Shown one piece after another: positions 1 to 36,949 of a stretch of DNA of 36,949 nt. The position numbers and the translations under genes were made by a program. The notes under the pieces were generated by a model that saw only the letters and a program-made list of their open reading frames with translations, ran no database searches and was not told the origin of the DNA. The DNA is from an uncultured Hyphomicrobiales bacterium (GTDB taxonomy: Bacteria; Pseudomonadota; Alphaproteobacteria; Rhizobiales; Devosiaceae), in the NCBI GenBank assembly GCA_903842455.1, contig CAIMLX010000275.1, forward strand, positions 1 through 36,949, read 5' to 3'. How positions within the stretch are numbered: position 1 is the stretch's first letter; every line of letters starts with the position of its first letter.

Positions 1-249
1 CTTCAGGGCCGAAAAGATGTCATCGGGGCCGAACAGGCGGGGGATCGGCAGCGAGTGGATGCCCAGCGGGGCAAAGGGGCGGAGGCGGTCGAACCGCTCT
101 TGGCTCAACGCATCGGTGTGGAGGCTGTCGGCGACGATGCCCACCTGATGGCCGCGAGCGGCCAGTTCGCGCGTCAGGTCCTGGACGTGGCGGAACAGCC
201 CGCCGACGGGGGCGCGGAGAATCTGGAGGATGCGAAGCGGCTCGGTCAT
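1..249 (-). CDS. Glycosyltransferase family 4, N-terminal part (cut by window edge)
   Basis: The first 83 codons of a gene that runs off the left edge. It starts with MTEPLRILQILRAPVGGLFR, followed by HVQDLTRELAARGHQVGIVA. The pattern (beta strand, a glycine-rich loop with GGLFRHV, then a helix and a second strand ending in VAD) is the N-terminal Rossmann half of GT4 glycosyltransferases, which transfer sugars from nucleotide donors during polysaccharide synthesis. The donor-binding C-terminal half is outside the window. The neighbouring export lipoprotein and chain-length protein suggest a role in exopolysaccharide assembly at the cytoplasmic face of the membrane. The sugar specificity cannot be told. 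The start is the ATG complementary to 247-249. Confidence 0.75.
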   Translation of the reverse strand, partial: MTEPLRILQILRAPVGGLFRHVQDLTRELAARGHQVGIVADSLHTDALSQERFDRLRPFAPLGIHSLPIPRLFGPDDIFSALK

Positions 250-372
250 GCCAAAGGCTTACGCGGGCGGGAGTTGCCGAATGCTTGCTGGCGAACTGCG
301 GGTTGGGGCGATGGTGAATGGAGTGTTGGCTGTGGCGGTAAACCGCCCGTCCCATAATCCCCGACGTAGCGG

Positions 373-385
373 ACCGACGGTCGGT
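373..385. repeat. Short palindrome between the GT4 gene and the export lipoprotein gene
   Basis: ACCGAC-G-GTCGGT is a 13-bp interrupted palindrome just beyond the stop codon of the export lipoprotein gene and upstream of the GT4 start. It could be a weak stem in the intergenic transcript or an operator for the GT4 gene. No T-run follows it, so a terminator is not supported. Confidence 0.3.
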
Positions 386-398
386 GACCGAGGCGTAG

Positions 399-959
399 TT
401 ACAGCCAGCGTTCCGAGATGACGATGGTGTCGCCGGGGAAGACGGGGAAGTCGAGGTTGACCGACCCCTTCACCATCTCCTCGCCCTGCCGGCGGTAGAG
501 GATGGCCCTGGAGCGGTCGGCGGTGTCGGAGAAGCCGCCGGCGGTGCTGATCGCGGCGCGGATGCTCATGCCGTAGACGTAAGGGAACTGGCCGCCGTTC
601 TTGACGGCGCCCTGGATGTAGAAGGGCCGGTAGGTCTCGATTTCGACGGCGACGCTCGGCTCGCGGATATAGCCGGCGGCGAGGGCGGCGGTGATGGCCG
701 CGGCAGCCATCTGGGTGGTCTTGCCGCGGACGGCGACGGTGCCAATCAGGGGCAGGGCGAGGCTGCCATTGTCATCGACGCGGAAGCTGCGGGTGAGTTC
801 GGCCTCGCCATAGACGGTGACCCGCACCACGTCGCCGGTATCGAGGGCGTAGGGGCCCTTGGTCTCGACGAAATAGGTGGCCGGGCGCGCGTTTAGCGCG
901 CAGGCGGACACCGCCAGCGGCAACAGGAACATGAGTAGAAACAAACGCAGCCAACGCAT
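399..959 (-). CDS. Polysaccharide export outer-membrane lipoprotein (Wza/GumB/KpsD type)
   Basis: A 186-residue lipoprotein. The first 20 residues form a lipoprotein signal peptide ending in the lipobox LAVSAC, with Cys20 the predicted lipidation site. The mature part starts with a Poly_export domain (DTGDVVRVTVYGEAELTRSF, then GSLALPLIGTVAVRGKT), followed by an SLBB-like segment with FYIQGAVKNGGQFPYVYGMS. It is short compared with Wza (about 380 residues) and matches the short alphaproteobacterial ExoF/GumB-like form with a single SLBB repeat and no obvious C-terminal amphipathic helix. Family knowledge places it as the outer-membrane channel partner of a polysaccharide co-polymerase. That partner is encoded divergently from 1127, so both probably share the regulatory region 960-1126. 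Confidence 0.88.
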   Translation of the reverse strand: MRWLRLFLLMFLLPLAVSACALNARPATYFVETKGPYALDTGDVVRVTVYGEAELTRSFRVDDNGSLALPLIGTVAVRGKTTQMAAAAITAALAAGYIREPSVAVEIETYRPFYIQGAVKNGGQFPYVYGMSIRAAISTAGGFSDTADRSRAILYRRQGEEMVKGSVNLDFPVFPGDTIVISERWL

Positions 960-1126
960 GGCCAGACCTGAAACTCGGAACCGATCGGAGCCACAGGATG
1001 CCGGGGCATGGTTAACATTTGGCTTAGAAGCGATTGATGGCGTTGCAGTTTGCGCGATCGCTTAACCGGATGGTTACCACACTGAGGCAGGATTTAGCTC
1101 AAGTTGCGTGAGTTCCGAGCTGTGTC

Positions 1127-3178
1127 ATGAGTACCGATTACCAGCCTGCCGACGATAACCTGCGGATGGATGCCGGCGGTCTGCTGCGCGCCATCTGGGT
1201 GCGCCTGCCCAGGATCGTGCTGGTCACGGCGCTGCTGCTGGCGGCCACCTTTGCGATCCTCATGTTCGTTCCCAAGACCTTCGAGAGCTCGGCGAGCCTG
1301 CTGGTCGAGGCGCGCGACAGTTCCTACACCCGGTCGGCCGCCGATACCGGCGCGTCCTCCGGCAGTTCGGTGAATGCCGAGGCCCTGATTTCGAGCCAGA
1401 TCGAGCTGATCAAGTCGCGTGACCTGCTGCTGGAAGTGGTGGACAGCCAGAAGCTGCGCTCGGTGCCGGAGTTTTCGGGCGCAGGTTTCAACCCGATCGC
1501 TAGCGTGCTGGCACTCACCGGGCGGAAGCCGGAGGCCCGGAGCCTCGATGAAACCGTGCTCGCCAATCTCTCCGACCGGATGACGGTGATCCGCGAGCGT
1601 GACTCAGCGGTGATCTCCGTGTTCGTCCGCTCGACCGATCCGGAACTGGCGGCCAGCATCGCCAACGCCGTGGCCGAGGCGCACGTGGCGCGCCGGGCAG
1701 CGCAGTCGGTGGCCGACACCACCGACGCCAAGATCTGGCTGCAGGGCGAGATCGACAAGCTGCGCACCAAGGTGAACGCCGCCGACAAGCGCGTCGCCGA
1801 CTACAAGGTCGAAAACGGGCTGTTCGTCGGCTCGAACGCCACGCCGGTCACCGACCAGGCGCTGTCGACGGTTACCCAGCAGATCGCCGATGCACAGCAG
1901 AAGAAGAACGACGCGCTGTCGCGGGCCGAACTGATCCGCGGGCTGGTGCAATCCGGGCAGCCGCTCGACGGCGTGTCCGACGTGCGCAATTCGGTGGTGA
2001 TTTCAAGCCTGCTGCAAACGAGCGCCAACCTCCAGGCCGAGCTGGCGCAGCGGTCAACGACACTGCTCAATGGGCATCCGACGATCAAGGCGCTGAGGGC
2101 GCAGGTGGCCGAACTCGATTCCCAGATCCGGGCCGAGAGCCGCAAGGTGGCCGACTCGCTCGAGGCCGAGGCCAGCGTGCAGGCCGACCTCGAGCAGAAG
2201 CTGCGCGACGAACTGACCCGGGCGCAGATCGCCTCGGGCGATGCGACGCAGGGCGGCGTGACGCTCGACGGGTTGCAGCGCGAGGCCAAGGCCCAGCGCG
2301 ACCTGCTCGAAACCTATCTCGCCCGCTTCAACGATGCCGAAGCGCGCTCGGTCGCCACGTCGGCGCTGCCGGATGTGCGGATCGTCGCTGAAGCGGCGGC
2401 GTCGGCCGTGCCCAGTTCGCCCAAGACGGCGCTGATCCTTGGAGCCGTCGGCTTCGTGGCGCTGGTACTGCAGGCGGGCGCAGTGCTGTTCGGCGAACTG
2501 ATGTCGGGCCGGGCGCTGATCGAGCGCCAGGCCTACGCGGCGGTCGAAGAAGCGATGCTGACCGATGATGCGGACGCCGCGGCCGAGCCCGAAGCTGCCA
2601 TTCCGATGCCCAAGCCGACCGGCTCCCCGCGCGACGATCTGGGGCGCCTGTCCGAGGCGGTGAGCGGCCGGCAGTTGCGTACCGTGCTGCTGGCCAATGT
2701 CGGCGAGCGCGACGAGGTTACGCTGGTGATCGACCGGCTGGTCGAGGACGCATTGAACGCGGGACTGAGCTGCGTCGTGGTGGACGCGGGCAGCGGCGAC
2801 ATTTCACAAGCGCAGGGGTTGTCTGACCTCGCGGCGGAGCGCTGCGATTACGGCGACGTGGTGCAGCGGGCATCGGAAGATCTGGCCGAGGTCAGCTGGG
2901 GACGGCTCGCCACGATCGACCGTCGGTCGGCGCGGCCGGCGACGCTGGTCGAAGCGCTGGCCGACATCTATCATGTGGTCATCGTCGATACGGGCCGGGT
3001 GGGAATGACGTCGAGCTTGCCGCTGTTTGCCGACATCCGCGCCGGCGTGGTGCTGGTCGCGGCCGATACGGCCTCGGTACAGTCGGTGGTGGCCGCGCGG
3101 GCCGACATCAAGTCGCTGGGCCTCGAGGTCGGGCGCGTCGTGACGCTGCCGACTGAGCGGGTCGCGGCGGTCGCGTAG
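1127..3178 (+). CDS. Wzc/GumC-like polysaccharide co-polymerase with degenerate BY-kinase domain
   Basis: A 683-residue inner-membrane protein. It has a Wzz domain, a first membrane segment at about residues 30-48, a long periplasmic coiled-coil region at about 190-400 rich in Glu, Gln and Ala, and a second membrane segment at about 436-457. The C-terminal cytoplasmic part (about 515-683) aligns by position with the bacterial tyrosine kinase (BY-kinase) domain. The Walker A glycine-lysine-serine/threonine is missing: NVGERDEVTL stands where GEGKST is expected. The A' motif reads VVVDAGSGD and the Walker B-like strand VVIVDTGRV, and there is no C-terminal tyrosine cluster. ATP-dependent autophosphorylation is therefore unlikely, and the domain may serve only for assembly or partner binding. 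The family controls chain length and export of exopolysaccharide. The next gene begins 8 bases downstream, which suggests one transcript. Confidence 0.85.
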   Translation: MSTDYQPADDNLRMDAGGLLRAIWVRLPRIVLVTALLLAATFAILMFVPKTFESSASLLVEARDSSYTRSAADTGASSGSSVNAEALISSQIELIKSRDLLLEVVDSQKLRSVPEFSGAGFNPIASVLALTGRKPEARSLDETVLANLSDRMTVIRERDSAVISVFVRSTDPELAASIANAVAEAHVARRAAQSVADTTDAKIWLQGEIDKLRTKVNAADKRVADYKVENGLFVGSNATPVTDQALSTVTQQIADAQQKKNDALSRAELIRGLVQSGQPLDGVSDVRNSVVISSLLQTSANLQAELAQRSTTLLNGHPTIKALRAQVAELDSQIRAESRKVADSLEAEASVQADLEQKLRDELTRAQIASGDATQGGVTLDGLQREAKAQRDLLETYLARFNDAEARSVATSALPDVRIVAEAAASAVPSSPKTALILGAVGFVALVLQAGAVLFGELMSGRALIERQAYAAVEEAMLTDDADAAAEPEAAIPMPKPTGSPRDDLGRLSEAVSGRQLRTVLLANVGERDEVTLVIDRLVEDALNAGLSCVVVDAGSGDISQAQGLSDLAAERCDYGDVVQRASEDLAEVSWGRLATIDRRSARPATLVEALADIYHVVIVDTGRVGMTSSLPLFADIRAGVVLVAADTASVQSVVAARADIKSLGLEVGRVVTLPTERVAAVA

Positions 3179-3185
3179 CGGCGTG

Positions 3186-4223
3186 ATGGCGGGGCTGCGC
3201 TACACGGCGATCGGCGCCGCCTTCGAACTGCTCTGGGCCTCGCAACTGCCGTGGCTGGTGCGCCGGCTGTCAAAGGCGCAGGGCGTGATCTTCACGCTGC
3301 ACCGGGTGCTGCCCGACGACCCGGCAGACTTTTCGCCCAACGCCATCCTGCAGGTGAAACCGGACTACCTGGATTTTGTCATCAAGCGGGTGCGCAAGCT
3401 CGGGCTCGACATTGTCGACCTCGACGAGGCGATCCGGCGGATCGAAAGCAACGAGCCTTCGAAGAAGTTTGTGGTTCTCACCTTCGACGATGCGTACCGC
3501 GACAACCTGCGCTTCGCGCTGCCGATCCTGCGGCAGAACCAGTGCCCGTTTACCCTCTATGTGCCGACCGCGCTGGTTGATGGGGTAGGAGAGGTGTGGT
3601 GGCAGGCGCTCGAGGACATCGTTGCGGGGCAGAACGCCCTCGCGGTGACTGACGCCAACGGCGACACCACCTACCTGCCGAGCGCGACCGAGGAAGAAAA
3701 GAACGCCGCCTACGATACGCTCTACCGGCGCATGCGGGCGATGCCGGAGCCTGAGCGCGTGGCGCTGATCCGCGAGCTGGCGCAGCAGTACGGGTTCGAC
3801 CTGGCCAGGCAGTGCCGTGAACTGATCATGGACTGGACGGAGCTGCGGAGCTTCTCGGCCGATCAACTCTGCACCATCGGGGCGCACACGGTGCATCACT
3901 ACGAGCTGGCCAAGCTCACGGCGGCGGAAGCGCGGGTGGAGATCGACCAGTCGATCAGGATCATCAAGGCGCAGTTCGGCAAGGCGCCGGTGCACCTGAG
4001 CTATCCCATCGGCGCGACCAGTTCCGCGGGGCCGCGGGAGTTCGGGCTGGCGCGCGACCTCGGGCTGCGCTCGGCGGTGACGACGCGGCCGGGCGGGCTC
4101 TACGCGCACCACCGTAACACTCTCCACGCGCTGCCCCGGGTATCGCTGAACGGCAGGTTCCAGTCGAAGAGATACGTCGATGTGTTTGCCACGCCAGCGA
4201 TTTTTTCGTTCGCGAAGGTGTAG
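3186..4223 (+). CDS. Polysaccharide deacetylase family protein (NodB-like, CE4)
   Basis: A 345-residue protein from the ATG at 3186; an in-frame GTG at 3183 is the alternative. The NodB homology core is visible. Motif 1 is TFDD at about residues 99-102, containing the catalytic base and a metal-binding Asp. Motif 2 is HTVHH at about 234-238, with the two metal-binding histidines of the H-[ST]-x-x-H motif. Motif 3 is HLSYPIGATSS further on. CE4 enzymes remove N- or O-acetyl groups from sugars using a divalent metal. No cleavable signal peptide is clear. It lies 8 bases after the chain-length gene on the same strand, so a role in trimming acetyl groups from the exopolysaccharide or its lipid-linked precursor is a reasonable inference. 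The substrate cannot be told from the sequence. Confidence 0.85.
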   Translation: MAGLRYTAIGAAFELLWASQLPWLVRRLSKAQGVIFTLHRVLPDDPADFSPNAILQVKPDYLDFVIKRVRKLGLDIVDLDEAIRRIESNEPSKKFVVLTFDDAYRDNLRFALPILRQNQCPFTLYVPTALVDGVGEVWWQALEDIVAGQNALAVTDANGDTTYLPSATEEEKNAAYDTLYRRMRAMPEPERVALIRELAQQYGFDLARQCRELIMDWTELRSFSADQLCTIGAHTVHHYELAKLTAAEARVEIDQSIRIIKAQFGKAPVHLSYPIGATSSAGPREFGLARDLGLRSAVTTRPGGLYAHHRNTLHALPRVSLNGRFQSKRYVDVFATPAIFSFAKV

Positions 4224-4267
4224 CCGGAACGTTACGCGTCGGGGTGTTGCAGGCCACGAAGCCCGCG

Positions 4268-4474
4268 CTACGCGTCGGGCCTCGACATCCAGCGGATGAT
4301 CCAGCTGGCGGGGAAGAACCAGCAGACGCCGGTCACCGCGAAGAACACGATCAGCACGTACCAGGGCTGGCCTTCGAGGAAGCTCGTATAGAGCCAGAGC
4401 ACCGCGCCCGAGTAGACGAACACCGAGCCGATGATGAACAGGGTGCCGAGCAGTTTGCGGTTGGACTGGGTCAT
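4268..4474 (-). CDS. DUF2842 small membrane protein
   Basis: A 68-residue protein starting MTQSNRKLLGTLFIIGSVFV. It has two hydrophobic membrane spans (about residues 8-29 and 38-60) and ends in the WIIRWMSRPDA-type tail. This two-span layout with the PASWIIRWM segment is typical of DUF2842, a family found in alphaproteobacteria whose function is unknown. An upstream in-frame ATG would add 24 unlikely residues that overlap the opposite gene, so the ATG complementary to 4472-4474 is preferred. It diverges from the heme A synthase gene with about 80 bases between the starts. Confidence 0.75.
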   Translation of the reverse strand: MTQSNRKLLGTLFIIGSVFVYSGAVLWLYTSFLEGQPWYVLIVFFAVTGVCWFFPASWIIRWMSRPDA

Positions 4475-4557
4475 CGCGGGGCCGTGATTATGTGCGGCAA
4501 TGGGGCCGTTGCGCGGCTCGCCGGAGGGGAGTAGTTCGGCGCGCAAAGGATATCATC

Positions 4558-5619
4558 TTGGCTTTGAGCGCAACTGCACAAACTGTCCCGGCCACCCGGA
4601 TCGAAGGCGACCGCCTGAAGCCGGTCCGCATCTGGCTTTATGTGATGGCCTTCCTCGTGCTCTGCATGGTGGTGGTCGGCGGGGCGACGCGGCTGACCGA
4701 ATCCGGCCTGTCGATCACCGAATGGGCGCCGGTGGCCGGCACCATCCCGCCGCTCACCGATGCCGACTGGGCGGCCGAGTTCGAGGCCTACAAGCAGATC
4801 CCGCAGGGTGTGCAGAACGGCTGGATGGGGATCGAAGACTTCAAGTTGATCTTCTGGTGGGAGTGGGCCCATCGCTTCCTCGGCCGGGTGCTCGGTGTGG
4901 CATTTGCTGTGCCGTTCGTGGTGTTTCTGTTCCAGCGCCGGTTCAGCTGGAACCTGGCCGGGCCGCTGGCGGGCCTGTTCGTGCTGGGCGGGCTGCAGGG
5001 CGCGATCGGCTGGTGGATGGTGAGTTCGGGTCTGAGCCAGCTCACCTCGGTATCGCAGTACCGGCTGGCGACGCACCTGTTTGCGGCATCGCTGCTGCTG
5101 CTGGCGCTGGTGTGGGTGGCGCGGCGGCTGGAGCCGCGGGCGTCGTCGGGTGCGATTTCCACGCCGGCGGGTTGGCCGATCTGGGTCCTGCTCGTGCTGA
5201 TCGAGGTGCAGATCGTGGCCGGTGCCTTCGTCGCCGGGCTCGACGCCGGGATGGGCTACAATACCTGGCCGCTGATGGAGGGGGCGCTGATCCCGAGGGG
5301 GCTCGATGTCATCGATCCGTTCTGGAAGAACCTGTTCGAGAACGCCCTGACGGTGCAGTTCAACCACCGCATGCTTGCCTACGGCCTCGTCGCCTATGTC
5401 GGCTGGCTGCTGTGGCGGCAGTTCAAGCAGGGCGGATTTGCCGGCATGCATGGCTGGCTGCCGCGGATCGCCGTGCTCACCGGCCTGCAGGTGCTGCTTG
5501 GCATTCTGACGCTGGTCTATCGCGTGCCGATCTCGCTGGCGCTGGGGCACCAGGCGCTGGCTTTCATGCTGGCCGGAGCAACGATCGCCTACCTGGCGGA
5601 CACCGCACCGCGGAAATGA
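4558..5619 (+). CDS. ctaA: Heme A synthase, COX15/CtaA type
   Basis: A 353-residue integral membrane enzyme that oxidises the C8 methyl group of heme O to make heme A for aa3-type cytochrome oxidases. It has eight predicted membrane segments arranged as two four-helix halves. The heme-ligand histidines sit in the motifs EWAHRFLGR (first half) and FNHRMLAYG (second half), with a further pair in RLATHLFAA and LGHQALAFM. The N-terminal VGGATRLTESGLSITEWAPV stretch is a hallmark of the COX15 type. I place the start at the TTG at 4558 because AAAGGA lies 7 bases upstream; this gives the N-terminus M-ALSATAQ. The in-frame ATG at 4492 would add 22 arginine-rich residues and has no ribosome site. Confidence 0.92.
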   Translation: MALSATAQTVPATRIEGDRLKPVRIWLYVMAFLVLCMVVVGGATRLTESGLSITEWAPVAGTIPPLTDADWAAEFEAYKQIPQGVQNGWMGIEDFKLIFWWEWAHRFLGRVLGVAFAVPFVVFLFQRRFSWNLAGPLAGLFVLGGLQGAIGWWMVSSGLSQLTSVSQYRLATHLFAASLLLLALVWVARRLEPRASSGAISTPAGWPIWVLLVLIEVQIVAGAFVAGLDAGMGYNTWPLMEGALIPRGLDVIDPFWKNLFENALTVQFNHRMLAYGLVAYVGWLLWRQFKQGGFAGMHGWLPRIAVLTGLQVLLGILTLVYRVPISLALGHQALAFMLAGATIAYLADTAPRK

Positions 5620-5666
5620 CAGCTGCGCGAAGCCACGAGTGCCATTAATATCAATGACTTAGCATG

Positions 5667-5682
5667 TGGTATCATAATACCA
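5667..5682. promoter_or_regulatory. Palindrome upstream of the rplM-rpsI promoter
   Basis: TGGTAT-CATA-ATACCA is a perfect inverted repeat with 6-base arms in an AT-rich stretch, about 40 bases upstream of the -35 element of the ribosomal operon. It resembles a dimeric repressor site, for example of the GntR type, but no regulator gene lies nearby. It could also be a structural feature. There is no T-run, so it is not a terminator for ctaA. Confidence 0.35.
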
Positions 5683-5723
5683 ACGTGGCAAGTGATTGAT
5701 TTATATAGTGAAAATCTTCCTGC

Positions 5724-5752
5724 TTGACGCACCTGCGCATCGCTCGTATATC
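5724..5752 (+). promoter_or_regulatory. Sigma-70-type promoter of rplM-rpsI
   Basis: TTGACG at 5724-5729 and TATATC at 5747-5752 are separated by 17 bases, very close to the housekeeping consensus. The region upstream is AT-rich, as expected for a strong ribosomal-protein promoter. The predicted transcript starts near 5759 and would have a leader of about 47 bases before the rplM ATG, including AAGGA at 5792-5796. Confidence 0.7.
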
Positions 5753-5805
5753 CGCGCCACGAAATCCGGGCATGGGTCGCCTGTCCGTCTCAAGGAAAAC
5801 AACGA

Positions 5806-6270
5806 ATGAGCACCTTCTCGGTCAAGCCGAGCGAGATCAACAAGAAGTGGGTGTTGATCGACGCCAAGGACCTGGTGGTGGGCCGTGTTGCCTCCATCAT
5901 CGCGATGCGCCTGCGTGGCAAGCATCTGCCCACCTACACGCCGCACATGGATATGGGCGACAATGTCATCGTCATCAACGCCGAAAAGGTGAAGCTGACG
6001 GGCAAGAAGCTCGACCAGCGCCGCTTCTACTGGCACACCGGCTATCCCGGCGGCATCAAGGACCGTACGCAGCGCCAGCTGCTCGAGGGCCGTTTCCCCG
6101 AGCGCGTGCTCGAGAACGCCGTGCGCCGCATGATCCCCGAGGGTCCGCTCGGCCGCAAGCAGTACGGCAACCTGCGCGTCTACGCTGGTGACGTCCACCC
6201 GCATGAGGCTCAGACGCCCGAGACGCTCGACGTCGCCTCGTTCAACTCAAAGAATGTGAGGGCCAAGTAA
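5806..6270 (+). CDS. rplM: 50S ribosomal protein L13
   Basis: A 154-residue protein with the typical L13 fold: [20 protein letters not shown] at the N-terminus, then [19 protein letters not shown] and the signature [20 protein letters not shown]. It binds 23S rRNA early in assembly of the large subunit. The length is normal for alphaproteobacteria, which have a C-terminal extension beyond the E. coli protein. AAGGA lies 9 bases before the ATG. The stop codon overlaps the start of rpsI (TAATG), so the two genes are translated as a pair, as in most bacteria. Confidence 0.97.
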
Positions 6271-6755
6271 TGGCCGATACCATCAACTCCCTCGAAGACC
6301 TGGGCACGTCGACCGTTGCCGCCGCCGTCGTCAACGACGCGCCGGTACATGTCCAGAAGCTCGACAAGGAAGGCCGCGCCTACGCCACCGGCAAGCGCAA
6401 GAACGCCATCGCCCGCGTCTGGATCAAGCCGGGTGCCGGCAAGATCACCGTCAACGGCAAGGAGTTCAACGCCTTCTTCGCCCGCCCGGTGCTCCAGATG
6501 GTGCTCCAGCAGCCGATCGTCGCCGCGTCGCGCGTCGAGCAGTATGACGTGATTGCCACCGTTTCGGGCGGCGGTCTGTCGGGACAGGCCGGTGCGGTTC
6601 GCCACGGCATCTCCAAGGCGCTCACCTATTTCGAGCCCGAGCTGCGCAGCGTGCTGAAGGCCGGCGGCTTCCTCACCCGCGACAGCCGCGTGGTGGAACG
6701 CAAGAAGTACGGCAAGGCCAAGGCCCGCAAGAGCTTCCAGTTCTCGAAGCGCTAA
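6270..6755 (+). CDS. rpsI: 30S ribosomal protein S9
   Basis: A 161-residue protein. The S9 core begins at [18 protein letters not shown] and ends with the conserved tail [17 protein letters not shown], whose C-terminal residues reach into the P-site of the ribosome. The first 35 or so residues are an acidic extension common in alphaproteobacterial S9. Its ATG overlaps the TAA of rplM by one base. A strong hairpin with a T-run follows from 6777, so the rplM-rpsI operon ends here. Confidence 0.97.
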
Positions 6756-6776
6756 GCGTCTGCACACCCGAATTAT

Positions 6777-6811
6777 GCAAGGGCCGGAGCAATCCGGCCC
6801 TTTTGCTTTTT
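6777..6811 (+). terminator. Rho-independent terminator of rplM-rpsI
   Basis: GGGCCGGA (6781-6788), loop GCAA, TCCGGCCC (6793-6800), then TTTTGCTTTTT. An 8-bp GC-rich stem with a tetraloop and T-rich tail is a textbook intrinsic terminator. The stop of the convergent DUF2264 gene lies directly after the T-run. Confidence 0.88.
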
Positions 6812-8193
6812 CAGGGTCGAAGCGGGTAGGGGGCGAGGGCTGTGTAAACCTCGGCTTCATACGCTGCGGCGTGGTTATTCGGACGCCTCGGGCGGCCTTG
6901 CAGGTACTCGGAGAGCCGCCGGCCCAACGTGAATGGCCGTAGCCGGGGATCGTTTCCGGCGTTGCTGGGAATGGTGATGCGGATGTCGCCGTTCGTCGCA
7001 TCCCCATCGATGCGCCAGCCCAGTTCCGGCAGGTCGAGCCGGTAATCGCCCCGTTCGATTGGCAGCGGGGTAGCGGGCGCGGTCCAGAACGCAGATTCCG
7101 CCGGGTCCAGCAGGGCGGGGATCAGCGAGCGAAGGCCCCAGTGACTGCTGCCCGGGCCGGAATAGTTGTCCAGTACCCGCGGATCGTCGTGGAAGTAGCC
7201 CTGCGTCAGGGTGCCGTCGCGCAGGGCGCCGTTGGCAACGAAATAGCGCCACACGCAATCGAGGCCGCGACGGGCTACGCCGAGACGCTCGGGCGACGGG
7301 TCCACCCAGGTTGCGAGAACCAGTGGGGTTGGAACCGCGGTGCGGTAGCACACACTGCGGCCCATGATGGGTATGCCCCGTGGGCTGATCAGGTGCGCGG
7401 TCAGATCGGCCGAATCGAGCACTACCTGGCGCAGGAAGTCGGGGTCGAAACCGGGCTGCATCCGGTGAATCCAGAACAACGGGTAGGTGATCCCCCACGG
7501 ATTGTAGAAATCGACGACGCGCTTCTGCTCGTCGTCGGAGAACCAGCCGTGGCCGAGATAGAAGCGCTTGAACCGATCATATGCCGGGGATGATCCCAGA
7601 GGACGGCCGTCGAGGGCATCGAGCGCGGCCTCGACTACCACCCCGAACAGCAGCCAGTTGTTGGGATAGGGTTCGACCGAAGCGGCTTTGCGCAGCCACG
7701 CGATGAGGTTGCCGCGGACCCGGCTGTCGAGGCGAGGCCAGATCGTGTCGCGGCCGATCCACAAGGTGATGGCGATATCGGCAGATTCGACGATCAGTTG
7801 GTGGCGCCGTCTGGGCTCGGTCCAGAAGGCGGGATGAGCGGGGTCCGAGCCGGCGGAGAGCGCGGAAACCAGCGGCCCTATCAGCGCCTCGCTGCCCTCC
7901 CGGCCGGCGGCAATCCAGGCGGCGAGCAGCGGCGCGGTGCGAGCGAAACCCTCGAGTCCGGTGACGGCGTATCCGTAGACGCTGCCGCGGCCCCGGTAGT
8001 GGATGCGCTCGAAATCCGGTGTCGCTTCAGCCATGAAGCCGTCGCGGAAATAACGGAACAGCGCCTCGTAGCGCGCTTCGTCCGGGGCGGCAGAATCGAG
8101 GAAATCGCTGGCAATGGCGCGGTCGGCCGCCGTGGGCTGCAGCGATGCCGGGCGGTGTTTCAGCCACTGGCGTATCCGTCGAATCCGCTTCAT
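6811..8193 (-). CDS. DUF2264 domain-containing protein
   Basis: A 460-residue protein without a signal peptide or membrane segment. The N-terminal region (about residues 55-110) has YGYAVTGLEGFARTAPLLA. About 100 residues further on is a second marker, SVEPYPNNWLLFGVVVEAAL. These match the DUF2264 family, which is predicted to fold as an alpha/alpha toroid resembling polysaccharide lyases and unsaturated glycoside hydrolases; no reaction is established. An in-frame ATG 16 codons upstream exists, but the start at 8193 has GGAG 6 bases before it. It diverges from a GT4 gene at 8367. The nearby exopolysaccharide genes make a carbohydrate-related role plausible but unproven. Confidence 0.72.
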   Translation of the reverse strand: MKRIRRIRQWLKHRPASLQPTAADRAIASDFLDSAAPDEARYEALFRYFRDGFMAEATPDFERIHYRGRGSVYGYAVTGLEGFARTAPLLAAWIAAGREGSEALIGPLVSALSAGSDPAHPAFWTEPRRRHQLIVESADIAITLWIGRDTIWPRLDSRVRGNLIAWLRKAASVEPYPNNWLLFGVVVEAALDALDGRPLGSSPAYDRFKRFYLGHGWFSDDEQKRVVDFYNPWGITYPLFWIHRMQPGFDPDFLRQVVLDSADLTAHLISPRGIPIMGRSVCYRTAVPTPLVLATWVDPSPERLGVARRGLDCVWRYFVANGALRDGTLTQGYFHDDPRVLDNYSGPGSSHWGLRSLIPALLDPAESAFWTAPATPLPIERGDYRLDLPELGWRIDGDATNGDIRITIPSNAGNDPRLRPFTLGRRLSEYLQGRPRRPNNHAAAYEAEVYTALAPYPLRP

Positions 8194-8366
8194 TTCAGTC
8201 TCCGCTGGGCTGGCGGAACATACAGCGGGAAACTGGTTCACGGCTGGAGTTTTCGGCGGGCAGAATGGATCCCCAGTCCGAAATCGAGGGTTGGGGCATG
8301 GGCTGGCGCGGCTTGCGGTGATCCGATCCCCGCGCTACCGATGACGCCGATAAAAACGAGCAGCAA

Positions 8367-9377
8367 ATGCCGACGCCCCGCAAGGTTCTCATCGTCACCG
8401 ACGCCTGGCACCCGCAGATCAACGGGGTCGTGCGTTCGATCGAGCGGGTCGCCGACGAGATGCTGAAGCGCGGCATTGCCGTCGAGATGCTGACGCCGGC
8501 GCAGTTCAAGACTTTTCCGATGCCCGGGTACGGCGAAATCCGGTTGAGCCGCACCCTGATGGGGCCGGTATACCGGCAGATCGAGGCGGCAGGCGCCGAC
8601 GCGATCCACATCGCGACGGAGGGGCCGCTTGGAATCATGGCGCGCCGCTGGTGCCGGAAGAACCGGTTCCCGTTCTCGACCGCCTACCATACCCAGTTCC
8701 CCGAATACCTGCGCGCCCGCCTGCCGGTGCCGCTGCGCTGGAGCTACCGCTTCCTGCGCTGGTTCCACGGCGCGGCAGCGTATTGCCTGGTCGGCACGCC
8801 ACACCTGCAAGGGTTGCTGGAGCAGCGCGGCTTCACCAATGTCGTGGTCTGGCCGAAGGGCGTGGATACCGAACTGTTCCATCCCGACAAGCGAGCCAAG
8901 GCGGACTATCCGGCTCCGGTGTTTCTCTATGTGGGCCGCGTGGCGGTGGAAAAGAACATCCGCGCCTTCCTCGATCTCGACCTCCCCGGCACCAGCATGG
9001 TGGTCGGCGGCGGGCCCAGCCTCGACAAGCTCAAGGCCGAGTATCCTGATACGGTGTTCACCGGTCCGCGGCAGGGCGAGGAACTGGCCCGGACCTTTGC
9101 GGCAGCCGATGTCTTCGTGTTCCCAAGCAAGACCGACACGTTCGGGCTGGTGCTGCTCGAGGCGCTGGCGAGTGGCACCCCCGTTGCGGCGTTCCCCGTC
9201 ACCGGGCCGATCGACGTAATCGGCGACGCGCCTGTCGGGGTGCTCGACGAGGATCTCAAGACGGCGGCGCTCAAGGCGCTCGATGTCGACCGGGCGGCGT
9301 GCCGCGCCTACGCTGAGAAATTCAGCTGGGCGGCGAGCACGGAACAGTTCCTGAAGTACCTGCCGTCGCGGTTCTGA
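8367..9377 (+). CDS. Glycosyltransferase family 4
   Basis: A 336-residue GT-B fold enzyme. The N-terminal domain opens with KVLIVTDAWHPQINGVVRSI, the glycine/asparagine loop seen in GT4 enzymes of the MgtA/SqdX group that make glycolipids or mannosides. The linker has VVWPKGVDTELFHP, and the C-terminal donor domain has VFLYVGRVAVEKNI and the E-x7-E motif in FPSKTDTFGLVLLEALASG, which binds the nucleotide-sugar. It is slightly short for the family. Lipid glycosylation is the likeliest role by similarity to that group, but donor and acceptor cannot be read from the sequence. It stands alone on its strand. Confidence 0.88.
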   Translation: MPTPRKVLIVTDAWHPQINGVVRSIERVADEMLKRGIAVEMLTPAQFKTFPMPGYGEIRLSRTLMGPVYRQIEAAGADAIHIATEGPLGIMARRWCRKNRFPFSTAYHTQFPEYLRARLPVPLRWSYRFLRWFHGAAAYCLVGTPHLQGLLEQRGFTNVVVWPKGVDTELFHPDKRAKADYPAPVFLYVGRVAVEKNIRAFLDLDLPGTSMVVGGGPSLDKLKAEYPDTVFTGPRQGEELARTFAAADVFVFPSKTDTFGLVLLEALASGTPVAAFPVTGPIDVIGDAPVGVLDEDLKTAALKALDVDRAACRAYAEKFSWAASTEQFLKYLPSRF

Positions 9378-9440
9378 CCTTATCCACCTCCATGGTGGGC
9401 GGTCGGTGATCATTGCCGGCGAGTCGAACCGGAGAACACC

Positions 9441-9785
9441 ATGCGCAATATTTGCGGCGCGATCGCAATTCTGGCCTGGAGCAGCATGGCCATGGCTGGC
9501 TCCTCCACGCCTGTCGCGGACCCGATTGCCGATGGCCAGGTGCTGGTCGACACGTACTGCTCGGATTGCCACGCCATCAGCAAAACGGGCGAGAGCCCTC
9601 TCCCGATCGCCCCGCGTTTTCGCGACCTCCACCTCAGGTATGACGTCGAGTACCTCAGCGAAGCCCTGGTGGAGGGGATCGTGACGGCCCACGAAGCAAT
9701 GCCCGAGTTCGAGTTCGACCCCGACCAGGCAGCCGCCATCATCGCCTACCTCAAGTCATTGAGCGAGCCGGATCAGAACCAGTAA
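9441..9785 (+). CDS. Small periplasmic class I cytochrome c
   Basis: A 114-residue protein with a cleavable Sec signal (predicted cut after AMA, about residue 19) and a single heme-binding CSDCH motif at residues 40-44. Met87 in HEAMPEF is the probable distal heme ligand, so this is a His/Met low-spin monoheme c-type cytochrome that carries electrons in the periplasm. GGAG lies 6 bases before the ATG. No oxidase or dehydrogenase gene is adjacent, so the redox partners are unknown. Confidence 0.85.
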   Translation: MRNICGAIAILAWSSMAMAGSSTPVADPIADGQVLVDTYCSDCHAISKTGESPLPIAPRFRDLHLRYDVEYLSEALVEGIVTAHEAMPEFEFDPDQAAAIIAYLKSLSEPDQNQ

Positions 9786-9906
9786 GGGCCCGTCGCAAGG
9801 AGGCGCGGCGGCACTGAAGCCTGTCTGCATGAGGGGCGTTGCGTAAGCGTTGTCACGGCGTAGGATGATGGAGCAAGGGGCACGCAGCGGACACAGGAGA
9901 ATCGCG

Positions 9907-10272
9907 TTGCACAGGTTCAAGGTCACCACTTCCAAGAGCGGCGAGTTCGTCGCCAAGTTCGTCTACAACGCCGAGACCATGCTGTGGTCCGAGGGCTATT
10001 CTGGCAAGGCCAGCGCCCATAACTGCATCGAGAGCCTGAAGAAGAACGCCCCTTCGGCGCCGACGGTCGATCTCACCAAGGAAGAGACCGGCAAGGGCTA
10101 CCGCTTCGAGATCGCCGGGTCGAAGGACGGGCAGTTCTTCGTGCGTTTCGTGGCCGCCAATGGCGAAACCATGGTGCGCTCGGAGACCTATACGCGGCGG
10201 GCGAGCGCGGTGAAGTGCATCGAATCGCTGAAGGCCCGGGCCGGTGCGGCCGAGACCGTCGAAGAACTGTGA
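9907..10272 (+). CDS. Tandem YegP-like (DUF1508) protein
   Basis: A 121-residue protein made of two copies of the DUF1508/YegP repeat. Copy 1 reads HRFKVTTSKSGEFVAKFVYN through the GYSGKASAHNCIESLKKNAP segment. Copy 2 reads YRFEIAGSKDGQFFVRFVAA through the TYTRRASAVKCIESLKA segment. Each repeat folds as beta-strands followed by a helix. The family is common and small, and its function is unknown. The start is the TTG at 9907, because AGGAGA at 9895-9900 sits 6 bases before it and the resulting N-terminus begins exactly at the first repeat. Longer in-frame starts lack a ribosome site. Confidence 0.82.
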   Translation: MHRFKVTTSKSGEFVAKFVYNAETMLWSEGYSGKASAHNCIESLKKNAPSAPTVDLTKEETGKGYRFEIAGSKDGQFFVRFVAANGETMVRSETYTRRASAVKCIESLKARAGAAETVEEL

Positions 10273-10279
10273 TTCAACT

Positions 10280-10305
10280 GGCGCCCTCGGGGAGACGAGG
10301 GCGCC
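10280..10305. terminator. Stem-loop after the YegP-like gene
   Basis: GGCGCCCTCG, loop GGGAGA, CGAGGGCGCC: a perfect 10-bp GC-rich stem 8 bases after the stop codon. Only TTG follows, so it lacks a proper T-run. It probably stabilises the 3' end of the mRNA or acts as a weak terminator. Confidence 0.5.
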
Positions 10306-10619
10306 TTGACCAGTCGGCAAGCTGGCCCTACAGGTCACGCATTCCGAACCTTGGAACGGGCTATGGCTCAGGGAGTAGCAGCGTCGATAGCGGTCGCCGG
10401 TTTTGCCGGTGGGCTTGCTTGCGCTAGCGCCCCCGCTCGCTAGCTCTCCCCGATGGCCGCCGCGCGGCTGGGGAGAGCGGAAGCAAAAGAGAAAAGGACC
10501 GGATGCCGCTGCGCATCGCCGGTCGCTTAACCGAAGCCAAACCATAATTCCGCGATAATCGAAGCCCCAAGAGAGGGCATGCGTGCGCCGAGGGCGCGTC
10601 GCGGGTCACCGAGGTCCAG
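10306..10619. other. Gene-free interval upstream of alaC
   Basis: No convincing gene is seen here. It holds a 9-bp inverted repeat, GCTCTCCCC at 10443-10451 with GGGGAGAGC at 10470-10478. The loop is itself GC-palindromic, similar in flavour to the larger repeat at 20604-20745. It also holds a GATAAT hexamer at 10554-10559 that may be the -10 element of alaC; no good -35 is seen at the right distance. Confidence 0.5.
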
Positions 10620-11834
10620 ATGAACGATTTCCACCGTATCCGCCGGCTCCCGCCGTATGTCTTCGACCACATCAACCCGATCAAGGCGCGGCTGCGCGCT
10701 GCCGGCGTCGATATCATCGATCTCGGCATGGGCAACCCCGACCTGCCCACCCCGGCTGCCATCGTCGAAAAGCTGCAGGAGACAGTGAAGGACTCCCGCA
10801 CCCATCGCTACTCCAGCTCGCGCGGCATTCCGGGCCTCCGCAAGGCGCAGGCGAGCTACTATGGCCGTCGTTTCGGCGTGAAGCTCGACCCCAACACGCA
10901 GGTGGTGGCGACGCTCGGCTCCAAGGAAGGCTTTGCCAACATGGCGCAGGCGATCACCGCGCCGGGCGACGTGGTGCTGGTGCCCAACCCGACCTATCCG
11001 ATCCACTCGTTCGGCTTCATCATGTCGGGCGGCGTGGTCCGTTCGATGCCGGCCGAGGCGAACGAGGACTTCATGCGCGCGCTAGACCGTGCGGTGCGGC
11101 ACTCGATCCCCAAGCCCATCGCGCTGGTGCTGAACTATCCGGCCAATCCGACGGCCTATACGGCGACGCTCGATTTCTACAAGGAAGTCGTGAAGTTCTG
11201 CAAGGAGCACGACATGTTCATCCTGTCGGATCTCGCCTATTCGGAGATCTACTTCGATGGCGAAGTGCCGCCCTCGGTGCTGGAAGTGCCCGGCGCCATC
11301 GACATCACCGTCGAGTTTACCTCGATGTCCAAGACCTATTCGATGCCCGGCTGGCGCGTCGGCTTTGCCGTCGGCAATGAGCGGCTGATCGCGGCGCTGG
11401 CGCGGGTGAAGTCGTATCTCGACTATGGCGCGTTCACCCCGATCCAGGTGGCAGCGGCGACTGCGCTCAACGGCGACGACAAGGTGATCGAGGAAGTGCG
11501 CACGATCTATCGCGACCGCCGAAACGTGATGGTCGAAAGCTTTGCGCGCGCCGGATGGAACATCGCCTCGCCCAAGGCGACGATGTTCGCCTGGACGCCC
11601 ATCCCCGACCAGTTTGCCCATATGGGCTCGCTGGAATTCGCCAAGCTGCTGGTGCAGGAGACGGCCGTAGTGGTGTCGCCGGGCGTCGGCTTCGGCGAGT
11701 ATGGCGACCAATACGTGCGGCTCGCACTGGTCGAAAACGAGCAGCGCATCCGGCAGGCGGCGCGCAACATCAAGAAATTCCTCGCCGGTACCCCTAGCCA
11801 CGGCAACGTGGTGCCGCTGGCCGCGACGAAGTAG
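10620..11834 (+). CDS. alaC: PLP-dependent aminotransferase, AlaC-like (alanine/LL-diaminopimelate aminotransferase family)
   Basis: A 404-residue fold-type I aminotransferase. Its opening, FHRIRRLPPYVFDHINPIKA, and the segments DIIDLGMGNPDLPTP, HRYSSSRGIPGLR and VLVPNPTYPIHSFGF closely follow E. coli AlaC, which makes alanine from pyruvate and glutamate. The catalytic lysine is Lys238 in SMSKTYSMPGWRVGF, and the C-terminal VRLALVENEQRIRQAARNIK holds the substrate-carboxylate Arg. Many databases call this subgroup LL-diaminopimelate aminotransferase, so the exact amino-acid substrate is uncertain. GAGG lies just upstream of the ATG. In related genomes the gene commonly sits directly before hom; here two unrelated units intervene. 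Confidence 0.88.
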   Translation: MNDFHRIRRLPPYVFDHINPIKARLRAAGVDIIDLGMGNPDLPTPAAIVEKLQETVKDSRTHRYSSSRGIPGLRKAQASYYGRRFGVKLDPNTQVVATLGSKEGFANMAQAITAPGDVVLVPNPTYPIHSFGFIMSGGVVRSMPAEANEDFMRALDRAVRHSIPKPIALVLNYPANPTAYTATLDFYKEVVKFCKEHDMFILSDLAYSEIYFDGEVPPSVLEVPGAIDITVEFTSMSKTYSMPGWRVGFAVGNERLIAALARVKSYLDYGAFTPIQVAAATALNGDDKVIEEVRTIYRDRRNVMVESFARAGWNIASPKATMFAWTPIPDQFAHMGSLEFAKLLVQETAVVVSPGVGFGEYGDQYVRLALVENEQRIRQAARNIKKFLAGTPSHGNVVPLAATK

Positions 11835-11857
11835 GCATTGCGCCGCAGCGCTTTGGG

Positions 11858-11882
11858 AAGGCCCGGTCGATGACCGGGCCTT
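11858..11882 (+). terminator. Rho-independent-type hairpin after alaC
   Basis: AAGGCCCGGTC, loop GAT, GACCGGGCCTT: an 11-bp perfect stem, followed by CGCATTTC. The T-run is poor but the stem is strong. It separates alaC from the siderophore-binding protein gene. Confidence 0.65.
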
Positions 11883-11926
11883 CGCATTTCGGACTTGCCC
11901 ATATAAGGTGACTGTGATTATCCACT

Positions 11927-11941
11927 TTCAGTTCAACTGAA
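11927..11941 (+). promoter_or_regulatory. 15-bp palindrome overlapping the ribosome-binding site of the binding-protein gene
   Basis: TTCAGTT-C-AACTGAA is a perfect palindrome ending 10 bases before the ATG at 11952. Its right arm overlaps the Shine-Dalgarno GAAGG (11939-11943). It could be a repressor operator or an mRNA stem that hides the ribosome site. It does not match TGA-N9-TCA exactly, so RirA control is not directly supported here. Confidence 0.45.
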
Positions 11942-11951
11942 GGTGCCACCC

Positions 11952-12905
11952 ATGTTTAGCCGCCTTGTCGCGCTGGTCTTGCTGGCGACCCCCGCCGTCG
12001 CGCAGAGCTTTCCCGTCACCATCAAGCACGCGCACGGCGAGACGGTGATCTCCGCCGAGCCGCAGCGCGTGGTGACCTGGGGCTGGTCGTCGAGTGAAGC
12101 CGCGATTGCACTTGGCACCGTGCCGGTGGGCTTCCCGACCTTCCGGTCCGAAGGGCTCGAAATGGACGTCGTTCCCTGGGTGCAGGAGGCGATCGAGGCC
12201 GCCGGTGTGCAGACGCCGGTGTACCTCGACAATGCCGCGAGCCCGCCCATCGAGCAGATCGCGGCGCTGAAGCCCGACCTGATCCTTGCCGTATATTCGG
12301 GGATCACCGAGGACGAGTACAAGCTGCTGAGCCAGATCGCGCCGGTGGTGGCCTATCCGACGACCCCATGGACGGCCTCCTGGCAGGAGACGATCACCAT
12401 CGTCGGCGAGGCGCTTGGCAAGGCAGACGAGGGCAGGGCGATGGTGGCCGAGCTCGAGCAGTTCATCAAGGACGAGGCGGCAAAGCACCCTGTCCTTGGC
12501 GGGACCAGCGCGGTGACGATGATCGACTACAACGGCGCTGCCGCCATCCACTCGGCCGACGATGCACGGGCCAAGCTGCTGAAGCTCGCTGGCCTCGCCA
12601 TCCCCGACCGGCCGGCTGTTGCCGGCGAGCCGCAGGGCTTCTGGTATGCGCTGAGCTACGAGAACTTCGACCAGATCCCGGCCGACGTGCTGATCACCTT
12701 CTTCAGCACCGAGCAGGCGGCCGACGAGTGGTTTGCCCGCGACTATGTGCAGATCGCCCCGCAGATTGCCAAGGGCGCCTATGTCCGGATGGACGACCGC
12801 CTCCTCAACTCGGCGGTGATCTCGTCGAGCGCCCTGTCGATCCGCTGGGGCATGCCGCAGTATTTCGAGCTGATCGCAGCGGCGGCGGCGAAGGCGAAAC
12901 AGTAA
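11952..12905 (+). CDS. Iron-siderophore ABC transporter substrate-binding protein (orphan)
   Basis: A 317-residue periplasmic protein of the FepB/FhuD type (peripla_BP_2). The Sec signal MFSRLVALVLLATPAVA is followed by QSFPVTIKHAHGETVI. The family pattern continues with PQRVVTWGWSSSEAAIAL, IEQIAALKPDLILAVYSGIT and WQETITIVGEALGKADEG. It should bind a ferric siderophore or other iron complex and deliver it to an inner-membrane permease. No permease is adjacent; a complete importer is encoded at 21653-25535 and might be shared. The start is the ATG at 11952, with GAAGG 8 bases upstream; an in-frame GTG lies 3 codons earlier. The gene converges with the toxin gene at 12910. Confidence 0.85.
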   Translation: MFSRLVALVLLATPAVAQSFPVTIKHAHGETVISAEPQRVVTWGWSSSEAAIALGTVPVGFPTFRSEGLEMDVVPWVQEAIEAAGVQTPVYLDNAASPPIEQIAALKPDLILAVYSGITEDEYKLLSQIAPVVAYPTTPWTASWQETITIVGEALGKADEGRAMVAELEQFIKDEAAKHPVLGGTSAVTMIDYNGAAAIHSADDARAKLLKLAGLAIPDRPAVAGEPQGFWYALSYENFDQIPADVLITFFSTEQAADEWFARDYVQIAPQIAKGAYVRMDDRLLNSAVISSSALSIRWGMPQYFELIAAAAAKAKQ

Positions 12906-12909
12906 AGCG

Positions 12910-13323
12910 TCAGGCGTCCCACGGGTTGAGAAGTGGGACGCCGCAGTCCCGCATGTCGCGATCGCGGGACGCCAGCGCCGCACCCCGCGCGGCAGCGATT
13001 GATGCGACCTGTGCGTCGAGTGGCTGGATTGGACGTCCTATCCGCTCTCGGCTGGCGACAATCAGGGCGTATTTCTCGGCGGCCCTTTCGTCGAACGGCA
13101 GGATACGACCTGCAAACTGCTCGAGGATCGCGGCAATCACCCCGGCCATTGCGGCCTTCCGTTTGCCATCCGCCATCTTCCGGACACCGCACAGAAGCTC
13201 GGCCATTGTCACTGCCGTGGTCACCATCGCATCGACCGGCTGTTCGCTGAGCCACCTGAGTACTCTCGGTTCGGGGTTCGGCCGAGTGAGTTCGGAGAGC
13301 ACGTTTGTATCGACGATGATCAC
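12910..13323 (-). CDS. PIN-domain ribonuclease toxin, FitB/VapC type
   Basis: A 137-residue PIN-domain endoribonuclease. The metal-binding acidic residues are in place: Asp5 (MIIVDTNVLSEL), Glu42 (TMAELLCGVRK), Asp103 (IQPLDAQVASIAAARG) and Asp121 (ASRDRDM). FitB-like features include the DTNVLSE start and the RILPFDERAAEKYA segment. VapC-family toxins cleave RNA, often tRNA, when released from their antitoxin. It starts with GTG, overlapping the antitoxin's TGA stop by 4 bases, so the two are translationally coupled. Which RNA is cut is unknown. Confidence 0.9.
   Translation of the reverse strand: MIIVDTNVLSELTRPNPEPRVLRWLSEQPVDAMVTTAVTMAELLCGVRKMADGKRKAAMAGVIAAILEQFAGRILPFDERAAEKYALIVASRERIGRPIQPLDAQVASIAAARGAALASRDRDMRDCGVPLLNPWDA
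12913..12942. terminator. Stem-loop between the binding-protein gene and the toxin gene
   Basis: GGCGTCCCAC (12913-12922), 10-base loop, GTGGGACGCC (12933-12942): a perfect 10-bp stem just after the TAA of the binding-protein gene. It lies inside the 3' end of the convergent toxin gene. No T-run follows. It may stabilise or end the binding-protein transcript. Confidence 0.45.
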
Positions 13324-13574
13324 TTTTCGAACACGTCAGGAAGTGGTCGCTCCGGACCTCTGGGCGGCAACTCGAGGTCGAACCCACCACCGGCAGCATC
13401 GACCATCCGGCGGATGCGGGTCACGAAGTCGCCATGTTCCGGTACCGGCTTGGTCAGCGCCGACCGGAGGATGCGACGTGCCTCCTCCTCCATGGAATTG
13501 TTGTTCGCCGCAGCGCGCAGGCGAAGTTGCGTCTTGAGGTCGTCGTCGATCTGGCGAATGGTGAGGCTGGCCAA
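13320..13574 (-). CDS. Ribbon-helix-helix antitoxin, FitA/VapB type
   Basis: An 84-residue antitoxin. The N-terminus MASLTIRQIDDDLKTQLRLR and the segment SMEEEARRILRSAL are the FitA ribbon-helix-helix domain that binds DNA as a dimer. The C-terminal part, ending LPPRGPERPLPDVFEK, would wrap the toxin. I choose the TTG complementary to 13572-13574 because GGAGG lies 5 bases upstream and the family begins at MASLTIR. The ATG at 13586 would add four residues. The stop overlaps the toxin start. An 18-bp palindrome at 13599-13616 is the probable operator for autoregulation by the antitoxin-toxin complex. Confidence 0.87.
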   Translation of the reverse strand: MASLTIRQIDDDLKTQLRLRAAANNNSMEEEARRILRSALTKPVPEHGDFVTRIRRMVDAAGGGFDLELPPRGPERPLPDVFEK

Positions 13575-13598
13575 AAGAACCTCCATGCATGCATTGAC

Positions 13599-13616
13599 TG
13601 CAATGCTAGCATTGCA
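13599..13616 (-). promoter_or_regulatory. Probable FitA operator (18-bp perfect palindrome)
   Basis: TGCAATGCTAGCATTGCA is a perfect palindrome about 25 bases upstream of the antitoxin start. TGCATGCATTG elements beside it (13587-13597) add further half-site-like sequence. Ribbon-helix-helix antitoxins of the FitA type bind paired inverted repeats in their own promoter, which makes this the likely autoregulatory site. Confidence 0.65.
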
Positions 13617-13629
13617 TGCGCTGGTCATC

Positions 13630-13661
13630 AATCCTATTGACGGATAGGGTCTTTCCTATCC
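13630..13661 (+). promoter_or_regulatory. Three alternating half-sites upstream of hom
   Basis: CCTAT at 13632-13636, GGATAGG at 13642-13648 and CCTATCC at 13655-13661 alternate in orientation. GGATAGG and CCTATCC form a 7-bp hairpin with a 6-base loop; the first copy can pair with the second instead. The set ends 34 bases before the hom start at 13696. It may be an operator with three half-sites or an mRNA leader with alternative stems. The fused helix-turn-helix in the gene below makes self-binding an attractive but untested idea. Confidence 0.45.
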
Positions 13662-13695
13662 ATAGCTCTCGGCGCGTTTTCTGAGAGCCATGTTC

Positions 13696-15204
13696 ATGTC
13701 CGATATCCAGTCGTTCCGTCAGTCCGTAGAAGCCTTCATCGCGGCGCGGGGATGGACACCGACGCGGTTCGGACGGACCATCGCAGGCGATCCGCTGTTC
13801 GTTTTCGACCTCCGTGAGGGCCGCGAGCCGCGCTCCGAGACCCGGACGCGCATCCTCAAGGCGATGCAGGAACAGGCCGACCAGGCGCTCGAAGCGCCGT
13901 TGCGCATCGGCGTGGCCGGGCTTGGCAATGTGGGTGCGACACTGGTCCGGATTATCCAGAAGGACGGCGAGGAACTGACCCGCAAGCTGGGGCGGAAGAT
14001 TGCGGTTACCGCCGTCTGCGCGCGTTCGCGGAGCCGGGATCGCGGCATCGACGCGAGCGCGCTCAAATGGTTCGACGATCCGGTGGCCCTGGCAAAGTCC
14101 GACGATATCGACCTGTTCGTCGAACTGATCGGCGGCGAGGACGGGCCAGCGCTGGCGGCAGTGAAAGCGGCGCTGGAGATCGGGCGCCCTGTAGTGACGG
14201 CCAACAAGGCGCTGCTGGCGCGCCACGGCGTGAACCTGGCGAGAATCGCCGAGGAATCGGGCGCGCAGCTCGGCTTCGAGGCCGCCGTCGCGGGTGGCAT
14301 CCCGGTGATCAAGACGCTGCGCGAGGGGCTGGGCTCGGCCCGGATCGCGCGCGTCTACGGGATCATGAACGGCACCTGCAACTATATCCTGACGCGGATG
14401 GGCAACGAGGGCATCGGCTTTGCCGAGTGCCTCGCCGACGCGCAGAAGCTTGGCTACGCCGAAGCCGATCCGAGCTTCGATGTCGATGGGTTCGACACCG
14501 CGCACAAGCTCGCCATCCTCGCCTCGCTGTGCTTTGGCTGCGAGATTGCGCCCGACGAGATCTTCGTCGAGGGCATTCGCACGATCAGCCAGGCCGACAT
14601 CAAGGTGGCCGGCGACCTCGGCTACAAGATCAAGCTGCTCGGCATCGCGCAGCGCTCGCCCGATGGTATCGACCAGCGCGTGCATCCGACGCTGGTGAAG
14701 AAGACCTCGGCGATTGCGGGCGTCGATGGCGTGCTGAACGCGGTGGCACTCGAAACCGACCATGTGCACGAACTGCTGCTGGCCGGCCCCGGCGCCGGTG
14801 GGCCGCCGACGGCGTCGTCGGTGCTCTCCGACATCCTCGACATCGCCCGTGGCACCCGGGTGCCGCCGCTCGGCGTGCCGGTGGCGGAACTGACGCCCTA
14901 CCGGCAGGCGCCGATGCGGGCGCACGAGGGCGGCTACTACATCCGACTAAATGTCAGGGACGTGCCGGGGGCGTTTGCCGCTATTGCTACCCGCATGGGT
15001 GCCGCGGGCATTTCGCTCGAAAGCGTCATCCAGCGTCCGGATTTGCGTGTTAGCGAACCCGGCGTCAGCGGGACCGAGTCCCGTACGGTGGTGGTGCTCA
15101 CACACTCCACCATGGAGCAGTCGGTTCGCGATGCGCTGAGCGCAATCAAGGGCGACGGTTTCATCGTCGGCGATCCGCAGATGATCCGGATCGAAGCCTT
15201 ATAA
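13696..15204 (+). CDS. hom: Homoserine dehydrogenase with N-terminal HTH-like fusion and C-terminal ACT domain
   Basis: A 502-residue protein; usual Hom proteins have about 430-440 residues. Residues 1 to about 60 are extra and read like an XRE-type helix-turn-helix: FRQSVEAFIAARGWTPTRFG followed by a DPLFVFDLREGREPRSETR-type turn and helix. From residue about 68 the normal enzyme begins: NAD(P)-binding GVAGLGNVGATL (72-83), VTANKALLARHG (about 167), NGTCNYILTRM (about 225) and the catalytic region DPSFDVDGFDTAHKLAILA (about 259). An ACT domain starts at about 416 (YIRLNVRDVPGAFAAIATRM). The enzyme reduces aspartate semialdehyde to homoserine for threonine and methionine synthesis; ACT usually senses threonine. 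GAGAG 8 bases before the ATG at 13696 favours it over the ATG at 13690. An internal ATG at 13864 would give a normal-length enzyme. Confidence 0.9.
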   Translation: MSDIQSFRQSVEAFIAARGWTPTRFGRTIAGDPLFVFDLREGREPRSETRTRILKAMQEQADQALEAPLRIGVAGLGNVGATLVRIIQKDGEELTRKLGRKIAVTAVCARSRSRDRGIDASALKWFDDPVALAKSDDIDLFVELIGGEDGPALAAVKAALEIGRPVVTANKALLARHGVNLARIAEESGAQLGFEAAVAGGIPVIKTLREGLGSARIARVYGIMNGTCNYILTRMGNEGIGFAECLADAQKLGYAEADPSFDVDGFDTAHKLAILASLCFGCEIAPDEIFVEGIRTISQADIKVAGDLGYKIKLLGIAQRSPDGIDQRVHPTLVKKTSAIAGVDGVLNAVALETDHVHELLLAGPGAGGPPTASSVLSDILDIARGTRVPPLGVPVAELTPYRQAPMRAHEGGYYIRLNVRDVPGAFAAIATRMGAAGISLESVIQRPDLRVSEPGVSGTESRTVVVLTHSTMEQSVRDALSAIKGDGFIVGDPQMIRIEAL

Positions 15205-15212
15205 CGATCTAG

Positions 15213-15232
15213 CCCCTGCGGCGGGGCAGGGG
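15213..15232 (+). promoter_or_regulatory. Hairpin covering the glpX ribosome-binding site
   Basis: CCCCTGC (15213-15219), loop GGCGGG, GCAGGGG (15226-15232). The 3' arm contains most of the Shine-Dalgarno GGGGAG (15229-15234) of glpX. The stem starts 9 bases after the hom stop codon, so a ribosome terminating on hom would cover the 5' arm and free the site. Translational coupling of hom and glpX is inferred. Confidence 0.45.
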
Positions 15233-15240
15233 AGTCCCAC

Positions 15241-16224
<984 letters not shown>

Positions 16225-16248
16225 CTGGCCGAACCGATTGCCCAAACA

Positions 16249-16284
16249 AAAAGGGCCGCCCGGTGGGCGGCCCTCTGTCTTTTT
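16249..16284. terminator. Bidirectional terminator between glpX and the Tim44-domain gene
   Basis: AAAAAGGGCCGCCC-GGT-GGGCGGCCC followed by TCTGTCTTTTT. The stem is 9 bp of GC (16253-16261 with 16265-16273). It has an A-rich run on one side and a T-rich run on the other, so it can stop transcripts from both convergent genes. Confidence 0.87.
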
Positions 16285-16293
16285 GGCTCGGTC

Positions 16294-17259
16294 TCAGGCC
16301 TGCTGGATCGCCGAGATGAGCCAGTCCTTGCCGTTGCGGCGGACGAAGGTCCAGACCTCGGTCGTCTCGGTCGTCTCGGTCACCCGGTCGTCGCCCTCGA
16401 CGATTTCGCCGGTCGCGCGGTTGCGGGTGACGTCGCGGGACTCGTAGCGGAACGCCACGGTGGCGTAGTCGGCGGTTCCTTCGCGCCAGGCTTCGGCGAC
16501 GTCGCCTTCGAGCAGGTTGACGTCGAACACCTCGTTGCGGACGCCCTTGGAGGCGTTCTCGCCGAGCTCTTCGGCCAGGTAGCCCATGACCTCGGGAGTC
16601 GAGATCTGGCGCAGCGCGGCATAGTCCTCGCTGCTATAGGCGTCCTGCAGGGCGACGAGGCGCTGCTGGAAGCTGCCGAGGTCGCCATCGGTGATACCGA
16701 CCTCGTCGCGCTTGCCGGCACGGGCCGAAGCGGCCGAGCGCGGCGCGGCATTGCGCGCCGGGCCGGCATTGCCGCCGTAACTCGCGGCGTTCGGCGCCTC
16801 GTAGCGACTGGTGCTCGCGCCGGCCGTGGCGGGCTGCTGCTGCCGGCGTCGCATGAACCAGCCGATGACGAGAGCCACGATGACCAGCTGGAACAGCAGG
16901 GCCAGCATGCCGCCGAAGCCACCAAAGCCGTAGCCGAACATCATGCCGAACAGGCCGGTGAACAGGAAGCCGCCGAGCAGCGCGCCGCCAAAGCCGCCGA
17001 AAAGGCTCGGGCGGGCGGTGGTCGCGGCGCCAGCGGTCGCCGCGCTCCGCGTGGTGGTGCCGTCGGTCATGGTGCGCTGTACGCCGGTGGTGGCGTTCGG
17101 GGAGGCCTGGGTGGCGGGCACCGACATTTCAGTGCGGGCGCCCCGGCTGCCGAAGCTGCCGCCGCGCCGTGCCTCGGCCGTATCGACCGCGACGACCGAA
17201 AAGACCATCAGCAAAGAAGCAAAGAGGGCCGTCAGGCGAAAGCCCTTCGAAGCAAACAT
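16294..17259 (-). CDS. Tim44-like domain membrane protein
   Basis: A 321-residue protein. A signal-like or anchor helix (about residues 8-27) is followed by a low-complexity, Ala/Thr/Ser/Arg-rich region and a glycine/phenylalanine-rich stretch (LFGGFGGALLGGFLFTGLFG) that leads into a membrane segment (about 116-134) and RRRQQQ. The C-terminal 140 residues (from about residue 180, GDLGSFQQRLVALQDAYSSE) form a Tim44/Tim44-like fold that ends in WTFVRRNGKDWLISAIQQA. Bacterial members are membrane-associated; some have been linked to respiratory-chain assembly, but no function can be assigned here. The ATG at 17259 has GGGGA 5 bases upstream and is preferred over one 7 codons earlier. Confidence 0.82.
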   Translation of the reverse strand: MFASKGFRLTALFASLLMVFSVVAVDTAEARRGGSFGSRGARTEMSVPATQASPNATTGVQRTMTDGTTTRSAATAGAATTARPSLFGGFGGALLGGFLFTGLFGMMFGYGFGGFGGMLALLFQLVIVALVIGWFMRRRQQQPATAGASTSRYEAPNAASYGGNAGPARNAAPRSAASARAGKRDEVGITDGDLGSFQQRLVALQDAYSSEDYAALRQISTPEVMGYLAEELGENASKGVRNEVFDVNLLEGDVAEAWREGTADYATVAFRYESRDVTRNRATGEIVEGDDRVTETTETTEVWTFVRRNGKDWLISAIQQA

Positions 17260-17413
17260 TTTCGTCCCCGTGTTGTGCATGGCAGCAGATATGGGGAGCG
17301 ATAGGGCAAGCTTGTAGGGCCAGGCAACCCATCAGGTCCGATTTTGCCATCGCGGCGGTGGAGTGTGTGCCGCTCGCCCTCGACTAAGGGCGGGCGAGCG
17401 CTTACCTCGGGGC

Positions 17414-19207
17414 ATGGACGAACCGCGCCCCTATTTCCTCGGTGTATCGAAATCCGTCCTTGGACGGCCCTGGACCGACCGGCTGGATTTCAACACCCAG
17501 CGTATCGCCACCGCCATCGGGCAACGCACCGGGCTATCGGATATCCTCGCGCGCATCGTCGCGTCGCGCGGTGTCGATGTCGATGGGGCGGAGGTGTTCC
17601 TGCAGCCAACGGTGCGGGCGCTGATGCCCGATCCATCGACGCTTGCCGACATGGATGCGCTGGCCGAGCGGCTGGCCAAGGCCATCGTCGACAAGGAACC
17701 GGTGGCGCTGTTCGGCGACTACGACGTGGACGGAGCCTGCTCGTGCGCGCTGATGGTGCGCTACCTCAGGCATTTCGGGCTCAACCCGCAGGTGCATATC
17801 CCCGACCGGATCTTCGAGGGCTATGGGCCGAACACCAACGCCATCGACCGGCTGGCCGATGCCGGGGCGACCCTCTTGGTCACGCTCGACTGTGGCACCA
17901 CCAGCGACGGCCCTATCCTTCACGCGCGGCAGCGCGGGCTCGATGTGCTGGTGATCGACCATCACCTCTCCGATCACGACCTGCCGCAGGCCAATGCGCT
18001 GGTGAACCCGAACCGGCCGGATGATATCTCCGGGCTCGGCTATCTCTGCGCCGCCGGCGTCACCTTCATGGTGCTGGTCGCGGTCAACCGCGTGCTGCGG
18101 CAGCGCGGCATGGCCGGCCCCGACCTGATGAAGCTGATCGACCTCGTGGCGCTGGCGACGGTGTGCGACGTGGTGCCGCTCAAGGGTCTGAACCGGGCCT
18201 TCGTGGCGCGCGGCCTCGAGGTGGCGCGGACCGGCGCCAATCTGGGAATCGGCGCACTGGCGATGGCCGCGCGGCTCAACGGGCCACTCAACCCCTACCA
18301 TTTCGGCTTCATCATCGGCCCGCGGATCAATGCCGGCGGCCGCATCGGCGACGCGACTTTGGGCATGCGGCTACTGTCGCTGGAAGACGAGGGCGAAGCA
18401 TTGGCCATCGCGGCGCAACTCAACGAACTCAATTCGGAGCGGCAGCGCATCGAGATCGAGGCGGTGGAAGAGGCGACCCGGGCGGCCGAAGCGGAGATCG
18501 GCGGTGGCGAGGGACCGCCGGTGCTGGTGCTCGCGTCGGCGGACTGGCACCCGGGCGTCGCCGGGCTGATCGCGGCGCGACTGCGCGAACGGTTCGAGCG
18601 GCCCGCCTTTGCCATCGCCCTCGGCCCCGATGGCGGTGGCACCGGGTCGGGGCGGTCCATGCCCGGTGTCGACCTCGGCGGGGCTGTGATCGAGGCGGTG
18701 GAACTGGGGCTGATCGCGCGCGGCGGGGGGCACGCGATGGCGGCCGGCGTGACGCTGAAGCCTGGGCAGCTCGGGCCGTTCCGGGCACGCATGAACGAGG
18801 TGCTGTCCGGCAGCGTCGGCAAGGCACGCGCCACCACAGCGCTCGCCATCGACGCAGCGTTGACCGCGCGCGGCGCCACGACCGACTTCGTGCACCAGAT
18901 CGAGCGGGCCGGGCCCTACGGCTCGGGCAACCCGCAGCCGGTGTTCGCCTTTCCGGCGCACCGGGCGAAATTTGCCGAGGTGGTCGGCGGCGGAGGGCAT
19001 GTGCGTTTCACCCTCGCGGCTGATGACGGGGCGCGACTGAAGGGAATCGCCTTCCGTGCCGCAACTACGGCCCTCGGGGACGCGTTGCTGTCGTCAGGCA
19101 ACGATACGCCGTTGCACATCGCGGGCACACTGAGCCTCGACCACTACCAGGGACGAGAGGAAGTGCAGGTGCGGGTACAGGATGCGGCGGCACTGCCCCG
19201 CCTGTGA
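17414..19207 (+). CDS. recJ: Single-stranded-DNA-specific exonuclease RecJ
   Basis: A 597-residue DHH-family 5'-3' exonuclease acting on single-stranded DNA in RecF recombination, base excision and mismatch repair. The DHH phosphoesterase motifs are visible: FGDYDVDGACSCALMVRYL (about 100-118), LDCGTT (about 157), DHHLSDHDLP (about 181), LVALATVCDVVPLKG, and the DHHA1 motif ARGGGHAMAAGVTL (about 434-447). The C-terminal OB domain follows (from about 500). The start is the ATG at 17414. Longer in-frame starts would overlap the region serving the divergent Tim44-domain gene. It belongs to the hom-glpX-recJ neighbourhood typical of the order. Confidence 0.95.
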   Translation: MDEPRPYFLGVSKSVLGRPWTDRLDFNTQRIATAIGQRTGLSDILARIVASRGVDVDGAEVFLQPTVRALMPDPSTLADMDALAERLAKAIVDKEPVALFGDYDVDGACSCALMVRYLRHFGLNPQVHIPDRIFEGYGPNTNAIDRLADAGATLLVTLDCGTTSDGPILHARQRGLDVLVIDHHLSDHDLPQANALVNPNRPDDISGLGYLCAAGVTFMVLVAVNRVLRQRGMAGPDLMKLIDLVALATVCDVVPLKGLNRAFVARGLEVARTGANLGIGALAMAARLNGPLNPYHFGFIIGPRINAGGRIGDATLGMRLLSLEDEGEALAIAAQLNELNSERQRIEIEAVEEATRAAEAEIGGGEGPPVLVLASADWHPGVAGLIAARLRERFERPAFAIALGPDGGGTGSGRSMPGVDLGGAVIEAVELGLIARGGGHAMAAGVTLKPGQLGPFRARMNEVLSGSVGKARATTALAIDAALTARGATTDFVHQIERAGPYGSGNPQPVFAFPAHRAKFAEVVGGGGHVRFTLAADDGARLKGIAFRAATTALGDALLSSGNDTPLHIAGTLSLDHYQGREEVQVRVQDAAALPRL

Positions 19208-19228
19208 CCGGATCGCCACAATGGCTAC

Positions 19229-19256
19229 TTGAATATCGCCCGGTGGAGGCTAAATT
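19229..19256 (+). promoter_or_regulatory. Candidate promoter of the cyclopropane synthase gene
   Basis: TTGAAT (19229-19234) and TAAATT (19251-19256) are 16 bases apart, about 95 bases before the ATG at 19351. The match to the housekeeping consensus is moderate, and no other candidate is seen in the interval between recJ and cfa. Confidence 0.4.
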
Positions 19257-19350
19257 ACGCTATCGGTTTGTAGATTGCCGCTCCACATGAGGCGGCGTGA
19301 GTTACGCGGCGGTGCCGAGGCAGCGGCCCGTCAGGTGGAAAAGTAGCGTC

Positions 19351-20586
19351 ATGGATCAGTTAGCGCTTGAGCCCCGTGGGACGCGGCCGTCGCTCTTTAG
19401 CCACATGCTGTCGTTGATCGCTGCGTTCTTTGGCAAGCGCCTGATCGGACGCCCAAAAAAGGGCGCCGTAACGGTGACCTATCCCAATGGCCACAGTGCC
19501 ACCTACGGCGATCCGGCGACCGGCGAACACGCGCGACTGCAGCTCAAGAACTTTTCCGTGCTGCCCAAGACGCTGCAGCGCGGCACAGTCGGATTTGCCC
19601 AGTCCTATATCGACGGCGACGTCGAGATCGACGACCTGACCACGCTGTTCCGGTATTTCGTGCAGAACCGCGACGTGCTCGACAGCGGCGAAAACTCCTG
19701 GTTCGGGCGCGCCGCGCAGGACATCGCCTATCACATGAGCCGTGCCAACTCGAAGGAAGGCTCGAAAAAGAACATCTCCGAGCATTACGACCTGGGCAAC
19801 GACTTCTACATCCAGTGGCTCGATCGCTCGATGACGTACTCGTCGGCCTACTACACCTCGGACGACCAGACGCTCGAGTCCGCGCAGTACGCCAAGTACC
19901 GCCGCGTCGCCGAGATGGCCGGGGTGAAGGGCGGCGATACGGTGCTGGAAATCGGCTGCGGCTGGGGCGGCTTCGCCGAAACGGCAGCGCGCGAGTTCAA
20001 CGCGGTGGTCTACGGCATCACGCTGTCGGTCGAGCAGTTGAAGTTCGCCACCGAGCGGCTGCAGCGGCAGGGGCTCGACAGCCTCGCCACGCTGCACCTC
20101 GAGGATTACCGGGACACCAAAGGCCAGTTCGACCACGTGGCCTCAATCGAGATGATCGAAGCGGTGGGCGAAGAGCACTGGCCGAGCTACTTCAGGACCG
20201 TGGCCGATCGGCTGAAGCCGGGTGGTACCGCCTCGATCCAGGCGATCACCATTTCCGAGCAGGATTTTCCCGATTACCGCGCCCGTCCGGACTTCATCCA
20301 GCGCTTCATCTTCCCCGGCGGCATGCTGCTGACCAAGACGGCGATGCGGGAGCAGGGCGAGAAGGTGGGCCTGACCCTCGAGCAGGTGGATACGTTCCGG
20401 CTCAGCTACGCCACGACGCTGAAGCTGTGGCGCGAAAAATTCCTCGAGCGCTGGCACGAGATCAAGAAGCTCGGATACACCGAAGAGTTCAAGCGCAAGT
20501 GGCTGTATTATCTAGCCTATTGCGAGGCCGGCTTCGCCGAGGGCTCTATCGACGTGGGCATATATCAGTACCGCAAGCCCCTTTAG
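19351..20586 (+). CDS. cfa: Cyclopropane-fatty-acyl-phospholipid synthase family methyltransferase
   Basis: A 411-residue SAM-dependent enzyme that adds a methylene group across the double bond of unsaturated acyl chains in membrane phospholipids. The N-terminal domain (about 1-130) is the Cfa-specific lipid-recognition part. The catalytic domain begins with EHYDLGNDFYIQWLDRSMTY (about 146-165). The SAM site is VLEIGCGWGGFAETAA (about 198-213), and HLEDYRDTKGQFDHVASIEM and the FIFPGGMLLTK segment are also typical. Length is normal. Cfa enzymes are usually induced in stationary phase or stress. Start at ATG 19351; in-frame codons upstream lack a better ribosome site. Confidence 0.9.
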   Translation: MDQLALEPRGTRPSLFSHMLSLIAAFFGKRLIGRPKKGAVTVTYPNGHSATYGDPATGEHARLQLKNFSVLPKTLQRGTVGFAQSYIDGDVEIDDLTTLFRYFVQNRDVLDSGENSWFGRAAQDIAYHMSRANSKEGSKKNISEHYDLGNDFYIQWLDRSMTYSSAYYTSDDQTLESAQYAKYRRVAEMAGVKGGDTVLEIGCGWGGFAETAAREFNAVVYGITLSVEQLKFATERLQRQGLDSLATLHLEDYRDTKGQFDHVASIEMIEAVGEEHWPSYFRTVADRLKPGGTASIQAITISEQDFPDYRARPDFIQRFIFPGGMLLTKTAMREQGEKVGLTLEQVDTFRLSYATTLKLWREKFLERWHEIKKLGYTEEFKRKWLYYLAYCEAGFAEGSIDVGIYQYRKPL

Positions 20587-20603
20587 GGAGCAGTTAGGTC
20601 CTT

Positions 20604-20745
20604 CCCCTCATCCGTCTCGGCCTTCGGCCGCGCCACCTTCGCCCTCAAGGGGAGAAGGGAGAGGGGGATCCGCCCATGCCATTGAGGCGCTGTCTCCCCT
20701 CTCCCCTTGAGGGAGAGGGTGGTCGCGAAGCGACCGGGTGAGGGG
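20604..20745. repeat. Imperfect inverted-repeat intergenic element (about 140 bp)
   Basis: The left arm begins CCCCTCATCCG and carries CGCCCTCAAGGGGAGAAGGG. The right arm is its near reverse complement, carrying CTCCCCTTGAGGGAGAGGG and ending CCGGGTGAGGGG. Each arm also has a small internal hairpin (CGGCCTTCGGCCG; GGTCGCGAAGCGACC). The whole stretch can fold into one long stem-loop. It resembles small palindromic repeats and MITE-like elements scattered in rhizobial genomes. It sits between cfa and the convergent monooxygenase gene and could also act as a transcription barrier. Confidence 0.75.
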
Positions 20746-20748
20746 ACG

Positions 20749-21060
20749 TTACGGATTGTCGAAATCCGACCCCAGCCCGATGCCGCCGACCGGCTCGGTT
20801 AGCGCGATGGTCTCGAAGCCAGCGATCAGCGGCCGGCCCTGCGCGATGGCGGCACGGACCGATGGCAGTTGCAGCGAGGCGGCATGGGCCCCGCGGGTTT
20901 CCCATGCTTCGGTGACGTAGATCGCGTCAGGATTCTCGGGGTCACGGGCAACGATGTAGCTCAGGCATCCGGGCATGCCCTCTTCGCCGGGCATGAGGAT
21001 GGCGACAAGCGCATCGCGGTTGCCGGGGGTTGCGGTGATGCGGCCGATCATTCCAAACAT
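20749..21060 (-). CDS. Antibiotic biosynthesis monooxygenase (ABM) family protein
   Basis: A 103-residue dimeric ferredoxin-like alpha+beta barrel protein of the YgiN/ABM group. The pattern is MIGRITATPGNRDALVAIL, then MPGCLSYIVARDPENPDAIY followed by VTEAWETRGAHAASLQLPS. Members act as cofactor-free quinol monooxygenases or as small stress-related proteins; the substrate cannot be deduced. GGGAG lies 6 bases before the ATG. Its 3' end abuts the inverted-repeat element at 20604-20745. Confidence 0.85.
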   Translation of the reverse strand: MFGMIGRITATPGNRDALVAILMPGEEGMPGCLSYIVARDPENPDAIYVTEAWETRGAHAASLQLPSVRAAIAQGRPLIAGFETIALTEPVGGIGLGSDFDNP

Positions 21061-21294
21061 CCTGGGCTCCCTGGCAGCACGCCGTAGCGGATCTTAAGTC
21101 CTCGCACCCATAGTGCACCACGCCTGCGACGCACGCCACCTGCCTCGGGGCCGATGGGTCGGAGCTGATGAAAAGCCGCCTCCACATCAAGGCTCGATTC
21201 GCACCGCGTGGTTGTAGGAAAGTGCGTTGCGTTCATCCTGGGCTCAGGTGAAACCGCCTAGCGTCAATGGGCTCGGTTGGGGGACCGTCGACAA

Positions 21295-21549
21295 ATGGGC
21301 AAAGCGCTCTACCTGGTGATCCACAGCCAGGACAAGTGGTGGGTGGATTTCGAAGGCACGCCGCATGGCCCGTTCCAGACCCGTGAGGCAGCGGCGCTGG
21401 ACGCGCGCAACCTCGCCCGCGTCCGGGTCGATGGCCGGGAGGCCGAAGTGCTGGTGCCCGATGGCGACGGGCGGTACTGGGTCATCTGGTCATCGCGCCA
21501 CGACCAGAACGAGGGCGGCGGGTTCGTGCCGCGTCGGGTCGGTCCCTGA
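21295..21549 (+). CDS. Small DUF2188-like protein
   Basis: An 84-residue protein, MGKALYLVIHSQDKWWVDFE followed by a GPFQTREAAALDARNLARV helix and a DGRYWVIWSSRHD strand. The strand-helix-strand layout with an alanine-rich central helix is like DUF2188 proteins, but the match is loose and I do not recognise it firmly. The ATG at 21295 is chosen; a TTG at 21277 would add 6 residues. Neither has a strong ribosome site. Function unknown. Confidence 0.55.
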   Translation: MGKALYLVIHSQDKWWVDFEGTPHGPFQTREAAALDARNLARVRVDGREAEVLVPDGDGRYWVIWSSRHDQNEGGGFVPRRVGP

Positions 21550-21585
21550 CCTGCCGGGCACGGCGGTGCTGTTGCGATTAAAACC

Positions 21586-21600
21586 TGACTTGACTAATCA
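21586..21600 (+). promoter_or_regulatory. Candidate RirA-type iron-responsive operator
   Basis: TGA-CTTGACTAA-TCA matches the TGA-N9-TCA core described for RirA iron-responsive operators in Rhizobiales. It overlaps TTGACT (21590-21595), a possible -35, with a weak -10 (GATAGG, 21612-21617) 16 bases later. It lies 53 bases upstream of the iron-complex importer operon, the expected place for iron repression. The motif is short, so a chance match cannot be excluded. Confidence 0.5.
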
Positions 21601-21652
21601 TCTTAACGGTCGATAGGTGACACAACTTGTCCACTTTCGCCGAGGCTCCGTC

Positions 21653-22609
21653 ATGTTCAGATCAATCTTCGCCGCCGCACTTGCGTTGGGCTTCGCGGCC
21701 ACCTCGGCGCTTGCCGCCGAGTGGACCTATACCGACGGTAGCGGCAACACGGTGACGCTCGACCACGTCCCCACCCGCATCGTCATGCATGCCAACACTG
21801 CGGCTGGCCTGATCCCGCTCGGCATCCGTCCGGTCGGCATCTATGTCGACACGCCGGTGGCCGAGGACAAGTCGCTGCAGGGGCTCGACCTGACCGGCAT
21901 CGAGATCGTCGGCGAAGGCTGGGGCGAGATCGACATCGAGAAAGTGGCGGCGCTGAAGCCGGATCTGGTGCTGGCCGAGTGGTGGCCGCTCGAGAAGGCG
22001 TTCAGCGGGCTCGAAGGGGGCGCCGGCAGCACGAACCAGAAGATGGTGCAGATCGCGCCGGTCACCGGTCCGGCCCAGGGCGCCTCGATCGTGCAACTGA
22101 TCGCCGACTACGAAACGCTCGCCGCCAGCCTCGGCGCCGATCTGTCGGCGCCCGACATCGCTGCCGACAAGGCGGCTTTCGAAGTGTCGCTTGTAAAGTT
22201 CAAGGCCGCCGTGGCGGCCAAGCCCAACCTGACCGTGCTGCCGGTCTGGGCCGGCACCGATGCGCTCTATGTCGCTGCCACCGCGGGCTCCTCCGAGCTG
22301 ATGGACTTTGCCAGCTGGGGGCTGAAGCTGATCACCCCGGACGTGGCTGACGATCGCGGCTACTGGGAGACGCTGAGCTGGGAGCAGGCCGACAAGTATC
22401 AGCCCGACCTGCTGATCGTCGACAATCGTTCCGACGCCACGATGGAGACCGCCGCGGCACAGCCGATGTGGACGGCCATGAAGGCCGCCGAAGCCGGGCA
22501 GGTGGCAGACTGGCCGGCCTTCTGGCTGCGCAACTACAAGGCCTATGCTGGCGCGCTCGACGAGCTGACGGCGGCCATCGACGCCGCTGACGAGAACCTG
22601 ACGAACTGA
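21653..22609 (+). CDS. Iron-complex ABC transporter substrate-binding protein
   Basis: A 318-residue periplasmic protein of the FepB/FecB type. The signal peptide MFRSIFAAALALGFAATSAL is followed by AAEWTYTDGSGNTVTLDHVPTR-type strands. IDIEKVAALKPDLVLAEWWP and AGTDALYVAATAGSSELMDF are typical of peripla_BP_2, and the C-terminal helix LTAAIDAADEN ends the fold. It captures a ferric siderophore or related iron complex for the permease encoded next. The ATG at 21653 has GAGG 7 bases before it; a TTG/GTG-type start further up is disfavoured. First gene of a four-gene operon, with 4 bases to the next gene. Confidence 0.9.
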   Translation: MFRSIFAAALALGFAATSALAAEWTYTDGSGNTVTLDHVPTRIVMHANTAAGLIPLGIRPVGIYVDTPVAEDKSLQGLDLTGIEIVGEGWGEIDIEKVAALKPDLVLAEWWPLEKAFSGLEGGAGSTNQKMVQIAPVTGPAQGASIVQLIADYETLAASLGADLSAPDIAADKAAFEVSLVKFKAAVAAKPNLTVLPVWAGTDALYVAATAGSSELMDFASWGLKLITPDVADDRGYWETLSWEQADKYQPDLLIVDNRSDATMETAAAQPMWTAMKAAEAGQVADWPAFWLRNYKAYAGALDELTAAIDAADENLTN

Positions 22610-22613
22610 TCCG

Positions 22614-23645
22614 ATGACGGTAGCGGCGGCCGAGCAGCGATCGAGCAGGGTGCCGGCGCGAGCCGGCGGCCTGCTGCTGCTCGGCGTGGTGCTGGCGGCG
22701 GTGCTGTTCCTGTCGATCACGGTCGGCGCGCGGCCGATCGCGCTGGGCGATGTCCTTGCCGCCATCATCGCGCCCGCTCCGGACAGCACGACGCATCGCA
22801 TCATCCTCGAGCTGCGCCTGCCACGAACGCTGGTCGGGCTGCTGGTGGGAGCGGCTCTCGGACTGTCGGGTGCCATCCTGCAGGGCGCGACGCGCAACCC
22901 GCTGGCCGATCCCGGGCTGCTTGGCATCCAGTCGGGCGCGACGCTCTGCGTGGTGCTGGGTATCTCGGTGTTCGGCATCACCACGTTGTCCGGTTATGTC
23001 TGGCTGGCGTTTCTCGGGGCCGGCATCGCCGCCGTGGCGGTCTACCTCATCGCCTCGATGGGGCGGGAAGGTGCAACGCCGGTGAAGCTGGCGCTGGCCG
23101 GCGCAGCAGTCACCGCGGCGCTCGGCTCGGTGACCAGTGCCATCCTCATCACCTCGGTCGAGACGCTCGACCAGATCCGCTTCTGGCAGGTCGGTGCGCT
23201 GACTGGCCGGACCACGGACATCCTCCTGCAGGTGGCGCCGTTCCTGCTCTTTGGCATCGCGCTGGCGCTGACCACCGGCCGCATCCTCGACGGGCTGGCG
23301 ATGGGCGATGACGTGGCACGCGGCCTCGGGCAGCGGGTGCAACTGAACCGGGCCTTCGCCGGGCTCGCGGCGGTAATCCTGGCCGGTGGAGCAGTGGCAG
23401 CCGCCGGGCCGATAGCGTTTGTCGGCCTCACCATCCCGCATGTGGCCCGCGCGATGACCGGTCCGAACTACCGCTGGATCCTGCCCTACTCGATGTTGCT
23501 CGGCCCCATCCTGCTGCTCGGTGCCGATATCATCGGCCGGGTGATCGTGCCGCCGGGCGAGTTGCAGGTGGGCATCGTCACGGCTGCCATCGGTGCGCCG
23601 TTCTTCATCGCCTTCGTGCGCCGCCGCAAGCTGGCCGAGCTATGA
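22614..23645 (+). CDS. Iron-complex ABC permease 1 (FecCD family)
   Basis: A 343-residue inner-membrane protein with about nine or ten hydrophobic helices. FecCD signatures are LRLPRTLVGLLVGAALGLSG, ILQGATRNPLADPGLLGIQS and the ATPase-coupling region AAAGPIAFVGLTIPHVARAM. It pairs with the second permease to form the translocation channel for ferric siderophores. Its ATGA overlap with the next gene (23642-23645) indicates tight translational coupling. Confidence 0.93.
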   Translation: MTVAAAEQRSSRVPARAGGLLLLGVVLAAVLFLSITVGARPIALGDVLAAIIAPAPDSTTHRIILELRLPRTLVGLLVGAALGLSGAILQGATRNPLADPGLLGIQSGATLCVVLGISVFGITTLSGYVWLAFLGAGIAAVAVYLIASMGREGATPVKLALAGAAVTAALGSVTSAILITSVETLDQIRFWQVGALTGRTTDILLQVAPFLLFGIALALTTGRILDGLAMGDDVARGLGQRVQLNRAFAGLAAVILAGGAVAAAGPIAFVGLTIPHVARAMTGPNYRWILPYSMLLGPILLLGADIIGRVIVPPGELQVGIVTAAIGAPFFIAFVRRRKLAEL

Positions 23646-24703
23646 ACGTCAACGTACAATTTGCCCCGGCCGCGACGGTGGCCGCCGCGAGGCGCAAGCT
23701 GCGGACCCGCCACCGGCTGGTGACGGCCGCACTCACTCTGATCGTGCTGGCGCTGGTGGCGGCGGCGCTGACGATTGGCGACTACCCGCTGCCGGTCGCA
23801 GAGGTCGTAACGTCGCTGCTCTCGCCCTTCACCGGCGTCACCGATCCGGCCAGCGACTTCATCGTGCTCGGCGTGCGGCTGCCACGGGCGATCACCGGGC
23901 TGCTGGCAGGCGCGGCGCTGGGGCTATCGGGCGTGATCTTCCAGACGGTGCTGCGCAATCCGCTCGCCAGCCCCGACATCGTCGGCATCACCACCGGGGC
24001 CAGTTCGGCGGCAGTGATCGCAATCATCGTCTTCCACGCCACCGGCCTGATGGTCGCCCTGAGCGCCACCGGCGGCGCGGTGCTGATCGCGGCGCTGATC
24101 TACGCGCTGAGCTGGCGCGGCGGGGTGACGCCCTACCGGCTGGTGCTGGTCGGCATCGGCATGGCGGCCATCGCCGCGGCGATCACCTCATACCTGTTCA
24201 CCCGCGCCCGCATCTTCGAGGTGCAGCAGGCACTGGCCTGGCTGACCGGCAGCCTCAACGGCGCCAGCTTCGACACTCTCGGCCCGCTGGCGCTGGGCCT
24301 CCTGGTCCTCGGCCCGGTCGCAACAATCCTCTACCGCCCCCTCGCCAGCCTCGAGCTGGGCGACGATGCCGCGAAAGCCCTCGGCACGCGGGTCGAGGTG
24401 ACGCGGCTCGGCACGCTGCTGGTGGCCGTGGTGCTCGCCGCGTTCGCCACGGCGACGGTCGGCCCAATTGCGTTCGTCGCCTTCGCGGCAGGGCCGGTGG
24501 CGCGGCGGCTGCTGGGTCCGGCCGGCAACCCGCTTCTGCCGTCGGCCCTCGTCGGCGCAGCCGTTACCATCGGCGCCGACCTGATCGCGCAGCATGCGCT
24601 GGGCCGCAACCAGTTGCCGGCCGGCGTCGTCACCGGCGCCATCGGCGCGCTGTTCCTCATCTACCTGCTCGCTGCTGCGAACCGCTCCGGTCGCGGCGGC
24701 TGA
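23642..24703 (+). CDS. Iron-complex ABC permease 2 (FecCD family)
   Basis: A 353-residue paralogue of the preceding permease. The same signatures are seen: VRLPRAITGLLAGAALGLSG, VIFQTVLRNPLASPDIVGIT and ATVGPIAFVAFAAGPVARRL. The first 30 residues are hydrophilic and basic. Two different FecCD permeases per importer is the FepD-FepG arrangement. It starts inside the end of permease 1 and is followed after 10 bases by the ATPase gene. Confidence 0.93.
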   Translation: MNVNVQFAPAATVAAARRKLRTRHRLVTAALTLIVLALVAAALTIGDYPLPVAEVVTSLLSPFTGVTDPASDFIVLGVRLPRAITGLLAGAALGLSGVIFQTVLRNPLASPDIVGITTGASSAAVIAIIVFHATGLMVALSATGGAVLIAALIYALSWRGGVTPYRLVLVGIGMAAIAAAITSYLFTRARIFEVQQALAWLTGSLNGASFDTLGPLALGLLVLGPVATILYRPLASLELGDDAAKALGTRVEVTRLGTLLVAVVLAAFATATVGPIAFVAFAAGPVARRLLGPAGNPLLPSALVGAAVTIGADLIAQHALGRNQLPAGVVTGAIGALFLIYLLAAANRSGRGG

Positions 24704-24713
24704 AAGGACTGCC

Positions 24714-25535
24714 ATGAGCCAGAACCACCAGCTTTCGGCCACCGACGTGAAACTCGGCTATGGCGAGCGCACCATCGTCGAAAAGCTGAGCATCACCCTG
24801 CCACCCGACAAGTTCACGGTGATCGTCGGGGCCAATGCCTGCGGCAAGTCCACGCTGCTGCGCGGGCTGGCGCGGCTGCTGGCACCGGCCTCCGGCTCCG
24901 TCTACCTCGATGGCCGCGCCATCCACCAGATGTCGACGCGGGAAGTGGCGACGGTTCTCGGGGTGCTGCCGCAGACGCCGGTCGCGCCCGATGGCATCAC
25001 CGTCGCCGACCTCGTCGGCCGGGGCCGCTACCCGCACCAGGGCTGGTTCCGCCAGTGGACGGCGACCGACGACGCCGCCGTCGCCTCGGCGCTGCAATCG
25101 ACCGATACGCTCGACCTGGCGCAGCGCGCGGTGGATGAGCTCTCCGGCGGCCAGCGGCAGCGGGTGTGGATCGCCATGGCGCTGGCCCAGCGCACCGATA
25201 TCCTGCTGCTCGACGAGCCGACGACCTTCCTCGACATCAACCACCAGGTCGAGGTGCTCGACCTCCTCACCGACCTCGTGCGCACACAGGGTCGCACCGT
25301 GGTGGCGGTGTTGCACGACCTCAACCTCGCCTGCCGCTACGCTGACCACATCGTCGCCATGCAGGGCGGCCGGATCGTCGCCGAAGGCGCGCCGGCTGCG
25401 GTGATGACATCGGCGGTGGTCAAGACCGTGTTCGGCATCGACAGCGAAGTGGTGATCGACCCGGTGTCGCAAAGCCCGATGATCGTGCCCATCGGCCGGC
25501 ACCACCGGCTGAAGCAGGCGGTGCCGGCCGAGTAG
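24714..25535 (+). CDS. Iron-complex ABC transporter ATP-binding protein (FecE/FepC type)
   Basis: A 273-residue ATPase. Walker A is GANACGKST (about 39-47), Q-loop VLPQTPVAPDGITV, signature LSGGQRQRVWIAMALAQ (from about 142), Walker B ILLLDEPTTFLD (from about 163) and the H-loop in VAVLHDLNLACRYADHIVAM. The order and spacing are those of siderophore importers. AAAGGA lies 8 bases before the ATG at 24714; in-frame codons upstream are inside the permease gene. Last gene of the operon; it converges with the SRPBCC gene, one base apart. Confidence 0.95.
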   Translation: MSQNHQLSATDVKLGYGERTIVEKLSITLPPDKFTVIVGANACGKSTLLRGLARLLAPASGSVYLDGRAIHQMSTREVATVLGVLPQTPVAPDGITVADLVGRGRYPHQGWFRQWTATDDAAVASALQSTDTLDLAQRAVDELSGGQRQRVWIAMALAQRTDILLLDEPTTFLDINHQVEVLDLLTDLVRTQGRTVVAVLHDLNLACRYADHIVAMQGGRIVAEGAPAAVMTSAVVKTVFGIDSEVVIDPVSQSPMIVPIGRHHRLKQAVPAE

Positions 25536-25536
25536 C

Positions 25537-25992
25537 TCACTGCCGGTCGAGCCACAGGCCGACCTGATCCATCAGGTAATTCGTTCCCGCCTCGCGCTGG
25601 GCCGACGTGTCCAGCCCGTCGAGGAAGGCGCCATCCTCGCGCAGCACCATGCGGGTGCCGCCGTCTTTGGCGGTGAACTCGATGGTGGCGACGCTGACGG
25701 AGATGCGCTGGCCGTTCATGTGCATCTCGTAGGTGTAGATGATGCGGTTGTCCGGCACGATGTCGCGATAGCTGACATCGTAGATGAAGTCGGTGTCGCC
25801 CATCTTTTCAGCATTGTACTCGCGGCCGCCCTCCCTGAACTCGAAGACCTGCTGCGGCTTCTGCGGATCGGGGGAGCCGAACCACTGGCGCTTGAACTCC
25901 GGGTTCGACCAGGCGGAGAACACCATTGCCACCGGATGGGGGTAGGTGCGCTCGATGGTGAAGCTGCCATGGGCGATTGAACGTTCGGTCAT
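25537..25992 (-). CDS. SRPBCC / AHSA1-like domain protein
   Basis: A 151-residue START-like helix-grip protein. FTIERTYPHPVAMVFSAWSN is followed by KRQWFGSPDPQKPQQVFEFR and a C-terminal helix ending VGLWLDRQ. AHSA1-like (SRPBCC) proteins have a hydrophobic cavity and are often encoded beside an ArsR regulator in bacteria, as here; their ligands and function are mostly unknown. GGAGA lies 6 bases before the ATG at 25992. It follows the ArsR gene by 73 bases on the same strand and is probably co-transcribed from the promoter at 26417-26445. Confidence 0.87.
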   Translation of the reverse strand: MTERSIAHGSFTIERTYPHPVAMVFSAWSNPEFKRQWFGSPDPQKPQQVFEFREGGREYNAEKMGDTDFIYDVSYRDIVPDNRIIYTYEMHMNGQRISVSVATIEFTAKDGGTRMVLREDGAFLDGLDTSAQREAGTNYLMDQVGLWLDRQ

Positions 25993-26065
25993 CGTGGGTC
26001 TCCGTCGGGATGTGCGCTGCTGTGGCCGGCTATCGGCCCGGCGGCACTGGTTGTGTTCGATGCGT

Positions 26066-26410
26066 CTAGGTCGCCGGCTTGTCGGGCGGCAGGGCGTCGA
26101 GGAAGGCGCCGAGGCGGTCGAGGCGTTTCTCCCAGCCGACCCGCCGGTCGTTGATCCACTGCTCGACCATGGTGAGGGCTCCCGCATCGATGGTGCAGGT
26201 GCGCACGCGGCCGACCTTCCGGGTCGTCACCAGCCCGCTCTGCTCGAGCACTTTCAGGTGCTGGACGACGGCGGGCAGCGACATGCTGAATGGCTCCGCC
26301 AGCTCGCTCACCGAAGCTGTCCCGCGGCTGAGCCGTTCCACCATGCGCCGCCGTGTGGGGTCGGCGAGGGCCTGGAACATGGCGTCGAGGGTCTGTTCTT
26401 GGTTAAGCAT
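26066..26410 (-). CDS. ArsR-family transcriptional regulator paired with SRPBCC gene
   Basis: A 114-residue winged-helix repressor. MLNQEQTLDAMFQALADPTR starts the family pattern, and SMSLPAVVQHLKVLEQSGLV is the recognition helix region. It has no cysteine cluster of the ArsR metal-sensing type, so it belongs to the SRPBCC-linked ArsR group with an unknown signal. A strong promoter (26417-26445) places the transcript start on or next to the A of this ATG (26410), suggesting leaderless translation. An in-frame ATG 6 codons upstream lies between the -35 and -10, so it cannot be on the same transcript. Confidence 0.88.
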   Translation of the reverse strand: MLNQEQTLDAMFQALADPTRRRMVERLSRGTASVSELAEPFSMSLPAVVQHLKVLEQSGLVTTRKVGRVRTCTIDAGALTMVEQWINDRRVGWEKRLDRLGAFLDALPPDKPAT

Positions 26411-26419
26411 GGTGTTAAG
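26402..26419 (-). promoter_or_regulatory. Tandem GTTAAG repeats at the ArsR transcription start
   Basis: GTTAAG at 26402-26407 and again at 26414-26419 (12 bases apart) flank the ArsR start codon and overlap its -10 element. A palindrome built from the same word lies at 26458-26472. A regulator bound here would block the promoter, so these are candidate autoregulatory half-sites. Confidence 0.4.
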
Positions 26420-26445
26420 TATCGCCATGCCCCGTCGCGTGTCAA
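26417..26445 (-). promoter_or_regulatory. Promoter of the ArsR-SRPBCC pair
   Basis: Read on the minus strand: TTGACA (complement of 26440-26445), 17-base spacer, ATACTT (complement of 26417-26422). The -35 is a perfect consensus match. The start point is expected 6-7 bases after the -10, at the ATG of the regulator gene. Confidence 0.7.
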
Positions 26446-26457
26446 TGGTAAAGTGAA

Positions 26458-26472
26458 AGCTTAAGTTAAGCT
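26458..26472. promoter_or_regulatory. 15-bp palindrome upstream of the ArsR promoter
   Basis: AGCTTAA-G-TTAAGCT is perfect and ends at the stop codon of the transglutaminase-like gene. It shares the GTTAAG word with the repeats at the ArsR start. Candidate operator. Confidence 0.4.
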
Positions 26473-27308
26473 CAGATGGCCGAGAGGCTGACCGGCTCGG
26501 TGGTCCACTGCGTGGTCTGGCTGGTGTTCAGCCGCTCGACCCGGATCAGCTTGGGCGGACCGCTGAGCTGGCCGAAGAAGGTGAGGAAGGCGCTGTCGGC
26601 GGCGTCGCGGCCAACCGCGATCTTCAGGATGCCTTCGAGCGGGCAGAGGCGCGTCGCGTCGAACAGATACCACTGGCCTCCGAGATAGGCCTCGAACACG
26701 GCGTGGAAATCCTGCGGCACCAGGTCGAGCGCATAGGCCGAGACGAAGCGCGCCGGAATGCCCAGCGCGCGGGCAAACGTGATGCCCAGGTGGGCGAAGT
26801 CGCGGCAGACGCCGGCGCGCAGCGTGAAGGTGTCGTAGGCCGAGGTGCTCGAATCGCTGGAGCCTTCGAGATAATCGACGTTCTCGTAGATCCAGTTGCA
26901 GATCGCCGTGACCTTCTCGTAGCCGTCGCCGATCTCGCCGAACTGCCGCCAGGCAAAGCGCGCCAGCTTGTCGGACTGGCAGTAGCGGCTGGGATAGAGG
27001 TGGTTCATCACGTCGAACGGCAGCTCGACGATGGGGACCTGCGGAATGCTCCCGATGCTGCGGGTCGTCGGGGTCGATTCGATCTCGGCCGTGTACCACA
27101 CGCTGTACCGGCCGGGCTGCAGCAGCATGCGCCGGTAGCGGTTGCCCGTCTCCGGCACCTCGTACTCTTCGGACTGCACCTGCGGCTCGACAGTGAAGGC
27201 CTCGCCCAGGATGCTTTGCCGGCCGCCGCGCTGGGCCTCGACATTCAAAATCACCGTCGTGGGGGTGGCGATGTCGTACTGGAGTTCGCAGCGCAGGCGA
27301 AATTGCAT
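26472..27308 (-). CDS. Transglutaminase-like cysteine-protease-fold protein (1)
   Basis: A 278-residue protein with an N-terminal beta-sandwich (MQFRLRCELQYDIATPTTVI) and a transglutaminase-like core. The catalytic triad is readable: Cys168 in RAGVCRDFAHLGITFARALG, His202 in DFHAVFEAYLGG and Asp217 in WYLFDATRL. No signal peptide is seen. Such proteins are cytoplasmic and often occur in pairs or with circularly-permuted ATP-grasp proteins; their targets are mostly unknown. GAAGG lies 6 bases before the ATG. It diverges from a second member of the same family (27434) with 125 bases between. Confidence 0.88.
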   Translation of the reverse strand: MQFRLRCELQYDIATPTTVILNVEAQRGGRQSILGEAFTVEPQVQSEEYEVPETGNRYRRMLLQPGRYSVWYTAEIESTPTTRSIGSIPQVPIVELPFDVMNHLYPSRYCQSDKLARFAWRQFGEIGDGYEKVTAICNWIYENVDYLEGSSDSSTSAYDTFTLRAGVCRDFAHLGITFARALGIPARFVSAYALDLVPQDFHAVFEAYLGGQWYLFDATRLCPLEGILKIAVGRDAADSAFLTFFGQLSGPPKLIRVERLNTSQTTQWTTEPVSLSAI

Positions 27309-27433
27309 CTTGGACCTTCGGGGCATGGGAAGAGGACAGGGCAAACGACAATTCGGCTACAAAGCGAAAGTTCCACGGAACTGGGACGAGTTCCGGGCTA
27401 TTGTTCCGGTACGGGGCAATTCACGGATAATCG

Positions 27434-28375
27434 ATGACCATTCTCAGGGTCCAGCACCTTACCACGTACTCATACGCGCGCCCCGTCCGCTTCGGCGACC
27501 ACAGACTGATGTTCAGGCCGCGCGACAGCTACGAACAGCGGCTGCTCAGCGCCCACATGAAGGTCGGTCCTGAACCGGCCGACACGTGGTGGATACACGA
27601 CGTCTTCGGCAACTGCGTGACGAATGTCAGCTTCTCGGGCTCTGCCCATAAGCTGACCTTCGAGACCGGCATCGTGCTCGACCACACGCCGCAGATGGCG
27701 CCGCGCTTCCGCACCGAGGAGCGGGCCAAGCACTGGCCGTTCGAATACGACGCGGACATCCTCCCCGATCTTTCGACCTACATGCGCGTGCACAGTCCGA
27801 GCCAGGACCTTTCGGCATGGGCACGTAAGTTCACCCGCTCGGGGTTGCCGACGGAGACCGGGCACCTGCTGATGACGATGACCATGGGCATCCGCGAGAG
27901 TTTCATCTACTCGCGCCGCACCGACCCGGGCACGCAGCCGCCGCAACTGACGCTCGCGACGATGACCGGCACCTGTCGCGACTTTGCCTGGCTGATGATC
28001 GAGGCCTGCCGTTCGCTCGGCTTCGCTGCGCGCTTCGTCACCGGCTATATCTATGTGCCGTCGCGTGACGGTCCGGTGCTGCGCGGCGGCGGGGCCACGC
28101 ATGCCTGGGTGCAGGTGTTCCTGCCCGGCGCCGGCTGGGTCGAGTTCGATCCCACCAACGGTATCGTCGGCAACAGGGACCTGATCCGTGTCGGCGTCGC
28201 CCGCGAGCCGACGAAGGCGCGCCCCCTGAGCGGCAGCTTCATCGGCGACCGCGGCGACTATCTGGGCATGGACGTGCAGGTCAACGTGACCACCGACCCG
28301 CTGGCCCTGCGCATGCCGCGGTCGACGCCGGAGACCAACCTGACCGGCGAAATGCAGGACGTCACGAGCGCCTGA
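27434..28375 (+). CDS. Transglutaminase-like cysteine-protease-fold protein (2)
   Basis: A 313-residue protein. The N-terminal bacterial transglutaminase-like domain opens MTILRVQHLTTYSYARPVRF, and the core has Cys181 in TGTCRDFAWLMIEACRSLGF, His223 in ATHAWVQVFLPGAGW and Asp239 in EFDPTNG. All three catalytic residues are present. It is divergent from the first transglutaminase-like gene, and the two differ enough to be separate subfamilies rather than a recent duplication. The two probably share regulation from 27309-27433. Substrate unknown. Confidence 0.88.
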   Translation: MTILRVQHLTTYSYARPVRFGDHRLMFRPRDSYEQRLLSAHMKVGPEPADTWWIHDVFGNCVTNVSFSGSAHKLTFETGIVLDHTPQMAPRFRTEERAKHWPFEYDADILPDLSTYMRVHSPSQDLSAWARKFTRSGLPTETGHLLMTMTMGIRESFIYSRRTDPGTQPPQLTLATMTGTCRDFAWLMIEACRSLGFAARFVTGYIYVPSRDGPVLRGGGATHAWVQVFLPGAGWVEFDPTNGIVGNRDLIRVGVAREPTKARPLSGSFIGDRGDYLGMDVQVNVTTDPLALRMPRSTPETNLTGEMQDVTSA

Positions 28376-28433
28376 GCGCGATCGCCTCGATCTCGACCAG
28401 CGCACCGGCGTCCACGAGGCCGCGACAAGGCAT
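28362..28433 (-). pseudogene. Remnant of a ridA 3' end
   Basis: On the minus strand the codons read MPCRGLVDAGALVEIEAIAL-RRS-stop, the last part of a RidA protein including the Arg of its P-x-R motif. A 32-bp stretch (28384-28415) is identical to 29609-29640 inside the intact ridA gene, in the same orientation. Upstream of it there is no further RidA sequence, and a few codons are missing relative to the intact copy. It overlaps the 3' end of the transglutaminase-like gene. It marks one edge of the segment carrying the GT-like gene. Confidence 0.72.
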
Positions 28434-28503
28434 GCGTCGCCGTTGACTTCCTCGCCCCTGACAGTCCGTACTGTGCACTGGAACCAGCGCTGGGGAGCCA
28501 AAC

Positions 28504-29586
28504 TTGAGCGATGTTTCGTATCCGACCGTCATGATCGACGAATGGTTCCAGCGCCTTCTCGGACGAGCGCCCACCGGCGATGAGCTCGACCGCTGCCGGG
28601 GGCTCGACCCGGCTGCCTTGGTGACCCAGTTGACGGAGTTGCCGGAGTACCGGAACCGCTTCCGCGATGCCGAGGCTACGGATGCCAACGCGCTGGCGGC
28701 CGCCCGGTTGTGGCCGTTGGAAAGCCGCACGTACGACCTCCAGATCATGGTGGTCAGCTCCGAAGGACTGGGCAAGTGCCAGGCTACCCTGGATCGGATC
28801 ATGCCCGAGCTTGGTCCGCGCACGCTGCTGACCCTGCTTTGCGCCGATGCTGAAGATGGAACGCTGCTCAGCGGTCCCAACATCGAGCATCTCATCATGC
28901 CTGGAGCCAGCGTCTTCGAGCTTCGGGCAAGGCTTCCGGCGGTGCTCAAGGAAGTGGGCTGGGTGGCACTGGTAGAGGATCACGCCGTGCCACATGCCGG
29001 CTGGGTCGCGGCGGTCGAAGCAGCGGTCAGGTCTGCCAGTCCGGATCAGCTGGCACTGACCAGCACGGTCTCCAACCATCTCTCCACTTCGACCTGGAGT
29101 TGGGCGAGCTTCCTGTTCAACTTTGCCTACCACTGGCATCCCAGTGCGGCGATCAAGCTGCCCGGGACGGTGACCACGCTGGTCTTCCGTCGCGATCTTG
29201 TGGGCCGGCGACCGCTGCCAATCCACGCTTTCGAGCAGTTCGTCCTTGGTCGCCGCGGCCCGGTGCCGCCTGGTATGGTGGTCGACCACAACCAGCCGCT
29301 GAACTGGTGGGAGGCTTCGGTCCATACGTACGAGAACGGCCGGGTGACCGGCAGTGCGTTGCGCCGCCACCATAATTCACCGCGTAGCGCGATGCGCGAA
29401 ATGGTCGGCTGGGTCAATGGCGGCCGCATCCGGGAAATCCGGACGCTGCTTGAGCAGCACCCGGAGCGTGACCGACTGCCGCGCGGAACGCTGCTTCGCA
29501 TGCGGTGGATCAGTGCCTGTCACGGACTAGGGGTGGTGATAGGCACCATCATCGGGGGTGGCCAGTCACACCGCCGGCTGGAGTAG
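28504..29586 (+). CDS. Orphan protein with glycosyltransferase-2-like core
   Basis: A 360-residue protein. The first 50 residues (WFQRLLGRAPTGDELDRCRG, then LTELPEYRNRF) resemble the linker-like DUF4214 repeat found in polysaccharide-related enzymes. The middle has a Rossmann-like strand set (LQIMVVSSEGLGKCQATLDR) and WVALVEDHAVPHAGWVAAVE, the E-D-x-x-x-P-x-x-G-W pattern of GT2 glycosyltransferases in which the acidic pair binds the metal-nucleotide. A candidate membrane-contact segment is near the C-terminus (LGVVIGTIIGGG). The start is TTG at 28504, with GGGGAG 6 bases before it. The end overlaps the convergent ridA by 21 bases. The function is only inferred, and the acceptor is unknown. 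Confidence 0.6.
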   Translation: MSDVSYPTVMIDEWFQRLLGRAPTGDELDRCRGLDPAALVTQLTELPEYRNRFRDAEATDANALAAARLWPLESRTYDLQIMVVSSEGLGKCQATLDRIMPELGPRTLLTLLCADAEDGTLLSGPNIEHLIMPGASVFELRARLPAVLKEVGWVALVEDHAVPHAGWVAAVEAAVRSASPDQLALTSTVSNHLSTSTWSWASFLFNFAYHWHPSAAIKLPGTVTTLVFRRDLVGRRPLPIHAFEQFVLGRRGPVPPGMVVDHNQPLNWWEASVHTYENGRVTGSALRRHHNSPRSAMREMVGWVNGGRIREIRTLLEQHPERDRLPRGTLLRMRWISACHGLGVVIGTIIGGGQSHRRLE

Positions 29587-29955
29587 CGGCCCTCGGCGGA
29601 CTGCTATTGCCTCGATCTCGACCAGCGCACCGGCGTCCACCAGCTGGCAGCCGATGGTGGAGCGGGCAGGGGGCTCGTGCGGGAAGTAGGTGGTGTAGAC
29701 TGCGTTCATCGCCGGGAAGATGCCGAGGTCGGTGATGAACACGGTGGTCTTCACCACATCGGCCATCGAACTGTCCGCCGCCTCGAGCAGAGCCGCCATC
29801 TTGTCGAGAGTGATGCGGGTCTGCTCGGTGATATCGGCCGGGTAGGTCCCATCCGTGCGCGAGCCGACCTGCCCGGTGACGAACACGAATTGCTCGGTGG
29901 CGATGGCGGGGGTGAGGGGCAATCCGGCAAACGTGCCGATGGCAATGCGGGTCAT
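29566..29955 (-). CDS. RidA family protein (enamine/imine deaminase)
   Basis: A 129-residue trimeric Rid/YjgF/UK114 protein. FVFVTGQVGSRTDGTYPADI, QTRITLDKMAALLEAADSSM, DVVKTTVFITDLGIFPAMNA and the C-terminal PARSTIGCQLVDAGALVEIE followed by AIAVRR are the family pattern. Arg in PARS is the substrate-carboxylate ligand needed for deamination of 2-aminoacrylate-type intermediates. The intact copy converges with and overlaps the GT-like gene, and its last codons are the source or twin of the remnant at 28362. The ATG at 29955 gives the normal N-terminus. Confidence 0.9.
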   Translation of the reverse strand: MTRIAIGTFAGLPLTPAIATEQFVFVTGQVGSRTDGTYPADITEQTRITLDKMAALLEAADSSMADVVKTTVFITDLGIFPAMNAVYTTYFPHEPPARSTIGCQLVDAGALVEIEAIAVRRGPLLQPAV

Positions 29956-30030
29956 ACAGAACTTCCGGTACGGAGAGGTCCGCCAGCGTAGCGCCTGCAC
30001 GCCCGGATTCGGAAGATATCTGGGAAAGTT

Positions 30031-30105
30031 TGGTACGCCCTAGGGGAGTCGAACCCCTCTCTGCACCGTGAGAGGGTGCCGTCCTAACCGATAGACGAAG
30101 GGCGC
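30031..30105 (-). tRNA. tRNA-Glu (CTC anticodon)
   Basis: On the minus strand: acceptor GCGCCCT (complement of 30099-30105) pairing with AGGGCGT, discriminator A, and an encoded CCA (complement of 30031-30033). The anticodon stem GCACC/GGTGC holds loop CTCTCAC, anticodon CTC. The T-arm is GAGGGGTTCGACTCCCC. All arms fold. It differs from the second copy at 30433 only at the wobble base. Confidence 0.93.
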
Positions 30106-30432
30106 GTACCGGAATGGCGTGCTGATAATGGGCGATTGGCGGCCCGTCAAGCCCGCTTTGGACAATGGCGCCCGTGATCGGCCGCTTCACCGTCAGAACG
30201 CGCACGCGAGTCGTCGGGTGCACCTTGGAGCTTCGGCCAGGACCGGCGCGGGTCTCGGAATGGAAGAAGCCGACCGGCCATGGTGTCGAGGCGCCGTTGC
30301 GGCTAATCGAGCGCTAATGCTGCTACTCGGACTGAACCATCGTGACGCGAGGATCCTGCGGGATCGGGACGTACGCGGACCCGGCAGGGGCCGGATATTC
30401 GCCGAAGCGGAGGGAACGTGGGGGAAAGGAAG
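30106..30432. other. Interval between the two tRNA-Glu genes
   Basis: No convincing protein gene, repeat or promoter is visible. It contains one short open frame with no ribosome site or recognisable motif. The two tRNA genes are therefore probably independent or share one precursor that is processed. Confidence 0.5.
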
Positions 30433-30507
30433 TGGTACGCCCTAGGGGAGTCGAACCCCTCTCTGCACCGTGAAAGGGTGCCGTCCTAACCGATAGACGA
30501 AGGGCGC
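30433..30507 (-). tRNA. tRNA-Glu (TTC anticodon)
   Basis: On the minus strand: acceptor GCGCCCT (complement of 30501-30507), anticodon loop CTTTCAC with anticodon TTC, the same T-arm as the other copy, and an encoded CCA (complement of 30433-30435). Identical to the CTC copy except for position 34. Confidence 0.95.
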
Positions 30508-30566
30508 CTCCGGAAGTGGGGACCGTATAGAAAGCTTCATCCGGGCTGGCAAGCGAAAATCCGCAC

Positions 30567-31022
30567 TCAGCAGCCCGAAAAAGTGATGGGCTTGCCGCGA
30601 CCGCGCGGACGCTCGCGAACGTCGACGTGAATGTAGTTGCGACCGGGGTAACAGCCGAGGCCGCCGACCTGCGGGTTCTTCATGGCGAACGCAATGATCT
30701 GACGCTTGTCGACCCCGGGGATGTAGATGTCTGCCGCCATGCATTTTGTGTGGTAGCTCGCGTCCTCGCCGCCCGCCAGGATGTTGCGGATAGGGTCGCG
30801 ATAGCCGGAGGTCAGCACCACTTTGCGGCCAAACTTGCGCTCGAACGAGCCTAGCATCGCCTTCAGCTTGGGTGACATGCAGGAATTGTCGACGTCCCAG
30901 GAGGCGAGGAACATGCCGTTGCGCTGCACGAAACTCTTGTAGCTCGCTGGTGCGCCGCCTCCCATGGAGAAGCACCCGGCCAGCAGCGACGCAAGGCACA
31001 GCGCCAGTATCAGTCGAAACAT
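30567..31022 (-). CDS. DUF882 / peptidase M15-like lipoprotein (YcbK type)
   Basis: A 151-residue lipoprotein: signal peptide ending in LLAGC with Cys17 as the lipidation site. The M15-type zinc core is present: LTSGYRDPIRN, SYHTKCMAADIYIPG (the H-x6-D pair) and the last ligand in YIHVDVRERPRG. Family members are LD- or DD-carboxypeptidase/endopeptidase-like enzymes acting on peptidoglycan; the exact bond is unknown. A hairpin in the leader (31029-31074) covers its Shine-Dalgarno sequence. Confidence 0.87.
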   Translation of the reverse strand: MFRLILALCLASLLAGCFSMGGGAPASYKSFVQRNGMFLASWDVDNSCMSPKLKAMLGSFERKFGRKVVLTSGYRDPIRNILAGGEDASYHTKCMAADIYIPGVDKRQIIAFAMKNPQVGGLGCYPGRNYIHVDVRERPRGRGKPITFSGC

Positions 31023-31028
31023 GCGAAA

Positions 31029-31074
31029 CTTCCCGGCAAGCGGCCGACCCGAAGGCCGGCGGATTACCGGGAAG
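31029..31074 (-). promoter_or_regulatory. Leader hairpin hiding the DUF882 ribosome site
   Basis: The arms CTTCCCGG and CCGGGAAG (31029-31036 with 31067-31074) form an 8-bp stem, and an inner CGGCC/GGCCG stem extends it. On the minus strand the 3' arm CCGGGAAG contains GGGAAG, which is the ribosome site 6 bases before the ATG. Folding would hide it. Confidence 0.45.
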
Positions 31075-31123
31075 CTAGTAATTTTAAGCTAATTGCCGCC
31101 TAAGCGGCGTGGTGAACGCGCCG

Positions 31124-31543
31124 TTACCACGCGCCGGTGTTCGGCATGGACGACCACGGCTCGGCCGGCGGCAGCGGGCTGCCCTTCTGCAGGATCTCGA
31201 CCGAGATGTTGTCGGGTGAGCGCACGAAGGCCATGTTGCCGTCGCGCGGCGGGCGATTGATGGTGTAGCCCATGTCCTGCATGTGCTTGCAGAAGTCGTA
31301 GATGTTGTCGACCTCGTAGGCGAGGTGGCCGAAGTTGCGGCCGCCCGTGTAGACTTCCGGGTCCCAGTTGAAGGTCAGTTCCACCGGCGTCTCGTGCTGG
31401 CCGGGAGGGGCGAGGAAGATCAGGGTATAGCGGCCCTTCTCGTTATCGGTGCGGCGCACTTCCTCGAGCCCAAGGCCGTCACGGTAGAAGCGCAGCGACT
31501 GCTCGACATCGGTCACGCGGACCATAGTGTGCAGGTATTTCAT
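31124..31543 (-). CDS. gloA: Lactoylglutathione lyase (glyoxalase I)
   Basis: A 139-residue metal-dependent enzyme that converts the hemithioacetal of methylglyoxal and glutathione to S-lactoylglutathione. The four metal ligands are in place: His5 ([10 protein letters not shown]), Glu55 (VELTFNW), His73 (GHLAYEVDN) and Glu116 (SVEILQK). [13 protein letters not shown] and the C-terminal segment are typical, with about 10 extra residues at the C-terminus. GAGGA lies 7 bases before the ATG at 31543. The stop codon is inside a short inverted repeat (CGTGGT...ACCACG). Confidence 0.93.
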
Positions 31544-31658
31544 AGCGTTTTCCTCGCCTTGATTCCGGTTGGCCGAACAGTAGGAGCCGGTGCCGGCCGG
31601 GGCAACCGCGACTAAGTGTGGCCAATCTGCAATTACCTTAACAAATGCATAATCGGTT

Positions 31659-31717
31659 CTTAACGGGGCGCGGTGAATCGGACACAGTGAGGCTTGCTTG
31701 TAGCGTACCCCGTTAAG
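31659..31717 (+). promoter_or_regulatory. Structured 5' leader of the dual cold-shock gene
   Basis: CTTAACGGGG (31659-31668) and CCCCGTTAAG (31708-31717) are perfect 10-base inverted arms 39 bases apart. A CATAAT -10-like element at 31648-31653 would start transcription at about 31660, at the very base of this stem. A folded leader ending 30 bases before the ATG at 31748 fits the temperature-sensing leaders of cold-shock mRNAs. No clear -35 is seen. Confidence 0.5.
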
Positions 31718-31747
31718 CGGCGGGGCGAGTACGAAAAGGCTGAAGGC

Positions 31748-32368
31748 ATGGGGGCCAAGTTCACGTCGGACGGCGATCATTCTGGATTCGGGTCAGCTGA
31801 CACCGATCAGGATGGTGGCGCGACAAATATCCACACCGGTGACGCCGGGCTGGATGTCATCGAAGTTGTCGGTGCCATCAAGTGGTTCGACGTGGGCAAG
31901 GGGTTCGGTTTCATCGTCCCCGACGATGGTCGGGCCGATGTCCTGCTGCATGTCACCTGCCTGAGGCGCGACGGCTACCAGACGGCCTATGAGGGCGCCC
32001 GCGTCGTTTGCGAGGCGCTGGCCCGTCCGGGCGGCCTGCAGGCGTTCCGTATCCTGTCGATGGACGAATCGACGGCCAAGCACCCCACGCAGATGCCAGC
32101 GCCGCGCACCCACGTCACCGTGGAGCCGACCAGCAAGCTCGAGCGGCTCGAAGTGAAGTGGTTCAACCGGATCCGCGGCTTCGGCTTCCTGTCGGCCGGC
32201 GACAGCGCCCCCGACATCTTCGTGCACATGGAAACGCTGCGGCGCTTCGGCATCACCGAGCTGCGGCCCGGCCAGCATGTGCTGGTGCGCTACGGCAATG
32301 GTCCCAAGGGGCTGATGGTCGCCGAAATCCGGCCGGATGGCTGGGGCGACGCGCCAAGCTCGCACTAG
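31748..32368 (+). CDS. Dual cold-shock-domain protein
   Basis: A 206-residue protein with two cold-shock domains. CSD1 (about 40-105) starts [20 protein letters not shown] and CSD2 (about 133-196) starts [23 protein letters not shown]-1-like (GKGFGFI / IRGFGFL) and RNP-2-like (VLLHVT / IFVHME) motifs are both present, so it should bind single-stranded RNA or DNA. Two-domain CspA-like proteins are typical of alphaproteobacteria. The N-terminal 38 residues are acidic and likely disordered. A putative structured leader precedes the gene. Start at ATG 31748 with AAGG 8 bases upstream; an in-frame start at 31694 would lie inside the leader stem-loop. Confidence 0.9.
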
Positions 32369-32376
32369 GCTGCGCC

Positions 32377-32772
32377 TTGAACAGGTACTGGCTGCTTGGC
32401 GGCCTGGTGATTCTGGCTGGCGCCGGGGTTGTCGGCTGGTTGAATGCCGGTGCACAGGTGCAACTGGTCGATGCCCTGATCCTCGCCGATACCACCACGC
32501 CGGGCTGCGACGGGGCAGGGCAGGTTCACCTGCTGATCCGCAACGCGGCCGAGCGGCCGATGGCCAGGGTCGATGGCGTCCTGTCAGTGGCCAGCCAGGA
32601 CGCGCAGCCAACGCCAATCGGCAATTTCGAGGTCACCGGCCCGATCAGCGCGGGCGGCAGCAAGGAAGCCTGTGCGACGGTGGACGAGAGCCTGCTCCCG
32701 CCCGGCGATCGCGTGACACTGCTTGTGCTGGCACGCGCCACAGCGATCGAGTTCGCGCCTGCGTCGCCCTAG
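32377..32772 (+). CDS. Small membrane-anchored protein of unknown function
   Basis: A 131-residue protein: MNRYWLLGGLVILAGAGVVG is a membrane anchor or uncleaved signal. It is followed by a region that looks like a beta-sandwich and contains two cysteines (CDGAGQVHLLIRN and SKEACATVDES) that may form a disulfide outside the cytoplasm. I do not recognise the family. The TTG at 32377 is chosen as start because it gives the anchor directly at the N-terminus; the ribosome site is weak. It follows the cold-shock gene by 8 bases and may be in the same transcript. Confidence 0.55.
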   Translation: MNRYWLLGGLVILAGAGVVGWLNAGAQVQLVDALILADTTTPGCDGAGQVHLLIRNAAERPMARVDGVLSVASQDAQPTPIGNFEVTGPISAGGSKEACATVDESLLPPGDRVTLLVLARATAIEFAPASP

Positions 32773-32855
32773 GCGCGATGCACCACAACGTGCTTTCTCC
32801 TCTGGCCCGGTCCGCATTATGATCGGGCGCACCATCACCAAAGTTGACGCTCCTC

Positions 32856-33305
32856 ATGCACATCCTGCGCACCCTCATCGCCCCGCTGGCGGCACTCCTG
32901 CTGCTGACGTTCGCGGCTCTCGCCGACGACGGCAAGCTCACCATCGCCAGTGCCACCGGCGATCACGCATTCGCTGTCGAAGTGGTCGATACTAACGAGA
33001 CGCGGGCCCAGGGGCTGATGTTCCGCACCGAGCTCGCGCCCGACGCAGGCATGCTGTTCGATTTCAAGGAGAGCCGCCGTGTCAGCTTCTGGATGCAAAA
33101 CACGCTCATTCCCCTCGACATGATGTTCATCCGCGCCGATGGGACCATCGCCAACATTCACGTCAACGCGCGGCCGCTCGATCCCACCTCGATTCCATCG
33201 GACGGGGCAGTGCAGTACGTGCTGGAGATTGCGGGAGGCCGCTCGGTGGAACTGGGCATTGTCGCCGGCGACAAGGTCGTGCACGACCGGATTGCTCGCC
33301 CCTGA
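32856..33305 (+). CDS. DUF192 periplasmic protein
   Basis: A 149-residue protein. A Sec signal (MHILRTLIAPLAALLLLTFA) is followed by the DUF192 core: RAQGLMFRTELAPDAGMLFD, SFWMQNTLIPLDMMFIRADG and VQYVLEIAGGRSVELGIVAG. The W-M-x-N-T and L-E motifs are the family's hallmarks. DUF192 proteins are small beta-barrel-like secreted proteins of unknown function. The ATG at 32856 is preferred over a TTG 4 codons upstream. The gene converges with the hemolysin III gene, 5 bases apart. Confidence 0.9.
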   Translation: MHILRTLIAPLAALLLLTFAALADDGKLTIASATGDHAFAVEVVDTNETRAQGLMFRTELAPDAGMLFDFKESRRVSFWMQNTLIPLDMMFIRADGTIANIHVNARPLDPTSIPSDGAVQYVLEIAGGRSVELGIVAGDKVVHDRIARP

Positions 33306-33310
33306 GGTGT

Positions 33311-33997
33311 CTACAGTCGGCTCAGCACCATGCAGTCGAGCACGGCGACGAGGTGCAGGCTGGCGCCGACCACCACGAAGCCGTGCCACAGGGCGTTGTG
33401 AAAGGTGAGCTTTTCCCACAGGTGGAAGATCACGCCGACGCTGTAGGTCACGCCACCGGCCACCAGCAGCCAGAGCGAAACCGGGGGCAGGTGCGCGGCG
33501 AGGCCTTGCAGCATCAACACGCCGCTCCAGCCGATGCCGAGGTAGAGGATTATGGCGCCGCGGCCGAAGCGCTGCGGCACCAGCAGCTTCAGCAGCATGC
33601 CGGTCAGCGCCGCACCCCAGATCAGCACCCCGAGCCCGATGTTGAACGGCGTGGCGCCGAGCAGCACCAGGAACGGTGTGTAGGTACCGGCGATGAACAG
33701 GAAGATCGCCGCCTGGTCGAGCCGCGCCAACGTGCGCTTGGCGCGCGCGTCGATCGGGCAGAGGTTGAAGGCGAGCGAAATGCCGAGCACCGCCAGCAGC
33801 GAGCCGACATAGAGCACCAGCGCTGGCAGTTCCTCGGGAGCCGTCTCGTAGGCGGCGAACGACAGCAGCACCGCGCCGAGTGCCACAGCTACCAGAATGC
33901 CTACCCCGTGCACGATGCCGTCGGCGACCAGTTCGGCCATGCTGAAAGGGCGGCCACGGGTCCACCAGGTTCGGGCAATAACGGCGTCGGGCGGCAC
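33311..33997 (-). CDS. Hemolysin III family (PAQR) membrane protein
   Basis: A 228-residue protein with seven membrane helices. The PAQR/HlyIII signature runs from FSMAELVADGIVHGVGILVA (His in the HG motif) to SLAFNLCPIDARAKRTLARL, then AGTYTPFLVL and the last helices with FHLWEKLTFHNALWHGFVVV, which supply the remaining metal-site histidines. One difference from the usual D-H-A-A-I-F motif is Gln in place of His (LDQAAIF). Bacterial members are not proven hemolysins. The GTG at 33997 has GGAG 8 bases before it; a TTG 6 codons earlier has no ribosome site. Confidence 0.87.
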   Translation of the reverse strand: MPPDAVIARTWWTRGRPFSMAELVADGIVHGVGILVAVALGAVLLSFAAYETAPEELPALVLYVGSLLAVLGISLAFNLCPIDARAKRTLARLDQAAIFLFIAGTYTPFLVLLGATPFNIGLGVLIWGAALTGMLLKLLVPQRFGRGAIILYLGIGWSGVLMLQGLAAHLPPVSLWLLVAGGVTYSVGVIFHLWEKLTFHNALWHGFVVVGASLHLVAVLDCMVLSRL

Positions 33998-34075
33998 TAG
34001 CGAGGCTCCATGCAAGAAAGTTGTGACAATCCCGTCATCCGGCCGTCACAGTCAACCCATTCGCCTCCACCTCGC

Positions 34076-34099
34076 TTGACACGTAACGCTCTTGTTACG
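34076..34099 (+). promoter_or_regulatory. -35-like element and inverted repeat upstream of the ArsR gene
   Basis: TTGACA (34076-34081) is directly followed by CGTAAC-GCTCTT-GTTACG (34082-34099), a perfect inverted repeat with 6-base arms. A convincing -10 at 17 bases is not seen. The repeat lies between the -35 and the coding start, where bound ArsR would block transcription. Confidence 0.45.
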
Positions 34100-34132
34100 A
34101 CCGTCTAGGTCCTGGGTAGTGGGCGCGTTGTG

Positions 34133-34630
34133 ATGAGTCTCGTCGATCTGTTTTCGGCCCTGGCCGACCCAACCCGTTGCCGGGTGGTGGAAATGCTGCA
34201 TGAGCGGTCGCGTCCGGTGCACGAACTGGCCGCGGCCTTCGACATCTCGCGCCCCGCCATCAGCCGGCACCTGAAGGTGCTGAAAGACGCCGGGCTGGTG
34301 GTCGAGGAAAAGACCGGGCGCGAGAACGTCTATTCGCTGCAGCGCGCCCAATTGCAGCCGATGCAGGATTGGCTGGAAAAGCACCGGACCGCCCGGGCGT
34401 CGAAGAAGGCCGGCAAGGCAAAGAGCATTGTCGACGCGGTGGTGGTGGCGCCAGAGCCCGCTGTCGCCAGTGCCGCGCCCGAAGCGGTTGCGCCGGCGCC
34501 CGTAGTGGACCTGCCCATCACCATTGCCGCTATCGATGCCGACAAGCCAAAACGCCGTCCGCAGCTGCCCCGTGAGGTCATCCCGCCGCCGCCCGTCCCC
34601 GCGCCGCAACTGTCGTTCTTCGACCTCTAG
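34133..34630 (+). CDS. ArsR-family regulator with long Pro/Ala-rich tail and C-terminal clamp-like motif
   Basis: A 165-residue protein. Residues 1 to about 85 are a winged-helix ArsR domain (LFSALADPTRCRVVEMLHER, then ISRPAISRHLKVLKDAGLVV). No metal-binding cysteine cluster is present. The remaining 75 residues are low-complexity and rich in Ala, Pro and Val, with basic KPKRRPQLPRE near the end, and the protein ends QLSFFDL. This last heptapeptide resembles the QL[SD]LF sliding-clamp-binding motif. Usual ArsR proteins have about 100 residues. A GTG lies one codon before the ATG. The stop overlaps the convergent ElyC-like gene by 4 bases. Confidence 0.8.
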   Translation: MSLVDLFSALADPTRCRVVEMLHERSRPVHELAAAFDISRPAISRHLKVLKDAGLVVEEKTGRENVYSLQRAQLQPMQDWLEKHRTARASKKAGKAKSIVDAVVVAPEPAVASAAPEAVAPAPVVDLPITIAAIDADKPKRRPQLPREVIPPPPVPAPQLSFFDL

Positions 34631-35424
34631 GGCAGGGGCCCCGGCAGCGGTTCGTCGATGCGGCCGGTAAGGTAGTAGCCGACGAGACCGATCCATTCGC
34701 GCAGCGCAACATTGCTGGTGACGAGGTTCTCGGCGATCTCATCCAGCTTGATGCCGAACTGCTCGTTGCCGGCCGCGAGGTAGTCTGCCGGCCACGGCAC
34801 GACCGGAAATTCGGCACGGCGGAACAGCCCGACTGAGCGGGGCATATGGAAGGCGGAGGTGACCAGAAGCCAGGTCTCCCCGGGCTTCGGCGCGGCGAGC
34901 GCCCGGGCGTTGATGGCGTTCTCTTCGGTATTGCGCGACTGGCCCTCGAGGATCAGCCGCTCGGGCGCGATGCCGAAGTCGGTGAAGAAGCGGGCTCCCG
35001 CCTCGGCCTCGGATTCCCGGCCGCTCAGCAGGGCCGAACCGCCGCCGGCGATAAGGACGCGGGCCTCGGGGTGGCGTAACGCGAGGCGCAGCGCCTCGAC
35101 GAAGCGGTCGCCGGAGCGGCCGAGTTCCCAGCCGCCGCGGACGTTGTTCACGCCGGTATCCATGCCGCCGCCCAGCACCACGATCCCGTCGATCAGGGCC
35201 GGTTCGACCGGCCGCGCGAAGCGGCTCTCTAGCGGAGTGATGGTCAGGTAACCGAAGCTGGTGAAACTGAAAAGCGCCAGCAGCAGCGTGGCGGCTGTCA
35301 CCGCAGCAGCGGCGAGCCGGCGCCGCTTCAGCGCCATCAGCAGCAGCCCCAGCACCAGCAGCAGCGCCACCAGCGACACCGGCTGCGCGATCGTCCAGAA
35401 GATTCGGGTGAGAAGCGGAAACAT
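34627..35424 (-). CDS. ElyC/YdcF-like DUF218 membrane protein
   Basis: A 265-residue inner-membrane protein. Two N-terminal membrane helices (about residues 12-32 and 38-58) are followed by the DUF218 domain: IDGIVVLGGGMDTGVNN, ARVLIAGGGSALLSGRESEA, RLILEGQSRNTEENAINARA and VTSAFHMPRSVGLFRRA. ElyC in E. coli affects peptidoglycan precursor and envelope integrity at low temperature; YdcF-like proteins are less understood. The role here is not certain. Upstream of its start, at 35486-35533, is a tRNA-Arg 3' half. Confidence 0.9.
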   Translation of the reverse strand: MFPLLTRIFWTIAQPVSLVALLLVLGLLLMALKRRRLAAAAVTAATLLLALFSFTSFGYLTITPLESRFARPVEPALIDGIVVLGGGMDTGVNNVRGGWELGRSGDRFVEALRLALRHPEARVLIAGGGSALLSGRESEAEAGARFFTDFGIAPERLILEGQSRNTEENAINARALAAPKPGETWLLVTSAFHMPRSVGLFRRAEFPVVPWPADYLAAGNEQFGIKLDEIAENLVTSNVALREWIGLVGYYLTGRIDEPLPGPLP

Positions 35425-35485
35425 GCTGACGACCCGGTTCGGTGCATCAAGCCACTGCCCTCAGCACGCCAGATGCTCGGAAAAC

Positions 35486-35533
35486 TTGGTGACCTCGGGT
35501 GGATTCGAACCACCGACCAACAGCTTAGAAGAC
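35486..35533 (-). other. Attachment site: 3' half of tRNA-Arg (TCT)
   Basis: On the minus strand the sequence reads from an anticodon loop CTTCTAA, then GCTGTTGGTCG, T-arm GGTGGTTCGAATCCACC, acceptor strand CGAGGTC and an encoded ACCA. The 5' half needed to pair (an acceptor GACCTCG and matching D-arm) is absent: the bases on the other side are unrelated, so this is not a functional tRNA. With a tyrosine integrase 165 bases away it is best read as the attachment site of an integrated element, with crossover in the anticodon loop. Confidence 0.75.
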
Positions 35534-35698
35534 TGCTGTGTGGCACTAACGACCCGTCACCCTCCCGAACGTACATCAAATGGGGAACTGGCGCCAGAGT
35601 AGCGGTTTCAGCGGATCGTTAGCCCTTGTTACTCACGCAACGTATCGCTACCTATCGTGTCGGATGTTTACCCCTGCGGTACCCGACGAGGTGGATGA

Positions 35699-36949
35699 AT
35701 GGCTACAAAGCCCCTTACGGTGAGGGGGATCGACGCGCTCAAACCGGGAGAGACCCGAGTTGAGGTTTCCGATGGCGCTGTCGGTGGATTGTTCCTCGTT
35801 GTCCAGCCGTCCGGCCTGAAGAGCTGGGCCTTTCGCTACCGGTCTCCGGTCGATGGGCGGGCAAGGAAGTTTACAATCGGCTCCTACCCGGCTTTCGGCC
35901 TCGTTGACGCACGTGACGAGGCCGCTGAGGCAGCGCGTTCCGTCAAGCGCGGAGTCGACCCGGCCGATGCCCGCAAGGCCGTCAAGGCCAAGGCGGCGGA
36001 TACCTCCGATTTGGTCGACAGGCTGCTGGACGATTTTATCACGCGGCACGTCGACGCCAAGCTTCGACCGTCCAGTGCCGCTGAGGCCAAGCGGCTGATC
36101 GGAACTATCGTTCGCCCAGCGTGGGGTGCCCTGAAAATTCAATCGCTTAGGCGGCGTGACGTTGTTGCGCTGCTGGATGAGATCGTAGATCGCGGTGCGC
36201 CGGTCACCGCCAATCGGGTGCTGGCTTTGGTGCGCAAGTTCGGCAATTGGTGCGTCGAACGGAGCATCATTGAGGTCTCCCCCGTAGCCGGCGTCAAGGC
36301 TCCCTCGGAGGAAGTCTCGCGCGACCGGGTTCTTTCCTATGAAGAAATCCGATGGCTGTGGATGGCGACTGAGCCGGCGGGTCCCTTCAACGCGGTGGTT
36401 AGGCTCCTGCTGCTGACTGGGCAGCGCAGAAGCGAGGTCGGCGGCCTAACCGACGGCGAGCTGCACCTCGGCGTTGCACCGAACTGGTTGATCCCGGCTG
36501 TGCGTACCAAGAATGGCCGGGCACATACCGTACCGCTCAGCCCGCTGGCGCGGGAGGTCCTTGCCAACGTGCCCCGGATTGACGGCTCCGGCTTGCTCTT
36601 TACCACCGACGGCCGGGTGCCGATCTCGGGCTGGTCGAAAGGAAAGGCGGCCTTGGATCGGAGGATGCTTGAGGTCGCTCAGGCTGAGGCGCGGGAGCGC
36701 GGCATCGACCCCGCCAACATCCAGCTCACCGACTGGCGGCTACACGACCTACGCCGAACGGCGGCGAGCGGCATGGCACGGCTCAGTCATCCGATCCATG
36801 TCGTCGAAGCCGTCCTCAACCACAAGAGCGGCGTGCTGAGCGGTGTCGCCGCGATCTACAATCGGCACGACTATCTCTTGGAAAAGACGCGCGCGCTGGA
36901 AAGCTGGGCCGGTGCGGTAGCTGACATCGTGCGTGGTGAATTCCGCTCC
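35699..36949 (+). CDS. Tyrosine site-specific integrase (DUF4102/P4 type), runs off the window
   Basis: An open frame of 417 codons without stop to the window end; the protein is near its full length (about 400-430). Residues 1-95 are the DUF4102 arm-binding domain (SDGAVGGLFLVVQPSGLKSW, then TIGSYPAFGLVDARDEAAEA), followed by a core-binding domain and a catalytic domain. The active-site residues are all present: Arg243 (TGQRRSE), Lys271 (RTKNGR), His349 and Arg352 (HDLRRTAASGMARL), His375 (VLNHKSG) and Tyr387 (AAIYNRHDYLLEK). It should cut and rejoin DNA at the adjacent tRNA-Arg attachment site. The start has GAGGTGG 4-10 bases upstream. The gene reads into the element, to the right. Confidence 0.93.
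   Translation, partial: MATKPLTVRGIDALKPGETRVEVSDGAVGGLFLVVQPSGLKSWAFRYRSPVDGRARKFTIGSYPAFGLVDARDEAAEAARSVKRGVDPADARKAVKAKAADTSDLVDRLLDDFITRHVDAKLRPSSAAEAKRLIGTIVRPAWGALKIQSLRRRDVVALLDEIVDRGAPVTANRVLALVRKFGNWCVERSIIEVSPVAGVKAPSEEVSRDRVLSYEEIRWLWMATEPAGPFNAVVRLLLLTGQRRSEVGGLTDGELHLGVAPNWLIPAVRTKNGRAHTVPLSPLAREVLANVPRIDGSGLLFTTDGRVPISGWSKGKAALDRRMLEVAQAEARERGIDPANIQLTDWRLHDLRRTAASGMARLSHPIHVVEAVLNHKSGVLSGVAAIYNRHDYLLEKTRALESWAGAVADIVRGEFRS

Follow-up and report, generated by a model that had tools for sequence, protein, structure and literature searches.

The homoserine dehydrogenase (Hom) encoded in the window, the whole 36,949-base stretch of DNA that was analysed, is very probably an enzyme that doubles as a regulator devoted to its own promoter, its regulatory part being derived from a phage Cro-operator cassette inserted before hom. 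The frame at 13696..15204 carries a four-helix helix-turn-helix (HTH) domain of about 62 residues in frame with a complete homoserine dehydrogenase (NAD-binding, catalytic and ACT domains). Computational analysis establishes this fusion, its conservation, a conserved operator that is nearly confined to hom and phage relatives of the domain with matching operators. Because the matching site lies in hom's own promoter, hom is probably under the control of the enzyme that it encodes; this would work through direct DNA binding and repression rather than activation, and transfer would have run from phage to host. The operator, the phage relatives and the occurrence of the fusion throughout a whole family all go beyond the original prediction.

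The hom frame reads without a stop through to 15204 in the open reading frame of the window. An alternative ATG is found at 13690; matches to relatives begin at or beside the Met at 13696, and a Met occupies this place in 80 of 80 named loci (the best 80 of 100 stretches with a relative). The protein is organized as follows:

13696..13878, plus strand: N-terminal XRE/Cro-like HTH domain (residues 1-61, counted from Met 13696)
13879..13896, plus strand: variable linker from HTH to enzyme (about residues 62-67; pN/pS 0.779 for residues 61-67)
13918..14277, plus strand: NAD-binding domain, NAD_binding_3 (PF03447), by Pfam
14302..14838, plus strand: homoserine dehydrogenase catalytic domain, Homoserine_dh (PF00742), by Pfam at 210.7 bits
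14935..15147, plus strand: ACT domain (PF01842), a putative amino-acid sensor, by Pfam at 36.4 bits (cut-off 27)

Both enzyme domains score above the curated Pfam cut-offs, which places the protein among the homoserine dehydrogenases, and NCBIfam PRK06349.1 matches it with 519 bits (cut-off 205). The C-terminal ACT domain that had been read from the sequence is indeed retained. In the Hom alignment (A2), the context GYAEADP..DV.G.DTAHK, whose residues we take to form the active site, is kept, and catalysis is predicted. The full-length AlphaFold2 model (mean pLDDT 81.6) resembles known Hom structures, with TM scores of 0.87-0.90 by target length. Solved Hom proteins align by sequence with the window protein from residue 68-69 onward; the closest of these, from Thiobacillus denitrificans (3mtj) and Mycobacterium (6dzs), have no match to the residues before that point.

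The proposal that the roughly 65 N-terminal residues form an XRE-type HTH holds. AlphaFold2 predicts four helices (residues 3-18, 22-30, 35-41 and 47-62), with a mean pLDDT of 90 for the domain alone and about 85 for the same domain inside the full protein. The predicted structure is a compact helical fold of the XRE/lambda-repressor-like kind: the nearest folds in Foldseek are HipB, C.AhdI, CapH and P22 c2 (TM 0.61-0.70, E values of at least 0.3), and the top 18 hits, whose titles we take to denote the XRE kind, are all XRE/lambda-repressor-like (probability 0.82-0.98, E of at least 0.3). The helix boundaries originally drawn were correct only in part, as the supposed turn, TPTRFGRTI, is predicted to be helix 2. 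No curated HTH profile matched the segment in Pfam (first 69 residues), NCBIfam or PHROGs; a relative with tandem HTHs, L080, reaches Pfam HTH_3 right at the cut-off, with 23.0 bits. Across 27 aligned sequences, 25 of 66 columns are invariant. Twenty of these 25 fall within T23-R50, and the invariant columns include F35, V36, F37, L39 and R40 in the third helix, which by analogy with XRE proteins is the putative recognition helix.

Purifying selection acts on the N-terminal segment with the same strength as on the enzyme parts. This is evident from pN/pS values of 0.131 for the HTH part, 0.146 for the NAD part and 0.117 for the catalytic part, with 0.779 for the linker, which varies between relatives in both sequence and length. 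These values come from 22 pairs against the window gene as reference, in a sample of 23 of 30 sequences from which seven diverged ones had been removed beforehand.

The same extension is found in orthologues throughout the family. The HTH domain is present in 126 of 136 Devosiaceae genomes. The open frame around it reaches 400 aa or more in 121 of the 126 and is shorter in five; the ten genomes in which it was not found are all fragmented (230-1,010 contigs), three of them being at least 90% complete. A search of 61 genomes (the window's and 60 relatives) found the domain in 34 of 37 Devosiaceae genomes and in none of 24 genomes from other families of the order, and Hom itself is present in 58 of the 61. 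The named loci bear mostly the names Devosia, Pelagibacterium and Arsenicitalea, with some higher-level names; Devosia and Pelagibacterium belong to the Devosiaceae, Hyphomicrobiales. In 80 of 80 loci (best 80 of 100) the HTH continues in frame into the NAD part of Hom, as judged by motif in 78 and by reading in two (L172 and L176). The NGTCNY motif lies within the HTH-Hom frame of 77 of these best 80 of 100; the remaining frames stop at a contig end (L127, L164) or at a stop codon (L176). Thirteen HTH matches in other families, from 297 genomes of the order, were all inspected, and none is fused to Hom. The fusion foreseen by the original prediction is confirmed by sequence, structure prediction and orthologues; it is real and old, probably predating the divergence of the Devosiaceae.

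A wrong start, a chance frame and a sequencing error were rejected as explanations of the extended frame, given the conservation among relatives and the purifying selection. The chance that translation begins at 13864, with the upstream frame open by accident, is vanishingly small. A Met does exist at 13864, but the segment before it is under purifying selection, the domain is conserved in 126 of 136 genomes and the promoter block is positioned for a start at 13696. Moreover, the objection that orthologues might start at 13864 only fails, since this Met lies inside predicted helix 4; the orthologues carry the full domain.

Upstream of hom, the genomes have little sequence in common apart from one block, which combines a probable promoter with a candidate operator:

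13633..13659, plus strand: promoter/operator block CCTAT-TGACGG-ATAGG-GTCTTT-CCTAT, CCTATTGACggATAGGgtcttTCCTAT, conserved among upstream sequences
13633-13637, 13644-13648 and 13655-13659, plus strand: half-sites CCTAT, ATAGG and CCTAT, 11 bp apart
13637-13641, plus strand: TTGAC, probable -35, conserved in the block
13645..13658, no strand assigned: candidate core operator TAGG-N6-CCTA, also present beside phage Cro-like relatives

The core lies 37 bp before the window's ATG and 3 bp past TTGAC, and its exact form occurs once in the 36,949-base window. Among the best 80 of 100 loci, TTGAC-N3-TAGG-N6-CCTA within 150 bp of the ATG is exact in 75, has one mismatch in one and three mismatches in four; in 1,600 shuffled upstream sequences, the best match has two mismatches (2 of 1,600). 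When 68 loci dereplicated by flank are compared, the information content is 1.4-2.0 bits at each position of CCTA, TTGAC, TAGG and CCTAT, bases past the core are partly conserved, and bases at least 10 upstream of TTGAC carry roughly 0.0-0.3 bits. Although promoter spacers can ordinarily vary freely, the half-site lying between TTGAC and the start has been kept across the 80 loci (best 80 of 100). The distance from operator to ATG is 12-18 bp in 56 and 27-40 bp in 24 of the 80 loci (best 80 of 100); with 37 bp, the window's hom belongs to the longer-distance class, unlike the phage-like short class. A plain sigma-70 consensus scan scored no promoter at the hom block.

As far as sequence searches tell, the putative operator is essentially confined to hom. 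In whole-genome searches, TTGAC-N3-TAGG-N5-TCCTAT with at most one mismatch occurs in 29 of 37 Devosiaceae genomes, each time at hom. Two of the 24 genomes from other families also have a site, in neither case at hom, and the window's own genome has one more (on C140, among other open frames). At this threshold the pattern is missing from five of the 34 genomes that carry the domain. Without TTGAC, the pattern of three half-sites occurs at hom in 27 of 37 genomes, at two more places in Devosiaceae and at three places across two other-family genomes. No wider regulon appeared in these searches, as patterns with and without TTGAC match hom and isolated places only. Of 20 hom stretches from other families, 19 were readable by motif; an HTH appears in none of them over the 45 residues that precede the NAD motif, and the closest operator match in each has 4-7 mismatches.

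It is quite improbable that the HTH no longer binds DNA and now serves Hom structurally or in protein interaction, for example in oligomer assembly or enzyme regulation, with the upstream block acting as a strong promoter only. Hom is an oligomer, an added helical domain could on general grounds serve its assembly, and the domain has diverged too far for Pfam. Loss of binding, however, fits poorly with a predicted DNA-facing helix that is among the most conserved parts, with the conserved half-site that follows TTGAC before the start, with the failure to find the block in any of the 19 hom promoters read that belong to genes without the HTH, and with its recurrence beside the related HTH genes of phages and of CysD fusions.

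The closest relatives of the Hom HTH lie in the Cro/CI region of temperate phages (IMG/VR loci L290-L305 and the G632 prophage), most of which have the same operator. A search of 297 genomes across the order returned 15 Devosiaceae members and 13 matches in other families, comprising one stand-alone gene (G632), nine CysD fusions (g333), one CoaBC fusion and two small proteins. The stand-alone gene of G632 lies opposite an S24/CI-like repressor gene in a stretch, five reading frames of which were scanned, with phage integrase, ERF, YqaJ and VRR-NUC genes; this company identifies a prophage. Phage GenBank records in INPHARED gave just two weak matches to the HTH, and IMG/VR gave 20 loci with relatives, many of them near-identical. 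In all six viral loci picked, a divergent CI-like repressor gene (PHROG_4) adjoins the Cro-like HTH gene. Relatives in these six loci and in the G632 prophage thus have the arrangement expected of Cro, opposite a CI-like repressor with the operator between. The phage proteins stand alone at about 65 residues, without an enzyme, whereas the HTH of Hom has the enzyme attached; among the window neighbours scanned, no cI-like gene lies beside hom.

Within 170 bp upstream, TAGG-N6-CCTA is exact at 78 of 80 Hom loci (best 80 of 100), at 15 of 20 viral loci (twelve are near-copies, and L308 is without upstream sequence) and at the one prophage gene (1/1). The shuffled expectation for an exact operator is at most 0.12 per group, and at most 0.08 each for the viral, prophage and CysD groups. 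Among stand-alone and tandem relatives, the operator is exact in 5 of 24 and within one mismatch in 11 of 24, against 1.48 expected. Promoter spacing is shared with hom in part: the arrangement TTG-NN-N3-half-site-N6-half-site recurs in L298, L299, L300 (TGGG), L305 (CAGG) and the prophage, in which the half-site lies 13-15 bp from the ATG, close to the 12-18 bp of most hom loci. Two other picked phage loci, L290 and L303, keep the palindrome and not the TTG spacing. Upstream of L307 and L309, two distant viral members, GACGGATATATCCGTC repeats stand in place of TAGG-N6-CCTA, which is what co-variation of site and domain would produce; comparison across members suggests that the recognition helix and its site change in step. 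Another member, L288, has TGGGATTATGCCCA repeats upstream.

A palindrome in a promoter could, as a general matter, be the site of any factor, and the operator might be real and yet be bound by another regulator of the cell instead of the Hom domain. We consider this very unlikely: the site stands at hom in 29 of 37 Devosiaceae genomes and a single genome has it at another place too, the HTH segment is single-copy in the window's genome at E<=0.01, leaving no paralogue to act in trans, and the homologous phage HTH proteins are accompanied by the same site.

Sequence comparison also bears on where the domain came from. Mean identity to the Hom HTH domains is 59% for the G632 prophage and 50-58% for ten viral rows; it is 35-40% for two distant viral rows and at most 43% for every other row. 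In a tree of 65 domains and 63 columns, Hom, the ten viral rows and the prophage lie on one side of a branch with support of 100/97, the CysD fusions form a separate group (99/95), and the Hom group is split from the viral rows at 73/76. It is rather unlikely, given these data, that the domain stems from a chromosomal family of alphaproteobacterial regulators and that phages acquired it separately or from Devosiaceae, in which case self-regulation would be right and capture from a phage wrong. Such an origin would accord with the stand-alone members of the family found in many alphaproteobacterial genomes and with the moderate support for the split between Hom and viral domains. The gap in identity between the prophage and ten viral rows and all others, the 100/97 branch uniting them with Hom, and the promoter spacing common to part of the phage loci argue instead for a phage source.

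The neighbourhood of hom is consistent with an insertion. In the window, the genes and gene pairs concerned are:

10620..11834, plus strand: class I/II aminotransferase, the upstream neighbour of hom, found also in most other-family stretches
11943..12905, plus strand: Peripla_BP_2 binding protein, between the aminotransferase and the PIN/FitA pair
12910..13631, minus strand: PIN-domain toxin and FitA-like antitoxin, adjoining the hom promoter
21617..25535, plus strand: second Peripla_BP_2 binding protein, with an ABC ATPase further on

The cassette sits between the aminotransferase gene and hom. Of 20 stretches from other families, 14 have an aminotransferase gene whose end lies 7-247 bases upstream of the Hom enzyme part; the remaining six showed none within the 628-681 bases read. 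In Devosiaceae, 31 of the best 80 of 100 loci were tried; 26 have the aminotransferase gene 266-2,519 bases upstream, two have it at 3.1 kb, and in three it was not found. These larger gaps fit the insertion of a promoter-operator-HTH cassette before hom, and the smallest of them equal the cassette in length. The window's larger gap contains the periplasmic binding protein and the PIN/FitA toxin-antitoxin pair. The two Peripla_BP_2 proteins and the ABC ATPase are presumably an iron-siderophore uptake set split over two places.

Taken together, the data suggest that a Devosiaceae ancestor gained a cassette in the interval separating the aminotransferase gene from hom, made up of a temperate phage early promoter, its TAGG-N6-CCTA operator and a small Cro-like repressor gene, and that this gene was then joined to hom in frame. 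Paired HTH domains of the Hom oligomer would most likely bind, as a dimer, the palindrome just past the gene's own TTGAC box. Bound Hom would block RNA polymerase, such that the protein limits its own synthesis (negative self-control). Binding may be altered by threonine, NADPH or oligomeric state; an effect of threonine on DNA binding through the ACT domain is speculative. Some XRE-type regulators are activators, as is generally known, and repression by Hom is deduced; fused Hom might accordingly bind its promoter but activate hom, or binding might merely position the enzyme. Either is unlikely, as the sites overlap the TTGAC box and the next 20 bp, where a bound protein usually blocks polymerase, and as the closest relatives are positioned like phage Cro repressors.

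Other proteins also carry an HTH of this family. In nine genomes of f22/g333, an N-terminal HTH of the same family precedes what we take, from its sequence, to be CysD, sulfate adenylyltransferase subunit 2 (L278-L286); Pfam PAPS_reduct is present in L273, the CysD fusion scanned. TAGG-N6-CCTA is exact upstream of six of nine and within one mismatch in nine of nine, against 0.56 expected, and it lies 5-6 bases ahead of the start of the HTH domain in eight of nine. Like HTH-Hom, these fusions combine an N-terminal HTH on a biosynthetic enzyme with the same operator, but they belong to a separate HTH branch, with another enzyme and in another family of the order. In a single genome (G696; L287/L275), an N-terminal HTH with a one-mismatch operator upstream is fused to a protein with Pfam Flavoprotein and DFP domains, presumably CoaBC. 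Class II fumarase (fumarase C) carries an N-terminal HTH in G074 (L082/L312), with a two-mismatch operator upstream. Five genomes from five families encode proteins of about 450-480 aa, which from a sequence motif we take to be methyltransferase-like, with an N-terminal HTH (L085, L331, L332, L333 and L334). The HTHs of this group are more distant; L085, the one of the five counted, has an operator with three mismatches and no Pfam match, and we ascribe no self-regulation to this group. Tandem HTH pairs occur in open frames of 251-449 aa (L075, L077, L080, L081, L084, L089 and L090), and two scanned proteins of this kind also carry an HTH_17 domain.

A broader reading, which we hold tentatively and with slightly more doubt than belief, is that a small phage-type HTH gene with its promoter and operator forms a portable self-regulation cassette that has repeatedly been fused to biosynthetic enzymes in Alphaproteobacteria, each of which would thereby have come to repress itself in a single step, with threonine tuning the effect via ACT in Hom. 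Its cases would be Hom (Devosiaceae), CysD (f22/g333), CoaBC (G696), fumarase C (G074) and perhaps the methyltransferase-like protein of several families.

Trigger enzymes are few, and how one first gains its DNA-binding half together with a matching site is an open question. Hom combines, on its predicted fold, an enzyme and a DNA-binding-type domain in one protein, as such enzymes do. The DNA-binding domain of PutA is a ribbon-helix-helix, and we know of no phage relative of the PutA operator; PutA differs from Hom in its enzyme and DNA-binding fold, and it is catabolic. NadR and BirA have an N-terminal HTH and regulate several genes of one pathway, whereas the site of Hom is essentially confined to its own gene. 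According to PMC8249747, PutA of E. coli, which acts in proline utilisation, is a trigger enzyme that binds its own control region and has a single target or very few, and NadR and BirA are counted as trigger enzymes. PutA, as PMC8249747 presents it, and Hom are alike in being enzymes with a DNA-binding domain whose own control region is bound (for Hom, by prediction). The suggestion that Hom is an enzyme-regulator of the PutA/NadR type gains support from the operator in its promoter and from phage relatives beside the same operator. Trigger enzymes as a kind are familiar; what is new, as far as we know, is this enzyme with this family of DNA-binding domain, and the apparent capture of domain and operator together. 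No description of a Hom with an HTH domain was found in the open-licence PMC literature, which does not in itself prove absence from print.

In Hom, operator and binding domain seem to have arrived together, and phage relatives still keep both. The origin of a trigger enzyme may therefore be visible here, with a date (before the divergence of the Devosiaceae), an empty site in other families for comparison and parallels in CysD, CoaBC and fumarase. If this is true, phage genetic switches are ready-made parts for metabolic self-control, and fused Hom would provide a simple system in which to test control of transcription by an enzyme's own ligand. It would also mean that a large family of environmental bacteria regulates the threonine/methionine branch point in a new way.
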